This document shows, in pieces, positions 1 through 64,000 of a stretch of 64,000 nt of DNA; within the stretch, counting starts at the first letter, position 1, and every line of letters begins with the position of its first letter. The notes under the pieces are model-generated. The model did no database searches, was not told the origin of the DNA, and saw only the letters and a program-made list of their open reading frames with translations. The position numbers and the translations under genes were made by a program. The stretch comes from Hyphomonas jannaschiana VP2 (GTDB lineage: Bacteria > Pseudomonadota > Alphaproteobacteria > Caulobacterales > Hyphomonadaceae): positions 1 through 64,000 of the forward strand of contig NZ_ARYJ01000015.1 in NCBI RefSeq assembly GCF_000685215.1. The letters are read 5' to 3'.

Positions 1-42
1 CGCTTGGTGTTTGGGGTGAGTTTTCGGGGGTCAGGGTCGGCT

Positions 43-435
43 TCAGGTTTCCGGCAGCGGGAGGTGTGAGCCCTTTCTCCATGGGGCTTGTGAGGAAAAG
101 CGAACGCACTGCGTTCGCCCGAACAAGGGTTTGGGGATGAGGGGCAGCGTGCGGAGATGTTCCGGCATGGCGGCACGACCATCGCACGCAGCGGCGAGGC
201 GGTCGCTATAATGGGAAGCGGGCTGCAGGTGCGTCCGCGCTTTTTTCTGCCCCGGCATCCATTCAATGCTGACCAGATAGACGCGCAGATTGTCCGTCAC
301 GCTCCAGCGATACACCACCCCGCGGCCATAGGCAGCCCGGATCTGTGCGCGCAGCATCAGCACCTGGACCCAGATGATGGGCCAGAGAAAGGCGAGCTGC
401 GGCGGGAACCAGGCGGGAGGGTGAAAGAGTGACAT
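43..435 (-). CDS. Small hypothetical protein with one hydrophobic segment
   Basis: Reads as a 130-residue protein from an ATG; a GTG nine bases upstream is the alternative start. The N-terminal third carries one strongly hydrophobic stretch (FLWPIIWVQVLML) that could be a membrane anchor, followed by a basic, proline-rich tail with no motif I recognise. The opposite strand is also open for 91 codons, so strand choice is not certain. I prefer this strand because the hydrophobic-then-basic layout looks protein-like and the region downstream of the opposite frame has no gene. Function unknown. Confidence 0.5.
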   Translation of the reverse strand: MSLFHPPAWFPPQLAFLWPIIWVQVLMLRAQIRAAYGRGVVYRWSVTDNLRVYLVSIEWMPGQKKARTHLQPASHYSDRLAAACDGRAAMPEHLRTLPLIPKPLFGRTQCVRFSSQAPWRKGSHLPLPET

Positions 436-538
436 GGCCCGCACTATACGTCAGCTCACGGAGGTGTCGGATAAGTTTGTTTGGGCGGCAGTGATTGCGG
501 CAGGATGGGGTGGTTTGGATGGTGGATAAGCCCCACCA

Positions 539-677
539 CACGCGTCATCCCCGACCGCGCAGCGGTCTGGGGATCCATCTCTGAAGGCTGCCTCGGATAC
601 GTCATGTCATGACGCGCCTGCCGCCTCGTTCAGAGATGGGCGCCCAGATGGCCGTTGGCCATCGGGCGTGACGCGTG
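539..677. repeat. Structured intergenic element with four-way-junction potential
   Basis: Four nested or adjacent inverted repeats fit end to end. P1: CACGCGTCA (539-547) with TGACGCGTG (669-677). P2: 547-558 with 562-574, 12 pairs around a 3-base loop with one bulged T. P3: CCATCTCTGAA (575-585) with TTCAGAGATGG (629-639). P4: 641-653 with 657-668, closing on a tiny loop with one bulge. The arms abut almost without unpaired bases. The element lies in the gene-free interval 445-807, which otherwise holds only the short repeats listed next. GTCATCCC...GGATCCAT-type strings recur between genes in many alphaproteobacteria (from memory). Confidence 0.7.
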
Positions 678-708
678 CGGGAGGTGACGAGCGCTCACGA
701 GAACGGGA

Positions 709-734
709 CTCATGCTGAGCGAAGTCGAAGCATG
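709..734. repeat. Short dispersed palindromic repeat, copy 1
   Basis: CATGCT and AGCATG pair around the 12-base core GAGCGAAGTCGA. The same core occurs twice more at 4251-4327. This resembles the REP-like strings built on CTGAGCGAAGTCGAAG that are scattered between genes in many bacterial genomes. Here it follows the structured element at 539-677 and precedes the 10-base tandem array. Confidence 0.75.
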
Positions 735-760
735 ACTGCCACAGGATTACATCCGTCTAC

Positions 761-830
761 GCCATGACCATGCATGACTAACCATGACCATACCGGACTA
801 TAGGCGACTATACCGGACCAGGCCGGACCA
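761..830. repeat. Degenerate 10-base tandem repeat, seven units
   Basis: Seven consecutive 10-mers share the pattern NNCCRKACYA: GCCATGACCA, TGCATGACTA, ACCATGACCA, TACCGGACTA, TAGGCGACTA, TACCGGACCA and GGCCGGACCA. The last two and a half units overlap the end of the minus-strand metallophosphoesterase gene and encode its final residues (LVRPGPV) and stop codon. Confidence 0.75.
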
Positions 831-1629
831 GTTTCAATGTTTTGCCCGGATGGTCTGGCCAGTCGGCGGTTTTGCGCGGCGCATAGTCGATACCGGGCAC
901 GCTTTCGAAAAAGGGGGCGCCGGCTTCCGGCAGGATCAGCGCCGTCAGCCGGCCGCCATGCACGGCGGCGGTATCGATGCCCGTGGCATGGGGAAAACAG
1001 GCTGGCCCGTCCAGCCAGGGCTGGTGCCCGAAGATGACATGGCCGAACCGGCCGTCATAGATGTCTGCCCAGAACGGGTCCCCCGGCTGGTTGGCCCCCA
1101 GCGCGAGAAACTTTCCAGTCTCCGCTGAAACGTAACGCGTGCGCAGGATTTTCCGGAAGGCCTTGGCCCGGCGACCATGCCATCGGCTGGCTTCCTCCAC
1201 CGTCTCCGGGAAACTGCGCTGCGTCCCCGGGATACCGCCATGCACGACCAGCGCGCCCCACGCCGACAGATGAAGGAACGGGATGGCAGTGGCGAGGTAG
1301 GCACGGTCATCTTCCGACAGCTCTGCATCCAGTGCGGGCAGCTCCGGCGCTTCGCGGGCCATGATACGCGCCACTTTCGGACGTTTCTGCGTGTTCACAT
1401 AATAGCGCCGGTGGCGGTCTTCATGATTGCCTTCGACGAGCACAACCTCATAAGGCGCGGACTCGCTCAGTTGGCGGACGAATTTCACCACACCGGCCGG
1501 GTCCGGCCCCTTGTCGACCAGATCGCCGACAAAGACCAGCCGGTCACCGGCGCCAAGGTCCAGCTTCGCCAGCAGCGTCTCCAGCGGCCCGAGGGCGCCG
1601 TGCACGTCTCCGACGATGGCGGTCTTCAT
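808..1629 (-). CDS. Metallophosphoesterase (calcineurin-like, PrpE/ApaH type)
   Basis: A 273-residue cytosolic phosphoesterase of the calcineurin-like fold. Metal-binding motifs are in the expected order: GDVHG (residues 7-11), GDLVDKG (35-41), GNHE (67-70), then HG in VVHGGIPG and GH in IFGHQPW near the C-terminus. Such enzymes are Ser/Thr protein phosphatases or diadenosine-tetraphosphate hydrolases; the substrate cannot be told from sequence. The frame stays open to 1815, but that would run into the divergent gene at 1739. The ATG at 1629 begins the canonical fold and follows a GGAG ribosome site. The 3' end lies in a 10-base tandem repeat, so the last residues may vary between strains. 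Confidence 0.88.
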   Translation of the reverse strand: MKTAIVGDVHGALGPLETLLAKLDLGAGDRLVFVGDLVDKGPDPAGVVKFVRQLSESAPYEVVLVEGNHEDRHRRYYVNTQKRPKVARIMAREAPELPALDAELSEDDRAYLATAIPFLHLSAWGALVVHGGIPGTQRSFPETVEEASRWHGRRAKAFRKILRTRYVSAETGKFLALGANQPGDPFWADIYDGRFGHVIFGHQPWLDGPACFPHATGIDTAAVHGGRLTALILPEAGAPFFESVPGIDYAPRKTADWPDHPGKTLKLVRPGPV

Positions 1630-1738
1630 GCGCGCGTCTCCATCATTGACGGGGATAGCAGCACCGGCCCCGGCCGTGAAGCGCGCGGGCTTTCGCTGAC
1701 GCATTGACGGATGCCCTTGCAGGTGGAACCTAGCGGGC

Positions 1739-3109
1739 ATGCTGAATCTTCCTGCCAGACCCGCCACCGCCGCGATGCTGATTGCCTCGCTTCTCGCTTC
1801 TGCCCCGGCCGCCATGGCGGACGCGCCTGTCAGGACGGTCTATGCCGATGCGACGCTGATTGACGGCACGGGCGCCCCTGCCCTGACCCATCAGGACATC
1901 ATTGTCGAGGGCGAGCGCATTGTTGCCATCGTGCCGCACGGCGATCCGGCCGCGCAGGAAGCGACGTCCGCCATGATCGTCGATCTCTCCGGCGCATATG
2001 TCATCCCCGGCCTGATCGACACCCATGTGCACATGGCCACGCCGCCCGCCCCTGCCATGGCGAAGGCCATGCTGCGCCGGAACGTCTATGGCGGCGTCAC
2101 CGCCGTGCGCGACATGGCCGACGATGTACGCTCCGTCGCGGAACTGGCGCGCGAGGCCCGCTATGAAGAGATCCCCGGACCGGACATTTATTATGTCGCC
2201 CTCTTCGCCGGCCGGATGTTCTTTGCCGACCCGCGCGTCGCGGCGGCCAGCCAGGGCTACAAGCCCGGCACCGCGCCGTGGATGCAGGCGATTGACCGGG
2301 AGACCGACCTGAAAGACGCCGTCACCCTCGCCCGCGGCACCGGCGCGACGGCGATCAAGATCTATGCCGACCTGCCGGGAGACCTCGTTGCCGCCATCAC
2401 GGAAGAAGCGCAGCGTCAGGGCCTGAAAGTCTGGGCACACAGCGCGGTTTTTCCCAGCAAGCCCTCCGAAGGGATCGATGCGGGCGTCGATACGGTGAGC
2501 CATGTCTGCTACCTCGCCTACGAAACCGGGACGCAGATGCTGGATGCCTATGAAGACCGCACGCCGGTGGACGAGACCTATCTGGAACAGCCGGAAGACC
2601 CGGTGATGGCCGGCCTGTTCGCCCGCATGGTGGACCACGGCACCATTCTCGATGCGACCGGCAGCCTGTTCGTGCTGCAGGAGGCCGAGCGCAAGGCGGA
2701 CCCGAACGCGAAGCCGCTGCGCTGCACCGGCGCGGCGACCACCCGGCTGACCCGGCAGGCCTGGAAAGCGGGCGTGCCGATCTCGACCGGCACGGATACC
2801 GTCTCCGGCGCAGACCATGCCTGGCCGGATGTGTTCGACGAGCTCTTCTTCCTGGCGGAAGATGTCGGGATGCCGGCGGTTGAGGTGATCCATTCGGCCA
2901 CGGAAGTCGGCGCTGAGGCGATCGGCGTGGCGGATGAGATGGGCACAGTTGCGCCCGGCAAGCTCGCCAATTTCGTCGTGCTGGCGGATGACCCGCTGGC
3001 CGACATCGAAAACATCCGCTCCATCCGGATGACGGTGAAGCGCGGCACGCAATACCGCCGGGCGGACTATCCGCCGGTGACCGAAGAGGAGTTGAGCGGT
3101 GAGCATTGA
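1739..3109 (+). CDS. Exported amidohydrolase (imidazolonepropionase-like)
   Basis: 456 residues. An N-terminal signal peptide (cleavage likely after the alanine-rich stretch near residue 27) is followed by an amidohydrolase TIM barrel. Visible metal-centre residues are the HxH of DTHVH (H96, H98), a candidate carboxylated lysine in AIKIY, later histidines in VWAHS and SHVCY, and the Asp of TGTDT. The C-terminal PGKLANFVVLADDPL is the usual beta-sandwich signature of the family. Members cleave dipeptides, organophosphates or cyclic amides; exported relatives are often Xaa-Pro or Xaa-Arg dipeptidases. Its end overlaps the start of an M19-type dipeptidase by 11 bases, so the two probably act together on peptides or amides outside the cytoplasm. 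Confidence 0.85.
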   Translation: MLNLPARPATAAMLIASLLASAPAAMADAPVRTVYADATLIDGTGAPALTHQDIIVEGERIVAIVPHGDPAAQEATSAMIVDLSGAYVIPGLIDTHVHMATPPAPAMAKAMLRRNVYGGVTAVRDMADDVRSVAELAREARYEEIPGPDIYYVALFAGRMFFADPRVAAASQGYKPGTAPWMQAIDRETDLKDAVTLARGTGATAIKIYADLPGDLVAAITEEAQRQGLKVWAHSAVFPSKPSEGIDAGVDTVSHVCYLAYETGTQMLDAYEDRTPVDETYLEQPEDPVMAGLFARMVDHGTILDATGSLFVLQEAERKADPNAKPLRCTGAATTRLTRQAWKAGVPISTGTDTVSGADHAWPDVFDELFFLAEDVGMPAVEVIHSATEVGAEAIGVADEMGTVAPGKLANFVVLADDPLADIENIRSIRMTVKRGTQYRRADYPPVTEEELSGEH

Positions 3110-4226
3110 CCGGAGAGGCTTCCTGGCTGGCATGGCCGCCGTATCGGGCTGTGCGGCAAGCGGTGCACAGCCGATGGCCGGTAGCGGCGCAGACCGTGAC
3201 ATGATCGTCGTCAACGCCCTCGGCGGGCTCGGCGATCCGAACCATCCAGGCGACAGCCTTGTGCCGGATGTGTCGCCGCGCGTGCTGGCCGAGGCGCACG
3301 CCTCCGGCCTGACGGCGGTGAACGTCACGCTCGGCTACGTCGCCGGGCCGCAGGATCCTTTCGAAGCGTCCGTGAACGACATTGCCGCGACCGATGCGCT
3401 GGTGCGCGCGCATCCGGCGAACCTGATGAAGGTCTACACCGCGGCAGACATCCGCCGGGCGAAGGATGAAGGCAGGATCGGGCTGATCTATGGCTTCCAG
3501 AACGGCGCCATGATGGGCGACAAGCCGGAACGGGTCGACACGTTCGCGAACCTCGGTGTACGTATCTTCCAGCTGACCTATAACCCCGCCAACCAGCTCG
3601 GCGACGGCTCCATGGCGCCGGAGAACCGGGGCATCACGGCGCTTGGCCGGGAGGTGATCGCGCGCTGCAATGCGAACCATGTGATGGTGGACCTGTCACA
3701 CAGCGGCGAGCAGACCTGCCTTGAAGCGGCGCGAGCTTCGGCCCAGCCGGTCTCGATCAATCATACGGGCTGCCGCGCGCTGACCGATCTGCCGCGCAAC
3801 AAGACTGATGAAGAGCTGCGCCTGGTGGCGGAGCGCGGCGGCTTTGTCGGCATCTATTTCATGCCCTTCCTGAACCCCACCGGCCACGCAACGGCGGCGG
3901 ATGTGGTGGCGCATCTGGAGCATGCGGTGAACATCTGCGGCGAAGACCAGGTCGGCATCGGCACCGATGGCAGCGTCACGCAGATCGACGACCTCGCCGC
4001 TTATGAAGCCGTGCTGGTGAAAGAGATCGCCGAGCGCCGCGCCGCGGGCATCAGCGCCAAAGGCGAACGACCGGATACATATCCGTTCGTCGTCGACCTG
4101 CGCGGGCCGGACCAGTTCCGCAAACTGCAGAGGTTGCTGGCGGCGAAGGGCTGGAGCTCAGCCCGGATCGAAAAGATCATGGGACTGAACTTCCTGCGCT
4201 ACGCGGAGACGATCTGGGGCGCTTGA
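3099..4226 (+). CDS. Exported M19 membrane-dipeptidase-like protein
   Basis: 375 residues with an N-terminal Tat-like leader (DRRGFLAGMAAVSG), so export in a folded state is likely. The barrel retains the second half of the M19 metal site: DLSHS, INHTGCRAL and GTDGS. The usual N-terminal HxD (normally in a DGHND-type motif) is absent; the corresponding stretch reads VVNALGGLGDP. The Glu of the usual EGG motif also appears replaced (YGFQNG). I recall related proteins in other alphaproteobacteria, so this looks like a subfamily with an altered metal centre and not a decayed gene; the frame is intact. Translationally coupled to the upstream amidohydrolase. Substrate unknown. Confidence 0.82.
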   Translation: MSIDRRGFLAGMAAVSGCAASGAQPMAGSGADRDMIVVNALGGLGDPNHPGDSLVPDVSPRVLAEAHASGLTAVNVTLGYVAGPQDPFEASVNDIAATDALVRAHPANLMKVYTAADIRRAKDEGRIGLIYGFQNGAMMGDKPERVDTFANLGVRIFQLTYNPANQLGDGSMAPENRGITALGREVIARCNANHVMVDLSHSGEQTCLEAARASAQPVSINHTGCRALTDLPRNKTDEELRLVAERGGFVGIYFMPFLNPTGHATAADVVAHLEHAVNICGEDQVGIGTDGSVTQIDDLAAYEAVLVKEIAERRAAGISAKGERPDTYPFVVDLRGPDQFRKLQRLLAAKGWSSARIEKIMGLNFLRYAETIWGA

Positions 4227-4250
4227 AGCAACCCCAAAGAGCCCACGCTT

Positions 4251-4327
4251 ATGCTTCGACTTCGCTCAGCATGAGCGCTACGGACTTGCGACAAGACCGG
4301 AACTCATCCTGAGCGAAGTCGAAGGAT
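4251..4327. repeat. Dispersed palindromic repeat, copies 2 and 3 in inverted orientation
   Basis: Copy 2 (4251-4275) is the reverse complement of copy 1 at 709-734. Copy 3 (4303-4327) is in the same orientation as copy 1. The pair can form one long hairpin. In copy 3 the stem changes from ATGCT/AGCAT to ATCCT/AGGAT, so both sides changed and pairing is kept. The interval 4227-4497 holds nothing else I recognise. Confidence 0.75.
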
Positions 4328-4497
4328 CAAAAGCCTGATGCACTCTCATTGTTTGAATGTCCTAAGGCCATTTAGAGACTAACTTACACGCTTCAAGCTA
4401 GTTGAGCGCTTGCTCGACCGGCAGATAGGATTTCCATCAATGGTGTGGTATGTTGTCAACCAAATGTGGTTTCTCATTTAAATTCAGGGGCAAACCT

Positions 4498-5094
4498 ATG
4501 ACGACAAAGCGCCCGCATAATACCGTTTCATCATTGGTCGATCCGGACCCGATCAGCATCGTGCTCGGTGTCATTGGCGCTATTGGCTCTATTGGCTGGA
4601 TTTATGATAAGACCCGCGACGCCCATGACCGACGAGCGGCAAGACGAGATGCCCGTGACAGGGCTAGATCTACCGTACGCAGCATAAGGCACGAATGCCG
4701 CACACTATCGGAAGCATGTGAAGATCTAATCTTGATTCTTCGGGACGCTGAAATCGAAGGCACGTCAGCGATCAACAAAATTTTCCGACTCGGCAATACG
4801 AAAATCTACCTGAATCGGCAGCGAATGGGAGAAGTTGCAGTGATCGCCGCTCAAGTAGGCGGTGCATTTGGCAAACTTCACTCACAAATTAGGAGCCTAT
4901 TGACACTAGAACCAGACGTGGCGGCAGAAGCACACACTCGACTTATTGAGTTGAACGTGGACGTTTCGACTACGCTCAATTCAATAATATATGGCGAAAT
5001 GACCAACGATGAGGCACTTTCCAGTCTTCTCGACTTGATCAGAAAAATTGAACAGGCATTCGACTTTTCTGAGTTGGACGACGAAAATTTCTGA
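4498..5094 (+). CDS. Orphan hypothetical protein, probable membrane anchor and helical body
   Basis: 198 residues from the ATG at 4498, which has AGGGG upstream; an in-frame ATG at 4450 lacks a comparable site. Residues about 18-37 (PISIVLGVIGAIGSIGWIY) form a short hydrophobic segment, followed by a very basic stretch rich in Arg and Asp and then long amphipathic helices, suggesting a membrane-tethered helical protein. No family recognised. The DNA is clearly AT-richer than the neighbouring genes and the gene sits just downstream of an inverted REP pair, consistent with recent acquisition. Confidence 0.7.
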   Translation: MTTKRPHNTVSSLVDPDPISIVLGVIGAIGSIGWIYDKTRDAHDRRAARRDARDRARSTVRSIRHECRTLSEACEDLILILRDAEIEGTSAINKIFRLGNTKIYLNRQRMGEVAVIAAQVGGAFGKLHSQIRSLLTLEPDVAAEAHTRLIELNVDVSTTLNSIIYGEMTNDEALSSLLDLIRKIEQAFDFSELDDENF

Positions 5095-5100
5095 CACACC

Positions 5101-6633
5101 TCACAGCGGAATATTGTCGTGCTTCTTCCACGGGTTTTCCAGCTGCTTGTTTTTCAGCGTGCGGAGAGATTTGGCGACGCGGCGGCGGGTTGAGTGGGGC
5201 ATGATGATGTCGTCGATATAGCCCTTGCGCGCGGCGACGTACGGGTTTGCAAAATTGTCCTCGTACATCTTCGTGTGCGCAGCGATCTTCTCGGGATCGC
5301 CGATGTCCTTGCGGAAGATGATTTCCACTGCGCCCTTGGCGCCCATCACGGCGATCTCGGCCGTCGGCCAGGCATAGTTCACGTCGCCGCGCAGGTGCTT
5401 GGAGCTCATCACGTCATACGCGCCGCCATAGGCCTTCCGTGTAATGACGGTAACTTTCGGAACCGTGGCTTCGGCATAGGCGAAGAGCAGCTTCGCGCCG
5501 TGCTTGATGAGGCCGCCATATTCCTGCTTGGTGCCCGGCATGAAGCCCGGCACGTCCACGAAGGTGACGATCGGGATGTTGAAACAGTCGCAGAAGCGCA
5601 CGAAACGCGCCGCCTTGCGGGAGGCGTCGATGTCCAGAACGCCGGCCAGCGTCATCGGCTGGTTGGCGACGAAGCCCACGGTCGAGCCCTCAATCCGGCC
5701 GAAGCCGCAAAGCACGTTGGCGCCGAATTTCGGGCTGATCTCGAAGAAGTCGCCTTCGTCGGCCACTTTCTCGATCAGCTCGCGCATGTCGTAGGGCGAG
5801 TTCGGGTTCGGCGGGATCAGCGTGTCGAGACTCTCATCGATGCGCTCAACGTCGTCGAACACGTCACGCACCGGCGGATCTTCGCGGTTGGATCCCGGCA
5901 GGAAGTCGATCAGGCGGCGCATCTGCACCAGCGCCTCGATGTCGTTCTCGAACGCGCCGTCCACCACGCCGGACTTGGCCGCGTGCACGGAAGCGCCGCC
6001 GAGCGTCTCGTGGGTAACTTCCTCATTCGTCACGGTTTTCACCACGTCCGGGCCGGTGACGTACATGTAGGAGGTGTCCTTCACCATGAAGATGAAGTCC
6101 GTCATGGCCGGGGAATAGACGTCCCCACCCGCGCACGGCCCCATGATGACGGAGATCTGCGGGATCACGCCGGAGGAGAGCACGTTCTCCATGAAGATGT
6201 CGGCATAGCCAGCCAGCGAGTCGACGCCCTCCTGGATACGCGCGCCGCCGGCATCAAAAATGCCGATGACCGGGGCGCCGACACGGGCCGCCGCCTGCTG
6301 GACCTTCACGATCTTCGCGGCGTGGGCCTTGGAGAGCGAACCGCCGAAGACGGTGAAGTCTTTCGAGAAGACATAAACGAGGCGGCCATTGACCGTGCCC
6401 TGGCCGGTGACGACGCCGTCACCCGGGATGCGCTGGCTTTCCATGCCGAAATCGGAGCACTGGTGCTCCACGAACATGTCATACTCTTCGAAGCTGCCTT
6501 CATCGAGCAGGACGGAGATCCGTTCGCGCGCCGTCAGCTTGCCTTTGGCGTGCTGGGATTCGATCCGCCGCTCACCGCCGCCGAGGCGGGCCTGTTCGCG
6601 TTTCTGCTCCAGTGCCTCGATCACATCCTGCAT
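5101..6633 (-). CDS. pccB: Propionyl-CoA carboxylase beta subunit (carboxyltransferase)
   Basis: 510 residues, the normal length for the biotin-dependent acyl-CoA carboxylase beta chain. It transfers CO2 from carboxybiotin to propionyl-CoA to make methylmalonyl-CoA. Recognisable stretches are GKLTARERI near the N-terminus, the first crotonase-type half with [17 protein letters not shown] and [12 protein letters not shown], and the second half with [27 protein letters not shown] and [11 protein letters not shown]. The C-terminus ends KKHDNIPL as in PccB. The biotin-carrying alpha subunit is not in the window. Acetyl-CoA or broader acyl-CoA specificity cannot be excluded. Confidence 0.95.
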
Positions 6634-6844
6634 TCGCCCGGGCTCCTTGCCAAAAGAGTGTCATATGTTTTGTCCGAAGTGCTTGATAATCGCCCCAATT
6701 TCAATGGCAAGGGCAAGCGGGAGGCAATCTCGCCGCTCCCCCCGCGGATTGCCGCAGCGTCATCGCGCTTCCGGGGCGGATGGCTGACAGGGCGGCCCGT
6801 TCCTTGCTAGCGTCCGGAGAGCCCTTCCGGAACGGGATTCTCCA

Positions 6845-7585
6845 ATGCGACCTGCCCTGCGCCCCCTGCTGCGAGCGACTGCCTTTGCAGGCCTTGTCAT
6901 GATCTCTGCATGCCTTGATGCTGCATCAGAAACAGAGTGCGGGCCGGATGCGCTGGGGGTATCCCGCACGCTGTTGCTGACGCCTGAGTCGCCGCCGCCT
7001 TATGAACTTCTAAAGCGCGGCGAAGTGATCCTCACCTTTGATGACGGCCCGGCCTGGTACCGCACCAAGCGCGTCATGAATGAACTGTCGAAAGAGTGCA
7101 CACAGGCCACCTTCTTCCTTCAGGGAAACAAGGCGGAAGCCTGGCCCGGCATCGCAAAATCGATCCGCGAGGCCGGCCATTCGGTCGGCAGCCATAGCTG
7201 GGATCATGCGAACCTGGCCGACCTGCCGCTGGATGAGGCCGTGGCGAACGCCCGGCATGGCCAGGCGGCCGTGTCCGCGGCAATCGGAGAGGACACACCG
7301 CTTTTCCGCTTTCCCTTCATCGCCACCACGCCGGAATTGTCTGAAGCGATCAGGAAGGCCGGCCTGATCGACGTCACCGTGAGCGTGGACGGCGCCGACT
7401 GGACCGGGATTTCCCCGGAAGACTCCGTCGCGCAGATCCTGGCCATGCTGGAACAGCACGACCGGCGCGGCATGGTGCTGCTGCACGATCCGTTTTCCAG
7501 ATCCGCGCGGCGTACGCGCCTTCTGCTGCAGTCATTGAAGACTGAGGGTTACCGCGTCGTCGCGCTGGAACAGCCGGGAAATTGA
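6845..7585 (+). CDS. NodB-type polysaccharide deacetylase, lipoprotein
   Basis: 246 residues. The N-terminal segment ends in a lipobox-like ISAC (Cys23), so it is probably an envelope lipoprotein. The NodB domain shows the catalytic and metal motif TFDDGP (D66/D67), the HxxxH motif in SHSWDH, and a late LLHD motif. It would remove N- or O-acetyl groups from an extracellular glycan. It lies about 70 bases upstream of an SGNH/MBOAT acetylation pair on the same strand, so deacetylation and O-acetylation of one polysaccharide are plausibly linked. No glycan synthase is visible in the window. Confidence 0.85.
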   Translation: MRPALRPLLRATAFAGLVMISACLDAASETECGPDALGVSRTLLLTPESPPPYELLKRGEVILTFDDGPAWYRTKRVMNELSKECTQATFFLQGNKAEAWPGIAKSIREAGHSVGSHSWDHANLADLPLDEAVANARHGQAAVSAAIGEDTPLFRFPFIATTPELSEAIRKAGLIDVTVSVDGADWTGISPEDSVAQILAMLEQHDRRGMVLLHDPFSRSARRTRLLLQSLKTEGYRVVALEQPGN

Positions 7586-7655
7586 TTCCCCTGTCTGGCG
7601 AACTGGCATACATCCTGCACCGTCTGCCCGATACGAAACTCCTGTTCCGGCTGCC

Positions 7656-8726
7656 ATGATTACCCAAATCCGAACTGCCCTGTTTTCCGCCATCCTGTTC
7701 GCCATCGGCTTTGTTGTCGTGGCGATCCCGCTGTCGCTCGGCCTGCGTGCAGCGACCCCGATGCCGGACCTGCTCGTCCTCAGCCCGAAACTGGAGGCCT
7801 ACAAGGCCGCGCCGGAGAAATACGATACCGTCTTTATCGGCAGCTCGCGCACCTTCTACCATATCCTGCCGGACGCGGTGGAAGCCGGCGCGGCGGAAGC
7901 CGGCTGCCCCAACTGGAACGTCTACAATCTCGGCGTCTTCGGCCTGACCGGCGCCGAGCAGGACTGGATGATCGACCAGGTGACCGCAGCAGGCGGGGAC
8001 TCGCTGAAGCGGATCGTGATCGAGGACGCGCTGCCGAACGAGCGCACGCTGGACGGCGTCACCACCAACCGCGCGCGCTATTTCAGCAGCCCGGACATGT
8101 GGCCGGCCCAGATCGCCAGCATCACCTCCTATCCGGAATCGCTGCCGAAGCGCGTATTCCGGGGCGGCATGTTCGCACTGGGAACGGGCTTCGACCTCTC
8201 CGGTGTCGGCCGGGGCGCGGAACTCCTGTTCCCGCCCGGCGATCCGGAAGAGCCGAAAAGCTTCGACCTGTCGAATGACGGCTTCGAGGCGCTGGGCTCG
8301 ATCATGACCCCGGACATCGAAGCCCGCCGCCAGGATTTCGAGGACAAGCCGGATCAGTTCAAACAGGACCTCGCCCTTTATGGCGCACATAGCGACGAAG
8401 ATGTCAGCGCCCGCGCGGCCTATCTGGCTCAGCGGCTGGACCGGCTGAATGCGCGCGGCCTGAACGCAGCGCTTTATATCTCGCCAGACCTGCCGGAACT
8501 CGACCGCACACCGCGCACAGGCGAAGCGGTCAAGGCGCTTGGCGACTACAAGGTGCTGAACTTCAACCGGCCGGATGTCTATCCGGAGCTGTTCGAGCGC
8601 GACCTCTGGTTCGACTTCAGCCATTTCGGCGAAACCGGCGCGCGCATGCTGAGCCGCAAAGTGGGCGCGGAATACTGCGCCATGTCATCCACCGGAAAGG
8701 ACACGGTCGCCAATGCTGTTCGTTGA
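7656..8726 (+). CDS. Membrane-anchored SGNH-hydrolase-like partner of MBOAT
   Basis: 356 residues with an N-terminal transmembrane segment (about residues 10-30). An SGNH-type block I is seen as IGSSRTF (Ser63/Ser64) and a block V-like DFSH (Asp320, His323) near the C-terminus. Proteins of this kind (compare AlgJ, AlgX and DltD) act in the periplasm to place an acetyl or acyl group delivered by an MBOAT protein onto a polymer. The stop overlaps the start of the MBOAT gene by 14 bases, which strongly supports a two-component O-acyltransferase. The family name is my inference from motifs and context; overall similarity to named members looks low. Confidence 0.75.
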   Translation: MITQIRTALFSAILFAIGFVVVAIPLSLGLRAATPMPDLLVLSPKLEAYKAAPEKYDTVFIGSSRTFYHILPDAVEAGAAEAGCPNWNVYNLGVFGLTGAEQDWMIDQVTAAGGDSLKRIVIEDALPNERTLDGVTTNRARYFSSPDMWPAQIASITSYPESLPKRVFRGGMFALGTGFDLSGVGRGAELLFPPGDPEEPKSFDLSNDGFEALGSIMTPDIEARRQDFEDKPDQFKQDLALYGAHSDEDVSARAAYLAQRLDRLNARGLNAALYISPDLPELDRTPRTGEAVKALGDYKVLNFNRPDVYPELFERDLWFDFSHFGETGARMLSRKVGAEYCAMSSTGKDTVANAVR

Positions 8727-10125
8727 AGCCCGCTTTTTCCTCTTTTTCGGCATCGTCTTCGGTCTTGTCTGGGCGCTGCGCAGCAATCTGTGGCGCAAGC
8801 GCGTTCTGACGCTGGCCTCCTATGTGTTCTATGGCGCGTGGGACTGGCGGTTCCTCGGCCTGATCATGCTGGTGACGATTGTCAGCTATCTGGTCGGCAA
8901 TGCGGCCACCCTGCCCGAGTCAGAAACGAAGAAGCGCAAATGGGCGCTCGGCGCCGGTATCGTGTTTTCCTTGTGCGTCCTCGGACTGTTCAAGTACTTC
9001 AACTTCTTCGCTGACAGTTTTGTCGACTTTGCGGGCCTCATGGGTTTCAGCGCCGGTCATGTGACGCTGAACCTTGTGCTGCCGGTGGGCATCAGCTTCT
9101 ACACCTTCCAGGCCATCTCCTACATGGTGGATGTCCACCGCGGCGTGATCGGCGCGCGGCGCAGCTTCCTGGATGTGGCCTTCTATATCGCCTTCTTCCC
9201 GCAGCTCGTGGCCGGCCCGATCGTGCGCGCCTCGGACTTCATTCCTCAGATGGACACCGCGCGGAAGTGGAGCGACGTCGCCGTGCGGGCGAGCGTGGCC
9301 CTGTTCCTGGTAGGCTTCTTCAAGAAGGCCTGCGTGTCAGACAATATCGCGCCCTATGTTGACCTTATCTTCGCGGATCCGTCCGCCTACACCGCGCATA
9401 GCGTGATCGCAGGTGTGCTGCTCTACGGCATCCAGATCTATTGCGACTTCTCGGGTTATTCCGACATGGCCATCGCAACGGCCGGCCTGCTGGGATACAA
9501 ATTCCCGCCGAACTTCAACTCGCCGTACCTGTCGCGCGACATCCAGATCTTCTGGCGCCGGTGGCATATCTCTCTTTCGAGCTGGCTGCGCGACTATCTC
9601 TACATTCCGCTCGGCGGGAACCGCAAAGGCGACATGCGCCGCGATGTGAACCTGATGACCACGATGGTGCTCGGCGGCCTGTGGCACGGCGCATCCTTCA
9701 ACTTCATCATCTGGGGCTTCCTGCACGGCCTCGCCCTGATGGTGGAGCGGACCTGGAGCGATCACGTCGCCAAGCGCTTCAATCCGATGGGCCTGATCGG
9801 CATCATCATCGGCACAGCGATGACCTATTACTGGGTGAACCTCGCCTGGATCTTCTTCCGCGCCCCGACACTGGAGGAATCCCTTGCCATCGCGAAGACT
9901 TATGTCACGTTCAGCTCGGAGGGCTCGCAGAGCCTGCCGGCCGTGGTGTGGCCATTCATCCTGGCGATGGGCGTATTCCACATCATCAGCCACAGGATCA
10001 AGCTGGGCGAAATGCTGGCGCAGATCCCGCCCGCCCGCTTCGCGCTGGCCACGGGTGCCCTTGCTGCACTGGCGCTGTCCTTCGTACCGCTCGGCTACCG
10101 GCCCTTCATCTACTTCCAGTTCTGA
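8713..10125 (+). CDS. MBOAT-family O-acyltransferase (AlgI-like)
   Basis: 470 residues with many hydrophobic helices. It has the AlgI/DltB hallmarks: FPQLVAGPIVR around residue 160, the SRDIQIFWRRWHISLSSWLRD region, YIPLGGNRKG, and the conserved histidine in GGLWHGASFNFIIWG. It would carry acetyl groups across the inner membrane for glycan O-acetylation. Overlaps the SGNH partner gene by 14 bases and is followed by a clear terminator, so it is the last gene of the unit. Confidence 0.93.
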   Translation: MLFVEARFFLFFGIVFGLVWALRSNLWRKRVLTLASYVFYGAWDWRFLGLIMLVTIVSYLVGNAATLPESETKKRKWALGAGIVFSLCVLGLFKYFNFFADSFVDFAGLMGFSAGHVTLNLVLPVGISFYTFQAISYMVDVHRGVIGARRSFLDVAFYIAFFPQLVAGPIVRASDFIPQMDTARKWSDVAVRASVALFLVGFFKKACVSDNIAPYVDLIFADPSAYTAHSVIAGVLLYGIQIYCDFSGYSDMAIATAGLLGYKFPPNFNSPYLSRDIQIFWRRWHISLSSWLRDYLYIPLGGNRKGDMRRDVNLMTTMVLGGLWHGASFNFIIWGFLHGLALMVERTWSDHVAKRFNPMGLIGIIIGTAMTYYWVNLAWIFFRAPTLEESLAIAKTYVTFSSEGSQSLPAVVWPFILAMGVFHIISHRIKLGEMLAQIPPARFALATGALAALALSFVPLGYRPFIYFQF

Positions 10126-10150
10126 TACGCAGCTGAACCCGAACAAGAGA

Positions 10151-10185
10151 CGCCCCGGATGTTCGGTCCGGGGCGTTTTTCCTTT
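10151..10185 (+). terminator. Rho-independent terminator after the MBOAT gene
   Basis: CGCCCCGGA and TCCGGGGCG form a perfect 9-base stem with a 7-base loop, directly followed by TTTTTCCTTTT. It begins 25 bases after the MBOAT stop codon. Confidence 0.92.
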
Positions 10186-10216
10186 TCTGTCTTTTTGACT
10201 GAAAACCTGTGAGCGT

Positions 10217-10729
10217 TTACCACCGCCCCCGGCGATCGCCATACCGATGGTGTCCACTGCGATAAGGGATGCCCTGAATGTCGGTCACATGGCCATGACG
10301 GACCGTACAACTGACACTGCTATCGAAGTCATGGCGCCGGCCCTCGAACTCCACTTCACGGAATCGAATGGTGTAACCAGCCCAGCCAAAAGGTTGCGCC
10401 CATGCCCTGCTGTCGAAATCGACGTCACGATACCCAAGCCGGCGGGCTTCGTATTTGATACCGGCACGGCAGGCCCGTATGGCCTCGCGGCTCATCCGGT
10501 CACGGTCGTTCGGAGTATATCCGCGTGTGGCACCACGATAGCTGTATGCGGCCGGGCGATAATCATCGCCGCCATGTCCAACCTCGATAAAGAGTGTGGA
10601 AGTGTCACCAATATCCGTGACAACAGCCGCCCGGAGCTGCGGACTGTCCGCTGCGGCAGGGAGTGCGAAGAGCGCCGACGCAGCAAGGGCAACGGCAGCC
10701 GCTCCAGAAGTCATGACGTGTTTCATCAT
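10217..10729 (-). CDS. Hypothetical secreted protein
   Basis: 170 residues. The start is placed at the ATG-ATG pair where a typical signal peptide begins (hydrophobic core VALAASALFALPAAAD, cleavage near residue 27); the frame stays open further upstream but without signal-like sequence. The mature part is rich in Arg, Asp and Tyr, with two cysteines (ACRAG and SCTVRH) that could form a disulfide. No family recognised. Confidence 0.65.
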   Translation of the reverse strand: MMKHVMTSGAAAVALAASALFALPAAADSPQLRAAVVTDIGDTSTLFIEVGHGGDDYRPAAYSYRGATRGYTPNDRDRMSREAIRACRAGIKYEARRLGYRDVDFDSRAWAQPFGWAGYTIRFREVEFEGRRHDFDSSVSCTVRHGHVTDIQGIPYRSGHHRYGDRRGRW

Positions 10730-10990
10730 GGCTTTCAGAAAACACGACGTACCGGAACGGATGCTGAAATACGCGTTCACATCCCGTTGCCGGACAAATA
10801 GGGCATCGCCTATTCGTTTCGACACAAAAATGACCAATTGCGCCACAATTCGCCTGATCGGGGATTTTTGCAGCGGACCTTCTGGTCACAACTGCAGTTT
10901 TTCCAACCATTCCTATAATTAAGGTGACGAAACTCCGTGACACAGGCATGCGGGTGGATAAACCGACAATCCAGAACGGATGGTGGAGCC

Positions 10991-12838
10991 ATGAAAAAAT
11001 CATTGGCCTTTACGGCAACGGCTGTTTCGCTCGCGGTACTGATGACTGCATGCGGTGGCGGCGGCGGCACAAGCAGCGGCGGCGACCCCGGCGGCATACC
11101 CACGCCTGTGCCTCCGCCCCCTCCTCCACCGCCACCTCCGCCGCCTCCGCCACCACCTCCGCCGCCGCCGCCACCTCCGGCGTCAATCGGGGACTCCGCT
11201 TTCGAAACGCAGGCAAGCACGTCCCGCCTCCTGACCCAGGCGACGTTCGGCCCGACCACGGAAGATCTCGACCGGCTGACGGGAACCAGCGGCTCGGCCT
11301 GGCTCGCTCAGGAATTCGCCAAACCGGCGACTCTCAACCTCGACTGGGTCGTGAACTTCATGGACCAGCCGAATTCCCGCACGATCGAGGGCTATATCAA
11401 TGACCGCGGCGGTGCGGCGCCGACCTATTCCTTCTGGATAAATGCGATCACGGCCGACGATCAGCTGCGCCAGCGCGTGGCCTTCGCCCTGTCGCAGATC
11501 ATCGTCGTGTCTCACCATGAAACTGCCAGCGCCACCTATAACCGGCCGCGCGCGGTAGCCTACTACCAGGACATCCTGACCCGGAACGCATTCGGCAACT
11601 ATCGAGACATTCTGGAAGAGATCACCTATTCGCCAGCGATGGGTCTCTATCTGACCTACTACCAGAACCAGAAGGAAGACCCGGCCACCCAGCGCATGCC
11701 CGACGAGAACTATGCGCGGGAAATCATGCAGCTGTTCACGATCGGCCTGAACGAGCTGAACCTCGACGGAACCGAGAAGACCGGCGCCGACGGACAGCCC
11801 ATTCCGACCTATGATAATACCGATGTGACAGGGCTCGCCAAAGTGTTCACCGGGCTCAGCCTGAACAGCGGTGGCTTTTTCGACTCCATCTGGGACGTAC
11901 CGGAAAGCCTCCAGTCGACCCCGATGAAGATGTTCCCTGAATATCATTCGACCTCGGCGAAGACGTTCCTCGGTGTGACAATTCCGGCCGGCACGAGCGG
12001 AACGGAAAGCATCGACATTGCACTCGACACGCTTTTCGAACACCCGAACCTCGCCCCTTTCATCAGCCGACAGATGATCCAGCGGCTGGTAACAAGTGAC
12101 CCGTCACCTGATTATGTCAGGCGGGTGGCAACGGCATTCGAGAACGGAAACTACACCCTGCCGGACGGCACAATTGTCGGCGACGGCCGCCGCGGCTCGA
12201 TGGAAGCCCTGGTCGCAGCGATCCTGATGGATTCCGAGGCGCGGTCTGATCAGATGCTGGCCTTCGACACGTTCGGCAAGATCCGGGAGCCCGCCATCCG
12301 CTTCGTGCAATGGGCCCGCGCGTTCGACGCCTCGACCGTCACACCACAGAATTCGTTCGACCCATACGACCCGACCACGCGGGCAGACCTCGGTCAGTCC
12401 CCCTATGAATCCCCGTCGGTCTTCAACTTCTACCGGCCGGGATATATTGCACCGGGCAGCGCCACCGGGGCCGCAGGCATGACCGTTCCGGAATTGCAGA
12501 TCACGAACAGTTCAACTCTGGTCGGATATGCCAATTTCATGGGGCACTTTGCCTTTGCTGAAGCCCTGAACGGCAACGACCAGCACAATTCCAGTTTCAT
12601 CCCGGACTATACCGATGAACGCGCGCTGGCGAGCAACCCGGCCGCCCTGGTCGATCATCTCGATACGCTGCTCGCTTCCGGACAGCTGACCGATGGAACC
12701 CGGAACAATATCGTACAGACGGTTCAGGCCATTCCCCTGACGAATGAGAACGTCGCCAACTATGACGGAGAACTGACACGGATCGGCACCGCCGTTCTGA
12801 TGGTCATGACGTCCCCTGATTACCTCGTGCAGCGCTAG
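10991..12838 (+). CDS. DUF1800-family lipoprotein with 23-proline linker
   Basis: 615 residues from the ATG at 10991, preceded by GGTGGAG. The signal segment ends with lipobox MTAC followed by five glycines, then a run of 23 consecutive prolines, then the DUF1800 domain starting at ASTSRLLTQATFGPT. Typical DUF1800 features visible are RVAFALSQI, NYAREIMQLFTIGL, FTGLS and the closing MTSPDYLVQR. The function of the family is not established, but members are regularly paired with DUF1501 proteins, as here nine bases downstream. The polyproline run probably projects the domain away from the outer membrane and may demand EF-P during translation. Confidence 0.88.
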   Translation: MKKSLAFTATAVSLAVLMTACGGGGGTSSGGDPGGIPTPVPPPPPPPPPPPPPPPPPPPPPPPASIGDSAFETQASTSRLLTQATFGPTTEDLDRLTGTSGSAWLAQEFAKPATLNLDWVVNFMDQPNSRTIEGYINDRGGAAPTYSFWINAITADDQLRQRVAFALSQIIVVSHHETASATYNRPRAVAYYQDILTRNAFGNYRDILEEITYSPAMGLYLTYYQNQKEDPATQRMPDENYAREIMQLFTIGLNELNLDGTEKTGADGQPIPTYDNTDVTGLAKVFTGLSLNSGGFFDSIWDVPESLQSTPMKMFPEYHSTSAKTFLGVTIPAGTSGTESIDIALDTLFEHPNLAPFISRQMIQRLVTSDPSPDYVRRVATAFENGNYTLPDGTIVGDGRRGSMEALVAAILMDSEARSDQMLAFDTFGKIREPAIRFVQWARAFDASTVTPQNSFDPYDPTTRADLGQSPYESPSVFNFYRPGYIAPGSATGAAGMTVPELQITNSSTLVGYANFMGHFAFAEALNGNDQHNSSFIPDYTDERALASNPAALVDHLDTLLASGQLTDGTRNNIVQTVQAIPLTNENVANYDGELTRIGTAVLMVMTSPDYLVQR

Positions 12839-12847
12839 GAGACGGAC

Positions 12848-14242
12848 ATGACGATTTCCCGCAGACACCTCCTCAAAGGCATCGGTGCCGGGGCGCTGAG
12901 CGCCGCAACCCTGACAACACTCGGCAATGCCATGTACGGCTTCCAGGCGGCCAACGCCGCAGAAGTCACTGGCTACAAGGCCTTGGTCTGCATCTTCCTG
13001 CTCGGCGGATGTGACACGCACGATGTGCTGCTGCCCTACGACCAGTCGTCCTATGACAGTTTCCGGAATATCCGCAGTTCCATGTTCGGCGGATACAATG
13101 GCAGCCGGGACCGGAGCCAGTTGCTGCAGCTGTCGCCCACAAATGCCAGTGATTTCGGCGGCCGGCAGTTTGCCATGCCACCAGAAATGAGCGGCCTGCA
13201 CGGCTTGTTCGAGTCTGGCGATGCAGCCTTCGTTGCCAATACCGGCCCGCTGATCCAGCCGCTAAACCGTTCGCAATGGCAAAGCGGAACCGTGCCGGTG
13301 CCAAAACAGCTGTTCTCGCACAACGACCAGCAGTCGACCTGGGCAGCGAGCGCCCCGGAAGGCGCACAATATGGATGGGGTGGCCGGTTTGCCGATGCGT
13401 CCGTCCTGTCTGGCGCGAACAACAACCGGGAATTCAGCACGATCACGACGGTCGGGAATGAATTGTTCCTGACGGGACAGGAAGTCCTGCCCTACCAGAT
13501 CGGCACGAATGGCGCGGATGAGATCGACATCCTCGACGATTTCAGCAATTCCGACATCACGAACTTGCTACGCCGTCATTTCTCGGCAAGCGACTTCAAT
13601 GACAGCAACCTGATTGAAAAGGATGTGGCCCGGATCGCGGACAAGTCCGTTGTCCTGAACGAGGCCTACAACCAGGCCGTGGCGAACCTCGTCCCGATCT
13701 CGACCCAGTTCCCGCAATCCTATCTTGGCTCCCAGATGAAGGCGATCGCAAACGCTATCGCCATCCGGGACAGCCTGTCAGTCCGCCGGCAGGTGTTTTT
13801 CGCCGCGATTGGCGGGTTCGACACGCACTCCACCCAGGCGGCGGACCTGCCGGGTCACCTATCGGAAGTGTCAGCAGCGATCACCGCCTTCCACGCCGCC
13901 ATGAAGGAGCTGGGTGTGGGCAATGATGTGACCACGTTCACCGCGTCGGATTTCGGCCGCACACTCGCCGCCAATGGCGACGGCACCGATCATGGCTGGG
14001 GCTCTCACCACATTGTGGTCGGCGGAGCCGTACAGGGCCAGCGGATTTATGGCGATGTGCCCCCGGCAGAGTTCGGGCATTCACAGGACGCCGACAGCGG
14101 CCGCCTGATCCCGACAATCTCGGTTGAGCAATATGCTGAGCCGATGGGCCGCTGGTTCGGACTGAGCGATAGCGACCTCGCCGCCGCCCTGCCGAACCTC
14201 GGCAACTTTACGGCCCCCAACCCGGTGCAGAACATCCTGTAG
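12848..14242 (+). CDS. DUF1501-family Tat-exported protein
   Basis: 464 residues with a textbook Tat leader (SRRHLLKGIGAGALSAATL), so it is exported folded. The body matches the DUF1501 family, related to the alkaline-phosphatase/sulfatase fold: LVCIFLLGGCDTHDVLLPYD near the start, GGFDTHSTQ, TASDFGRTLAANGDGTDHGWG, and GDVPP. His and Asp residues in DTH and DHGWG are candidate metal ligands. It forms a two-gene unit with the DUF1800 lipoprotein. The pair's substrate is unknown. Confidence 0.9.
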   Translation: MTISRRHLLKGIGAGALSAATLTTLGNAMYGFQAANAAEVTGYKALVCIFLLGGCDTHDVLLPYDQSSYDSFRNIRSSMFGGYNGSRDRSQLLQLSPTNASDFGGRQFAMPPEMSGLHGLFESGDAAFVANTGPLIQPLNRSQWQSGTVPVPKQLFSHNDQQSTWAASAPEGAQYGWGGRFADASVLSGANNNREFSTITTVGNELFLTGQEVLPYQIGTNGADEIDILDDFSNSDITNLLRRHFSASDFNDSNLIEKDVARIADKSVVLNEAYNQAVANLVPISTQFPQSYLGSQMKAIANAIAIRDSLSVRRQVFFAAIGGFDTHSTQAADLPGHLSEVSAAITAFHAAMKELGVGNDVTTFTASDFGRTLAANGDGTDHGWGSHHIVVGGAVQGQRIYGDVPPAEFGHSQDADSGRLIPTISVEQYAEPMGRWFGLSDSDLAAALPNLGNFTAPNPVQNIL

Positions 14243-14259
14243 CGCGGCCAGCGAACGGC

Positions 14260-14976
14260 TTAGCCGAGGCCCCGCATCCAGGTTTCCAGCGCGCGCGCTT
14301 CCTTGCGGCGGGCTTCGGTGGCCGCTTTGGCCTCGTCGTCCTCACCCCATTGCTCGATCTGCCAGGCCTCATCGACGCGGGAGACCTCGAAGGCATCGGC
14401 CGCAGAGAGCTGCCCTTCGGCCACAGCAAGGGCCAACAGCGCGGATCCAAACAGGCCGCAGGCATAGAGCGTGCCGGTGAGACGGAAATCGTCCATGTCC
14501 AAAGCGACCTGACGGGCGGCTTCCAGCGAGGCATCCGGCTGGGGCGACGCCAGAAGGCCCTCCACAGGCACCAGAAGAATATCCAGCTCCTGTCCGGCCC
14601 ATTCGCGCACCGGGCGCCAATAGGCCTCTTCCCGCTCGACCAGTTCCATCGGGCCTTCCGCGAGGTGGCACAGGAGGTCTGTCTCGCAATAGCGGGCCAG
14701 TTCGTCCGCCATTTCGTCCCGCGCTTCCGGCGTGCGGTCGATGGCGACATTGGCGAGCCGCGTCAGGTGCATGCCGACGAGGTCGATGGCTTCGCCCTGA
14801 TCGTTCCATTCGGCAGCGATGGCACGCGCGAGGCGCTGGCTTGGCAGGCAAAGCGCAGCGCGGGCGGGTGTCTTGATGGAGCGCCCGTCGAGGGTCACGG
14901 TCCAGCCGCCCGGCATCTGCTCTGCGGCGGCCTCTTTGTAGAAGCGCTTGGGCTTATCTGAAGGAGAAGTTGTCAT
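14260..14976 (-). CDS. ATP12-family chaperone (F1-ATPase assembly)
   Basis: 238 residues from the ATG beginning MTTSPSDKPKRFYK; an upstream alternative start adds 12 residues of unlikely sequence. The ATP12 signature is clear: GWTVTLDGRSIKTPARAAL, AIAAEWNDQGE, MHLTRLANVAIDRT and YCETDLLCHLAE, ending with an acidic-basic helix. Mitochondrial ATP12 chaperones the F1 alpha subunit, and alphaproteobacteria hold the bacterial relatives. It is normally next to rluC and HAD genes; here a 624-base foreign-looking gene separates it from them. Convergent with the DUF1501 gene. Confidence 0.92.
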   Translation of the reverse strand: MTTSPSDKPKRFYKEAAAEQMPGGWTVTLDGRSIKTPARAALCLPSQRLARAIAAEWNDQGEAIDLVGMHLTRLANVAIDRTPEARDEMADELARYCETDLLCHLAEGPMELVEREEAYWRPVREWAGQELDILLVPVEGLLASPQPDASLEAARQVALDMDDFRLTGTLYACGLFGSALLALAVAEGQLSAADAFEVSRVDEAWQIEQWGEDDEAKAATEARRKEARALETWMRGLG

Positions 14977-15044
14977 GGCCGCGCATGTACGACACCTTAC
15001 ATTACCTTCCAAGAGATAGCAGCACCAACACCGTCCAGCTCGTC

Positions 15045-15668
15045 TCAGGCATCGAAATCCGCTCGATCAAGCAGCGTGTAAGTAAAACTGTTTCCGAACG
15101 CCTGTTCGCCATGCTCGCATTTGAGCAAGAATTCAGAAAAGTGCCGACGGTCAGCAAATACTTGGCAACCAGCAGAGTAGATTGAGTTGTCCGAGTCGTA
15201 GTTGCCGTTCATCGGTCCCTGATGAATATTTATTCCGAACCGGCCTTTATGCGGGTTGACCAGATTCAATTCGCCATCACGAGTGTTGTCACGATAAACC
15301 GTTACATCACCAAGACGCTGACATAGTGCTTTGTGTCCAGACTTTCTTCCACGATTGTGAATATCAAGCTTATATACACCCTCATATTGGCCAGGTGCCA
15401 AAATTGCCGTCCCTTCAGAGCGTATAGGCTTCAGAAGATACTTCCTGCTCGGATCAGTCGTTATCGGGTAGTAGGAAATATCCCACTCCCCCATAAACCG
15501 ATGGAATACAACCAAAGTATCGTCAAAGGTTTTTGGTGAAACGGGTGTGTTGCGGATCCCAATAATGTTGAGATTCCAATCGATGTCTGAATTATCGTAG
15601 ACTCGATAGTTCTTATTTTTCAAAACACTGACGATTTCATCAACTGTTGGCCGAAACGTCTGCCCCAT
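15045..15668 (-). CDS. YkuD/L,D-transpeptidase-like protein, inserted gene
   Basis: 207 residues with no signal peptide. The central region contains GINIHQG, then 15 residues, then SAGCQV, matching the YkuD pattern of His, 14-17 residues, Ser/Thr-x-Gly-Cys. Nearby DNTRDGELNLVNPHKGRFG resembles the beta-sheet leading into that site in phage-like and orphan relatives. It may therefore be a cysteine-dependent peptidoglycan enzyme, but without an export signal it could need another route (phage or toxin type). The DNA is much AT-richer than the flanking atp12 and HAD genes, and it breaks a gene order I expect to be continuous. Confidence 0.7.
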   Translation of the reverse strand: MGQTFRPTVDEIVSVLKNKNYRVYDNSDIDWNLNIIGIRNTPVSPKTFDDTLVVFHRFMGEWDISYYPITTDPSRKYLLKPIRSEGTAILAPGQYEGVYKLDIHNRGRKSGHKALCQRLGDVTVYRDNTRDGELNLVNPHKGRFGINIHQGPMNGNYDSDNSIYSAGCQVFADRRHFSEFLLKCEHGEQAFGNSFTYTLLDRADFDA

Positions 15669-15711
15669 AGCATGCCTCCCTGTTGGAGAAATGATAACAC
15701 AGCCTCAAAAT

Positions 15712-16395
15712 TCAACCTACACCCGAAACAGGAACAAACGCCCTTAAACTCGAATTCAGCGTACCGAAATCGTGGTGGACTTCATGTGCACCGGCGTCTT
15801 CCAGCTCATGCGCTTCGCCAAAGCCCCAGCTGACGCCGAGGGTTCGGACGCCGGCCGCGCGGCCCATGGCGATGTCGTGGATGGCGTCGCCGATCATCAG
15901 GCTCGCGCCGGGCGCCACGCCGAGGGCGCTCATGGCCTGCTGCACCATGTGCGGGTGCGGCTTGCCGGGGCCGTCATCGGCGCACCAGATCGTGTCGAAG
16001 AAATGCTCCAGCTGGTGCAGCTTGAACAGGCTGGCGATGCCCGCCCGTGTCTTGCCGGTCGCCATGCCGATCAGCCAGCCTTCGTCGCGCAGGGCTTCCA
16101 GCGTTTCCAGCGCGCCTTCATAGAGCGGCTGATGAAAATCCGGGCGGGCGCGGGCCCGCACCCAGGTATTCCGGTAGTCCGTGACGAGCCGCTCGATGTC
16201 TTCCGCCGAGGCGCCCGGTGCCAGCTGGGCGCAGGCTTCATGCAGACTAAGACCGACGATCCGGCGTGTATCATCATACTCCGGGGGCACTAAACCGGAC
16301 TGCCGGAAGGCTTCCACCATGACATTGTGGATCGTCTCACGGCTGTCGACGATGGTTCCGTCCACATCCCAGATGGCGAGGCGCAGGTCAGTCAT
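15712..16395 (-). CDS. HAD-IA hydrolase (phosphoglycolate-phosphatase-like)
   Basis: 227 residues with all four HAD motifs: DVDGTIVD (motif I, nucleophile Asp10), ATGKTRAG (motif II), GKPHPHM lysine (motif III) and GDAIHDIAMGRAAG (motif IV). The helical cap between motifs I and II fits subfamily IA. Phosphoglycolate is a common substrate, but pyrophosphatase or nucleotidase activity is equally possible. It lies 12 bases downstream of rluC on the same strand. The C-terminal tail is slightly AT-richer where it meets the inserted YkuD-like gene. Confidence 0.9.
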   Translation of the reverse strand: MTDLRLAIWDVDGTIVDSRETIHNVMVEAFRQSGLVPPEYDDTRRIVGLSLHEACAQLAPGASAEDIERLVTDYRNTWVRARARPDFHQPLYEGALETLEALRDEGWLIGMATGKTRAGIASLFKLHQLEHFFDTIWCADDGPGKPHPHMVQQAMSALGVAPGASLMIGDAIHDIAMGRAAGVRTLGVSWGFGEAHELEDAGAHEVHHDFGTLNSSLRAFVPVSGVG

Positions 16396-16407
16396 TGGCT
16401 TCCAGTA

Positions 16408-17454
16408 TCAGACGAAAGGGGCAAGCGGATCCTTGCCGGCTTCCTGTTCGAGGAAGCCGAGCGTTTCGAAGGTCTGCGCCATGTGCGGCGGCAGCGGCGC
16501 GACGATCTTCAGCGGCTTGGCATTCTGGCGCGGGATCATCAGGGCGCGTGCGTGCAGGTGCAGTCCGGGGGCGAGCCCTTGCGGCACTTCCCGGCGGCAC
16601 TGGTATTTGAAGTCGCCGAGGATCGACGTGTTCATTTCCAGCATGTGGAAGCGCAGCTGGTGCATGCGCCCGGTCAGCGGTTTCAGTGCCACCCAGGCTG
16701 CGCGCTGGCCCGCCGTCGAAATCACGGCATAGTCCGTGATCGAGTGCCTTGCGCCCTCAACGCCCTGTGCTGACCGGAACATCCGTTCACGGTCTGAGTC
16801 CCGGCGGCCGCGCGCCTTCGGATTGACAACACGATAGCCGTCTTCCTCATGCTCGTCTGGCACGCCTTTCACCATCCAGCAACGGATCTGCCCGAAAGGC
16901 GGATTGGGCACACCAACCGTGACGGCCCAATAGACCTTGTCCATGTCACGGCTGCGGAACAGTTCGGCGAGGCGCGCCGCGGCAGCCGGGTGCTTTGCCG
17001 TCAGCAGGACACCGGACGTGTCCTTGTCCAGGCGGTGTACCAGCACCGGCCTGTGTGTTCCGTCGCCGAGGGATGCCAGCATGCCGTCGATATGCTTGCC
17101 CTGCCCCGAGCCGCCCTGCACGGCGAGGCCGGCGGGCTTGTTCAGCGCGATCATGTCATCGTCTTCGTAGAGCGTGATCTCGCGCAGAAAGTCCCGGTCT
17201 TCCTTTGAGGCTTTGCTGGTCTTGTCCGGGGCCGGTTTGGCTGCATCTCCGCTGAGGATCGGCAGGCGCACCTGCATGCCGGCGGACAGGCGCGTGTTGG
17301 ACTTCGCCCTTGAGCCATCCACCCGGATCTGCCCGGTGCGGATCATCTTCTCCACCTGGCCCTGGGTCAGCTGGACACGCCGCTTGATCCAGCGGTCGAG
17401 GCGCGTGCCTTCTTCCTTCGACGTGACGGTTTCGGTGACAATCTGGCCGCTCAT
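16408..17454 (-). CDS. rluC: 23S rRNA pseudouridine synthase, RluC/RluD family
   Basis: 348 residues. An N-terminal S4 RNA-binding domain (TRLDRWIKRR... GQIRVDG, about residues 17-47) is followed by the pseudouridine synthase domain with the catalytic motif HRLDKDTSGVLL (Asp143), preceded by LNKPAGLAVQGG. It isomerises specific uridines in 23S rRNA; RluC is the usual assignment in alphaproteobacteria but RluD-like activity is not excluded. Overlaps crcB by four bases and is probably cotranscribed with it. Confidence 0.9.
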   Translation of the reverse strand: MSGQIVTETVTSKEEGTRLDRWIKRRVQLTQGQVEKMIRTGQIRVDGSRAKSNTRLSAGMQVRLPILSGDAAKPAPDKTSKASKEDRDFLREITLYEDDDMIALNKPAGLAVQGGSGQGKHIDGMLASLGDGTHRPVLVHRLDKDTSGVLLTAKHPAAAARLAELFRSRDMDKVYWAVTVGVPNPPFGQIRCWMVKGVPDEHEEDGYRVVNPKARGRRDSDRERMFRSAQGVEGARHSITDYAVISTAGQRAAWVALKPLTGRMHQLRFHMLEMNTSILGDFKYQCRREVPQGLAPGLHLHARALMIPRQNAKPLKIVAPLPPHMAQTFETLGFLEQEAGKDPLAPFV

Positions 17455-17834
17455 GCAAACACCTTCCGGGCGATCCAGAGACCGATAAAGAGGGCCGCCA
17501 GCCCCAGGGCGACCGACAGGCCGGCATACGCCGCGGCGCGGGTCATATCGCCGGCGCGGACATAGTTCGCCACTTCCAGGGAAAACGCCGAAAACGTGGT
17601 GAAACCGCCGAGCAGCCCTGTCGCCAGGAACAGGCGCAGCTCCTGCGGCCCGCCCTGCCCGCGGAAGGCCAGCCAGCTGATCAGGAAGCCCATGAAGAAG
17701 CTGCCGAGAATGTTCACGGCAAATGTGCCATAGGGCCAGTGATCCGGCATGTGGCGCACCGCCAGCTGCCCGACCCCATGGCGCATGGCTGCGCCGAGCG
17801 CGCCGCCTGCTGCAACTGCAAGAAATCCGTTCAT
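17451..17834 (-). CDS. crcB: Fluoride efflux channel CrcB/Fluc
   Basis: 127 residues, the normal length, from the ATG beginning MNGFLAVAAGG; the frame is open 15 codons further but that part is not channel-like. Four hydrophobic helices are seen, with the family motifs GGALGAAMRH near the start, NILGSFFMGF and GFTTFSAFSLE. It exports fluoride as a dimeric channel. I see no fluoride riboswitch in the short gap to the tRNA gene upstream. Its stop overlaps the rluC start (ATGA). Confidence 0.93.
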   Translation of the reverse strand: MNGFLAVAAGGALGAAMRHGVGQLAVRHMPDHWPYGTFAVNILGSFFMGFLISWLAFRGQGGPQELRLFLATGLLGGFTTFSAFSLEVANYVRAGDMTRAAAYAGLSVALGLAALFIGLWIARKVFA

Positions 17835-17913
17835 GGCCCGCCTTCTAACCGCATCCGGCGAGCGACACCAGCGGCTCATGCCAGCGCGCCCGTCTTGCGG
17901 AACAGCGGGTAAC

Positions 17914-17987
17914 TGGAGCGGGTGAAGGGAATCGAACCCTCGTCGTCAGCTTGGGAAGCTGCTGCTCTACCATTGAGCTACACCCGC
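17914..17987 (-). tRNA. tRNA-Gly (anticodon CCC)
   Basis: A full cloverleaf reads on the minus strand: acceptor GCGGGTG with CACCCGC, D arm GCTC/GAGC, anticodon loop TTCCCAA giving anticodon CCC, T arm GAGGG TTCGATT CCCTT, and encoded CCA. The first pair of the anticodon stem is a G-A mismatch, the other four pair. It closely matches the glyU-type isoacceptor layout. Confidence 0.95.
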
Positions 17988-17999
17988 GCGCCGGGCGGT

Positions 18000-18027
18000 A
18001 TTTGAGCCGGTTTTCCCCCATGCGCAA
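18000..18027 (-). promoter_or_regulatory. Probable promoter of tRNA-Gly
   Basis: On the minus strand TTGCGC (18022-18027) and TCAAAT (18000-18005) are separated by 16 bases, with the tRNA starting 13 bases downstream. The same TTGCGC -35 hexamer stands before the tRNA-Glu gene. Confidence 0.5.
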
Positions 18028-18033
18028 GAGGGC

Positions 18034-18546
18034 TTAGCCGGTGGCGCGCTCTGCGTTGGCGGCGAAGGCTTCCCGCATGATGGTTTCGCGGGTCAGGTCT
18101 GCATTGGCGAAGCCTGCGCTCAGACGGTCACGATCATGCGATTTCAGAAAATCCAGGAAACTTTCTGTCGCCTCTGTCGGGTCCCCCATACTGCGCGCCA
18201 TGCGCAGCTGCGCCTCTGTCTGGGAAATGAGGTTGAGGCGCTGATTGGGATTATAGGTGCCACCCAGCAGGTCCTGAGCATGACTCATGAACTCCGCCCC
18301 ACGCGATGACAGCATCATCAGAGTCTCATTCATGGGATGTCCCACAGCCCGGAGCTCCTCGACCAACTGGTCGATCTCAAGCGGGGAAATATCCTGCAGG
18401 TTGTAGCGGCTCATCACGTCAGCGACAGGATCACTGGTAGCACCAGCCTCCTGCGTGCTGGCTGTCTGGCCGGTGATACCCTCTGCCCCCTGACGGGCCT
18501 GAAGTGCGAAAATGCCAGCATTTGAACCGGCGCCTGAAACATACAT
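18034..18546 (-). CDS. Hypothetical protein, helical, conserved-looking
   Basis: 170 residues starting MYVSGAGSNAG. A glycine/alanine-rich N-terminus leads into soluble amphipathic helices (SPLEIDQLVEELRAVG, NQRLNLISQTEAQLRMAR, ESFLDFLKSHDRDRLSAG). There is no signal peptide, membrane segment or catalytic motif that I recognise. Codon use matches the surrounding chromosome, so it is probably a native gene. It ends just upstream of the tRNA-Gly promoter. Function unknown. Confidence 0.75.
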   Translation of the reverse strand: MYVSGAGSNAGIFALQARQGAEGITGQTASTQEAGATSDPVADVMSRYNLQDISPLEIDQLVEELRAVGHPMNETLMMLSSRGAEFMSHAQDLLGGTYNPNQRLNLISQTEAQLRMARSMGDPTEATESFLDFLKSHDRDRLSAGFANADLTRETIMREAFAANAERATG

Positions 18547-18722
18547 CGTGCCACATCCTGCATCACGTTGAGCGTCTGAACGGGGCTAGGCTGCGCTGGT
18601 TTACAAAACGTGAAACATACCCCCTCCGGTAGAATATGGGATATGCGGGCAGAGCTGCATGGCCGCAAAAGGGACGCGTAGCGGTGTGGGGACAATACGC
18701 CACGCGCCCGGAAGAGACCGGA

Positions 18723-19103
18723 TCAACCCACAACGGGGTGGCCACGGCCCTTCATGCAGTCGACCACAATCTCACGGCGCTCTCCGCGCGTTTCGATCAT
18801 TGTCGCGCCTACCCCGGCAACGGCACCGACGATCGCCCCGGTGATCGCGCCTTCGGTATCGTTGACCTCATCGTCGGCGATACCGGCGAGCATGCCGAGT
18901 CCGGCGCCGATCATCGCATTGTTGCGGGTATCGCCATTGATATAGCCGCGCTCCGTGGCGATGGCCTGGCAGGCATCAAGGTCCTGTGCGTAGACGGCAT
19001 CTGTAGGGCCATCGGCAATCGGCTCATAGCTCGCACCGGAATTTGCGCAGGCGGCGAGAGTGAAACCAGCGGCAAACACCGCTGCGAGGTGAATACGTGT
19101 CAT
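18723..19103 (-). CDS. Glycine-zipper lipoprotein
   Basis: 126 residues from the ATG starting MTRIHLAAVFAAGF, which gives a proper lipoprotein signal with lipobox LAAC; the open frame extends upstream without signal-like sequence. The centre contains a glycine-zipper pattern (MIGAGLGMLAGIADD and AITGAIVGAVAGVGA) of the type found in small outer-membrane proteins related to SlyB/Rick_17kDa. Two cysteines (DACQ and VDCMKG) may be linked. It lies downstream of the autotransporter gene on the same strand with a 40-base gap. Confidence 0.8.
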   Translation of the reverse strand: MTRIHLAAVFAAGFTLAACANSGASYEPIADGPTDAVYAQDLDACQAIATERGYINGDTRNNAMIGAGLGMLAGIADDEVNDTEGAITGAIVGAVAGVGATMIETRGERREIVVDCMKGRGHPVVG

Positions 19104-19143
19104 CTTGTTTTTCCTTTTATCTGACAGGTTTTGGAAGAGAGGT

Positions 19144-21057
19144 TCAGAAGGCCATCCGTAGGGAGACCATGGTTTCATCGGCGCGTGACAGGTCACTGGC
19201 GAATGTCTGGGCGTAGCGGGCTGAAAGGGTCCAGCGGGCGCCGAGACCAAGCTGGAACCCTGCACCGACATCAAAACGGTCTTCCGCCGGAGCGTCGCTG
19301 CGGATATGAGCGGCCTGCGCCGTGTTGCCGATCAGCCGGGACGTGACGCCATAGTCGTCATCCCCGAACTGCCAGGCATAGGCCACATCGGCGACCGGCG
19401 TGATGCGGACCGTTTCCGACAAATTGTAGGAAGGCCCGCGCATAACGGCATCCAGGCCGAGACGTTGATAGCTGAAGGCCTGCTTCTCATAGGCCAACGC
19501 CAACCCGGCCGCGCCGGTCTCTTCATAGCCGTCGACAGACACGCGCCCCATCGACATGGACAAGCCGTGATCGATCTCCAACAGGCCGATCTGGTCCACA
19601 CTGCGCGCTGCCAGTTCGACATCCCAGTAGGAAGAAGAGGTTTCTCCGCCAGCCGAGAGAAGGTCGACACCGGTCGCCCGGCTGATGCCCGTGATGTCGT
19701 GCCCACCTTTCGTGACATTCAGGCTGAGGCGGCCTTCGTCCTGATAGTCGAGCGCTGTGTAGATCGAGACTGCCCCGCCTTCCAGGCGGTAGCGCCCGCC
19801 ATCTTTGAACAGGGTTTCCGTCTTGCCGACCGACAGCGCCCCGCCGACGAGGAAGTGTTCGGCGAACCGGCGTTCCATTCCGAAGACAGCCCCATCCAGC
19901 TTCAGCTGCGCAGCCGGATTTCTCCCGGCTGTCTCCAGTTTCAGGTCTGAGGAGACCGGCGAAAGCCAGGCCGCAAAGCTCTGGTCGGGCGCCGTATGCG
20001 TGCCGGGACGCACCAGGGCGCGATGGCTCTCCATCTGCTCGTAGGCGATGCGCGGCATCCGCCCGGTCTGGCGGGCGGCCTGGCCGCTGGCACCGTGCAG
20101 CGTCGCCATCCACCATTGTGCGGCAAGGCGGTGACCTGCCTCTGTCATATGCAGCTCATCGAGCCAGAGATATTTGTTCTGGCCAGCAAAATCGGCTGCG
20201 CACAGCGTGCCTTCGTCTTCGCGATAACAGGCATCTGTGGTGTTGGAAAAGCCGAGCGTCTCCCCATGCGCGGTCACATGGGTGATAAAGTCCTTATACT
20301 TCATCGTGACGAGATTGACGTCATCGGGAAGTCCGGCCGCCTCGATGGCGGCGAACATCTCTGCATTCGCCACTTCAACCAGTTCCGTCAGTGCGGCCTG
20401 TGCTTCAGGGTCATCTGTATAATCCGGCGCGAATTGCAGGGGCTGGATTTCAGACAGGATAATTGTCTTTACACCCACACTGGCAAGCTCTGTGACATTT
20501 GCCGCAGCTGCGGCAGCCACATCTGCGATGATCGCGTCTACGGGATCATCGATGGCAAGGCGGTCAAGAAAGTCATTCGCCCCGGCGATCATGAAGGCGA
20601 CATCGTCCTTGCCGACGCCGATCGCCCCCTGTCCGACCAGGCCAGTAAAGCCCTCCGTCTGCACACGGACACCTGTTTCGATGCCGTAAGGCACGAGGTC
20701 TCCCCCCCGGTCCATGTGAGCTCCGGAAATCCCGAAATTGATGTTCGGAGAGTCGATGTCGGGATCGAGAATGATGTCGACATCGCGCCCCATCATTTCG
20801 GCCCAGATCAGGCCATTGGAATCCCGTTCAAACCCGTTGTTCGACGAGTTCGGGTAAAAGTCTTCTCCGCGCGAACCGACAATCGCGGAAAAATTCCCCT
20901 GGCCGACATTACTGTCGCCGAAGAAGTACCAATTGCCATCGCCCGTTTCGGCATGAGCCAGAGGCGCGAAAACCGTGAGGACAGCCGCGCCCGTCAACAG
21001 AGCGGAAGCGGAATTCAGCGCGAGCGAACCTGCACGCGCAGCGAGACTGCGAGTCAT
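19144..21057 (-). CDS. GDSL/SGNH esterase autotransporter
   Basis: 637 residues. A signal peptide (cleavage near AHA, residue 36) precedes an SGNH passenger with block I FGDSN (Ser49), block III GANDF and block V DELHMTEAGH. The last roughly 280 residues form an autotransporter beta-barrel with alternating hydrophobic strands, ending in VSLRMAF with terminal Phe. The esterase is thus presented on the cell surface, like EstA. Lipid or ester hydrolysis is likely; the natural substrate is unknown. The 242 bases between this gene and the operators at 21302 hold no element I can name. Confidence 0.9.
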   Translation of the reverse strand: MTRSLAARAGSLALNSASALLTGAAVLTVFAPLAHAETGDGNWYFFGDSNVGQGNFSAIVGSRGEDFYPNSSNNGFERDSNGLIWAEMMGRDVDIILDPDIDSPNINFGISGAHMDRGGDLVPYGIETGVRVQTEGFTGLVGQGAIGVGKDDVAFMIAGANDFLDRLAIDDPVDAIIADVAAAAAANVTELASVGVKTIILSEIQPLQFAPDYTDDPEAQAALTELVEVANAEMFAAIEAAGLPDDVNLVTMKYKDFITHVTAHGETLGFSNTTDACYREDEGTLCAADFAGQNKYLWLDELHMTEAGHRLAAQWWMATLHGASGQAARQTGRMPRIAYEQMESHRALVRPGTHTAPDQSFAAWLSPVSSDLKLETAGRNPAAQLKLDGAVFGMERRFAEHFLVGGALSVGKTETLFKDGGRYRLEGGAVSIYTALDYQDEGRLSLNVTKGGHDITGISRATGVDLLSAGGETSSSYWDVELAARSVDQIGLLEIDHGLSMSMGRVSVDGYEETGAAGLALAYEKQAFSYQRLGLDAVMRGPSYNLSETVRITPVADVAYAWQFGDDDYGVTSRLIGNTAQAAHIRSDAPAEDRFDVGAGFQLGLGARWTLSARYAQTFASDLSRADETMVSLRMAF

Positions 21058-21301
21058 GAGTATCTCCTGTGGACCTCATCGGAGACCCACCAATGTGAAT
21101 GATATTAAGGGAACAGGTGGTAGCGGCCGGAGGCCTGGCCCCACCTGTCGTTACGGATCAGAGCCGGACGATTATCCGTTCGTCTTCATGTCAGGACTTC
21201 CTTGTTCAATATAACGGACGGTGCTTGTGTTTCCCGTCCGCGCCGCAAGGATCGCTCTTCTGGCTTTTGTGATCCGGTCGGCACTGGACAATTTCCCCAC
21301 T

Positions 21302-21347
21302 TGCTACATATTATGTAGCACGACTTAATGCTACTAATTCCGTAGCG
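21302..21347 (+). promoter_or_regulatory. Twin operators in front of the HxlR gene
   Basis: Two inverted repeats with identical geometry: TGCTAC-N7-GTAGCA (21302-21320) and TGCTAC-N7-GTAGCG (21329-21347), 27 bases apart start to start. The second ends 12 bases before the HxlR start codon. The TAC-N7-GTA core agrees with the boxes I recall for HxlR/DUF24 regulators such as YodB (TACT-N7-AGTA). Autoregulation is inferred. Confidence 0.75.
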
Positions 21348-21358
21348 CAAGAGAGAAA

Positions 21359-21673
21359 ATGCCGGAAAACGACAAAAAGGCACAGCGTCCCATCATGGCC
21401 CTGCTCGACATTCTCGGTCAGCGATGGGTCCTGCGGATAATATGGGAGCTACGCGATGCGCCGCTGAATTTTCGGGCGCTGCGCGCCCGGTGCGACCAGA
21501 TTTCTCCGACTGTCCTGAACCAGCGACTTACCCTGTTGCGCGACAATGGCCTGGTCGATCTGGGCGATGATGGCTATGTCCCGACGCCGCTCTGCGAAGA
21601 GCTTGGTGAAATTCTTTTGCAACTGACAGACTGGTCCAGACACTGGCAGCAACAGCAGACGCAAGCTGATTGA
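21359..21673 (+). CDS. HxlR-family winged-helix regulator
   Basis: 104 residues, the normal size. The HxlR signature is clear: ILGQRWVLRIIWELRDAPLNFRALRARC, then SPTVLNQRLTLLRDNGLVD and the wing. It binds DNA as a dimer, and many relatives sense reactive electrophiles or oxidants through cysteines. Here the N-terminal cysteine used by YodB-like members is absent, but Cys residues occur in RARC and TPLC. It probably controls itself through the twin operators and perhaps the divergent esterase or the downstream TonB receptor. Confidence 0.88.
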   Translation: MPENDKKAQRPIMALLDILGQRWVLRIIWELRDAPLNFRALRARCDQISPTVLNQRLTLLRDNGLVDLGDDGYVPTPLCEELGEILLQLTDWSRHWQQQQTQAD

Positions 21674-21848
21674 GCGCTTCCGGAGTGATCGCCGCCCTGT
21701 AACCAAAAATTGCCGGTCACCCACCTGAGATTGCGATCCTGGCAAACCCGACTCGGCGCTGTGCCAGCCTGAGCCATCCTGCACTGCACAAGAAACACTC
21801 AGGTCCGGGTATTTGCGCCCGAATGCAGGCAAGTTACCGATTTTAACA

Positions 21849-21868
21849 TGCGCACTTTGTGGTGCGCA
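21849..21868 (+). promoter_or_regulatory. Candidate operator upstream of the TonB receptor
   Basis: TGCGCAC (21849-21855) and GTGCGCA (21862-21868) form a perfect 7-base inverted repeat with a 6-base spacer, 67 bases before the receptor start codon. It differs from the HxlR sites and has no T-run, so it is unlikely to be a terminator. The cognate regulator is unknown. The rest of 21674-21935 is unremarkable. Confidence 0.45.
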
Positions 21869-21935
21869 GTTCCCGCCTCTCCGCCCCGCCGACATCTTGC
21901 GCGCGTATTAAACAAGTCGCCGGGAGAATACTGCG

Positions 21936-24260
21936 ATGCGCCTTCTGACCAATCGTCTGAAATTTGGAATCTGTCTTGCCTCACTGATGGCCGCGTCGAT
22001 GGCGACGGTCGCGCATGCGCAGGAAGCGACGGGCACAGAAGAACAGGCGACGATGAAGGCGGTTGTCGTTCAGGGCCGCCGCGTTTCGACCGCTGACACG
22101 GCGATTGGTCAGGGTGAAGCGACCAATACCGTCGCCGTCACCCGGGATGAACTCCTGTCTGCACCGGGCGGCATCTCCGGCCTGAAGATGCTGGAGTCCC
22201 TGCCGGGCTTCAACGTACAGACAGACGGCGCACTTGGCCTCTACGAATTCGGCAACTCGGTCACCGTGCGTGCCTTTAACCTGCAGCAGATCGGCTTCGT
22301 GCTGGACGGTGTGCCGATGGGTCGTTCCGATGCTTTCGGCGGCAGCCCGATCTTCCGCTATGTGGACAATGAAAACCTTGGCTCCGTTGTCGCGTCTCCG
22401 GGCGCCGGCGATGTCTCGCTGCCGAGCTATGCCTCACTGGGCCCGATCGTCTCCTATAATACAGTCGACACATCCGACACGCCCGGCGGCATGATCTCCT
22501 ACACGATAGGCGACGACGACCTGGAGCGCAGCTTCATCAAGCTGGAAACTGGCAACTGGAACGGCCTGTCGGCCTATGTCAGCCGCTCCAAAACGGACAG
22601 CAGCCTGTGGCGCGGCCCCGGCACGATCGACCGCGAACATATCGAGGGCAAGATCAAGTACGAGTTCGACGAAGATACGTTCGTGAAGTTTGGCTACGTC
22701 CACAACGACTTCCACGACTACGACTCACCGTCTGCCCCGGAGTCTGTGTTCGAGAACGACTATTACTACGCTTACCAGGACTCCATTCCGGAAACCGGCT
22801 GTATCGAACCGATTTCCAACGTGTATGATTATAATGGCGACAACGTCATCGACGAGAATGACTTCTCGCCGATCTTCACCGGCTCGACCTGCACCAGCTA
22901 TTATGAGGACCGGATCAACGTCCGCGACGACAGCCTCTACTCGCTGAACTTCCAGACCGACATCACGCCAAACCTGATGTTCACAGCCACGGCTTATCAG
23001 GAAGACAAGGACGGCTTCGGTGTCTCGCCGGACAGCTATTCCAACTCGCTCGGCATCTATAACCGCCAGGTCGCCGCCGGCCTCGACGTCGTTCACCCGC
23101 GCGGCGTGCAGTATGGCCTCTCCGGCGTGGGCGGTACGCGCAAGGGCGCTGTCGCCGGTCTCGAATGGCAGGTCGCCAATCACAAGGTTGAGTTCGGCGC
23201 CTGGTATGAAGACGAAGATTACAACCGCACCCAGCAGCGCCTGAATAAAACCAACGGCTCGGCCGACGGCGACGTGATCTGGGACGAAGTCGCCTACTAC
23301 CGCCGCAACTACACCTCCACCCGCAAGACGACCCAACTCTACCTGAAGGACACGATCAGCCTGATGGATGAGAAGCTGAACCTCGAAATCGGGGTGAAGA
23401 GCCTCAATGTCGATTACCAGCTGAGCGGCTATCGCGACTATAACGACTATGAATTGTTCGGCCCACAGACGGTTGGTGAGGATTACAGCGACAACTTCCT
23501 GCCCATGGTGGGCGCAGTCTACGACATGAACGACAGCGATCAGGTGTTCGCATCCTACTCGCAGAACTATGCGCTCCCACGCGGTGCGGACGACATCTTC
23601 TCCATCGCGTCCACTGATGCATCCACCGAGCCGCTGCCGGCGCCGAAAGGCGAGGAGTCACAGAACTTCGAAATCGGCTACCGTACTAACCGCGCGCAGT
23701 TCTATGGCTCTGCCGCGCTGTTCTTCACCAGCTTCGACAACCGTCTTGTGGCTGGCAGTGTGATCAACCCGGCGACCCAACAGCCGGAAGCCTTCTACAT
23801 CAATGCCGGCAAAACCGAGGCTTACGGCTTCGAACTTTCGGGCGTCTACCAACCCGCGTTCCTGGACGACAAGGTCTACCTGGACGGCAACCTGACATAC
23901 AACCACGCCGAAGACGAAGCTGGCTTCATCCTCGCCGACAGCCCGGAATGGCTATTCACTGGCGGCGTGACCTATGAGCCGACCGAATGGATGGTTGCCA
24001 ACATCTCCGGAAAATACACCGGCAAGCGCTATGCCGACTATACCGAGGGCTACGAGATGGACAGCTTCGCCGTGCTGAGCGGCTATCTCGACCTTGGCGG
24101 CCCGAACGATTTCGGTGTGCCGGAAAATGTCAGCCTGCGCTTCAACGTCGACAACCTGCTGGATGAAGAAGTGCCGACGGCCTTTGTCTTTGCCGGTTCC
24201 GCCTATTTCCGCCCACTCAACCCGCGCACGTTCCAGGCGACCCTGACGGTCCGCTTCTGA
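21936..24260 (+). CDS. TonB-dependent outer-membrane receptor with EF-hand-like loop
   Basis: 774 residues. Signal peptide (cleavage after AHA near residue 28), a plug domain (VAVTRDELLSAPGGISGLKMLESLPGFNV ends in the plug; RAFNLQQIGFVLDGVPMG follows), then a 22-strand barrel ending TLTVRF. It imports a large or scarce substrate using TonB energy. Residues 298-309 (DYNGDNVIDEND) fit a 12-residue EF-hand/dockerin-type calcium loop, lying between Cys289 and Cys319 in what should be an outside loop. A TauE-family exporter follows 48 bases downstream, so a sulfur-containing ligand is possible but unproven. Confidence 0.93.
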   Translation: MRLLTNRLKFGICLASLMAASMATVAHAQEATGTEEQATMKAVVVQGRRVSTADTAIGQGEATNTVAVTRDELLSAPGGISGLKMLESLPGFNVQTDGALGLYEFGNSVTVRAFNLQQIGFVLDGVPMGRSDAFGGSPIFRYVDNENLGSVVASPGAGDVSLPSYASLGPIVSYNTVDTSDTPGGMISYTIGDDDLERSFIKLETGNWNGLSAYVSRSKTDSSLWRGPGTIDREHIEGKIKYEFDEDTFVKFGYVHNDFHDYDSPSAPESVFENDYYYAYQDSIPETGCIEPISNVYDYNGDNVIDENDFSPIFTGSTCTSYYEDRINVRDDSLYSLNFQTDITPNLMFTATAYQEDKDGFGVSPDSYSNSLGIYNRQVAAGLDVVHPRGVQYGLSGVGGTRKGAVAGLEWQVANHKVEFGAWYEDEDYNRTQQRLNKTNGSADGDVIWDEVAYYRRNYTSTRKTTQLYLKDTISLMDEKLNLEIGVKSLNVDYQLSGYRDYNDYELFGPQTVGEDYSDNFLPMVGAVYDMNDSDQVFASYSQNYALPRGADDIFSIASTDASTEPLPAPKGEESQNFEIGYRTNRAQFYGSAALFFTSFDNRLVAGSVINPATQQPEAFYINAGKTEAYGFELSGVYQPAFLDDKVYLDGNLTYNHAEDEAGFILADSPEWLFTGGVTYEPTEWMVANISGKYTGKRYADYTEGYEMDSFAVLSGYLDLGGPNDFGVPENVSLRFNVDNLLDEEVPTAFVFAGSAYFRPLNPRTFQATLTVRF

Positions 24261-24308
24261 TCGTGCCAGACAGCAAAATGACTTCTCAATCATCACCGAG
24301 TAAAACCC

Positions 24309-25220
24309 ATGTTAGCTGATGCACTTCCACTTATCCTGTCCATGCTGGTCGCCGGCGCTTTTGCCGGCCTCCTGGCGGGCCTGTTCGGAATTGGCGGCGG
24401 CTTTGTCGTCGTGCCGGCACTCGCGGCAGTCTTCACACTCCTGTCGACAGCGGATCATCCGATGTCCGACGACAAAATCATGCACGTGGCGATTGGTACT
24501 TCGCTGGCCACGATCATCTTTACGTCCCTCCGGTCCGTGCAGGCGCACGCGAAGCGTGGAGCAGTGGATTTCAATATCCTCAAACAATGGGCGCCCTGGG
24601 TCGTGCTTGGCGTGGTCCTCGGGCTCAGCGTCGCCCGCTTCCTGGATGGTAAGTCCCTGAAAATCATCTTCGGTGTCGGCGTCTTCATCATGGCCTGGCA
24701 CTTCCTGTTCCCGATCCTGTCCAAGCGTACCGTTTCGAATGAAATGCCGAAGGGTGTGGCACGCGGCGGACTTGGCAGTTTCCTCGGCGGCTTCTGTACG
24801 CTGCTGGGGATCGGAGGTGGCACGCCGGCCATTCTGATCATGACACTGTCCGGCCAGCCGGTGCACCGTGCGATCGCTACAGCGGCCGGTTTCGGCACAA
24901 TTATCGCTGTCCCGGGCACGATCGGTTCGGTCATTAGCGGTCTGGGAGAAAGCGGCCTGCCCTTTGGCTCTATCGGCTATGTCAACGTCATCGCCATGCT
25001 GGCCATCATCTCGATGAGCATGATCACTGCCCCGATCGGCGCCGCGCTGGCTCACAGCCTCGACTCGGCCAAGCTGAAGAAGGCCCTCGGTGTCTACCTG
25101 CTGTGCACGTCCAGCCTGATGCTCTGGACCGCTTTCCACAAAGCCCCGGCAAAGAACCCGCTGACCACGGCTTCTGCCGTACAGGTCTCCACGGAGCTAC
25201 CGCATATGGGTGGCCGGTGA
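24309..25220 (+). CDS. TauE/SafE-family membrane transporter
   Basis: 303 residues with about eight hydrophobic helices in two repeats. The family motifs are GLLAGLFGIGGGFVVVPAL in the first half and LGGFCTLLGIGGGTPAILIM in the second. Members export sulfite, sulfoacetate or related organosulfur anions. It directly follows the TonB receptor and is closed by a strong terminator, so the two probably share a transcript. The direction and ligand cannot be read from sequence. Confidence 0.9.
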   Translation: MLADALPLILSMLVAGAFAGLLAGLFGIGGGFVVVPALAAVFTLLSTADHPMSDDKIMHVAIGTSLATIIFTSLRSVQAHAKRGAVDFNILKQWAPWVVLGVVLGLSVARFLDGKSLKIIFGVGVFIMAWHFLFPILSKRTVSNEMPKGVARGGLGSFLGGFCTLLGIGGGTPAILIMTLSGQPVHRAIATAAGFGTIIAVPGTIGSVISGLGESGLPFGSIGYVNVIAMLAIISMSMITAPIGAALAHSLDSAKLKKALGVYLLCTSSLMLWTAFHKAPAKNPLTTASAVQVSTELPHMGGR

Positions 25221-25284
25221 GGCAATCGGCTACGGACGCCTGAAGCATCCCGTACTGCTGCCTGGCTATCTTGCCTGACGTAAC

Positions 25285-25316
25285 GAAAGCCGCGCCATTC
25301 AGGCGCGGCTTTCTTT
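25285..25316 (+). terminator. Rho-independent terminator after the TauE gene
   Basis: GAAAGCCGCGCC and GGCGCGGCTTTC form a perfect 12-base stem around ATTCA, followed by TTTCTGG. It closes the receptor-exporter unit 65 bases after the stop and separates it from the MaoC gene. Confidence 0.9.
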
Positions 25317-25338
25317 CTGGCATCGAGGAACCTCATCC

Positions 25339-25806
25339 ATGCGCTACTATGAAGACTTGGTGATCGGCACCGTCACAAAATCGGATCTGACCTATGAGGT
25401 AACCCGCGAGGAAGTGATCGATTTTGCTGGCAAGTACGACCCACAGCCCTTTCACCTGGACGATGAGGCAGCGGCGAAGACACATTTCGGGCGCCTCTCT
25501 GCCTCCGGCTGGCATACCGCCGCCATGGCGATGCGGATGATGGTGGAGGGCTGGAGCGAACAGGAGCCGACAGCGTCTCTCGGTTCCCCCGGCGTCGATG
25601 AACTGCGCTGGCGCAAACCGGTTTATCCAGGTGATACGCTGCGCGTGGAATCCAAGCTGATCGGCAAGCGCCGCATGAAAAGCCGCCGCGAGATGGGCCT
25701 GATGAAGACCGAGCAGACGGTCTACAATCAGGACGGGGAGATTGTGATGAGCATGGTGTCGAACGGTCTGATCCAGGTCCGCAACCCGGAAAGCGACTCC
25801 GAATAG
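25339..25806 (+). CDS. MaoC-like (R)-hydratase
   Basis: 155 residues, a single hot-dog domain. Hydratase features are FAGKYDPQPFHLDDEAAAKTHFG (Asp and His of the dyad in YDPQPFHLD) and the LRWRKPVYPGDTLRVES strand pair. Such proteins hydrate enoyl-CoA to (R)-3-hydroxyacyl-CoA and can feed PHA synthesis, which fits the two PHA synthases elsewhere in the window. Convergent with the desaturase gene, six bases apart. The exact acyl substrate is unknown. Confidence 0.85.
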   Translation: MRYYEDLVIGTVTKSDLTYEVTREEVIDFAGKYDPQPFHLDDEAAAKTHFGRLSASGWHTAAMAMRMMVEGWSEQEPTASLGSPGVDELRWRKPVYPGDTLRVESKLIGKRRMKSRREMGLMKTEQTVYNQDGEIVMSMVSNGLIQVRNPESDSE

Positions 25807-25812
25807 ATTAAG

Positions 25813-26733
25813 CTATTCGGCAGGTACCATCGACGGCTTGTCATCGTGGCGCACCGCCCGGCGGAGCACGTCGAAATAGTCCTTCGAGATACACTCAAAA
25901 CCATCATAGTAACCGCGTGACGCCAGCAATTGGTGCAACCGTTTCAGCCGGTAAGGCGGGATCGACGCGAACATGTGATGCTCCAGGTGGTAGTTAACAT
26001 CGTTCGGAGCAATCAGGACACGCTGCCAGAAAGGCGCGGTCGTTGTGCCGGTGTTGAGGCGCGGGTCCAGCTGGGTCCGGTCTTTGGCAGTCCCGTGTTC
26101 GCCGATCTGGCGCAGGCGCACGATGGCCGGGTACACGAACAGTTCCGCCGCCCACCACATCAGGTAAGCCCATGGCGCACCAGCCAGTGTCAGCGTGCCC
26201 AGCAGCAGGACGTGGAAGGTCAGCCACGGCCAGTTCCGCTTCAGTCTGAAGTTCCGGATCTTCCGCAAGGTGTCACGGAAGCCGGTGCGGCCGGTGAAGT
26301 CCCGAACGAACTTGCGGCGCAGGCTCTCTTTGGAAACGGGATAGTTCTTCACGAAGACGATGTCCGGATCGTCCGGCGTGCCAGCATATTTGTGATGCTT
26401 CAGGTGATAAGCGCGATAAGCCGGCAGCGAAATATTCATCGGCGCGCCGACCAGATAGTGACCGACAAACTCGTCCACTTTCGGGCTTTTGAAAAAAGCA
26501 TGATGCGCGCAGTCATGATTGATGATGCCGAGGCCCAGCTGGCGTCCGCCAAGAAGGATGATGCCCGCCAGAATGGTCAGCGGGTTCGGCCAGATGATCG
26601 CCACGGCAAACGCCGCAGCGATCAGGGCCCAGTTCCAGCTCAGCGTCGCAAATGCCCGGAGGTCCGACTTCTGGCGAAGTTCGCGCAACTCGTCTTTCGT
26701 TAGGACATCCGATAGTTTGAGCTGGTTCGTCAT
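25813..26733 (-). CDS. Membrane fatty-acid desaturase
   Basis: 306 residues from the ATG beginning MTNQLKLSDVLTK, which has AGGGAGAGAG upstream; the frame is open 17 codons further, into the divergent promoter. Three histidine boxes are present: HDCAHH, HLKHH and HLEHH, the di-iron ligands of the acyl-lipid or acyl-CoA desaturase family, with paired membrane helices between them. It introduces a double bond to adjust membrane fluidity, or hydroxylates a related substrate. Divergent from a PaaX-type regulator 64 bases away, its likely controller. Confidence 0.92.
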   Translation of the reverse strand: MTNQLKLSDVLTKDELRELRQKSDLRAFATLSWNWALIAAAFAVAIIWPNPLTILAGIILLGGRQLGLGIINHDCAHHAFFKSPKVDEFVGHYLVGAPMNISLPAYRAYHLKHHKYAGTPDDPDIVFVKNYPVSKESLRRKFVRDFTGRTGFRDTLRKIRNFRLKRNWPWLTFHVLLLGTLTLAGAPWAYLMWWAAELFVYPAIVRLRQIGEHGTAKDRTQLDPRLNTGTTTAPFWQRVLIAPNDVNYHLEHHMFASIPPYRLKRLHQLLASRGYYDGFECISKDYFDVLRRAVRHDDKPSMVPAE

Positions 26734-26777
26734 GGCGTCTCTCTCCCTAAGAGCTCTTTTACGGTTTATTACGCCAA

Positions 26778-26801
26778 ACATCATATTAGGTCAATTGATG
26801 T
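26778..26801. promoter_or_regulatory. Candidate operator between desaturase and PaaX-like gene
   Basis: ACATCA (26778-26783) and TGATGT (26796-26801) form an inverted repeat with a 12-base spacer that covers the start codon of the PaaX-like gene in a 64-base divergent interval. Short half-sites mean chance is possible. Confidence 0.35.
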
Positions 26802-27628
26802 ATTATTTTCAGCCTCTCGATCCAAAAGACGTTTCGCCGCGCGCGCTAGTCCTCTCGCTGATGAGCAGCGCCTTCACGGCGCCTCAGTCGATCGGGCGTC
26901 TTATCAATGCCGCAGCGCTGTTCGGTATTGAGCCCGCCACGCTTCGTGTCGCGGTGACCCGCCTGCAGAAGGAGGGACTTCTGGAAAGTCCCGACCGCGG
27001 CGTCTACCAGCCCGGCCCGAAATCGAAGGCGCTGACCCGGCGCGTACAGAGCTGGAAAGACGTGTCCAGCCGTATCGTCCCCTGGAATGGCGACTGGCTG
27101 GTGGCGATCACCGGGCATCTCGGCCGGACAGATCGCAAGCAGGTCCGGGCCCGCGAACGCGCACTGGCCTTGTCGGGCTACAAGGAAACAGAGACCGGCT
27201 TCTGGGTACGCCCCGCCAATCTGGCCCGGGACCTGGAAGGCCATCGCGCAGATCTTGTCGGTATCGGAGCCGACGAAGCAATCTCGCTACTGCGTGTAAG
27301 CGAGCGGGCGCTGTCTGGCGGCGCGGAATGGGAAACCCTCTGGTCAACAGCAGACCTAGCCCGCACTTATGCTGAAGCGATCGACGCCATGACCACCAGC
27401 CTGAAACAGTTACCCAGCCTGCCGGGAGACCAGGCGGCCCGCGATTCCCTGCTGATTGGTCAGGCCGTTATCCGGACCATCAACTTCGACCCCCTGCTGC
27501 CACCGGAGCTCGGCGATCAGGAAGGTTTCCTTCGCATGGTGGAAACAATGGTGGCGTACAACAAGGCTGGCCGGAAATGCTGGCAGACCTATCACGCCGC
27601 AATGGAAGCCGACGACAAAAAGATTTGA
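26798..27628 (+). CDS. PaaX-like transcriptional regulator
   Basis: 276 residues from the ATG at 26798; the frame is open much further upstream but only as antisense of the desaturase. N-terminal winged helix (RALVLSLMSSAFTAPQSIGRLINAAALFGIEPATLRVAVTRLQKEG, residues about 14-60) followed by PaaX-type central and C-terminal domains. PaaX represses phenylacetate genes by sensing an acyl-CoA. Here no phenylacetate genes are near, and the divergent neighbour is a desaturase, so sensing of a fatty acyl-CoA is a reasonable guess. Confidence 0.85.
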   Translation: MYYFQPLDPKDVSPRALVLSLMSSAFTAPQSIGRLINAAALFGIEPATLRVAVTRLQKEGLLESPDRGVYQPGPKSKALTRRVQSWKDVSSRIVPWNGDWLVAITGHLGRTDRKQVRARERALALSGYKETETGFWVRPANLARDLEGHRADLVGIGADEAISLLRVSERALSGGAEWETLWSTADLARTYAEAIDAMTTSLKQLPSLPGDQAARDSLLIGQAVIRTINFDPLLPPELGDQEGFLRMVETMVAYNKAGRKCWQTYHAAMEADDKKI

Positions 27629-27665
27629 TACCTTCCCCCTAAAGCATTTTCGGGAGGGAACCAAA

Positions 27666-27809
27666 ATGGAACCAGACGAGCTTTTTGCGTTCGCAATCGG
27701 TACAATCTGGATTATCGCCCAATGGCTTGGGCACGTGATCTACAACAATTTTTTCGAAATACTTATCGTATTCCTATTGTTCATAATTGCAGAAAACACG
27801 GCACGCTAA
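27666..27809 (+). CDS. 47-residue membrane protein
   Basis: A short frame with a strong ribosome site (GGGAGGG, 8 bases before ATG). It encodes an acidic N-terminus (MEPDEL) and two closely spaced hydrophobic stretches, FAFAIGTIWIIAQWLG and NFFEILIVFLLFIIAE, probably a membrane hairpin or one long helix. It lies 37 bases after the PaaX-like gene. The leader-to-coding contrast and codon pattern suggest a genuine small gene. Function unknown. Confidence 0.65.
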   Translation: MEPDELFAFAIGTIWIIAQWLGHVIYNNFFEILIVFLLFIIAENTAR

Positions 27810-27917
27810 GAGCCTCGAAAAGACACACAAAGAAGCTGTTCATACCGTGAAGGCATCTTGAACCTGGCCGCAATCACTTCCACGATTGCCTACCAAGACT
27901 CAGGCCCGCCGCACCTT

Positions 27918-29558
27918 ATGCCAGACAATCCCGCCCCGCCGCCCTTTTCCATTCCGCTGTACCGGCGGATCTGGGTGGCCAATGTGGCATCGCAGTTTGG
28001 CAGCCTGATTCAGAGTGTCGGTGCGGCGTGGCTGATGGTCGAACTGGGGGGAACCAAAACGCAGATCGCCCTCGTTCAGGCATCGGTCACCCTGCCCATC
28101 ATGATCCTGGCCTTGCTGTCCGGCGCCATTGCGGACAACTATCCCCGCCGTCTCGTCATGCTGGTCTGCCAGAGCTGGATGTTCATCCTGTCTGTTGCCT
28201 TATGCATTTTCGCCTGGTTCGGGCACCTGACACCCTGGGCGCTTCTGGGCTTCACCTTCCTGATCGGCTGCGGGACGGCTATGAACGCGCCCTCATGGCA
28301 GGCCACAGTGGGCGACATTGTCCCGCGCGGCACAATTGCCGGCGCGGTGGCCATGAACTCGATGGGCTTCAACATGGCCCGCACAGCCGGCCCAGCGCTC
28401 GGCGGCGCCATCGTTGCAGCGTTCGGATCCGCCGCCGCCTTCACGGTCAATGCCTTCAGTTATCTCGGGATCATATGGGTCCTTTTCAGCTGGCGCCCGG
28501 AGAAGCCGACGCGCCCGACGCTGCGCGAAGACCTCGGCACAGCCATGATGGCCGGCGTTCGCTATGTCTTGCTGTCACCGCCAATCCGGCGCGTCATGTT
28601 CAGGTCGGCCCTGTTTGGCTTCGCCGCGGCCAGTGTCCCGTCGCTCATGCCACTGGTTGCCAGTCACCTCGTTGGCGGTAGTGCGATCACGTTCGGCATC
28701 CTGTCCGGATCCTTCGGCATCGGCGCGGTGATGGGGGCCCTCTCAAACCGGCCGGTGCGCGCGCGCCTGACCAATGAGGCCACGCTTCGCCTGACCGTCA
28801 CTGCGATGATCGCCGGCGCGGTCGTGATCGCGCTCAGCCCCTGGCTGCTCGTTACCGTGTTCGGTCTCGTCGTGTTCGGCTGGGGCTGGCTGCTCGCCAT
28901 GGCGACCATGAATGTGACGGTGCAGATGTCCGCGCCGCGCTGGGTGGTCGGCCGGGCCCTGTCGCTCTACCAGATGTGTGTGTTCGGCACGATGGCTGCC
29001 GGAAGCTGGATGAGCGGCTGGCTCTCAGAGCATCAGGGCATTTCCGACGCGATCCTGATTATGGCGGGCGTGCAGGCTATCGGCCTCTGTATGGGTTTCT
29101 TCCTGCGTTTGCCTGAAGTTCAGGATTTGAACCTTGAGCTTGTCGGACGCTGGAAAGTGCCGGACGTGAAGGTGCCCATCGAACCGCGTGCAGGCCCTGT
29201 CCACATTGCCGTGCACTACCGGATCCGGGAGGAAGACGTCCCGCGCTTCCTGGCCGCCATGAATGAGAGCCGCCGCGTGAGACTGCGCGATGGGGCACGC
29301 AACTGGGCTTTGGTGCGTGACCTCAGCGATCCGGACCTGTGGATTGAAAAATACCGGTTCGGACGCTGGATGGACTATGTGCTCCACAATGAACGGCGCA
29401 CCCATGCCGACCGGGACAGTCTCATCATCCTGCACACCCTGCACCAGGGTAGCTGGCCGCCCCCGATCGTCCGGATGCTGGAGCGTCAGGTCACCGGCGT
29501 CACGATCGATCCGGAGCTATCGACCGAAACCACGAATGACCCGACCCGTAGTGACTGA
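27918..29558 (+). CDS. MFS exporter with C-terminal domain (MFS_3/DUF894 type)
   Basis: 546 residues from ATG; an in-frame TTG at 27858 with AAGG before it is an alternative start. Twelve membrane helices with the MFS loop motif SGAIADNYPRR after helix 2 and a long family-typical second half. Residues from about 415 onward form a soluble domain (HIAVHYRIREEDVPRFLAAM ... RFGRWMDYVLHNERR) like the ferredoxin-like tail found in this MFS_3 group. Relatives export siderophores such as enterobactin (EntS) or other small compounds. The substrate here is unknown, and no siderophore synthesis genes are visible. Confidence 0.87.
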   Translation: MPDNPAPPPFSIPLYRRIWVANVASQFGSLIQSVGAAWLMVELGGTKTQIALVQASVTLPIMILALLSGAIADNYPRRLVMLVCQSWMFILSVALCIFAWFGHLTPWALLGFTFLIGCGTAMNAPSWQATVGDIVPRGTIAGAVAMNSMGFNMARTAGPALGGAIVAAFGSAAAFTVNAFSYLGIIWVLFSWRPEKPTRPTLREDLGTAMMAGVRYVLLSPPIRRVMFRSALFGFAAASVPSLMPLVASHLVGGSAITFGILSGSFGIGAVMGALSNRPVRARLTNEATLRLTVTAMIAGAVVIALSPWLLVTVFGLVVFGWGWLLAMATMNVTVQMSAPRWVVGRALSLYQMCVFGTMAAGSWMSGWLSEHQGISDAILIMAGVQAIGLCMGFFLRLPEVQDLNLELVGRWKVPDVKVPIEPRAGPVHIAVHYRIREEDVPRFLAAMNESRRVRLRDGARNWALVRDLSDPDLWIEKYRFGRWMDYVLHNERRTHADRDSLIILHTLHQGSWPPPIVRMLERQVTGVTIDPELSTETTNDPTRSD

Positions 29559-29566
29559 CGCGGAGC

Positions 29567-29983
29567 TCAGGCCGGGTGTGGCTCCTGAATGCTTTCCAGA
29601 TAAGTCAGCAGGGCATCAATCTCGTAAGGACTGAGAACGAACATCGGCATGTCCGGGTGACCGACAACAATGCCCTCCGCCAGCGCTTCTTCGAGATTTC
29701 GTACCGGGTAGTTTTCAGACAGTTGCCTGAAAGGCTTGGCATCCTGGTGAGGGCTGTTTCCGGTCGGGCCGATGGCATGGCAGGTGGAACACCGTGTTTC
29801 CGCGATCAATCTGCCGACCTTGACCTTGCTATCATAGGCGAATGCGTCGCTCCCCTCCTCGGCTTGAGGCGGAGCTGACGCAGTTTCTTCGGCCTCCGGT
29901 GCAGGTGTCGTATTACATGCTGCCAGAAGTGCGAGGCTCGTCATAAGCCCGGCAACGAGAAACCCGGTACGTCGCTGAAACAT
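29567..29983 (-). CDS. Class I cytochrome c lipoprotein
   Basis: 138 residues. The signal ends in lipobox LAAC (Cys23), then a low-complexity Pro/Glu/Ala linker, then one heme-binding motif CSTCH (Cys65, Cys68, His69). The distal axial ligand is likely a Met in HPDMPMFVLS. The C-terminal EIDALLTYLESI is the usual closing helix. It would be an envelope-anchored electron carrier. It lies at the edge of the gene block with ribonucleotide reductase and stress genes. Confidence 0.9.
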   Translation of the reverse strand: MFQRRTGFLVAGLMTSLALLAACNTTPAPEAEETASAPPQAEEGSDAFAYDSKVKVGRLIAETRCSTCHAIGPTGNSPHQDAKPFRQLSENYPVRNLEEALAEGIVVGHPDMPMFVLSPYEIDALLTYLESIQEPHPA

Positions 29984-30076
29984 GTGAATCCCTTTCAGTC
30001 TGTTCAGTCAGTCTAATGCCGCGGAAAGCGATCGCCTAGCATTGCAACATTAAAGCGATGTCAGCTCCGTCGGCTT

Positions 30077-31801
30077 TCAGCACGTATCCGAGTTGCAGAT
30101 GCTCCCCGCAGCAACAGGCGTCAGCACGTCTTCCCCGCGGCTGCCCTGACGGTACACCGTACACCCTTTCAAGCCCAGATCGCATGCCCGGCGATAGACC
30201 TGCCTGAAATCGTCATACGGCAGGCTGGCATCGACATTGATTGTCTTGGAAATCGCATTGTCCACAAAGCCCTGCGCCGTTGCCTGCATTGCCAGGTGCG
30301 CCTCAGCGGAAAGTTGCGAAGCGGTGACGAAAGCTGGCGGAACTGAACCACGCGCACCTTTCCGCCAAGCTTGCACAGAAAAATCTTCGAGCTCCATGAT
30401 GTCGTCTCCGCCATCCAGGCGCTTTACGCGCCGGTTGACTGAAGCAGCATAGACCGGCTCGATGCCTGCAGAGACGTTTCCTGCCAGAAGGCTGATCGAC
30501 CCGGTCGGTGCGATGGCGAGCAAATGACTGTTCCGGATTCCTTTCCTGCGGATCAACGCCCTTATTCCTTCCGGCAAGCGATGCGTAAACGGACGGTCAA
30601 GGAAGGCGTCCACCTCAAAAAGAGGAAAGCTGCCCTTTTCTTCCGCCAGCTCCACCGAACTTTGATAGGCCGCATTCCGCATGGTTCCCAGCACACGGGC
30701 CGTGAATTCCCGCCCGGCATTGCTGTCATAGTCCAGCCCAAGCATGATCAGAGCATCTGCCAGCCCCGTTATCCCCAGCCCGATCCGACGGGCGGATCTT
30801 GCCTGCTCAGCCTGAGCCATCAACGGGAAGTGCGAGAGGTCCAGAACGTTGTCCAGAAAGCGCACCGCCAGATGCACGGTGCTTGCGACAGACTCAAAGT
30901 CAAACCCGGCCTTGTCGGAAAAGGGATGACTGATAAATCGCGCAAGATTGATGGAGCCCAGGTCACATGCCCCGTAAGGCGGCAACGGCACTTCGCCACA
31001 GGGATTGCAGGCATGGATCGTCTCGATGTAGCCGAGATTGCTCTCCCGATTTATCCGATCAATGAACAGAACGCCGGGCTCGCCACTCCCGTAAGCCGCA
31101 CGAAGCATCCGGTCCCAAAGATCGCGCGCTTTCAGGGTCCGGATCACCTGCTCTCCGAACACAAGCGGCCACGCATCATCTGCGTCCACGGCCCGGATGA
31201 ATTCATCAGTCACCAGGACGGAAAGATTGAAGTGCGAAAGCACGCCGGCCGCCGTTTTTGAATCAATGAAGGCTTCGATATCCGGGTGGTCGCAGCGAAG
31301 GACCGCCATCATCGCCCCGCGGCGGGCGCGGTCTGCGGTCATGGTCTCACACATCGCATCCCACAGGCGCATGAAGGAGACGGGGCCGCTGGCAATATTG
31401 CCCGTCCTTACGGCTGCCGCCCCCGCAGGCCTTACAGGTGAAAAGTCGAGCCCAATTCCGCCGCCAGCCTGCAGGGTGATGGCGCTCTCCCGCAAAGCGG
31501 TGAACAGGCCGTCGATGGAGTCATCCAGCGCGCCCATGACAAAGCAATTCAGCAGGGTCGCGCTACGTTCGGTCCCTGCATTGGCGAGGATCCGCCCCCC
31601 CGGGAGGAAGCGGAAGTCCGCCAGAAGGCCAAGAAACTTCTCCGCCCAGAATGGCTGATCCTTTGCTTCAACGGAGGCCACAGCCCGGGCCACACGGCGC
31701 CAGGTTTCATCAATACCAGCCTCATTTCCAAACCGGTATTTCCGTCGCCAGATGTCTTCAGATACTGGCGCAGGAAAAACGGGAGGCGGCAACGACATCA
31801 T
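30077..31801 (-). CDS. nrdJ: Adenosylcobalamin-dependent ribonucleotide reductase (class II)
   Basis: 574 residues from the ATG at 31801, nine bases after GGGAGG. It reduces ribonucleotides to deoxyribonucleotides using B12, with no oxygen requirement. Visible: LPGGRILANAG, the LLNCF cysteine, NPCGEVPLPPYGACDLGSIN with active-site Asn/Cys/Glu, APTGSISLLAG, and a C-terminal shuttle CNSDTC. It is short, without an ATP-cone domain. It is the third gene of a Usp-DUF3775-nrdJ unit, so it may be made under stress or oxygen limitation. I see no cobalamin riboswitch upstream. Confidence 0.93.
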   Translation of the reverse strand: MMSLPPPVFPAPVSEDIWRRKYRFGNEAGIDETWRRVARAVASVEAKDQPFWAEKFLGLLADFRFLPGGRILANAGTERSATLLNCFVMGALDDSIDGLFTALRESAITLQAGGGIGLDFSPVRPAGAAAVRTGNIASGPVSFMRLWDAMCETMTADRARRGAMMAVLRCDHPDIEAFIDSKTAAGVLSHFNLSVLVTDEFIRAVDADDAWPLVFGEQVIRTLKARDLWDRMLRAAYGSGEPGVLFIDRINRESNLGYIETIHACNPCGEVPLPPYGACDLGSINLARFISHPFSDKAGFDFESVASTVHLAVRFLDNVLDLSHFPLMAQAEQARSARRIGLGITGLADALIMLGLDYDSNAGREFTARVLGTMRNAAYQSSVELAEEKGSFPLFEVDAFLDRPFTHRLPEGIRALIRRKGIRNSHLLAIAPTGSISLLAGNVSAGIEPVYAASVNRRVKRLDGGDDIMELEDFSVQAWRKGARGSVPPAFVTASQLSAEAHLAMQATAQGFVDNAISKTINVDASLPYDDFRQVYRRACDLGLKGCTVYRQGSRGEDVLTPVAAGSICNSDTC

Positions 31802-31825
31802 TTCCACCAGCCTCCCATGGATGTC

Positions 31826-32293
31826 TCAGGATAACTCATCCGGCGGCGGATACCCCATCGCCTCGAGTGCATTCTCGATATAGTCGCTGCCCATTTGCAG
31901 CTCTTCCAGGTAATCGATCACATTGAAGGGTTCTGCTTCGCGCGCAGCCCGGCGAGCGGAAGCCCAGTCCCTCGCCTCATAGTCTCCGCGACCAACCCAG
32001 ATCAGTGCGAGCAGGTCATGTTTCGCATCGACATTGAGCCCGCGGATCAGTCCTTCAAGCTCGTCATCCAGCACATCCTCATGCGGCTCTTCAGCCTCAT
32101 CGGCGATTGCATCAAGATCGGTAATCGGATCATCACCGCGATCATTATCGACCACGTCGTCCTCTTCCATCGGCATGATGCCTTCGCCCTGATAGGACTG
32201 GGCCAGAACAGCGATACGGTAGGCGACGTCCGGATCAATCGTCAGATCGAAGGCACGATCCCCCTGAATGACTTTTTTCATTCGCGCCCCCAT
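31826..32293 (-). CDS. DUF3775-domain protein
   Basis: 155 residues from the ATG that overlaps the upstream stop as TGATG; a second ATG at 32281, with GGGGGCG before it, may be the main start. A very acidic middle (EEDDVVDNDRGDDPITDLD) leads into the DUF3775 signature LLALIWVGRGDYE and EEWL-like helices ending YIENALEAMGYPP. Function of the domain is unknown. It is sandwiched between a universal stress protein and nrdJ, with nrdJ's ribosome site just after its stop, so the three appear coregulated. Confidence 0.82.
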   Translation of the reverse strand: MGARMKKVIQGDRAFDLTIDPDVAYRIAVLAQSYQGEGIMPMEEDDVVDNDRGDDPITDLDAIADEAEEPHEDVLDDELEGLIRGLNVDAKHDLLALIWVGRGDYEARDWASARRAAREAEPFNVIDYLEELQMGSDYIENALEAMGYPPPDELS

Positions 32294-33132
32294 CAATGCG
32301 ACAGCAGCAGAGGCACTTTCGCCTCGCGCAGCAGTGTGCGGGTCACACCGGGAAGGAATGCCTGCTGCAGTCGGGAATGGCGATACCCGCCCATAACAAT
32401 GAGGTCGGCATCGAAGGACGTAGCAACATCCATCAGGGCTTCGGCGGTAGAGCGGCCAATGCTGTCTTCATTCCTGACTTCCACATCTCCGACATGGCGG
32501 GACAGGTGTGCGCCGACATCCCAGGCAGGCCCCGCTCCGTGGCTCGTATCACCGGGCTTGGCATCGACGGTGGCGACACAAACCTTAGCATCATCATTCA
32601 TCAGGAGCAGACTGTCATGCAGGGCGCGCGTCGCTTCCCGGCTTGCGTCCCAGGCAATCATCGCCCGCTGGCCAACCGTTGTGCCGGACCACTCCTCCGG
32701 CACGATCAGGACGGGCCGACCGCCGCCCAGCAGGACGCCTTCCAGCAGGTCGGCATGCGGTTGTTCGTCGGATTTCCCGGGCGCGCGGACAACCACAATG
32801 TCCGCATGGCGGGCATTCATGGCAGACAGGGATTCAACCCTGTTCGGGAACGCCTCGAAATGACGCATCTCGATCGCGGGAGACTGCTGGTCGACACTAT
32901 CCTCGAATTTTTTCCAGGCACCGGACATCGTGTCCCGCGTCTGCTGAAGAATGGAGGCGTAAACTTCCCCTGCAGAACCGTCTCCATACCCAAGGATCAT
33001 GGGCGGAAGAACAGTAAATGCGGCACAGCTGAGGTGTGCATCATTCGCCACGGCAAGCATTTTGGCGAAATCGAACGCGGCCTTGTCTCCATCCGGAGAG
33101 GCCATACAGACGCTAATATCCTTGATCTTCAC
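32293..33132 (-). CDS. Universal stress protein, tandem-domain type
   Basis: 279 residues starting at GTG with GGAG nine bases upstream. Length fits two USP domains: the first starts KDISVCMASPDGDKAAFDFA, the second covers GRPVLIVPEEW and the closing DADLIVMGGYRHSRLQQAFL ... KVPLLLSH. The usual GxxGx9GS nucleotide motif is modified (GGYRHSRLQQAFLPGVT), as in a common alphaproteobacterial subgroup. First gene of the unit leading to nrdJ. Role in stress survival is assumed from the family. Confidence 0.9.
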   Translation of the reverse strand: MKIKDISVCMASPDGDKAAFDFAKMLAVANDAHLSCAAFTVLPPMILGYGDGSAGEVYASILQQTRDTMSGAWKKFEDSVDQQSPAIEMRHFEAFPNRVESLSAMNARHADIVVVRAPGKSDEQPHADLLEGVLLGGGRPVLIVPEEWSGTTVGQRAMIAWDASREATRALHDSLLLMNDDAKVCVATVDAKPGDTSHGAGPAWDVGAHLSRHVGDVEVRNEDSIGRSTAEALMDVATSFDADLIVMGGYRHSRLQQAFLPGVTRTLLREAKVPLLLSH

Positions 33133-33269
33133 GGGAAGTCTCCATTCTTGGCATAGTCGATTTCACATCACACCATAGCTGAAAGTCGTTCATTTCAATA
33201 CGCGTCCCTACGTAGCAGATATTCTCACGATTTTCGGGTATAAGTCGCGCATTGGGATCAAATTTTACA

Positions 33270-34013
33270 ATGCCTGCTTCAAAATCCGACAAACAGACCT
33301 CCGGGCAAACCGACATTTTGATGGAAGGTCGCGGTTTGGAGCGAACCTTCATAACAGGCGAAGTGTCCGTCCACGCTTTACGCGGCGTCGATATTTCCCT
33401 GAAACGCGGTGAACTGGTTGTGTTGCTCGGCCATTCCGGCAGCGGCAAGTCCACCCTGCTCAACATACTCGGCGGACTGGACCGGGCGACCGCCGGCACA
33501 CTGCATTTCGACGGTCACGATCTCACCCATGCAAGCGATGACGAGCTGACACGATACCGCCGACGCTCGGTCGGGTTTGTGTTCCAGTTCTACAATCTCG
33601 TCGCAGGCCTGACCGCGAAAGAAAACGTGTCCCTGGTCACAGAGATCGCGAAAAGCCCGATGAAACCGGAAGAAGCGCTCGAGCTCGTGGGTCTGGGGAA
33701 CCGGGTCCAGCACTTCCCGGCTCAGCTTTCCGGGGGTGAGCAGCAACGTGTGGCTGTCGCGAGAGCCATTGCGAAACGCCCTCAAATTCTCTTCTGCGAT
33801 GAGCCGACCGGCGCTCTGGACAGCCAGACCGGCATTCGCGTGCTTGAGGCGCTGGACCGGGTGAACCGCGAACTATCCACAACCATGCTGATCATCACCC
33901 ACAATGTCGGAATTGGTGAAATTGCAGACCGTGTCCTGCGAATGCAGGATGGATTGATCATTGAGGAAACGGCGCCAAAGCGCCGGCTGAAACCCTCGGA
34001 GATTTCCTGGTGA
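33270..34013 (+). CDS. ABC transporter ATPase (MacB/LolD type)
   Basis: 247 residues from ATG; a TTG six codons upstream is possible. Complete ATPase motifs: Walker [11 protein letters not shown]-loop FQFYNL, signature [14 protein letters not shown], Walker [13 protein letters not shown] and switch His in IITHN. It powers a FtsX-type permease encoded next, whose GTG start overlaps this stop by four bases. With the HlyD protein third in line, it forms a tripartite-type exporter resembling DevBCA or MacAB. Confidence 0.93.
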
Positions 34014-36382
34014 AGGGCCTCTCCCCTCTCGACATCAAGCTGCTTCGCGACATCTGGCACATGCGAGGCCAGGCGATAGCCGTCGGCATCATTGTAGCCT
34101 GCGGTGTTGCAATAATGGTCATGGCCCTCGGCACGCTCAGCACACTGAGCGCGAGCCGCGACGCCTATTATGAGCGTTACCGCTTCGCAGACGTCTTCAC
34201 ATCCGTACGCCGAGCCCCGGAGAGTGCCGCGGCACGCTTACGGGCAATCGATGGCGTTCAGACGATCGAAACCCGCATCGTGCGCCTCGTCATTTTACGC
34301 ATCCCCGACGTCGAAGAGCCGGCCAATGCACAGATTGTTTCCTTGCCCGATACGGGCGAGAGCATACTGAATCGGATCGTCCTGTTTAGCGGCCGGTATC
34401 CGGAAACACGCTCGCCGGATGAGATCATCATTTCAAATGCCTTTGCCGAGGCGAACGGTCTGCAGACTGGCGATGCGATTGAAGCCGTCATGAATGGTCG
34501 CCTGCGCGCGCTCACTATCGTCGGCATCGGCGACAGTCCGGAGTTCATCTACGCCCTTGGTCCCGGCTCTCTGATGCCCGATGACCGGCTGTTCGGCATA
34601 TTCTGGATGCGCAGGCAGGCGCTGGAAGCCGCATTTGATCTCGATGGCGCCTTCAACAGTGTCAGCCTGACCGTGGCACCAGGAACGGATACCGCGCTTG
34701 TCATAGACCAGGTGGACGACGTGCTCGCCCCTTATGGCGGGACGGGCGCGATCGACCGGTCCGATCAATTGTCGAATGCTTTTGTCGAATCCGAGATGAA
34801 CCAGCTGAAAACGATGGCGAGGATTATCCCCGCCGTCTTCCTAGCTGTTTCAGCCGTGCTGATACACTCGATACTCAATCGCCTGATCCAGACGGAGCGC
34901 CAGCAGATTGGTCTTTTCAAGGCGTTCGGCTATTCCCGGCGGGAAATCACCTGGCACTATCTGAAATTCGCGATAGCGATAACGGCTGGCGGCGTCCTGG
35001 CCGGTTTCGCACTTGGCTTCATCCTCCAGAACCTGATCACACAATTGTACGCCGAGACGTTCCGGATCCCGGACCTGACCTGGCGCATAGACAGTTTTGC
35101 CCTCTTCGCCAGCGCTCTGGCGGCGCTCGGATCCGCGATAGCCGGATCAATGAGCGCAGCTCTTGGGGCCGCGAAGCTTTCGCCGGCTGAAGCCATGCAA
35201 CCCGCCCCGCCGGTCAACTACCATCAGGGCTGGCTTCGCTACATCCTGCAGATGCGGTGGCTGGATGAGCCTACGCGCCTCATCCTGCGTCACCTGTTCC
35301 GCTTTCCCGCAAGAACGGCTGCCAACCTGTTCGGCATTGCCGCGGCCGTCGCCCTGCTGGTCAGCACGCTTTTCAGCTTCGACGCGATCGACACAATTAT
35401 GGAGCAGATGTTTTTCCGTACGAATGCGCATGATGCTGCCATCACCTTCTTCGAGGGACGGAACGATACGGCCCTGTCCGAGCTCTCACGCCTTCCTGGT
35501 GTCATGAGCGCCGAAGGTGTACGGGATATTCCCGCCAGCCTTGAAGCCGGACACCGCTCCGAACGCGTTGGCATCACCGGATTGCCTGCCGACGCACAGT
35601 TGAGGCGCATCCTGTCTGCAGACGGACGGTACGTTGACATTCCCTCGACAGGGATTGTCCTTTCATCACAACTGGCCGACATGCTGCACGTAACGACTGG
35701 AGATCTCGTAACGGCTCATTTTCTGGATGCGACCCGGCCCGTGGTCGACTTGCCCGTAACCGCAGTGGTCGATGAATTTGTCGGGACACCGGCGTTCATG
35801 GACCTGCAAACAATGAACGCCTTGCTGGACCAGCCGCCAACCATATCCGGCGCTTATCTGAAGCTTGACCCGCTCGCCCAGGCTGCATTCGAGGAGAGTG
35901 TGATTGAACGACCCGGGATTGCAGGCGTTTCACTGCGCGCAGCCGCAATCGACTCCTTTGAGGAAACGCTGCAGGAAACAATCTATATCATGATGAGCAT
36001 TTATGCCGTCATCGGCGGGGCGATCGCGGCAGGTGTCGTTTACAATGCTGCGCGCATCAGCCTGACTGAACGGGGACGTGAACTGGCAAGTCTACGTGTT
36101 CTCGGGTTCACCCATCATGAAGTGGGTTACATCCTGCTTGGAGAGCTCGCGCTGGTTGCGCTCGTCGGAATTCCGATTGGCTGTATTGGGGGAATTGCAT
36201 TGGCCCATCTGATCGCGACTGCTATGGCGACTGAATTATATCGCATCCCTGTCGTCGTGAACCCTTCCACTTTGGGCGTCGCTGCAATGATCGTACTGTT
36301 CTCCTCAACGATTGCCGCATTGTTTGTTGTCCGGCGAGTGCGCTCTCTGGATCTCATAGCAGTGCTGAAAACAAGGGAATAG
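34010..36382 (+). CDS. FtsX-type ABC permease, two-core
   Basis: 790 residues from GTG. It has two FtsX cores: the first after a long periplasmic MacB-like domain (helices near residues 270-390), the second at the C-terminus ([21 protein letters not shown]... [26 protein letters not shown]). This is the eight-to-ten-helix layout used to move lipids, peptides or other hydrophobic compounds through mechanotransmission instead of ordinary transport. The stop overlaps the HlyD gene region by a single base. Cargo unknown. Confidence 0.9.
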
Positions 36383-36384
36383 TG

Positions 36385-37617
36385 ATGCCATCAGTCCGCA
36401 TGCGTCTCTGGATTGGCCTCGCAGCGATCGCTGCCCTGGGGTTTGCATGGGCCTTTTCCCCGCACGCTATTGAGGTGGATGCAGCCTATGTGACGCGCGA
36501 GGATATGATCGTTACCGTTTCGGACGACGGCATGACCCGGGTCCGGGACGTGTTCGTATTGTCTGCCCCACTCGACGGAACAATGTCGCGTGTGGAAGTC
36601 GAACCGGGGGATCAGGTTACCGCCGAAGAAACCGTTATATCAACCATCCGCCCGCTGTTGCCCCCGCTCCTGCCCGCCCGCACGACAGCCCAATTGAAGT
36701 CGAATATCTCGTCCGCAGAAGCTGCCCTGACAGCGGCACGCGCTGACGCAGAACGTTACCGAGCTGAACACAATCGCCTCAAACGAGACCTGGACCGCGC
36801 GAAAAAACTCCTGGAGTCTGCGACAGTATCCCAGCAGGCAGTCGACAACGCCGAAGCCGCGGAACGGGAAGGTTATCTGGCCTTGCGCTCAAGCGAAGCC
36901 CTGATCGGTGTCCGCCGCCAGGAGCTTGCGGCGGCACGTGCGGCCCTGATGCCCAGCGAGACGCAGAATGGCAGCGACATGATCGCTGTCATCGCCCCCC
37001 TTTCCGGCCAGATCCTGACCGTAAACCGGGAGAGCGAAGGTCCGATTGCCCAGGGCACACCAATTGTCGCGATTGGCGACCTTGGCTCTCTGGAATGTGT
37101 CGCGGACTTTCTCTCCGAGGAAGCTGTGCGCGTAAAACCGGGCGACCCTGTCACATTTACCGACTGGGGCGGTGAACCGCTTCCAGGTCGTGTCCGCCGT
37201 GTGGAACCGGCAGGTTTCACAAAGGTGTCGGCGCTCGGCATAGAAGAACAACGGGTCAATATCGTCATGGATCTGAATGACCCTGCAGCCCGCCAGAACC
37301 TCGGACACGGTTATCGCTTTGTTGCCAATATTGCCGTTTGGGAAGGAACAAACCGGTTGGTTGTGCCGATGTCTGCCCTGTTTCGGGATGCCGATGGCTG
37401 GGCTGTATATGTCGTTGCCAATGGGCGCGCCGAATGGCGCGGCGTGTCAGTCGGCCACACCAATCGAAATTATGCTGAAATCCTGGACGGTGTGACAGAA
37501 GGCACACGGGTCATTGTCCACCCGCCGCGTCAATTGGAGCCTGGCGCCAAAATAAAAGTGCGTTCGGAAACGAAAGCGAAGCGCTCGCCGGAAACAACAT
37601 TAACAGGGGCTCGCTAG
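36385..37617 (+). CDS. HlyD-family membrane fusion protein
   Basis: 410 residues from ATG, with AGGGA upstream; the GTG just before it is an alternative. One N-terminal membrane helix, a split biotinyl-lipoyl-like domain (VFVLSAPLDGTMSRVEVEPGDQV ... IAPLSGQILTVNRESEG), an alpha-helical hairpin (about residues 110-185, heptad-like) and beta-barrel domains at the C-terminus. It bridges the ABC permease to the outer membrane or a TolC-like channel, which is not encoded here. Confidence 0.92.
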   Translation: MPSVRMRLWIGLAAIAALGFAWAFSPHAIEVDAAYVTREDMIVTVSDDGMTRVRDVFVLSAPLDGTMSRVEVEPGDQVTAEETVISTIRPLLPPLLPARTTAQLKSNISSAEAALTAARADAERYRAEHNRLKRDLDRAKKLLESATVSQQAVDNAEAAEREGYLALRSSEALIGVRRQELAAARAALMPSETQNGSDMIAVIAPLSGQILTVNRESEGPIAQGTPIVAIGDLGSLECVADFLSEEAVRVKPGDPVTFTDWGGEPLPGRVRRVEPAGFTKVSALGIEEQRVNIVMDLNDPAARQNLGHGYRFVANIAVWEGTNRLVVPMSALFRDADGWAVYVVANGRAEWRGVSVGHTNRNYAEILDGVTEGTRVIVHPPRQLEPGAKIKVRSETKAKRSPETTLTGAR

Positions 37618-37701
37618 CCCAACTTTCGGAAATTACGCATCGTTTTCCCTGCCACACCGCGCTATTATTGGTCACTGAGGAAACAAACAGGGAGAAGGCA
37701 A

Positions 37702-38139
37702 ATGCACCTGAGAAACGGAGACTGGGTGGTCGTCTGCGATGCCGGAAAATATGTCGTCTATGAAAATCAGGGCGATACGGACCGGCTGGACCTACGCGTC
37801 ATGAGCTTTGACGAAAACACCAATCCGCCAACTCACCAACAAGGATCAGACCGCCCCGGACGCTTCCCGGGACCGGCTGGACAGAATGCATCCGTTGGGA
37901 ATACGGACTGGCATGAACAGGAAGAAACGCGCTTTGTCTCAGCGCTGGCCAGACAAATGGACGGCTGGGCGACGGCCGAAACTTCACGCCGGTTCGTCTT
38001 GGTAGCAGACCCAAAATCCATGGGCATCCTGCGTCAGTCGTTGAATGACCATACATTGAGCCGGATAGATCATACCGTGACCGGAGACCACGCCCATCGC
38101 CCGGTTAAGGCCATCGAAGCGCTGATTAACGGGGCCTGA
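37702..38139 (+). CDS. Host-attachment-family protein
   Basis: 145 residues, cytosolic. The family pattern is visible: NGDWVVVCDAGKYVVYEN at the start, FVSALARQMDGWA, RRFVLVADPKSMGILRQSL and the close of the domain. The family was named after a plant-attachment phenotype; structurally it belongs to the eRF1/archaeal-release-factor-like (baeRF) group, so an RNA- or ribosome-related role is possible. A strong ribosome site (AGGGAGAAGG) precedes the ATG. It stands alone between the HlyD and DUF4010 genes. Confidence 0.85.
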   Translation: MHLRNGDWVVVCDAGKYVVYENQGDTDRLDLRVMSFDENTNPPTHQQGSDRPGRFPGPAGQNASVGNTDWHEQEETRFVSALARQMDGWATAETSRRFVLVADPKSMGILRQSLNDHTLSRIDHTVTGDHAHRPVKAIEALINGA

Positions 38140-38143
38140 CAGC

Positions 38144-39418
38144 TCAAGCCATTCCAAGGGCGCTCGCGGCAAACATCGCGATGCCCCCAACTGAAACTGT
38201 CAACGCACCGGTCAGCAGGACCAGCTTTCTGAAGTCCACTGCGCCCACACCGATGGCCAACATGACCTTGAACAAGGTGTTGACCACGACTGCGATGACG
38301 ATCGCACGCGCGGCGGTGAGGTCTGATAGATCAGCGGCACTCAATCGTCCCATGGAAAGCGTGACAGCATCCGCGTCCACTGCGCCTGCAATGGATGCCA
38401 CACCAAGGACGCCATTGTCTCCCCAAGCTTCCTGCGCGATGCGGGACAGCACAAGCGCCGCGGTCAGAACCGCAGCGAACACGATTGCCGATTTGAGGTC
38501 TAACGGGTTCGGAAGAGAGAGCGCGGCTTCTGTCTTCTCAGTCTGCCTCCGCAGCATGAGAGCGGCAGACAGCAACGGTACCGCAAACATGGCACCAAGC
38601 GGCAACCAAAGCACCGGCAGCAGGCTCGGGCGTATAAATGCAACGATCAGAGCCGTTCGTGCCACCATGACGGCCCAAGCCGCCGCAACACCGCCAGCAT
38701 AGGCGACCGAACGCCCGCCATCCTTTGATAGTTGAGACAATGACAAGGTGGCAGCTGTGGATGAGGCAAGCCCCCCAGCCAGTGCCAGCAAACCGACACC
38801 CGCACGTTCCCCCAACGCCTTGACGCCGACATATCCAACAAAACCGAGAGCGCTGATCAGTACGACCATCCACCAGATGTGGCGTGGGTTGATCACATCA
38901 TAAGGCCCGAACCCAATGTCAGGCATGGCGGGCAACACCACGATTGTGATCAATAACAGGCGCAGGAAAGCACTCATTTCATGAGCATCTATCCTTTCCA
39001 GCAGACGGTGCATCGGTTCCCGAAGCCAAAGGATAAAAGCCGCCACGACAGCTCCCCCACCTGCGAGTAACGGGGAGATTTTCACCGACACCGCCCCAAG
39101 ACTGAACGTGATCAGGGCCGCGACGGCGGTTGTCGCACTGACATTTCGTGTCTCATCGATTTGCGCTTCAAAGCCCTGGCGAAGCAGCAAGGCCAGGCCG
39201 ATTGCTCCTGCGGAAATAACAAATCCATTACCTCCGTCGAGAACGGCGACCAGGCCGCCGGATAAACCCATGAGGCCAAAAGTCCGGAATCCGGCGACAC
39301 GGCTGCCACTCGGATCCCCACGTTCCTTCCACCCCCGTTCCAATCCTACGATCAGACCGACAGCGAGTGACGCCAGCAGATTGACTGCCAGAGACAGGAC
39401 ATTTTCCGTTGCCTCCAA
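38144..39418 (-). CDS. MgtC/SapB-DUF4010 membrane protein
   Basis: 424 residues beginning at TTG, supported by GGGAGG five bases upstream. The N-terminal MgtC/SapB part (LLASLAVGLIVGLERGW, then LMGLSGGLVAVLDGG) is followed by the DUF4010 half, rich in small-residue helices, with about twelve membrane segments in all. MgtC relatives are linked to magnesium limitation and stress; the role of the fusion is unknown. Divergent from the nuclease-phosphorylase-PRPP operon. Confidence 0.88.
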   Translation of the reverse strand: MEATENVLSLAVNLLASLAVGLIVGLERGWKERGDPSGSRVAGFRTFGLMGLSGGLVAVLDGGNGFVISAGAIGLALLLRQGFEAQIDETRNVSATTAVAALITFSLGAVSVKISPLLAGGGAVVAAFILWLREPMHRLLERIDAHEMSAFLRLLLITIVVLPAMPDIGFGPYDVINPRHIWWMVVLISALGFVGYVGVKALGERAGVGLLALAGGLASSTAATLSLSQLSKDGGRSVAYAGGVAAAWAVMVARTALIVAFIRPSLLPVLWLPLGAMFAVPLLSAALMLRRQTEKTEAALSLPNPLDLKSAIVFAAVLTAALVLSRIAQEAWGDNGVLGVASIAGAVDADAVTLSMGRLSAADLSDLTAARAIVIAVVVNTLFKVMLAIGVGAVDFRKLVLLTGALTVSVGGIAMFAASALGMA

Positions 39419-39576
39419 GCTTACCTCCCGGTCTTGAAACGCATTAGTCTAGCTCCAGTCACAGCCTTTCAGCCATCCGTAGATTCCCTTCTCGGCTGGC
39501 GACGAATGAGCCGCTTGTGCAAGCGGCCGGTCTGTCCTTTGATGGCATCTCAAGTAATGCGCGGAAAGACCTTGGC

Positions 39577-40941
39577 ATGACTGACAAGATCACGTTTCTC
39601 GGCGGGGTTGGCACTGTAACCGGCTCAAAATACCTCGTCGAAACGCGAGGACAGCGAATTCTGGTGGATTGCGGCCTGTTCCAGGGGTTCAAACAGCTCC
39701 GGAACCGGAACTGGAAACCCTTGCCGATTGCACCAAAAGACATCGATACGGTCGTTCTGACTCATGCCCATATAGACCATTCAGGCTATCTGCCGCTTCT
39801 GGTTCGCGACGGGTTCAAAGGCAATATCCACGCAACCACGCCCACTCGAGACCTATGCAACATCCTTTTACCTGACAGCGGATACCTACAGGAACGCGAA
39901 GCTGATATGGCGAACCAGCAGGGCTTTTCCCGCCATCATCCGGCATTACCATTGTACACTCAGGAGGATGCCGAGGCCTGCCTGAAATCATTCCGGACTC
40001 ACGGATTCTCTGACATGGTCGAACTGGGAAATGGTGTGAGCGCCACATTCATCGAGGCCGGCCATATCCTCGGGGCGGCGTCTGTTCTGCTCGATACCGG
40101 CTCCACGAAGATCGCGTTCTCGGGCGATCTCGGCCGGTATGATAATCCGATCATGCATGATCCTGCCGGCATCAGGCACGCGGACTATGTCCTGGTGGAG
40201 TCCACCTATGGCGACACAGTTCATCCTGAGACCGATCCGGAAGATGCGCTCGAAGCGATCGTGAACCGTACTTTTCAGAGAGGCGGCACGGTCGTGATCC
40301 CGTCCTTTGCAGTGGGGCGGGCTCAGTCCCTTCTGTTTCATATCAGCCGGCTCCGGGCCAGCGGTCGTATTCCGGACATGCCAGTCTATCTCGACAGTCC
40401 GATGGCCATAAACGTCAGCGAACTATTTGTCCGCCATGCTGCGGCTCACAAACTCTCCCGGGAAGAGGCCCAGGCAGCATGTGATGTCGCAACCTACACC
40501 CGGATTAGCCAAGAGTCCCGAAAGCTCGATACAGAAATGATGCCCAAGATCATTATCTCGGCGAGCGGCATGGCCACGGGCGGGCGTATCCTGCACCACC
40601 TCAAAGTCTATGCGCCAGATGCCCGGAACACGATCTTGTTCGCTGGCTTTCAGGCCGGCGGAACCCGCGGCGCCGCGATGTTGGCCGGTACACGCAAGAT
40701 CAAGATTCATGGCGGTTATTACGAGGTGAATGCGGAGGTCCAGAATCTCCATATGCTGTCCGCCCATGCCGACTCAGATGAGCTCATGCGTTGGCTCGGT
40801 AATTTTGAAGCAGCGCCGAAGGAAACCTTTGTCGTGCATGGCGAAGCCACGGCCTCCGACACATTCCGGCATCGGATCAGCGAAGAACTCGGCTGGTCCT
40901 GCAGGGTTCCCGAGCAAGGCGAGACGCTGCGGCTGAAATGA
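39577..40941 (+). CDS. Metallo-beta-lactamase/beta-CASP RNA nuclease
   Basis: 454 residues from the ATG beginning MTDKITFLGGVGTVTGS; the frame stays open 20 codons upstream. Zinc motif THAHIDHSG (H63, H65, D67, H68), later metal residues in GHILGA and SGDLGR, the beta-CASP insert with ESTYGD and VIPSFAVGRAQSL, and the C-terminal RMMBL motif HGGYYEVNAEVQNLHMLSAHAD. It resembles CPSF73/YSH1-like exonucleases that degrade or process RNA. It overlaps the AMP phosphorylase-like gene by four bases (ATGA). Confidence 0.92.
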   Translation: MTDKITFLGGVGTVTGSKYLVETRGQRILVDCGLFQGFKQLRNRNWKPLPIAPKDIDTVVLTHAHIDHSGYLPLLVRDGFKGNIHATTPTRDLCNILLPDSGYLQEREADMANQQGFSRHHPALPLYTQEDAEACLKSFRTHGFSDMVELGNGVSATFIEAGHILGAASVLLDTGSTKIAFSGDLGRYDNPIMHDPAGIRHADYVLVESTYGDTVHPETDPEDALEAIVNRTFQRGGTVVIPSFAVGRAQSLLFHISRLRASGRIPDMPVYLDSPMAINVSELFVRHAAAHKLSREEAQAACDVATYTRISQESRKLDTEMMPKIIISASGMATGGRILHHLKVYAPDARNTILFAGFQAGGTRGAAMLAGTRKIKIHGGYYEVNAEVQNLHMLSAHADSDELMRWLGNFEAAPKETFVVHGEATASDTFRHRISEELGWSCRVPEQGETLRLK

Positions 40942-42446
40942 GCGATCACCCTACCAACCTGATGCACGTTCAGCGCCTGGGTGTGTTGACCCAGCATGAA
41001 CTGATTGTGCTGGTTCACGCGGACTGTCCTGTGTGCCGGTCCGAAGGCATGAGCGCCCACAGCCAGGTGACCATAACACATGGCGACAATTCCATCATCG
41101 CCACGCTTTATCAGGTGACGGAAGACTGGTTGCCGGTTGGCACTGTCGGCCTGGCAGATTTGGCATGGGAACGTCTTGGTGTTGAAGCCGGAGACACAGT
41201 TCGAATCACGCACGCCCCACCTCTGATGTCATTGGGGTTTGTACGCCAACGCATCTTTGATGATGGTCTTAATGAAGCTCAGATCCGGGAGATCGTTACC
41301 GATATTGTGCGAGGAGCCTATTCGGACATTCATTTGACCGCCTTTGTGACCGCAACCGCCGCGAAGCCTCTGTCTACGCGCGAAGTCATATCCCTCACCC
41401 GCGCCATGATCGACACCGGAGACCGTATCGACTGGGGTGTGACACCCGTTGCGGACAAACATTGCGTTGGCGGTCTGCCTGCCAATCGCACAACACCCAT
41501 CGTCGTCTCAATCGCAGCTGCCAACGGACTGCTCATTCCGAAGACCTCATCGCGCGCAATCACATCCCCCGCCGGGACGGCGGACACGATGGAAACGCTG
41601 ACACGGGTGGACCTGAACAGGGACGAATTGCGCAAAGTGATTCAGACCGAAGGCGGTTGCTTCATCTGGGGAGATGCAGTCGATTTTTCGCCGGCTGATA
41701 CGGCGATTATTCGTGTTGAACGTGCACTGAATTTTGACTCGGCCGGCTCCATGGTAGCGTCTGTTTTGTCCAAGAAAATCGCAGCCGGCGCGACGCATGT
41801 CGTCATCGACATTCCAGTCGGTCCGACTGCAAAAATCCGGAATCGTGCACAGGCGCGGGACCTGGCCGACCTGTTTACGACGGTTGCCAGCACGTTCGGC
41901 CTGGCACTGCGTATAGAAGTGTCCGATGGGTCACAACCGATCGGGCGCGGTATCGGCCCGGCGCTGGAAGCCCGCGATGTCGTTAATGTACTGAAACGTG
42001 CGCCGAACGCCCCGCAAGATCTGAGGGAAAAATCGCTCACTCTTGCTGGCGCGGTTCTGGAGCTGACAGAAAAAGCCGGAACAGGTGAAGGGCTGGCGAT
42101 TGCAACCGAAACACTCGACAGTGGGCGAGCATGGGACAAATTCCTTGCCATCTGCAAGGCTCAGGGCGGCGTTTTTGATCCACCAGTCGCAAAATTCCAG
42201 CGGCCAGTGAATGCCACCCGCAGTGGCCGTGTTGCCGCCATCGACAATCACCGTCTGGCCCGCGTGGCAAAACTTGCCGGTGCCCCGGACGACAAGGCCG
42301 CAGGCCTGGACCTGCATGTGCGGATCGGTGACGCTGTGCGGCAGGGCACTCCCTTGTATACTCTACACACAGAATCCATTGGCGAGCTGACCTATGTGCT
42401 CGACTATGTGAAATCCAACCCAGACATTATTGAGCTGACACGATGA
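40938..42446 (+). CDS. Archaeal-type AMP/nucleoside phosphorylase
   Basis: 502 residues, longer than bacterial thymidine phosphorylase because of an N-terminal domain of about 90 residues. The phosphorylase core reads DKHCVGGLPANRTTPIVV, PKTSSRAITSPAGTADTMET and IPVGPTAKI, as in the archaeal AMP phosphorylase family (TIGR02645 type) and unlike DeoA. Known enzymes of the family turn NMP and phosphate into base and ribose-1,5-bisphosphate. Fused by ATGA overlaps to an RNA nuclease before it and a PRPP synthetase-like enzyme after it. Substrate assignment is inference. Confidence 0.9.
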   Translation: MSDHPTNLMHVQRLGVLTQHELIVLVHADCPVCRSEGMSAHSQVTITHGDNSIIATLYQVTEDWLPVGTVGLADLAWERLGVEAGDTVRITHAPPLMSLGFVRQRIFDDGLNEAQIREIVTDIVRGAYSDIHLTAFVTATAAKPLSTREVISLTRAMIDTGDRIDWGVTPVADKHCVGGLPANRTTPIVVSIAAANGLLIPKTSSRAITSPAGTADTMETLTRVDLNRDELRKVIQTEGGCFIWGDAVDFSPADTAIIRVERALNFDSAGSMVASVLSKKIAAGATHVVIDIPVGPTAKIRNRAQARDLADLFTTVASTFGLALRIEVSDGSQPIGRGIGPALEARDVVNVLKRAPNAPQDLREKSLTLAGAVLELTEKAGTGEGLAIATETLDSGRAWDKFLAICKAQGGVFDPPVAKFQRPVNATRSGRVAAIDNHRLARVAKLAGAPDDKAAGLDLHVRIGDAVRQGTPLYTLHTESIGELTYVLDYVKSNPDIIELTR

Positions 42447-43342
42447 CGCGCTTCCTCCTCTATTTCCTCCCGGGCACGGGCCATCTTGCAGCCCCACTCG
42501 CCCATGAACTCGGCGCCGACATCGGTGAAATCGAGTTCCACAAATTTCCTGACGGTGAAAGCTATCTGCGCTTTCTTACGCCTCCTGACGGCCGGCATAT
42601 CGCGCTTGTGGACTGCCTTGACCATCCGGATCCGAAATTGGTCCCACTCCTGTTCGCAGCGATGACAGCAAAGGAACTCGGCGCAAACTCGGTCGGCCTG
42701 ATCGCCCCCTATATGCCGTATTTTAGGCAGGACATCGCGTTCAATCGCGGAGAATCAATCAGTGCCCGTCACATCGGCTCGCTACTCTCTGCTCACCTCT
42801 CCTGGGTCACGACACTTGATCCGCATCTGCACAGACTCGCCAGCCTGGACGATGTGTTCACCATTCCTGGCGAACTCGCTCATGCAACGGCGCCAATCGC
42901 GCGCTGGATCAAGGAGCATATCGACAAGCCGATCATCTACGGCCCTGACGTAGAAAGCGAGCAATGGGTTCGCGCTATCGCGGAAGCCTGCAATGCTCCC
43001 TACGACGTGTTCCGCAAAACGCGGAATGGCGACAAGGATGTTCAGATCGACGTGCCTGCCGGTATTGACGCCGGTGACCACACGCCTGTCATCGTAGACG
43101 ATATTATTTCGTCCGGCACCACGCTCGCAACTTTGGTGCGTGCCCTTTGCGAAAGCGGCCAGCCACGTCCCATCTGCTGCGCGGTGCACGGCATTTTCGC
43201 CGATGGCGCCTATGAGGAACTGATCGCCGCCGGCGCAGCCCGTGTCGTCACCACCAACGCGTTGCCCCACAAGACAAATGCTATCGACGTAACGAAGGTC
43301 CTGGCCGAAGCAGCGCGCCGAATAGACCTACCGCAGGATTGA
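42443..43342 (+). CDS. Divergent ribose-phosphate pyrophosphokinase
   Basis: 299 residues, slightly short for a PRPP synthetase. PRPP loop VIVDDIISSGTTL, ATP/regulatory stretch YMPYFRQDIAFNRGESISA, and the C-terminal ADGAYEELIAAGAARVVTTNA are recognisable, but the flexible loop (RKTRNGDKDVQID) and several positions differ from housekeeping Prs. It may make PRPP from ribose-5-phosphate, or have adapted to the ribose-1,5-bisphosphate produced by its operon partner. Overlaps the phosphorylase gene by four bases. Probably not the only Prs of the cell. Confidence 0.9.
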   Translation: MTRFLLYFLPGTGHLAAPLAHELGADIGEIEFHKFPDGESYLRFLTPPDGRHIALVDCLDHPDPKLVPLLFAAMTAKELGANSVGLIAPYMPYFRQDIAFNRGESISARHIGSLLSAHLSWVTTLDPHLHRLASLDDVFTIPGELAHATAPIARWIKEHIDKPIIYGPDVESEQWVRAIAEACNAPYDVFRKTRNGDKDVQIDVPAGIDAGDHTPVIVDDIISSGTTLATLVRALCESGQPRPICCAVHGIFADGAYEELIAAGAARVVTTNALPHKTNAIDVTKVLAEAARRIDLPQD

Positions 43343-43387
43343 CGTTGCCGGATTACGAGCCGACACTCCTATTTTGGGAGGAGAGCC

Positions 43388-43918
43388 ATGTTTGACGTCC
43401 ATAGCTTTGTCGCCGACTGCCGCGACGCCGTATCGAAGGATCCAACGCATCGCGCCGTTCTGGAAGTGATGGAGTCGGCCTTCCACGCCCCTGACGCAAT
43501 TCTGAAGGCAGTTGGGGAGCCTTCGGGTGCCAGCATCGATGTGCTGCACCGTTCGAATACGCTTACAGTGCTGAATGTCGTCTGGGGTGCACACGCAACG
43601 CTGATGCCCCACAATCACGAAATGTGGGCGATCATCGGAATTTACACCGGCCGGGAAGACAACATTTTCTGGCGCCGGACGAAAGACGACCCAACCCGCG
43701 TTGAGGCCGCCGGGGCGCGCACTCTTCTTGCCGGAGACGTCGCACCACTGGGCAAGGACATCATTCACTCCGTGACCAATCCGCTGGGCAGACCCACCGG
43801 AGCAATCCATGTGTACGGGGGTGACTTCTTCGCCCAGCCACGCAGCGAATGGGATGAAGAAAGCCTGGCCGAGCGCCCCTATGACATCGAGCGAGTCAAA
43901 GCCTTTTTCGCCAGCTGA
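43388..43918 (+). CDS. Cupin, cysteine-dioxygenase-like
   Basis: 176 residues with a single cupin barrel. The metal site follows the 3-His pattern of thiol dioxygenases: HNHE (His75, His77) and His127 in DIIHSVTNP, then TGAIHVYGGDFF. Reaction may be oxidation of a small thiol, but the substrate is unknown. It follows the PRPP synthetase-like gene after 45 bases, with its own GGGAGGAGAG ribosome site, so it may or may not be part of that transcript. Convergent with the hydrolase/flavin-reductase fusion. Confidence 0.8.
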   Translation: MFDVHSFVADCRDAVSKDPTHRAVLEVMESAFHAPDAILKAVGEPSGASIDVLHRSNTLTVLNVVWGAHATLMPHNHEMWAIIGIYTGREDNIFWRRTKDDPTRVEAAGARTLLAGDVAPLGKDIIHSVTNPLGRPTGAIHVYGGDFFAQPRSEWDEESLAERPYDIERVKAFFAS

Positions 43919-43938
43919 CCATCTCGAAGAATGCGCAG

Positions 43939-45144
43939 TCAGGCAAAATGCAGGCGCCGGTATTTGCCTCTGAAATAAAGCAGCGGATCGCGCCTCGGTT
44001 CAAACCGTGCACGGATCACTTCGCCCACCAGTATGACATGATCTCCGCCATCATGAAGGGCGTAGCGCCGGCATTCAAAATTCACCAATGCACCAGAGAG
44101 CAAAGGCGCCCCATTGTGCCCCCGGCTCCAGGGCGTGGACGCAAAGCGGTCTTCACCTGATTTTGCAAACAGGTTGGACGTCGGCTGCTGCCCGATATGC
44201 AAGACGTTGACGGCGAAGTTTTCTGCAGCCTCCATCGCCTCAAGACTACTCGCGGTTTTCGCGATACAGACCAGCAGAAGCGGCGGATCAAGAGAAACGG
44301 ACGTAAACGAGTTGGCCGTCAGTCCGACTGGCTGACCCGCTTTATCCAATGTCGTCACGACCGTCACACCAGTCGCGAAACAGCCGAGTGCATCTCTGAG
44401 CGTTCTCGCGTCAGATCCCTGGCGATACTCCGGCGCAAAGCGCGGCACCCTGCGTTCGAGAAAGTCCAGAAGCGTGGCACTGAACATGTCCGCCCGCTCC
44501 TCGGCGACCATCTGTCCGGCCTCCCGGATTTCCGCATATTCCACATTCTCAAAATTGCCGAGAAAACGGCTCGCTTCGTCCGCGCCCGACAGCTCGCTCT
44601 TCGTCCCACGGACAAAAAGGACAGGCACCTTGATATGAGCAACCGCATCAGTCACCCGCGCCACAGCCGACTCAGGATCAAAACCGCGGGTGAAAGCCGG
44701 GTCAAAGCTCGCGCGATGCATGCCGCTCGAGTCGGGACGGCAAGCCGCGTCAAAATCCATTTCAGGTACGGAATCGATCAGCACGAGCCCGGCCGCCAGA
44801 TGCCCCCCATCCTCCCCCAGCGCTGCCGTCGCCGCCCAGCCGCCCAGAGAGGCAGCAACGATGACCGGCCGGGATGCCATTTGCGCCAACAAAGCACGCA
44901 GGTCTTCCACAAAAGCATTGAACTCATATCGCTGGTCTGCAGGCCATTCGCTTTCGCCATGTCCGCGCAGGTCAATCCGGATGACATAGCGGCCTGCCTT
45001 TTCCAGCGCGTCCGCAACCTCGTCCCATACGTCGCGCGTCTGCGCGCCGCCATGGATCAGCAGAACGGCCGGATCATCCGGTGAGCCGAACGCATCCCCT
45101 TTGAGCTCAACGCCTGCAAATCCCTTGAAACTGACCGGCTGCAT
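43939..45144 (-). CDS. Alpha/beta-hydrolase fused to flavin reductase
   Basis: 401 residues in one uninterrupted frame. Residues 1-240: alpha/beta hydrolase with LLIHGGAQTRDVWD (oxyanion HGG), nucleophile elbow AASLGGW, acid and late residues less clear (AEIREAGQMVAEE region lacks an obvious catalytic His). Residues about 245-401: FMN-binding flavin reductase-like domain with ALGCFATGVTVVTTL, GLTANSFTSVSLDPPLLLVC and SGALVNFECRRYALHDGGDH. The pair could supply reduced flavin and hydrolyse a product of one oxygenase pathway. No oxygenase lies adjacent. Confidence 0.88.
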   Translation of the reverse strand: MQPVSFKGFAGVELKGDAFGSPDDPAVLLIHGGAQTRDVWDEVADALEKAGRYVIRIDLRGHGESEWPADQRYEFNAFVEDLRALLAQMASRPVIVAASLGGWAATAALGEDGGHLAAGLVLIDSVPEMDFDAACRPDSSGMHRASFDPAFTRGFDPESAVARVTDAVAHIKVPVLFVRGTKSELSGADEASRFLGNFENVEYAEIREAGQMVAEERADMFSATLLDFLERRVPRFAPEYRQGSDARTLRDALGCFATGVTVVTTLDKAGQPVGLTANSFTSVSLDPPLLLVCIAKTASSLEAMEAAENFAVNVLHIGQQPTSNLFAKSGEDRFASTPWSRGHNGAPLLSGALVNFECRRYALHDGGDHVILVGEVIRARFEPRRDPLLYFRGKYRRLHFA

Positions 45145-45226
45145 GCGACCTCCTGCGTGAGTCGTAGCGGAGTTTCACATATATGCACCCCGCCGTAGAG
45201 AACCAAGGCGCAGGCTGGGCACCGCG

Positions 45227-46069
45227 CTACGCCTCCCTAGTACGCGCAGCCTGGGTCAGCAGATCGCCGACAAGCCCAACCAGCTTCGCCGGAAGCTCCG
45301 GTGCAAAGTCGAGATCGTCAATCGCGCGGACCGGGACCAGCAAGCGCAGACTGTTTGTCAGGAACACGCCGTCTGCATCACGCAGGTCTTCAAGACGAAG
45401 ACTGCGTTCAGACACTTGGTATCCGGCCTGAGCGGCATGCTCCAGGATCCAGTTCCGCATGACCCCCGCCACAACCCCGTCTCCTCTCGGCGGAGTGACC
45501 AGAGCAGAGCCAAACCTTGCCCAGATATTCGCGACGGAACTACAGGACACCCGGCCATCCGGCGTCACGAACAGCGCATCGTCAAAGCCTGCTTCCAGGG
45601 CGCGTCTGTGTCCCATGATGGCGTCGCCATAGGAAAGTGTCTTGTACAGGGCTGAGGGGGCTGTTGGATTGCGATGAATGGCGCTTACACCAAGCCTGAC
45701 AGGCGGCGGTGGGTAATTCAGCGCTTGCGGCGTGAAAGAAGTCAGAACGGTGGGGGTGGTTGCTGTGGTTCCAACCAGCCCCCTCGCGCCGGGACCACGG
45801 GTCACCGTGACACGCAGCGCGCCGGTTTCGCCTGCCGGAACCGCGCTGTCCATAAGCGCCTCAATAGACGCGTCAGATACATCCAGACCGAAGATTTCGC
45901 ATGCCTCAAGCAACCGCCCGATATGGCGATCACGCAGGACGACATGCCCGTCGACCACCAAGGATGTGTCAAACACGCCATCTCCGAGCAACAGCCCCCG
46001 GTCCGTCAGGTCGAAGGCACGCACTGAGTTTGCAGACGACACGGACTGATTTAGCTGAATCACAGGCAT
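45227..46069 (-). CDS. pabC: Class IV aminotransferase, 4-amino-4-deoxychorismate lyase
   Basis: 280 residues of the branched-chain aminotransferase fold type. Visible: LTDRGLLLGDGVFDT near residue 22, the PLP lysine in ALYKTLSYG, GFDDALFVTPDGRVSCSSVANIW. It removes pyruvate from aminodeoxychorismate to give p-aminobenzoate for folate. The start overlaps the end of pabA by ten bases, which supports the lyase role over D-amino-acid or branched-chain transamination. Confidence 0.9.
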   Translation of the reverse strand: MPVIQLNQSVSSANSVRAFDLTDRGLLLGDGVFDTSLVVDGHVVLRDRHIGRLLEACEIFGLDVSDASIEALMDSAVPAGETGALRVTVTRGPGARGLVGTTATTPTVLTSFTPQALNYPPPPVRLGVSAIHRNPTAPSALYKTLSYGDAIMGHRRALEAGFDDALFVTPDGRVSCSSVANIWARFGSALVTPPRGDGVVAGVMRNWILEHAAQAGYQVSERSLRLEDLRDADGVFLTNSLRLLVPVRAIDDLDFAPELPAKLVGLVGDLLTQAARTREA

Positions 46070-46644
46070 GGGACAGACTTACAATGGCTTAGGAAATTTC
46101 TGAGCAGATCATGCCCGTGCTCCGTGAGGATCGATTCCGGATGGAACTGTACACCATAGATGGGGTGTTTTGTGTGGGACAGCGCCATGATCTCACCATC
46201 CGGCGCTGTTGCATCGATCTGTAACCCGGTTTCGGCCAAAGGCAGATCGACGACCAGAGAGTGGTACAGTCCGACAGGCAGGGGTGAAGGCAGCCCTCGG
46301 AACAAGCCTCTCGAGTGATGCGAAATGCCTGCTGCTCGCCCATGCGTCGGAGTGCGCGCCCGTCTCACGGATCCACCATACGCCACCGCGATGGCCTGAT
46401 GCCCCAAACACACGCCAAGTATCGGCAAGTCTGCGCCGAAAGTTTGAATAGCCTCAATGGAAACACCCGCCTGATCGGGACGCGAAGGCCCGGGCGATAT
46501 CACGATCGCCTCTGGGCGCAGGCGCACAATGTCTTTAAGGGAGACACTGCGGCTGTCCTCAACCTGAATGTCTGCACCAGACAGAGTCAGGTAGCGAGCA
46601 AGATTGTAGACGAAACTGTCTCGATTATTCAGCATCAGGATCAT
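46060..46644 (-). CDS. pabA: Aminodeoxychorismate/anthranilate synthase glutaminase
   Basis: 194 residues of class I glutamine amidotransferase. Catalytic Cys79 in GVCLGHQAI, then His and Glu in YGVQFHPESIL. N-terminal NNRDSFVYNLARYL is typical of PabA/TrpG. It passes ammonia to PabB. With pabB immediately upstream (four-base overlap) and pabC downstream, folate is the likely pathway, although PabA and TrpG are sometimes shared. Confidence 0.92.
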   Translation of the reverse strand: MILMLNNRDSFVYNLARYLTLSGADIQVEDSRSVSLKDIVRLRPEAIVISPGPSRPDQAGVSIEAIQTFGADLPILGVCLGHQAIAVAYGGSVRRARTPTHGRAAGISHHSRGLFRGLPSPLPVGLYHSLVVDLPLAETGLQIDATAPDGEIMALSHTKHPIYGVQFHPESILTEHGHDLLRNFLSHCKSVPCL

Positions 46645-48014
46645 GCTTCATCCACCGCTGTTCGAGCCGCACCAATGATCCGCTCAGCCTTCAGCCGGAC
46701 TTCGTCCCATTCGGCCGCGGCATCAGAAAGCAAGGTAATTCCGGCACCAGACCAATACCTGTCTTCCTCCGGCAAATGATCAATTGTACGGATCATGATA
46801 TTGAAATCACAGGCGCCATCATAACCGACATATCCGAAAGAACCGCAGAATGCGCCACGTGCTGCCGGTTCGAGCTGGTCGATAATTTCCATCGCCCGAA
46901 GCTTGGGTGCGCCGGTAATTGAGCCGCCGGGAAAGACTGCGCCGAGCAGGTCCACAGCATCCTTATCCGGCGAGAGCTTCCCCTCGATCGTCGACACCAG
47001 ATGGAAAAGATTGGGCAATGTTTCGACACGGCATAAACGGCTGACGCGGATAGATTCGGGCTGACACACTCTGGAAAGGTCATTCCGCAGCAGATCGACA
47101 ATCATGATATTCTCGGCCCGGTCTTTATCGGATGCAGAAAGCGCTTCAGCCGCCTTTTGGTCTTCCTCCGGGTCAGATGATCGCCGCGCTGTGCCTTTGA
47201 TCGGCTCTGCCCGAACGGCGCCATCTGATGTCATGGTGACAAGCCGTTCCGGCGACAGGCACGCGATAGTTCGGTTTGAGAATGCGCCGAACGCGGAAAC
47301 ACCCGCCTGTGTCTTATCCCTCAGGCCCAGGTAGTCGTTGAATGCGTGTTCAGCGGATCGGGAAGGCCGGGTCCAGAGGGTCGCAATATTGGCCTGATAG
47401 ATTTCGCCATCCAGTATCGCTTCGCGCGTTGCGGAAACGCTTTCAGTATAGTCCGCCTGTTGCGGGGAGATCGACCAGTCCGCTTCTTCACCCTCACATA
47501 TCCCGTACGGAGCATCATTTTCGGAAATCAACGCCACCAACTGGGTGATGTTTTGCCTCGCAAGCAGCGGATCGGGCTGCCCCCCGCGACCGGACAACCC
47601 GGCGGAATAAACCGACAGGCTTTGCGTCTGATGATCGAATGCGAGAACTGTATCGTATGCAGAGAATTCCAGGAAAACATCGCAACTGCTTGCATGACGG
47701 GAGTGAAAATCCCTCATCCATATGCTCGCCGCCTCGTAACTGACATAACCGATGACGCCGCCCTGAAACGGCGCGCCACCGGAAATCACATCACTCTGAA
47801 ACCGGTTTCGCCAGGCGCGGAACGCGCCCGCGAAATTGGCAGCGCTGTCTCGGCATCCCCATTGGAACCGAGAAACAGGATTGATGGCGATGTAAGAATA
47901 CCGTCCTTGATGAAGTGCAGCGTCAGCACTGTCCAACCAGACAAATCCCGGTTGTCGGTGCAGCTTCCGGGCAAGTTCGGCCGGCTCCCGCCAAGGCAAA
48001 TCCTGTCTGAGCAC
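46641..48014 (-). CDS. pabB: Aminodeoxychorismate synthase component I
   Basis: 457 residues starting at GTG. The chorismate-binding domain is complete: IYQANIATLW, GAFSNRTIACLSPERLV, EPIKGTARRSSDPEED, MIVDLLRNDLSRVC, and VFPGGSITGAPKLRAMEII with the active Lys, closing with SGAGITLLSDAAAEWDEV. It makes 4-amino-4-deoxychorismate from chorismate with PabA. First gene of the pabBAC operon. It starts 132 bases from the tRNA-Glu gene on the same strand. Confidence 0.93.
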   Translation of the reverse strand: MLRQDLPWREPAELARKLHRQPGFVWLDSADAALHQGRYSYIAINPVSRFQWGCRDSAANFAGAFRAWRNRFQSDVISGGAPFQGGVIGYVSYEAASIWMRDFHSRHASSCDVFLEFSAYDTVLAFDHQTQSLSVYSAGLSGRGGQPDPLLARQNITQLVALISENDAPYGICEGEEADWSISPQQADYTESVSATREAILDGEIYQANIATLWTRPSRSAEHAFNDYLGLRDKTQAGVSAFGAFSNRTIACLSPERLVTMTSDGAVRAEPIKGTARRSSDPEEDQKAAEALSASDKDRAENIMIVDLLRNDLSRVCQPESIRVSRLCRVETLPNLFHLVSTIEGKLSPDKDAVDLLGAVFPGGSITGAPKLRAMEIIDQLEPAARGAFCGSFGYVGYDGACDFNIMIRTIDHLPEEDRYWSGAGITLLSDAAAEWDEVRLKAERIIGAARTAVDEA

Positions 48015-48145
48015 GTCGCCATCCGCTTGAAGTCATACCGCAATAGGAATGTAGTGACCGGCTCTGCCGATGTCACATACTACCCGCACCGTCAGCCCTA
48101 TGGGCATGGCAAGCACAATCCTGACATGACGGGGAAAATCGACGG

Positions 48146-48220
48146 TGGCAGTCCCTAGGGGAATCGAACCCCTCTTTCCAGGTTGAAAACCTGGCGTCCT
48201 AACCGATAGACGAAGGGACC
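48146..48220 (-). tRNA. tRNA-Glu (anticodon TTC)
   Basis: Cloverleaf on the minus strand: acceptor GGTCCCT with AGGGACT (one G-U pair), anticodon stem CCAGG/CCTGG around TTTTCAA giving anticodon TTC, T arm with GGTTCGATTCC, discriminator G and encoded CCA. Length 75 bases. Confidence 0.96.
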
Positions 48221-48241
48221 GCACCGGTTCGAAGAAGAGGC

Positions 48242-48270
48242 CGTATAGCCATTGCTGGCGGAGAGCGCAA
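48242..48270 (-). promoter_or_regulatory. Promoter of tRNA-Glu
   Basis: On the minus strand TTGCGC (48265-48270), a 17-base spacer and TATACG (48242-48247). Transcription should start about 15 bases before the mature tRNA. The -35 is identical to that proposed for tRNA-Gly. Confidence 0.75.
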
Positions 48271-48301
48271 GCCATCATGATGGCAGTTTCTGCACATAAA
48301 T

Positions 48302-50095
48302 TCAGGCCTCGGCCGCATCCATGACATCCAGCTGCACACGGCGGCGGCCATTCCATTCGTCGGCCTTCAGGCGTCCGGCCAGATGAACACGGCTACCGGG
48401 CTGCAGGGCCTCGCCCAGAGGTGCTCCTACGGCCCGCCAGGCAATGCAATCGAGGCGGCCTGACGCATCTTCTGCAGTGAATTTCCAGTGATTAGCGCCC
48501 ACCTGCCGTGCATATGACACCTGCACGGACTGAAGTGCAAATACAGGTTCGGGTGCCCCGGCTCCGAACGGTCCAATCTCGGCCACGCGGTCGACAAGTT
48601 CGGGCGTCGCTGCGCCTGGCGCCAGGATCGCGTCTATGGGTAGTTCCAGCGCAGCAGCTCGTTCTGCAGTGAACTGCGCCATATGAGTGACCATCCAGGC
48701 GTCGAATGCGTCCAGCTGTGATGGCTCCAGGCTGAGACCGCCTGCCATGGCATGCCCGCCCCCCGAAAGGATCACGCCCTCGCGCGCAGCGGCAGCGATT
48801 GCGTCGCCAATGTTTACCCCTGTCACGGACCGGCCCGAGCCCTTGGCGACGGGCCCCAGCCCTTTACCCCAACCGATTACAATACTGGGCAGGTGGAACC
48901 GGTCCTTCAGGCGGCCGGCGACAATGCCGATAACGCCCGGATGCCAGCCTTCCCCGGCGGCGATCAGGATACCCCGATCCGGGGTCTTTTCGAGGGCCTT
49001 TTCAGCCTGCATGACGGCCTGGTCGAGGATCGCCGCCTCGACCGCCTTTCGCTCCTCGTTGAGGCCATGAAGCTGCTCGGCCAGCGCGATGGCCTCAGCC
49101 CGGTTATCAGTCGCAAGTAGCTTCGCAGCGATCCAAGGGTCTCCCACCCGCCCGCCGGCATTTAGGCGCGGGCCAAGCATGAAGGTTGCGTGGTAGACCG
49201 TTTCGACTTTCTGGATGCCGGACACCTCAGCCAGGGCGCGCAGGCCCTCATTCTGGCCGCGCGAGAGCATGGTGAGACCTTGCCGGACAAACGCCCGATT
49301 TACGCCGTGCAGCGGGGCCATGTCGCACAGGGTGCCAAGCGCGGCGAGGTCCAGATGCGCCATGATGTCCGGCAGACCATCCGGCGGCGCTATACCGCGC
49401 TCACGGGCGAGACGGTTCAGGGCCGCGACGAAGACAAACACCACACCCGCAGCAGCCAGATGCCCCTGACCGGACGTATCGTCTGGCCGGTTGGGATTCA
49501 CGAGCGCCAGGGCTGGCGGATTGTGCCCGGCCATGAGGTGGTGGTCGATAACGACGACCTCCAGTCCGATGCGCTGCGCCTCTTCCAGCGCCCCCACAGC
49601 CGCTGCGCCGCAGTCCACCGTAATGACCAGATCAGAGCCCGTCTCCTTGAGGTGCCTGAACGCTTGTGGTGACGGGCCATAGCCCTCTTCCAACCGGTCG
49701 GGCACATAGAGGCCAAGCTCCTGCCCCCAGGCGCGGAAATAGCGCGCGAGGATGGCCGAACTGGTGCCACCATCGACATCGTAGTCGGCAAAGACGGTGA
49801 CGCGTTTCTTTTCGAGGATTGCGTCGAGAACAACTTCTGCCGCCTTGTCCATGTCGGCGAAGCTGGACGGGTTCGGGAACGTTTCACGCAAGGTCGGCGC
49901 CAGATAGGCGCCTGCGCTATCCGGATCGACGCCGCGCTCCGCCAGCAGTCGCGCCAACAGGTCCGAACCGCCAACGGCAGGCGCAAGCCGACGCACCAGC
50001 GCCTCATCAGCGTCCGCAAGCGTCCAGAACCGTCCTGTTGCAGACCGGTCTACCGCAAAGAGCCTGTCTTCAGTTTTTCGGGCAGTGGCAGTCAT
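48302..50095 (-). CDS. recJ: Single-strand-DNA-specific 5'-3' exonuclease RecJ
   Basis: 597 residues from the ATG at 50095 (MTATARKTEDRLF), with GGAG nine bases before it; the frame is open upstream to a GTG without a site. DHH-family motifs: DYDVDGGTSSA (motif I), DCGAAAV, VIDHH (motif III), and GRVGDPW. The C-terminal OB-like domain contains HWKFTAEDASGRLDCIAWRA. RecJ acts in recombination and mismatch repair. Its ribosome site lies inside a 10-base hairpin. Confidence 0.94.
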   Translation of the reverse strand: MTATARKTEDRLFAVDRSATGRFWTLADADEALVRRLAPAVGGSDLLARLLAERGVDPDSAGAYLAPTLRETFPNPSSFADMDKAAEVVLDAILEKKRVTVFADYDVDGGTSSAILARYFRAWGQELGLYVPDRLEEGYGPSPQAFRHLKETGSDLVITVDCGAAAVGALEEAQRIGLEVVVIDHHLMAGHNPPALALVNPNRPDDTSGQGHLAAAGVVFVFVAALNRLARERGIAPPDGLPDIMAHLDLAALGTLCDMAPLHGVNRAFVRQGLTMLSRGQNEGLRALAEVSGIQKVETVYHATFMLGPRLNAGGRVGDPWIAAKLLATDNRAEAIALAEQLHGLNEERKAVEAAILDQAVMQAEKALEKTPDRGILIAAGEGWHPGVIGIVAGRLKDRFHLPSIVIGWGKGLGPVAKGSGRSVTGVNIGDAIAAAAREGVILSGGGHAMAGGLSLEPSQLDAFDAWMVTHMAQFTAERAAALELPIDAILAPGAATPELVDRVAEIGPFGAGAPEPVFALQSVQVSYARQVGANHWKFTAEDASGRLDCIAWRAVGAPLGEALQPGSRVHLAGRLKADEWNGRRRVQLDVMDAAEA

Positions 50096-50098
50096 GAG

Positions 50099-50124
50099 GC
50101 TCCGGGAATCATGTTTCCCGGAGC
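50099..50124 (-). promoter_or_regulatory. Hairpin covering the recJ ribosome site
   Basis: GCTCCGGGAA and TTCCCGGAGC form a perfect 10-base stem with a 6-base loop; it ends three bases before the recJ ATG. The 3' arm contains the GGAG ribosome site. No T-run follows, so it is not an ordinary terminator. Confidence 0.7.
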
Positions 50125-50155
50125 TTATCACAAGGAGGGAGCAATTGCCCCGGGC

Positions 50156-51109
50156 TTATGCCTTCCGGTTCGACCGGATGTAGCGGACCATGCCGTCAGT
50201 CGAGGTCATGACCAGCGTGTGCGTGTGGACGCGGCCGTCACGGTGCGCGACGCCGCTCAGCATGGAGCCCTGGGTCACACCGGTCGCACAGAACACGGTG
50301 TCCGAAGACGCCAGCTCATTCAGGGCATAGGTGCGGCCAAGATCGGTGATGCCGACCCGTTCCGCGCGCTTCTTCTCGTCATCATTGCGGAAGACAAGGC
50401 GGCCGAACATCTGGCCGCCAACGCATTTTAGGGCGGCGGCGGCTAGCACGCCTTCCGGAGCGCCGCCGGAACCGAGATAGAGATCGATGCCCGTATGAGG
50501 GTTGGTGGTCGCGATGACGCCAGCCACATCGCCGTCGGTGATCAGGGCAACGCGGGCGCCAGCAGACCGCAGGCTTTCGATAATGTCTTCGTGGCGGGGG
50601 CGATCGAGAACGCAGGCCGTCATGTCCGAGACTTCAACGCCTTTGTGCTTGGCAAGCGCGGTGATGTTTTCAGCAGGGCTGGCCTCAAGGCTCACAATAC
50701 CTTCCGGATAGCCCGGGCCGATGGCGATCTTGTCCATATAGGTGTCCGGCGCGTGCAGCAGGCCGCCCTTCGGCGCGATGGCCAGAACGGCAAGCGCGTT
50801 TGCCATCGCCTTGGCGGTCAGCGTGGTGCCTTCCAGCGGGTCGAGGGCAATATCGATCGCCGGGCCTTTGCCGGTGCCGACTTCTTCGCCGATGTAGAGC
50901 ATCGGGGCTTCGTCACGCTCACCTTCACCGATGACGACACGGCCCTGAAAATCAACCTGATTGAACGCGGTGCGCATGGCATCGACGGCGGCCGCATCGG
51001 CCTTTTTCTCGTCGCCTCGACCGACCAGTTTTGATGCAGCAATCGCTGCGACTTCGGTCACGCGCACCATGGCATCCGCCAGGCTGGGCGTCAGAACGTT
51101 GTTTTCCAT
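50156..51109 (-). CDS. glpX: Fructose-1,6-bisphosphatase class II
   Basis: 317 residues. Metal and substrate motifs are VIGEGERDEAPMLYIGEEVG, the phosphatase signature ALDPLEGTTLTAK, and the lower GSGGAPEGVLAAAALKCVGGQM. It dephosphorylates fructose-1,6-bisphosphate for gluconeogenesis and may also act on sedoheptulose-1,7-bisphosphate. It lies between hom (56 bases upstream) and recJ on one strand, an arrangement common in Caulobacterales. Confidence 0.95.
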   Translation of the reverse strand: MENNVLTPSLADAMVRVTEVAAIAASKLVGRGDEKKADAAAVDAMRTAFNQVDFQGRVVIGEGERDEAPMLYIGEEVGTGKGPAIDIALDPLEGTTLTAKAMANALAVLAIAPKGGLLHAPDTYMDKIAIGPGYPEGIVSLEASPAENITALAKHKGVEVSDMTACVLDRPRHEDIIESLRSAGARVALITDGDVAGVIATTNPHTGIDLYLGSGGAPEGVLAAAALKCVGGQMFGRLVFRNDDEKKRAERVGITDLGRTYALNELASSDTVFCATGVTQGSMLSGVAHRDGRVHTHTLVMTSTDGMVRYIRSNRKA

Positions 51110-51165
51110 AATTATTTTGTCTCCGAACGCGGGATTCTTGTCTTTATCGCCTAGACGGTAAGCAA

Positions 51166-52449
51166 TTAGCTTGCCGCTTCGATACGGATTAGCCGTGGTG
51201 CGTCAATCGGCTTTGCGATTTTTTCCAACCGCTCCAACGCGGCCTGCATGTTGGATCTCGGGCACCGATGAGTAACGATCACCACAGGGGCTGCACCGGA
51301 TTCCTCGCCGGACTCCTGCAACAGCTTGTCGACGGATACGCCTTCCTTTGCGAGGGCCTCCGTGAGCGCGGCCAGCGCGCCGGGCTGATCAGGCAGGTAA
51401 ACGCGCAGGAAGAACGGCGCGACCTCCGTCGGCGCCCCCTGCACGAACGGGCGACCCATATGATGAGCCGCGCGGCCGAATGCCGGACGGATCGCCGGGC
51501 GGAACATCTTTGCGACGTCGCCCATCACAGCGCTCGCGGTCGGCCCGGCACCGGCGCCAGGACCGGTGAGCGTGATCGCGCCGACCGGGTCGCCTTCGAT
51601 GCGAACCGTGTTCAGGCTGCCATTGACGCGAGCCAGCGGATGGCTCGCCGGCAGGACCAGCGGCTCCACGCGGCAGACCACACCTTCATCGGTGAGAACG
51701 CCTTCAGCGATCAGTTTGATACGATAGCCCAACCGGTCCGCCAGACGCAGGTCCAGCAGGCTGACCTTGTCGATGCCGGACACGCTGACCTTGGAAAAAT
51801 CGAGATCCGCCGAGAAGGCAATCGCGGAAAGAATGGCCGCCTTGTGGGCCGCGTCCATACCGGAGACGTCCAGCGTGGGATCGGCCTCCGCATAGCCGAG
51901 ACGCTGCGCTTCGGCGAGCACATCGTCATACTCGCGGCCCTGCTCCAGCATCACTGTGGTGAGGTAGTTGCAAGTGCCATTCAGGATGCCCGTGATGCGC
52001 TTGACTTCAGTACCAGCAAGGCTGTCGCGAAGCACGCGCACAACCGGAATCCCCCCGGCGACAGCGGCTTCGAACAACAGGTCCACCTGCTTTTCTTCCG
52101 CCAGGCGCGCCAGCGCCATACCGTGCTTGGCAATCAACGCCTTGTTGGCAGTGACCACATGCTTGCCGGCTTTCAGGGCCGTTTCCACAGCAAACTTGGC
52201 CGGGCCGTCAGACCCACCCATCAGCTCGACAAAGACGTCGACATCCGGGTCTTCAGCCAGCGTCGCCGCGTCGTCGAACCAGCGGTACGGGCTGATGTCG
52301 ACCGGCCGGTTGCGCGACTGGCTGCGCGCGCTGACACCTGTGATCTGTACTTCGCCCGGCAGGCGCAGGTTCTGCTGGCGCTCGACCAGTTCGATCAGGC
52401 CGCAGCCGACATGGCCCAGACCGGCGATCCCTATCTTCAAAGGTCCCAA
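51166..52449 (-). CDS. hom: Homoserine dehydrogenase
   Basis: 427 residues beginning at TTG, with AGGGGG upstream; another TTG three codons on (MKIGIAGLG) is an alternative. Rossmann GIAGLGHVGCG, catalytic-domain ILNGTCNYLTTVMLEQG and EADPTLDVSGMDAAHKAAIL, and a C-terminal ACT domain (VYLPDQPGALAALTEAL) for feedback control, probably by threonine. It reduces aspartate semialdehyde to homoserine. Upstream of glpX and recJ. Confidence 0.95.
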   Translation of the reverse strand: MGPLKIGIAGLGHVGCGLIELVERQQNLRLPGEVQITGVSARSQSRNRPVDISPYRWFDDAATLAEDPDVDVFVELMGGSDGPAKFAVETALKAGKHVVTANKALIAKHGMALARLAEEKQVDLLFEAAVAGGIPVVRVLRDSLAGTEVKRITGILNGTCNYLTTVMLEQGREYDDVLAEAQRLGYAEADPTLDVSGMDAAHKAAILSAIAFSADLDFSKVSVSGIDKVSLLDLRLADRLGYRIKLIAEGVLTDEGVVCRVEPLVLPASHPLARVNGSLNTVRIEGDPVGAITLTGPGAGAGPTASAVMGDVAKMFRPAIRPAFGRAAHHMGRPFVQGAPTEVAPFFLRVYLPDQPGALAALTEALAKEGVSVDKLLQESGEESGAAPVVIVTHRCPRSNMQAALERLEKIAKPIDAPRLIRIEAAS

Positions 52450-52603
52450 CAGGGCCCCCTATTTGTTGCTCAATGTCCGGGCTGGTGCCTAGCTGGTTTG
52501 GCGCGCCGGGGAAAGGGGGCGACCGCCCAAACCGTCCCCATTGCAGAGGTTTCAGAGCCCGTGCTTAATGGGCAAACAAAGAAAAAAGCGGGAGGACGCA
52601 AAC

Positions 52604-53479
52604 ATGCCCATCAATCAGGATGCCGTCGGATCAAAAGGCACACCACGTACATGGGCGTGGAACTCGCGCGATGCCCTGCTCTACGCGCTGGGTGTTGGCT
52701 GCGGGATGGAAGACCCCGTTGGGTCAGAGCTGGAATTCACGACAGAGAACACGATGGGTGTGGACCAGAAAGTGCTACCCACATTCGGGGTGCTGGCCGG
52801 GTTCAATGCGCAAGGCGGCAAGAGCGCGATGTCGAATGCCGGCACCTATGACCCCCGCATGCTTGTCCACGGAGAACAGGGCATCCGCCTGCACCGCCCG
52901 ATCCCTGTAGAGGGCGAGATTACAATGGTCGATGAAATCACCGGCATCTACGATAAAGGCAAAGGCGCCGTCGTTGCGACAAAAGCCGTGGCGACCCTGA
53001 CGGCCGACGGCAAACCGCTCTTCGACCTGACCTCATCGGTCTTCATTGTCGGTGAGGGTGGTTTTGGCGGTGACAAGGGCCCATCGGGCCAGACGAATGT
53101 CGCGCCAGAGCGGGCCCCGGATCATGAAGTGACCTATCAAACGCGACCTGACCAGGCCCTGCTCTACCGCCTCAGCGGCGATCGGAACCCACTCCACTCC
53201 GACAAGCAATTCTCAGACGTCGGCGGTTTCCCAAAGCCGATCCTGCACGGCCTGTGCACCTATGGCTTCACCGGCCGGGCCCTGCTGGCATCGCTGTGCG
53301 GTAATGAACCTGCACGGTTCAAGGCTATGGACGGGCGCTTCTCATCACCGGTGCTGCCCGGCGAGGCACTGAGCATCAAAATCTGGACCGGCGAAGGCGA
53401 GGACGGCACAGCCATCTTCCAAACCGTTGGCGGAGACGGCCGTGTCGTCATCAATAATGGTGGTTTCAGCTACAGCTGA
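52604..53479 (+). CDS. Double hot-dog (R)-enoyl-CoA hydratase 2
   Basis: 291 residues from ATG preceded by GGGAGGA. It resembles the hydratase 2 part of peroxisomal MFE-2: an N-terminal non-catalytic hot-dog half and a C-terminal half with YRLSGDRNPLHSDKQF and GFPKPILHGLCTYGF, containing the Asp/His dyad. It hydrates trans-2-enoyl-CoA to (R)-3-hydroxyacyl-CoA, a possible PHA precursor supply. It lies on the opposite strand between hom and alaC, interrupting what is elsewhere a continuous gene series. Confidence 0.9.
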   Translation: MPINQDAVGSKGTPRTWAWNSRDALLYALGVGCGMEDPVGSELEFTTENTMGVDQKVLPTFGVLAGFNAQGGKSAMSNAGTYDPRMLVHGEQGIRLHRPIPVEGEITMVDEITGIYDKGKGAVVATKAVATLTADGKPLFDLTSSVFIVGEGGFGGDKGPSGQTNVAPERAPDHEVTYQTRPDQALLYRLSGDRNPLHSDKQFSDVGGFPKPILHGLCTYGFTGRALLASLCGNEPARFKAMDGRFSSPVLPGEALSIKIWTGEGEDGTAIFQTVGGDGRVVINNGGFSYS

Positions 53480-53483
53480 TCGG

Positions 53484-54698
53484 TTATTCCGCGGCGGCAG
53501 CTGCTGGCTTGATCTCTTTCACGCCGCGTTTCTCCAGGAATTTCCGGATGTTGCGGGCGGCTTGGCGGATGCGCTGCTCGTTCTCGACGAGGGCAATGCG
53601 GACATGGCCGTCGCCATGCTCGCCGAAGCCGGCGCCGGGGGCGACAGCAACATGCGCTTCGTTGATCAGCTGTAGAGCGAATTCGAGGCTGCCGAGATGC
53701 TTCAGCTGCTCCGGAATCGGGGCCCAGGCAAACATGGACGCCGCCGGGCTCGGCACCGGCCAGCCGGCGCGGGTGAAGCTCTCCACCAGCACATCGCGGC
53801 GTGATTTGTAGATCGCGCGTGTCTCGTCCACGCAGTCCTGCGGACCGTCGAGCGCGGCCACAGCGGCCACCTGTATCGGCGTGTAGGCGCCATAGTCGAG
53901 ATAGGACTTCACGCGGGCCAGCGCAGAAATCAGCGTCTCGTTCCCGGCGACGAAGCCCATGCGCCAACCGGCCATCGAATAGGTCTTCGACATGGTCGTG
54001 AACTCGACGGCGATGTCCTTCGCTCCGTCCACCTGAAGGATCGAAGGCGTCGGTTCGTCGAAATAGATCTCGTTGTAGGCAAGGTCCGAGAGGACCCACA
54101 GCTCGTGCTTCTTCGCGAACTTGATGGCGTCCTTGTAGAAGTCGAGGTCGCAGACGGCTGCCGTCGGGTTGGACGGGTAGCAGAGCACCATCGCCGTCGG
54201 CGGCGGCACGGAATAGTGCACGGCCTTGCCGAGGTTTGAGAGGTACTGCTCCGGCGTCTGGGCCGGCACGCCGCGGATCGAGGCTCCGGCGATGATGAAG
54301 CCGAAATGGTGCAGCGGATAGGACGGGTCCGGCGCAAGGATCACATCCCCCGGCGCCGAAATAGCCTGAGCAAGGTTCGCAAACCCTTCCTTGGAACCGA
54401 GCGTGACAATCACCTCCCGGTCCTTGTCCAGCTTCACGTCGAAGCGGCGTTTGTAATAGTCGGTCAGCGCGCGGCGCAGGCCCGGGATCCCGCGCGAGGC
54501 GGAATAGCCGTTCACGTCTGGCCGGCGCGCCGTTTCGCACAACTTGTCGACGATGTGTTTCGGGGTCGGCAGGTCGGGATTGCCCATGCCGAGGTCGATA
54601 ATGTCCGCCCCATCTGCGCGAAGGGCCGCCTTGGTGCGGTTCACCTGTTCAAAAACATAAGGGGGAAGTCGGCGGATCTTGTGAAAGTCGGTATTCAT
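53484..54698 (-). CDS. alaC: Class I aminotransferase (AlaC-like)
   Basis: 404 residues of PLP fold type I. Motifs: DLGMGNPDLPTPKHIV, YPSNPTAAVC, DLAYNEIYFDEP, the PLP lysine in TMSKTYSMAGWRMG and the carboxylate-binding Arg in HVRIALVENEQR. It corresponds to glutamate-pyruvate aminotransferase AlaC, often annotated LL-diaminopimelate aminotransferase. The start overlaps the upstream lipoprotein gene by four bases. Confidence 0.9.
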   Translation of the reverse strand: MNTDFHKIRRLPPYVFEQVNRTKAALRADGADIIDLGMGNPDLPTPKHIVDKLCETARRPDVNGYSASRGIPGLRRALTDYYKRRFDVKLDKDREVIVTLGSKEGFANLAQAISAPGDVILAPDPSYPLHHFGFIIAGASIRGVPAQTPEQYLSNLGKAVHYSVPPPTAMVLCYPSNPTAAVCDLDFYKDAIKFAKKHELWVLSDLAYNEIYFDEPTPSILQVDGAKDIAVEFTTMSKTYSMAGWRMGFVAGNETLISALARVKSYLDYGAYTPIQVAAVAALDGPQDCVDETRAIYKSRRDVLVESFTRAGWPVPSPAASMFAWAPIPEQLKHLGSLEFALQLINEAHVAVAPGAGFGEHGDGHVRIALVENEQRIRQAARNIRKFLEKRGVKEIKPAAAAAE

Positions 54699-55132
54699 TT
54701 GCGTCTGACCTTGAGGCCTTCAGTAACTCTGGGAACGTTAAACGCAGCTTCGATCTCGGCGATCTCTTCCTGCGTCAGGAAAGCAGGATCTGCGGGAAAG
54801 CCCGCAAAATCCGCTTCTACCCGCTTCAGCAGCGCGGCCACCTGGCCGGCAACATCCACGGGAGGCTCCGCTCGTTCATTAGAGTCAAAATAGGCCTGCA
54901 ATATGTCCACGCGGGCTGCAGAGGCTGGTAATGTCTGACCGGGTAGCTGCTCCGCCGGGATTTCCTTGACCTCAGCCAGCTTCGGATAGCCTTCCCCCCG
55001 GATTTCCTTCCGGCGGGCATCATACCAGTCAGGCGCCTGGTTAATTGCGTCACGAACACGCGAAAAAGAGCTCGTACAGCCCGCAACGAGCAGTAACGAC
55101 ACACTTAAAAGGGGAATCGTCGTGTTTTTCAT
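54695..55132 (-). CDS. Hypothetical lipoprotein
   Basis: 145 residues from the ATG starting MKNTTIPLLSVSLLLVAGC, giving a clean lipobox LVAGC; the frame extends 12 codons upstream without signal character. The mature part is mostly helical and acidic (PDWYDARRKEIRGEGYPKLAEV, QVAALLKRVEADFAGF, FLTQEEIAEIEAAF). No family recognised. ATGA overlap puts it upstream of alaC in one transcript; the reason for that link is unknown. Confidence 0.75.
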   Translation of the reverse strand: MKNTTIPLLSVSLLLVAGCTSSFSRVRDAINQAPDWYDARRKEIRGEGYPKLAEVKEIPAEQLPGQTLPASAARVDILQAYFDSNERAEPPVDVAGQVAALLKRVEADFAGFPADPAFLTQEEIAEIEAAFNVPRVTEGLKVRRK

Positions 55133-55204
55133 GCTGGGACTCACTAAATCACAAATATTAAGGCGCATAGTAAAGGACAGCTAAAACAGGCATAATTTGT
55201 ACGA

Positions 55205-57031
55205 ATGAGTGGTAGCGAGCGAATCAAGGACACCCCCGCACCCCTGGCTGAGTTGATGATGAGCCAGGACCCGGCGCGTTTGCAGGTCCTGATGACCACA
55301 CTTTCGTTGGCGAACGTCGAATCCCAGGGCCTGCTGGCAGATGTGATGATGGGGTCGGGCCCGCTGGGCACGGTCTCTCAGGGCGACCCGATGCGGGTCG
55401 GCGAAGCCTTCCGCGCTGTCGGCTGGAGTTTTGCCACCAATCCCGCCGCCATGTTCAACGCCAATCTCGAACTGATGACCGGCTGGATGAAGCTGTGGCA
55501 GGAAATGGCCATGGAGGCGGTTTCAGGCCCGGCAGAAAAGGAGAAGGACAAGCGCTTCTCCGATCCCGAATGGGCCAGCAATCCGGGCTTTCGCTTCATC
55601 CGGAAAGCCTATGAAGTCAACGCCAACTGGATGAACAGCCTGGCCGACCAGGCACCCGGCCTGCCGGAAAACCTGCAGCTGCGCGCCAAATTCTTTACCC
55701 AGCTCCTGACCGACACACTGTCGCCGACCAATTATCTCGGCTCCAACCCGACCGCGCTGCGCGCCTTCTTCGAAACCGGGGGGCAAAGTGTGCTGGACGG
55801 CCTGCGCCTCGCCCGGGCCGATGTGAAGAAAGGCGGCGGCAAGCTCTATATCAGCCAGACAGATGAGACACCTTTCAAACTGGGTGAGAACATCGCGACC
55901 GCGCCTGGCCAGGTCGTCTTCCGCAATGACCTGATCGAACTGATTCACTACGCGCCGACTCAGGAAAAAACCTATTCCCGCCCGCTTCTCATCTTCCCGC
56001 CCTGGATCAACAAATTCTATATCCTGGACCTTCAGGAAAAGAACTCGATGATCCGCTGGCTGGTCGACAAGGGCGTACCGGTTTTCGTCGTGTCCTGGCG
56101 CTCGGCAGATGAAGTCACGCAGGACTACACCTGGGACGATTATGTCCAGAAAGGCGCCTATGCGGCCGTTGAGGCGACAATGCAGGCGGCCGGCGCGACG
56201 GGGGTCAACACGGTTGGCTATTGTATCGGCGGCACGATGCTCTCGTCTGCCCTCGGGCACATGGCCAAGACGGGCTATGACAAGATCAAATCCGCGACCT
56301 TCTTCGCCTCGCAATCGGACTTTGAACTCGCCGGCGATCTGAAGGTTTTCACGGACGGCCCGGGGCGCGGCTATATCAACGGCATTATTGAAGAGAATGG
56401 CGGCGTGATGCCGGGCTCGATGATGTACGAGACGTTCAACTGGCTGCGCCCGATCGATCTCGTCTGGCGCTACGTCATCGACGAGTACATGCTGGGCAAA
56501 TCACCCCGCCCGTTTGACCTGCTCTACTGGAACGCCGACCAGACGAATATTCCGGGCAAGGTGCATCAGCGCTACTTGAAAGACTGCTACGACGAGAACC
56601 GCCTGTCGACCGGCAGCTTCGAAGTGCTGGGCGAAACGGTGAACCTGAAAGACGTGAAGATCCCGATCATGGTGCAGGCCAGCAAGGACGATCACATCTG
56701 TCCGTTCGAAAGCGTTTACCGCACGGCGCTCGTGTTTGGCGGCGACACGAAATTCGTTCTATCCGGGTCCGGACATATTGCCGGAGTGGTAAACCATCCC
56801 GACGCCAACAAATACCAGCACTGGCTGAACCCGGACCTGACCGAAACCGGCGGCGAGTGGCTTGAAAATGCCGAAGAAGTCCCCGGCTCCTGGTGGCCGA
56901 CCTGGTGGGACTGGCTGCGCCCGAAATCGGGGCGAAAAGTTGATGCAAAGCAGCCGAAGGACATGGGCCTTGGCGCTGCCCCAGGCAATTATGCCAAAGT
57001 GCGCCTGGCCGACATCAAGCTGCCGCTCTAG
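55205..57031 (+). CDS. phaC: Class I polyhydroxyalkanoate synthase
   Basis: 608 residues. The N-terminal PhaC domain (FMTGWMKLWQ-like region) precedes the alpha/beta hydrolase core. Catalytic triad: Cys340 in GYCIGG, Asp496 in KDDHICPF and His524 in GSGHIAG. The C-terminus carries the synthase signature PGSWWPTWWDWL. It polymerises (R)-3-hydroxyacyl-CoA into storage granules. A second synthase lies 4.5 kb downstream. The stop codon overlaps that of the convergent argC. Confidence 0.93.
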   Translation: MSGSERIKDTPAPLAELMMSQDPARLQVLMTTLSLANVESQGLLADVMMGSGPLGTVSQGDPMRVGEAFRAVGWSFATNPAAMFNANLELMTGWMKLWQEMAMEAVSGPAEKEKDKRFSDPEWASNPGFRFIRKAYEVNANWMNSLADQAPGLPENLQLRAKFFTQLLTDTLSPTNYLGSNPTALRAFFETGGQSVLDGLRLARADVKKGGGKLYISQTDETPFKLGENIATAPGQVVFRNDLIELIHYAPTQEKTYSRPLLIFPPWINKFYILDLQEKNSMIRWLVDKGVPVFVVSWRSADEVTQDYTWDDYVQKGAYAAVEATMQAAGATGVNTVGYCIGGTMLSSALGHMAKTGYDKIKSATFFASQSDFELAGDLKVFTDGPGRGYINGIIEENGGVMPGSMMYETFNWLRPIDLVWRYVIDEYMLGKSPRPFDLLYWNADQTNIPGKVHQRYLKDCYDENRLSTGSFEVLGETVNLKDVKIPIMVQASKDDHICPFESVYRTALVFGGDTKFVLSGSGHIAGVVNHPDANKYQHWLNPDLTETGGEWLENAEEVPGSWWPTWWDWLRPKSGRKVDAKQPKDMGLGAAPGNYAKVRLADIKLPL

Positions 57032-57963
57032 GCGTCGAGCCCGGCCGTTTCGTCCAGACCCAGCGCAATATTGAGGTTCTGCACGGCTGCGCCTGAGGCG
57101 CCCTTGCCGAGATTGTCGAGCCGGGCGACAAGACGGGCTTCCTCGTCCGAGCCGAACACGAACAGTTCCAGCCGGTTGGTGTTGTTGCAGGCTTCCGGCT
57201 CCAGCCCTGTCAGCGCATCGCATTCCGCCAGCGACGGCACCTTCACGAAGGTTTCGCCTTCATAGGCTTTCGTCAGCGCAGCATGCAGGTCCGCACGTTT
57301 CGGCTGGCCCGGAAGAGCCCAGAGCGGCAAAGCGATCTGCGTCAGCATGCCCTGCGCGAACCGGCCAACCGACGGCAGGAACATCGGCGCATGGTCCAGC
57401 CGGGCGAAACGCTTCATTTCCGGCAGATGCTTATGCTTCTGAGTCAGCGCGTAGATGCGATGATTGTCCGATGTGCCGCCTTCCTCGAACTCTGCAATCA
57501 TGGCCTTGCCGCCACCGGAATAGCCGGACACGGCACTGACCGTCACCGGCAGGGTCGCCGGCACGAGACCTGTACCGGTGAGCGGGCGCATCAGCGCAAT
57601 CATACCTGTCGGGTAGCATCCGGGATTGGCGATCCGCCGGGATGCCCGCAGGCAAGACCGCTGTGCCTTGTCCATTTCCGGAAAGCCATAGGTCCACCCG
57701 GACGCCGTCCGGTGGGCCGAAGACGCATCGATGATGACAGTGTTCTGGCTGGTGACAAGCGACACACCGAGACGCGCGGCCTCGTCCGGCAGGCACATGA
57801 TCACGGCGTCTGCCATGTTCATCAGGCGTGCGCGCTCGTCATTGTCCTTGCGCTTGTCCGGATCGATCGAGATCAACTCAAGGTCCGTCCGGTCTCGCAG
57901 TCGGTCGGCAATCTGAAGTCCGGTCGTACCGGCTTCGCCATCAATGAAAACTTTGGGGAGCAT
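57028..57963 (-). CDS. argC: N-acetyl-gamma-glutamyl-phosphate reductase, type 2
   Basis: 311 residues from the ATG starting MLPKVFIDGEAGTTGLQI. The shorter type 2 form: Rossmann GEAGTTG, catalytic Cys in NPGCYPTG, and VSAVSGYSGGGKAMI. It performs the third step of arginine synthesis. Downstream of rpsI, from which it is separated by a terminator. Its stop (TAG) and that of phaC share the palindrome CTAG on opposite strands. Confidence 0.94.
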   Translation of the reverse strand: MLPKVFIDGEAGTTGLQIADRLRDRTDLELISIDPDKRKDNDERARLMNMADAVIMCLPDEAARLGVSLVTSQNTVIIDASSAHRTASGWTYGFPEMDKAQRSCLRASRRIANPGCYPTGMIALMRPLTGTGLVPATLPVTVSAVSGYSGGGKAMIAEFEEGGTSDNHRIYALTQKHKHLPEMKRFARLDHAPMFLPSVGRFAQGMLTQIALPLWALPGQPKRADLHAALTKAYEGETFVKVPSLAECDALTGLEPEACNNTNRLELFVFGSDEEARLVARLDNLGKGASGAAVQNLNIALGLDETAGLDA

Positions 57964-57990
57964 TGCGTTCCCGTCCCTTTGCAAACGCAA

Positions 57991-58030
57991 GACAAAAGCA
58001 AAGCGGGCGCTCCGTCACCGAAGCGCCCGC
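57991..58030 (-). terminator. Rho-independent terminator after rpsI
   Basis: On the minus strand GCGGGCGCT and AGCGCCCGC form a 9-base stem with a 10-base loop, followed by TTTGCTTTTGTC. It sits 25 bases after the rpsI stop and ends about 28 bases before the argC start, so argC needs readthrough or another promoter. Confidence 0.88.
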
Positions 58031-58055
58031 CCGAAAAGAATAAACCGGATGCGGC

Positions 58056-58544
58056 TTAGCGCTTCGAGAACTGGAAGCTGCGGCGGGCTTTCGCCTTGCC
58101 GTACTTCTTACGCTCGACAACACGCGGGTCGCGGGTCATGAAGCCGAACGGCTTGAGCACTCTGCGCAGGCCCGGCTCGTAAGCGACGAGGGCGCGCGAA
58201 ATGCCGTGGCGCACAGCGCCGGCCTGACCCATGAGGCCGGAGCCTTTCACGGTGGCGATCACGTCAAACTCGGTCTCGCGGCCGGCTTCGATCAGCGGCT
58301 GGGCAATCACCATGCGCAGCACCGGGCGCGCAAAGTATTGTTCCTGGTCACGGCCATTGATCGTGATCTTGCCGGAGCCCGGCTTGATCCAGACGCGGGC
58401 GACGGCTTCCTTGCGGCGGCCGGTGCCGTAAGCACGGCCCTGAGCGTCGATTTTCGGTTCAGCGAGGGTCTCCGGAGCGGCGGTGACGGTTTCGTCACCA
58501 GTCATGGTGCCGAGGTCCTGGAGGGAGTTTGCAGTGTCGGTCAT
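58056..58544 (-). CDS. rpsI: Ribosomal protein S9
   Basis: 162 residues; about 35 residues longer at the N-terminus than E. coli S9, as is usual in alphaproteobacteria. Core motifs: [44 protein letters not shown] and the C-terminal [18 protein letters not shown] that reaches the P-site. Five bases after rplM. Confidence 0.98.
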
Positions 58545-58549
58545 AATGA

Positions 58550-59014
58550 TCAGGCCGTTTTGACGTTTTTGCGGTTCATCGACGCGAAGTCGACGCTTTC
58601 GGGGCTCTGGGCCGTGTGCGGGTGCTCAGCACCGGCATAGACGCGCAGTTTCGAGAACTGCTTGCGAGCCAGCGGGCTTTCTTTCGGCAGCATGCGCTTC
58701 ACGGCCATCTCGATGGCGCGTTCCGGGAAGCGGCCGGAAAGGATTTTGCCGGCCGTGGTCGACTTGATGCCGCCCGGGTGGCCGGTGTGGCGGTAGTAGA
58801 CTTTGTCGGTCAGCTTGTTGCCGGTGAACTTTGCTTTTTCCGCATTGATCACGATGACATGGTCACCGGTATCGATGTGCGGAGTAAAGTCAGGGCGGTG
58901 CTTGCCGCGCAGGCGCTTGGCGACGTAAGAAGCAAGACGTCCGACAACGACATCAGTCGCGTCGATCACGACCCACTTATTCTCGACGTCCACGGGTGCG
59001 TTATAGGTTTTCAT
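58550..59014 (-). CDS. rplM: Ribosomal protein L13
   Basis: 154 residues of normal length. Family stretches are [74 protein letters not shown] and [14 protein letters not shown]. First gene of rplM-rpsI. Its promoter is inside the divergent lipoprotein gene. Confidence 0.98.
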
Positions 59015-59052
59015 CGCTCTACTCAGAGCCTCTCGCTTTCGGAGTTCATGGA

Positions 59053-60036
59053 ATGGAATTCAAGCGCTGGCGTTTAAGCGCCACATCCACCGTTGTCAAC
59101 GCAGGGCTTGGACTTGCCCTGCTTTTTACCACGGCGGCCTGCAGCAAGCCGGAACAAGCGCCGGAATCCCCCCCGGAAAGCTCTGCAATCACTACAGATG
59201 TGGAGCTTCCGGCGGTGTGGTCGACCCGTACACTGGAATCCCCCGTCTCTGCAATCGCTCTTTCAGGCGGTTCGCGGGGTATTCTGGCCGTGGCCTATGA
59301 GCCGGGCGGCCTCCAGTTTTTCGATATGGAGGCTGAGCGGATCGGCGAGCCGACCAATTTCCGTGTCAAAGCCCTGGCCGGCGGCCAGTCCACCAATATC
59401 GGCGGCAGCACGCTGACAGTCTTCCCGGGTGTTGATCGTGAAGGCACTGTAAAAGCTTATGTTTTCGGCGATGGCCTGATCGCCCCGGCACAGGTCGACC
59501 TCGCGGTTGACGGCGAAACCTTCATTGAAGGCCTCTGCTCCGGCCCGGCCGGCACGGAAGGCATCATGCGGCTGGCCTTCTGGACGCTGGGCAATGACCG
59601 CGTCCTGCAGGCGGGAATCGTCAAGGAAACCGACGGGGAACTGAGCTGGGAGCGTGGCGAATCCACATTTACCGACTTCCCGATCCAGTCCTGCGCCTAC
59701 ACCGACGACACGCTGGTCGCCTCCCCGCGTGCGACCGCCGCTGCTCCGCTGATCCGCGGTCAAATCTCCGCGCTTCTGTCGCTGGAGCCCGATTCCGGCC
59801 TGAAACTGTCCACCGACCTCGGCATGACCACAACGGACGTGAATATCCGCGACGGCCTCAGCGTGTTCGCCCCTGAGAAACCGGTCGCCATGGCGGCCAT
59901 GGGCACGATGATGTCGGGCGGTTATCCGGGCGGCGTGATCGCGTTGGCAGGCGAAGTGGAGCCGGGCAAAAGTCAGGTCGTCTTCGTCGACCCGAGCCCG
60001 ATCACCCTTCCTGAAAGCCAGACGGGCGTGAACTAA
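59053..60036 (+). CDS. Hypothetical lipoprotein, phytase-like beta-propeller possible
   Basis: 327 residues from ATG. Signal with lipobox TTAAC, then a Pro/Glu-rich linker. The rest contains repeated strand patterns of about 50 residues ([67 protein letters not shown]), which suggests a beta-propeller like phytase or lactonase relatives, without clear catalytic residues. The rplM promoter is in its first 50 bases. Stop overlaps that of the convergent ctaA. Confidence 0.75.
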
Positions 60037-61070
60037 GCGGACGCATCCGGGCGTGCCGTCAGCCAGACCAGGCGGACGGCCGCCAGCGTCACCACAACGC
60101 CAATCGCCTGGTGCAGAAGCGCGAGGTTCATCGGCGCGGCGTGCAACAGGGTGAAAATCCCCCAGACAGCCTGAAGACTGACCAGACCGGCAAAGACCAT
60201 GAAGCTGCGGCCATGGAGGCTTTTCCGGTATGCCCACGCTGCAAGAAGGCTCGCCGCCCAGATCACATAGGCGAAGATGCGGTGATTGAACTGGGTCGCG
60301 GCCCGCCCTTCGAACAGGCTGCGGATGCCCAGATCGCCCTCTATATAATGTGACGGCACCAGTTCGCCGGCCATTAGTGGCCAGTCATTATAGCTGCGCC
60401 CGGCATCGAGGCCCGCGACCAGCGCCCCCGCCGCCATCTGCACGAAGATCGCGACCAGAAACAACTTGGCCGTCACGCGGATTGCACGCGGGGCCGGGCT
60501 TCGCGCGCGCTGGCCGAGGTCAAGCCACAACCAGGCCACCAGGGCGAGGATCAGCAGCGCGAGGATGAAATGCGTCATCAGACGGTAAGGCGCGACATCC
60601 ACCCGGGTCGTCTCGCCAATGCCGCTCGACACCATCCACCAGCCGATGGCCCCCTGCAGCCCGCCCAGCGCAACAAGCCCCAGCAGTTTCCACAGCAGCG
60701 GCCGCGTCAGCCATTTCCGGATGGCGAACACGGCAATGCCCAGCACAGCCACCAGGCCGATCATCCGGCCGAAGAAACGATGGCCCCATTCCCACCAGTA
60801 AATATGCTGGAACTCGGACATCGACATGCCGTGATTGATGTACCGGTATTCCGCCGTCTCCCGGTACTTCGCAAACGCCTCATTCCAGGCTTCTGCCGAC
60901 AACGGCGGGAGGGCGCCCTTGATCGGGTCCCATTCCGTAATCGACAGGCCGGAATCGGTGAGGCGCGTGGCACCGCCGATCAGGATCATCGCATAGACCA
61001 TGAGGCCGACCAGAATCAGCCAGCGGCGGATCCAGGGGGCTGCAGCGGGGGGGATTGTGGTTTCGCTCAT
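60033..61070 (-). CDS. ctaA: Heme A synthase
   Basis: 345 residues from the ATG starting MSETTIPPAAAP; the frame is open 20 codons further. Eight membrane helices with conserved sequences GGATRLTDSGLSITEWDPIKGALPP, the His in WEWGHRFFGR, and QFNHRIFAY plus LLHQAIGVVV with the second His pair. It oxidises heme O to heme A for aa3-type oxidase. No other ctaA-G genes are present in the window. Confidence 0.95.
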   Translation of the reverse strand: MSETTIPPAAAPWIRRWLILVGLMVYAMILIGGATRLTDSGLSITEWDPIKGALPPLSAEAWNEAFAKYRETAEYRYINHGMSMSEFQHIYWWEWGHRFFGRMIGLVAVLGIAVFAIRKWLTRPLLWKLLGLVALGGLQGAIGWWMVSSGIGETTRVDVAPYRLMTHFILALLILALVAWLWLDLGQRARSPAPRAIRVTAKLFLVAIFVQMAAGALVAGLDAGRSYNDWPLMAGELVPSHYIEGDLGIRSLFEGRAATQFNHRIFAYVIWAASLLAAWAYRKSLHGRSFMVFAGLVSLQAVWGIFTLLHAAPMNLALLHQAIGVVVTLAAVRLVWLTARPDASA

Positions 61071-61142
61071 GCGCTTTAATTGACGTGAGGTTGCCGCTCG
61101 GCAAGGGTCTGCGGGGTCGCATCTGCACAAAGGACTGCATTC

Positions 61143-61349
61143 ATGCGCAAGCCGCTCACCGCTCTGATCCTGCTGGTCTACCTCTTTCTATATATTGTGC
61201 TGGCCGCCACCATTGGCGGAATGACCTCAAGCTGGCCGCGCTGGGCCGAGCTGGTATTCTATGTCGTGGCCGGAATTGCATGGATTTTCCCGCTGAAGCC
61301 GCTATTCGCATGGATGAACCGCGGCACGCCGCCGCCGGAAGACGAATAG
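61143..61349 (+). CDS. DUF2842-domain small membrane protein
   Basis: 68 residues with two hydrophobic helices (LTALILLVYLFLYIVLAA and AELVFYVVAGIAWIFPL) and an acidic tail (PPPEDE). This is the DUF2842 pattern, which I know only from alphaproteobacteria and which supports the lineage call. Function unknown. Divergent from ctaA with a 72-base gap; the 135 bases after it hold nothing I recognise. Confidence 0.88.
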   Translation: MRKPLTALILLVYLFLYIVLAATIGGMTSSWPRWAELVFYVVAGIAWIFPLKPLFAWMNRGTPPPEDE

Positions 61350-61484
61350 GCCGGTTGCCCGCAAAAACAGCCATATGCGCAGCGTGTGGATTTCCGCTGA
61401 ATGATTTAAGCAAACCGGTACGACTGTCTGTCATACTGGCCCCGGTAAGAATGCAGGATTTCCGTTCGCAGCAGAAAGCTGACC

Positions 61485-63284
61485 ATGCCCAAAGACGTTT
61501 CAGGCAAACCCCATCCCGGTTCCAGGCAGGACACACCGGCAGCAGATCCGGACGCCGCTCGTCAGGGCGCCTTCGAGGCGATGGACCGGATGCGGGACGT
61601 GATGGTCAGCCGGTTCACCAGCGGCCTTTCCCCCGCCTCTCTGGCGCTCGCCTATATGGACTGGCTGCTGCACTTGCAGGCAGCCCCCGGCAAACAGCTG
61701 GAAATGGCCCAGAAAACCTATCGCAAGGCGAGCCGCCTGTCGGCCTACATGCTGTCTGCGGCCGGACAGGAAGAGGCCGATTGCTGTATCGAGGCCCTGC
61801 CGGGCGACAACCGGTTCCGCGATCCCGCCTGGCGCAAACAGCCCTTCGGCATCTGGTCCCAATCCTTTCTGCTCACCCAGCAATGGTGGCACAATCTGAC
61901 TCATGATGTGCCGGGCGTCAGTCCGCACCATGAGGAAGTCGTCTCCTTTGTCGCACGCCAGCTGCTCGACATTTACTCACCTTCGAACAATCCTTTCACC
62001 AATCCGGAAGTGCTGGAGCGCACCCGCGAAACCGGCGGACAGAACTTCATCAATGGCTTCAACAACTGGCGCGAAGACATGCGCCGCCAGATCCAGGGCA
62101 AGCCGCCGGTCGGCGCGGAAGACTTCATCCCGGGTGAACAAGTCGCCGTCACGCCCGGCAAGGTTGTGTTCCGCGACCACCTGATCGAACTGATCCAGTA
62201 CACCCCGGTTACGAAAGAGGTTCACGCCGAACCGATCCTGATCGTCCCGGCCTGGATCATGAAGTACTATATTCTTGATCTCTCTCCGACGAATTCGATG
62301 GTGAAATATCTCACCGAGCAGGGCTTCACGGTCTTCATCATTTCGTGGCGCAACCCGGGCGCCGACGATCACGAGCTTTCCCTCAACGATTACCGCCGGA
62401 TGGGCGTGATGGATGCGCTCGATGCCATAAGCGCCATCTGTCCGGACCGGAAGGTTCACGCCGCAGGCTATTGCCTGGGCGGCACGCTCCTTTCCATCGC
62501 CGCGTCCACCATGGCGCGGGACAATGATAACCGTCTGGCCTCGCTCTCTCTGTTGGCAGCGCAGACCGATTTCAGCGAACCTGGCGAACTTGCCCTCTTC
62601 ATCGACCACAGCCAGATGCACTTCCTGGAAAGCGTGATGTGGAACCGGGGCTTCCTCTCTGCCGACGAAATGGCCGGGGCCTTCCAGCTCCTGCGCTCGA
62701 ACGACCTGCTCTGGTCGCGCCTCGTCCATGAATACATGATGGGCGAGCGCGCCCCGATGTTCGACATCATGGCCTGGAATGCCGACACGACGCGCATGCC
62801 TTACCGGATGCATGCGGAGTATTTGAAGAAGCTCTACATCAACAATGATCTGTCCAATGGTCGTTTCATGGTCGACGGACGGCCGGTCAATCTTCAGGGC
62901 TTGCGGGTGCCGGTCTTTGCCGTGGGCACCGAACGCGATCACGTCGCGCCGTGGCGCTCGGTCTTCAAGATCCACCACCTCCTCGACACCGACCTGACCT
63001 TCGCGCTCGCGAATGGCGGACACAATGCCGGGATCGTCAGCGAGCCGGGGCATAATGGCCGCCACTACCGGATCGCTCATCACCGGCACCGCGACCCGAT
63101 CCTCAGCCCGGATCAGTGGCTGGAAGCGGCAAAGGAACAATCCGGCTCCTGGTGGGAAGGCTGGACAGACTGGCTGGCAAAGCAGTCTTCGGCCGAACTC
63201 GTCCGTCCGCCCCGGACAGGCGCAGCACGTAAGGGGTATCCCGTGCTTGAAGACGCCCCCGGAACCTATGTATTCCAGAGATAG
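61485..63284 (+). CDS. phaC: Class I PHA synthase paralogue
   Basis: 599 residues. Catalytic triad: Cys330 in GYCLGG, Asp485 in ERDHVAPW and His513 in NGGHNAG. The N-terminus is different from that of the first synthase and shorter before the core; the C-terminal signature SGSWWEGWTDWL is present. It is followed 12 bases later by a MaoC-phosphotransacetylase gene. The two synthases may prefer different chain lengths or conditions. Confidence 0.93.
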   Translation: MPKDVSGKPHPGSRQDTPAADPDAARQGAFEAMDRMRDVMVSRFTSGLSPASLALAYMDWLLHLQAAPGKQLEMAQKTYRKASRLSAYMLSAAGQEEADCCIEALPGDNRFRDPAWRKQPFGIWSQSFLLTQQWWHNLTHDVPGVSPHHEEVVSFVARQLLDIYSPSNNPFTNPEVLERTRETGGQNFINGFNNWREDMRRQIQGKPPVGAEDFIPGEQVAVTPGKVVFRDHLIELIQYTPVTKEVHAEPILIVPAWIMKYYILDLSPTNSMVKYLTEQGFTVFIISWRNPGADDHELSLNDYRRMGVMDALDAISAICPDRKVHAAGYCLGGTLLSIAASTMARDNDNRLASLSLLAAQTDFSEPGELALFIDHSQMHFLESVMWNRGFLSADEMAGAFQLLRSNDLLWSRLVHEYMMGERAPMFDIMAWNADTTRMPYRMHAEYLKKLYINNDLSNGRFMVDGRPVNLQGLRVPVFAVGTERDHVAPWRSVFKIHHLLDTDLTFALANGGHNAGIVSEPGHNGRHYRIAHHRHRDPILSPDQWLEAAKEQSGSWWEGWTDWLAKQSSAELVRPPRTGAARKGYPVLEDAPGTYVFQR

Positions 63285-63296
63285 GAGCCCCAGACC

Positions 63297-64000
63297 ATGA
63301 TCGAAGCCTTTCTCGAAAACCGCACCTTTGAGCAGATCAGCGTCGGCGAGACCGCCTCGCTGGAACGGCGTGTCACCGAGAATGACATCGAACTCTTCGC
63401 GCTCGTCTCCGGCGATGTGAACCCGGCCCATCTCGATGCCGAGTTCGCGGCGAAGGACATCTTCGGCAAGCCGGTCGCCCATGGCATGTGGACGGCCTCG
63501 CTTGTCTCCGCCGTGCTGGGCACCACCCTGCCCGGCCCCGGCTGTATCTATCTCGGCCAGACCATCGCCTTCACCAAACCCGTCTTTCCGGGCGACACCG
63601 TCACTGCGACCGTGACCGTGCTGGAAAAACAGGACAAGAAACGCCTTGTCCGGCTGGAAACCGTCTGCACCAATCAGGATGGCGACACCGTCCTGAAGGG
63701 CGAAGCCACCGTCATCGCCCCGAAAGACAGCGTCCGCGTCAAACGCAAGCACATGCCGGGCATCCGCCTGCGCCGGCATGACCGCTATGACGCTTTCATC
63801 GAGCGCGCCAAGGCCTCGCCGACGGTCCGGGCCGCGATCGTTCATCCCTGCTCCGCCGTTGCCATTCAGGGTGCCGTCGAAGTGCGGGACGAAGACCTGC
63901 TTGATCCGGTCCTGATCGGCCCGCGAGCCAAGATCGAAGCGGCGGCTACCGAAGCCGGCGTTTCGCTCGAAGGCTTCGAGATCATCGAGACCGAGCACAG
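63297..64000 (+). CDS. MaoC-hydratase/phosphate-acetyltransferase fusion, partial
   Basis: Starts at an ATG nine bases after AGGAG and runs off the window; 234 codons visible. Residues 1-140 form a MaoC domain (VSGDVNPAHLDAEFA, HGMWTASLVSAVLG, GQTIAFTKPVFPGD). From about residue 165 a phosphotransacetylase/phosphotransbutyrylase domain begins (VHPCSAVAIQGAVE). Such fusions are known next to PHA synthases, usually with acetate kinase and fabI following; those would lie outside the window. Confidence 0.88.
   Translation, partial: MIEAFLENRTFEQISVGETASLERRVTENDIELFALVSGDVNPAHLDAEFAAKDIFGKPVAHGMWTASLVSAVLGTTLPGPGCIYLGQTIAFTKPVFPGDTVTATVTVLEKQDKKRLVRLETVCTNQDGDTVLKGEATVIAPKDSVRVKRKHMPGIRLRRHDRYDAFIERAKASPTVRAAIVHPCSAVAIQGAVEVRDEDLLDPVLIGPRAKIEAAATEAGVSLEGFEIIETEH

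Follow-up and report, generated by a model that had tools for sequence, protein, structure and literature searches.

What a bacterium without a recognised outlet for ribose-1,5-bisphosphate (R15P) might do with this sugar is the question raised by a three-gene locus in Hyphomonas jannaschiana VP2. Within the window, the 64,000-nucleotide stretch of DNA analysed here, three consecutive ORFs on the + strand (39577-43342) encode a nuclease, a phosphorylase and a protein related to PRPP synthases (Prs-like). Each junction is a 4-base ATGA overlap, and this arrangement, reported in a preliminary description of the locus, was confirmed directly from the sequence.

The phosphorylase, P0002 (40938..42446, + strand, 502 aa; ATGA overlap with the nuclease stop), exceeds the cut-offs of PRK04350 (651.9 bits, cut-off 434) and TIGR02645 (568.4 bits, cut-off 434.6) and scores 484.7 bits against the NCBIfam AMP_phos equivalog TIGR03327, under its cut-off of 535. 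Its nearest solved structure is 4ga5, deposited as 'putative thymidine phosphorylase', which we take to be the T. kodakarensis AMP phosphorylase. In PDB alignments of 4ga5 against 7m7k, 5oln and 5ep8, on which the contrast with nucleoside phosphorylases rests, P0002 carries an active-site motif of the KTSSRAITSxAGTAD type and not that of the nucleoside phosphorylases. This motif, KTSSRAITSPAGTAD (residues 202-216, codons 41541..41585, + strand), is common to 4ga5, unlike in the pyrimidine-nucleoside phosphorylases, and is retained with small changes in 102/102 cluster sequences. The archaeal NMP-phosphorylase type first assigned to this protein is supported. An N-terminal CxxC motif was also considered as a conserved feature and dropped, because it had served as a seed for the genome scan and is absent from 16/102 sequences, 15 of which fall in the unseeded survey loci L160-L176.

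An enzyme of this type should yield R15P. The archaeal pentose-bisphosphate pathway or NMP shunt of Thermococcus kodakarensis shares the NMP-phosphorylase-type enzyme and its motif, with R15P as the presumed intermediate. In contrast, this genome has no matches to RuBisCO (control genomes positive 5/14) or to the IF-2B/R15P-isomerase family (control genomes positive 9/14), and the constant partner of the phosphorylase is instead the Prs-like protein. The PhnN route, which converts R15P to PRPP in phosphonate and NAD metabolism, is the second known use of R15P, and two plasmids carry a phosphorylase of this family annotated as a PhnN fusion, but no PhnN scores over cut-off in this genome. The fold of PhnN differs from that of Prs. 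The genome search for an isomerase, RuBisCO or PhnN that the preliminary description had proposed thus returned none over cut-off, leaving R15P without a known outlet here.

The association of the phosphorylase with its Prs-like partner is strict. In a survey of 120 genomes sampled from the window's phylum, among them that of the window itself and another from the same genus, the phosphorylase and PRK07199 exceed their cut-offs in the identical 18 genomes (Fisher p about 1e-21, without correction for shared ancestry) and are adjacent in 19/19 places. The Prs-like gene lies at most 400 bp downstream of the phosphorylase in 48 of 54 groups, which comprise 31 groups at 75% identity and 23 unclustered single loci; one of the loci (L174) belongs to the window's group and further redundancy is possible. 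At two loci, L055 and L084, the 10 kb that follow the phosphorylase contain no Prs-like gene. The 14 control genomes hold the phosphorylase over cut-off in three cases and PRK07199 in none, so the phosphorylase can occur without this partner.

The first gene is less constant. P0001 (39577..40941, + strand, 454 aa) is a beta-CASP/RMMBL metallo-beta-lactamase-fold nuclease, with Pfam Beta-Casp, RMMBL and Lactamase_B all over cut-off and RNase TTHA0252 (2dkf, E 2.2e-68) as its nearest solved structure. It falls under the equivalog cut-offs of aCPSF1 (279.4 vs 580.2) and Cas14 (383.7 vs 800). Joint retention of all three genes had been expected, and this holds for the phosphorylase and Prs-like genes but not for the nuclease, which adjoins the pair in 6 of the 18 survey genomes, a contig end concealing one flank in three (G003, G036, G086) of the 12 where it was not seen. 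The nuclease is an optional member, and the phosphorylase and Prs-like pair is the core. The pathway therefore need not begin with RNA, contrary to the first proposal. It is quite possible, if somewhat less than probable, that the nuclease is separate from the pathway altogether, acting in RNA processing or regulation and co-regulated merely since both serve low oxygen. This would fit its limited presence, in those six genomes and beside the pair in 26/54 groups, and its shifting place, first in the operon here and last in L091, L092, L169 and L170. Its linkage nevertheless recurs in both gene orders, and in Solimonas (L082) a single open frame joins the nuclease to the phosphorylase.

The partner protein, P0003 (42443..43342, + strand, 299 aa; ATGA overlap with the phosphorylase stop), exceeds the cut-offs of both PRK07199 (361.1 bits, cut-off 322) and the general Prs model TIGR01251 (187.8, cut-off 113). 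Its AlphaFold2 model (pLDDT 92.6) is best matched in Foldseek by 3mbi (TMq 0.90), and all 50 matches listed are PRPP synthetases. The distinguishing feature is the pyrophosphate loop, which in ordinary Prs is Gly-Gly (SPDxGG, 13/13) and in the cluster proteins is Glu-Ser/Ala (81/81). In P0003 it reads GPDVESEQW (residues 167-175, codons 42941..42967, + strand), with Gly167, Glu171 and Trp175 found in 81/81 distinct sequences. These counts leave out duplicates, Prs matches whose alignment did not exceed 200 residues (e.g. the cut-off gene in L043), and a divergent Prs in L176 (2407-3408, SPDAGG) that is not phosphorylase-adjacent and was not counted as ordinary. Three archaeal solved relatives aligned with P0003 have Gly-Ala, Gly-Ala and Gly-Gly at this position. 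In the 5-phosphate loop, too, the second Gly is altered in 78/81. The catalytic Lys, Arg, His and Asp of Prs are retained, and D169, K192 and R194 of P0003 belong to the set of positions conserved in no less than 97% of cluster and ordinary sequences. The roles of the human residues D171, K194 and R196 and of the pyrophosphate loop are given in PMC12238573; their equivalents, and the placement of the loop on P0003, were matched by motif and are our own mapping. As the loop signature separates the two sets while these equivalents are kept, the Prs-like protein is more readily seen as an enzyme that is re-tuned but active than as a pseudoenzyme. It resembles the archaeal-type (Class III) PRPP synthases of Methanocaldococcus jannaschii and Thermoplasma volcanium in fold, catalytic residues and nearest sequences and structures, and differs from them in the change from DxG[GA] to DxE[SA], the mostly altered 5-phosphate loop and the linkage to a phosphorylase. 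The earlier description of P0003 as a divergent Prs is borne out. A second, ordinary Prs, with its loop inspected, is present in this genome (L093), and each of the 18 pair-bearing genomes has at least one extra Prs match below the PRK07199 cut-off, ordinary by score. PRPP supply would therefore be independent of the paired protein.

A diverged second copy of the module, with 4-base overlaps, lies elsewhere in the genome and is headed by a phosphoketolase-like gene. Its product, P0008, is over cut-off for Pfam XFP and XFP_N and scores 117.9 bits with the NCBIfam phosphoketolase models vs six cut-offs of at least 777; this divergence makes its substrate uncertain and counts against the reading preferred below. 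Phosphoketolase-type genes occur in 11/12 loci of the second copy's group, a count made by querying with the divergent P0008; the full-length phosphoketolase of L162 was identified separately. Elsewhere such a gene adjoins the module (G003), lies downstream of it (Tahibacter and Arenimonas), is full-length 0.7 kb downstream (G076), or is partial and upstream at a contig end (Brevundimonas L084). Phosphoketolase was rejected as a genome-wide partner, being present in 6/18 module-bearing genomes vs 14/102 others, which is not significant (p = 0.078), and with such weak co-occurrence it cannot serve as a general outlet. Likeness to the phosphoketolase-acetate kinase bypass lies in adjacency in several lineages and, from published tables, co-regulation in Bradyrhizobium, whereas the presence of phosphoketolase in only six of the 18 module-bearing genomes and the divergent second-copy protein set the module apart from it.

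Use during starvation was originally suggested from stress and low-oxygen genes nearby. Some such neighbours are present among the 30 ORFs scanned in the window, which include an attachment/baeRF12 protein, an MgtC/DUF4010 protein, a cytochrome c and the ribonucleotide reductase large chain, but no FNR/FixK box with fewer than three mismatches was found in the 300 bases upstream of the window copy, nor was a box found upstream of the second copy. Across groups, boxes occur upstream in 7/47, a count corrected for loci with the gene start off the contig (L012, L024, L049, L084), vs 3.1% of 985 control regions, a rough comparison as the control set was taken upstream of every long ORF and these surely include non-genes. 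Published tables for Bradyrhizobium back use at low oxygen. In the tables of PMC9104804, B. diazoefficiens bll3117-bll3116-bll3115 form one predicted operon of the same three families by product name, ordered phosphorylase-Prs-nuclease as against nuclease-phosphorylase-Prs here, and are listed there without a proposed function. Table 2 of that paper places FixK2 boxes at both this operon and the predicted operon bll2518-2517 (phosphoketolase-acetate kinase), and gives fold decreases in a fixK2 deletion mutant at low oxygen of 6.6 for bll3117, 30.6 for bll3115, 10.0 for bll2518 and 10.2 for bll2517. The products of bll3115, bll3116, bll3117 and bll2518 also stand within the 62-protein core microoxic proteome table of PMC6515984, where the same genes are marked '-' for FixK2 targets and soybean-bacteroid induction, which tempers the later FixK2 table.

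These observations suggest a route by which two enzymes connect nucleotides with pentose-phosphate metabolism, supplied in some genomes by an RNase, a tentative reading that falls a little short of probable. The phosphorylase, as its family strongly implies, would convert NMP and Pi to base and alpha-R15P. The Prs-like protein may then use AMP as the acceptor for the C1 phosphate of R15P, with ribose-5-phosphate (R5P) and ADP as products. This would be the reverse Prs reaction with R15P replacing PRPP, having the same phosphorus, anomer and acceptor and a sugar without the second phosphate, and the invariant Glu of the pyrophosphate loop would keep out the extra phosphate. R5P could pass through xylulose-5-phosphate to phosphoketolase, yielding acetyl-phosphate and glyceraldehyde-3-phosphate, with ATP from acetate kinase; these are known enzymes, tied to the module by context in some lineages. 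The net effect would be to gain energy from the sugar of RNA or NMPs when oxygen or energy is short, with no need for RuBisCO, R15P isomerase or PhnN. The fullest form of the claim is rather unlikely to hold as a whole. It would make the PRK07199 'ribose-phosphate diphosphokinases' a new activity, R15P:AMP phosphotransferase (reversibly R5P:ADP), derived from archaeal-type PRPP synthase via the Gly-Gly to Glu-Ser loop, and closing a widespread bacterial RuBisCO-free pathway that draws ATP and carbon from RNA or nucleotides at low oxygen, in some lineages via phosphoketolase-type enzymes.

Judged from the proteins and their gene context, R5P is the more likely product of R15P than PRPP, the product assigned in the preliminary description, because the loop is altered, an ordinary Prs is present and phosphoketolase-type genes adjoin the module in several lineages. 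Were PRPP made, the Prs-like protein would do the job of PhnN and nucleotide sugar would be salvaged directly into PRPP. Two plasmid phosphorylases annotated as PhnN fusions (L087, Pfam-confirmed; L088, annotation only) point this way, as both lack a Prs-like gene within about 9 kb, so that PhnN may substitute for the Prs-like partner, and both have nadC, whose enzyme uses PRPP, directly upstream. Variovorax bug27 likewise adjoins nadC and phnN, and the relevant passages of PMC11452294 tie PhnN-derived PRPP to NadC. This salvage is nonetheless unlikely, given the extra Prs match in each of the 18 genomes and a loop Glu that should disfavour a diphosphate-ended product. Phosphorylation of a 1-phosphate is, moreover, kinase-type and not Prs-type chemistry. 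Another doubtful reading makes the Prs-like protein an ordinary paralogue of PRPP synthase, co-transcribed by chance and perhaps running backwards (PRPP + AMP -> R5P + ATP). The TIGR01251 score, the retained catalytic residues and the predicted Prs fold all agree with such a paralogue, but the changes in both loops do not, and the strict pairing would lose its pathway logic since the phosphorylase should yield R15P, not PRPP.

The direction of the two steps is a separate matter. R5P + ADP could give R15P + AMP, and R15P + base could give NMP + Pi, providing cheap base salvage with ADP spent instead of ATP or PRPP. Each step should be able to run both ways, and the equilibria of nucleoside phosphorylases lie toward synthesis. 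Thermodynamics at equal concentrations likewise favour the R15P/NMP synthesis side, which counts against breakdown to R5P as the best reading. Passages of PMC9700705 describe the archaeal NMP shunt as permitting both NMP -> R15P and nucleoside -> R15P -> NMP. A synthetic role remains improbable, however, as the nuclease and phosphoketolase neighbours and the nuclease-phosphorylase open frame indicate breakdown, and the PMC9104804 tables add low-oxygen co-regulation with phosphoketolase-acetate kinase in Bradyrhizobium.

If the conversion of R15P to R5P is correct, it would give a function to many genes annotated 'thymidine phosphorylase family protein' or 'ribose-phosphate pyrophosphokinase', the pair being present in 18/120 genomes. 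R15P would gain a third metabolic fate besides RuBisCO and PhnN, and environmental and symbiotic bacteria a low-oxygen survival route from RNA and nucleotide turnover.

Other genes recur around the module. Nine neighbours at survey loci L160, L161 and L172 revealed no consistent additional enzyme, their annotations including NfeD, SPFH, SBP_bac_5, glyoxalase and Nudix. A copper-type P-type ATPase and an ICMT-like protein are recurring neighbours at loci that are mostly from Sphingomonadaceae; these sets look like resistance islands and seem to shed little light on module function. Downstream of the window copy lies P0004 (43388..43918, + strand), a thiol-dioxygenase-like cupin with a weak match to 3-mercaptopropionate dioxygenase (E 9e-7). 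Although on the same strand, it was judged to be outside the module, as among the loci searched its relatives adjoin window-type copies only (L007-L009, L174).

Three genes on the + strand encode a beta-CASP/RMMBL nuclease (39577–40941), a phosphorylase of the archaeal AMP-phosphorylase type (40938–42446) and a Prs-like protein (42443–43342), each assigned by family match. The window sequence bears out the three overlapping genes of the preliminary description, with two ATGA junctions linking the open reading frames. The next gene downstream (43388–43918) encodes a thiol-dioxygenase-like cupin with weak matches only and, among the searched loci, is present only beside close relatives of the window copy. 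Just upstream are genes for a host-attachment/baeRF12 protein (37702–38139) and, on the opposite strand, an MgtC/DUF4010 protein (38147–39418). An MgtC/SapB gene likewise lies upstream of the module on a Phenylobacterium plasmid (L089), and the host attachment protein bll4645 is an entry in a Bradyrhizobium microoxia table (PMC6515984).

Conservation was assessed in 120 genomes drawn evenly from Pseudomonadota, among them the genome of the window and another from the same genus. The phosphorylase family exceeds its cut-off in 18 of these, and the Prs-like family PRK07199 does so in the identical 18. Each of the 19 phosphorylase genes is immediately followed, in the same orientation, by a Prs-like gene. 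In the 14 control genomes for the family searches, the phosphorylase family is over its cut-off in three and PRK07199 in none. Every module genome also encodes at least one further Prs match below the PRK07199 cut-off, the loop having been inspected in the window's genome only. The nuclease adjoins the pair, either before or after it, in 6/18 genomes; in three of the 12 without a visible nuclease (G003, G036, G086) one side is hidden by a contig end. Thus, of the trio originally proposed as a salvage operon, the phosphorylase and Prs-like genes stay together and the nuclease joins them in some genomes: the conserved core is a pair.

Among 54 locus groups, 48 have a Prs-like gene within 400 bp, and 26 have a nuclease. 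Six groups have no adjacent Prs-like gene (L015, L039, L055, L084, L087, L088), owing to a contig end in L015 and a 5.9 kb gap in L039, while L055 and L084 have none in the 10 kb downstream of the phosphorylase. In Solimonas aquatica (L082, 8180–11497) the nuclease and phosphorylase form, as assembled, a single open frame of 1,105 residues, with 11 residues separating the two aligned parts. On a Legionella anisa plasmid (L090) an alternate F1F0-ATPase gene set comes immediately after the pair.

A literature search, with most subscription papers outside its reach, found no study assigning a function to the bacterial pair. An archaeal NMP shunt has been described and suggested as possible in some bacteria (PMC9700705). 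A 2026 preprint defines new bacterial PRPS classes, and the word 'phosphorylase' is absent from its main text (PMC13252144).

The AlphaFold2 model of the 299-residue Prs-like protein of the window (P0003; pLDDT 92.6) has a clear Prs fold. Counterparts of human D171 (metal), K194 (ATP) and R196 (R5P), assigned by motif, are retained, with loop nomenclature and residue functions taken from PMC12238573. The pyrophosphate loop is SPDxGG in ordinary Prs but GPDxE[SA]xxW in Prs-like proteins, with Glu171 and Trp175 in all 81 distinct Prs-like sequences and Gly-Gly in 13/13 ordinary Prs. The latter comprise the Prs of the window's genome and 12 survey matches that scored under the cut-off and were retrieved along with the loci; none of these 12 comes from a genome with the module. 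The count omits a divergent Prs in L176 and every match no longer than 200 residues. The 5-phosphate loop is also altered, with Asp replaced by Ser or Ala in 81/81 and the second Gly replaced in 78/81. By this residue signature the protein appears to be a re-tooled Prs, and the clarity of the signature makes its enzymology testable. The divergent protein in L176 (2407–3408, genome G087) is a third Prs type with an SPDAGG loop, 29% identical to P0003 and encoded ~5 kb from a module.

When Prs runs in reverse, the C1-bound phosphorus of PRPP is attacked by AMP, which gains both phosphates to give ATP and ribose-5-phosphate (R5P). With ribose-1,5-bisphosphate (R15P) in place of PRPP, attack on the same phosphorus would give ADP and R5P. 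No terminal phosphate would have to be accommodated, and a Glu in the pyrophosphate loop is consistent with this. NMP phosphorolysis yields the alpha anomer, as required by Prs chemistry. In sum, the pair would convert NMP + Pi + AMP to base + R5P + ADP, with the nuclease as upstream neighbour and phosphoketolase as downstream enzyme fitting the two ends of the bridge. The pair may run in the opposite direction: known equilibria favour NMP synthesis. PRPP had earlier been put forward as the Prs-like product; the pyrophosphate loop is changed in 81/81 sequences, and R5P is the likelier product.

The preliminary description had also proposed a genome search for R15P outlets. In the window's genome, neither RuBisCO nor the IF-2B/R15P-isomerase family gives a match, and the best PhnN score is 38 bits, below the cut-off of 156. 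One ordinary Prs is present (contig C8, 401 bits). The genome thus contains no known R15P outlet.

This genome (3.64 Mb, 30 contigs) carries a second gene set on contig C2, in the order phosphoketolase-like gene, nuclease, phosphorylase and Prs-like gene, with a 4-base overlap at every junction. The phosphorylases of the two copies are 54% identical and the Prs-like proteins 45%. Both kinds of copy also occur in four further assemblies of Hyphomonas, Henriciella or Rhodobacterales (L007/L027, L008/L035, L009/L026, L010/L029). The divergent phosphoketolase-like protein of the second set, P0008 (L004, 11646–14033), scores 117.9 bits against phosphoketolase model cut-offs of at least 777, and its gene is the sole match to the phosphoketolase N-terminal family in the genome. 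Its relatives, 50–57% identical, adjoin the module in L053, L069 and G003 (L175). An acetate kinase is encoded on the window's contig (C15:64711–65865).

A phosphoketolase-type gene lies upstream of the module in 11 of the 12 loci of the second-copy group and downstream in Tahibacter/Arenimonas and G003; G076 has a full-length phosphoketolase 0.7 kb beyond the downstream end of the module. Across genomes the association is mild and not significant (6/18 with the module vs. 14/102 others, p = 0.078). Most module genomes lack a phosphoketolase, and therefore other R5P outlets must serve there. In a Brevundimonas MAG (L084, 4203–10116) the module has a nuclease and, upstream at the contig end, a phosphoketolase fragment, with the Prs-like gene absent; ORFs downstream resemble, by eye, PEP synthase/PPDK and a HAD-sugar phosphorylase fusion.

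In B. diazoefficiens, bll3115, bll3116, bll3117 and the phosphoketolase bll2518 are listed among the 62 proteins tabulated as the core microoxic proteome, marked '-' for FixK2 targets and bacteroid induction (PMC6515984). A later table assigns FixK2 boxes to two predicted operons, bll3117-3116-3115 and the phosphoketolase-acetate kinase operon bll2518-2517; in a fixK2 deletion mutant at 0.5% O2 the falls are 6.6-fold for bll3117, 30.6-fold for bll3115, 10.0-fold for bll2518 and 10.2-fold for bll2517 (PMC9104804, Table 2). In the passages on these genes, neither paper connects the two operons. Of 47 module groups, 7 have an FNR/FixK-like box upstream, compared with 3.1% of 985 control regions, a rough control (p = 6e-4); neither module copy of the window's genome is preceded by one.

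Annotated PhnN-phosphorylase fusions are encoded on Variovorax sp. SRS16 plasmid 4 (L087, 8227–10380) and Pacificitalea manganoxidans pDY25-A (L088, 8227–10353), which makes at least two such fusions among 116 matching plasmid records, of which 60 were listed. Both genes directly follow nadC and have no Prs-like neighbour; a route from NMP through R15P and PRPP to NaMN is possible at these loci.
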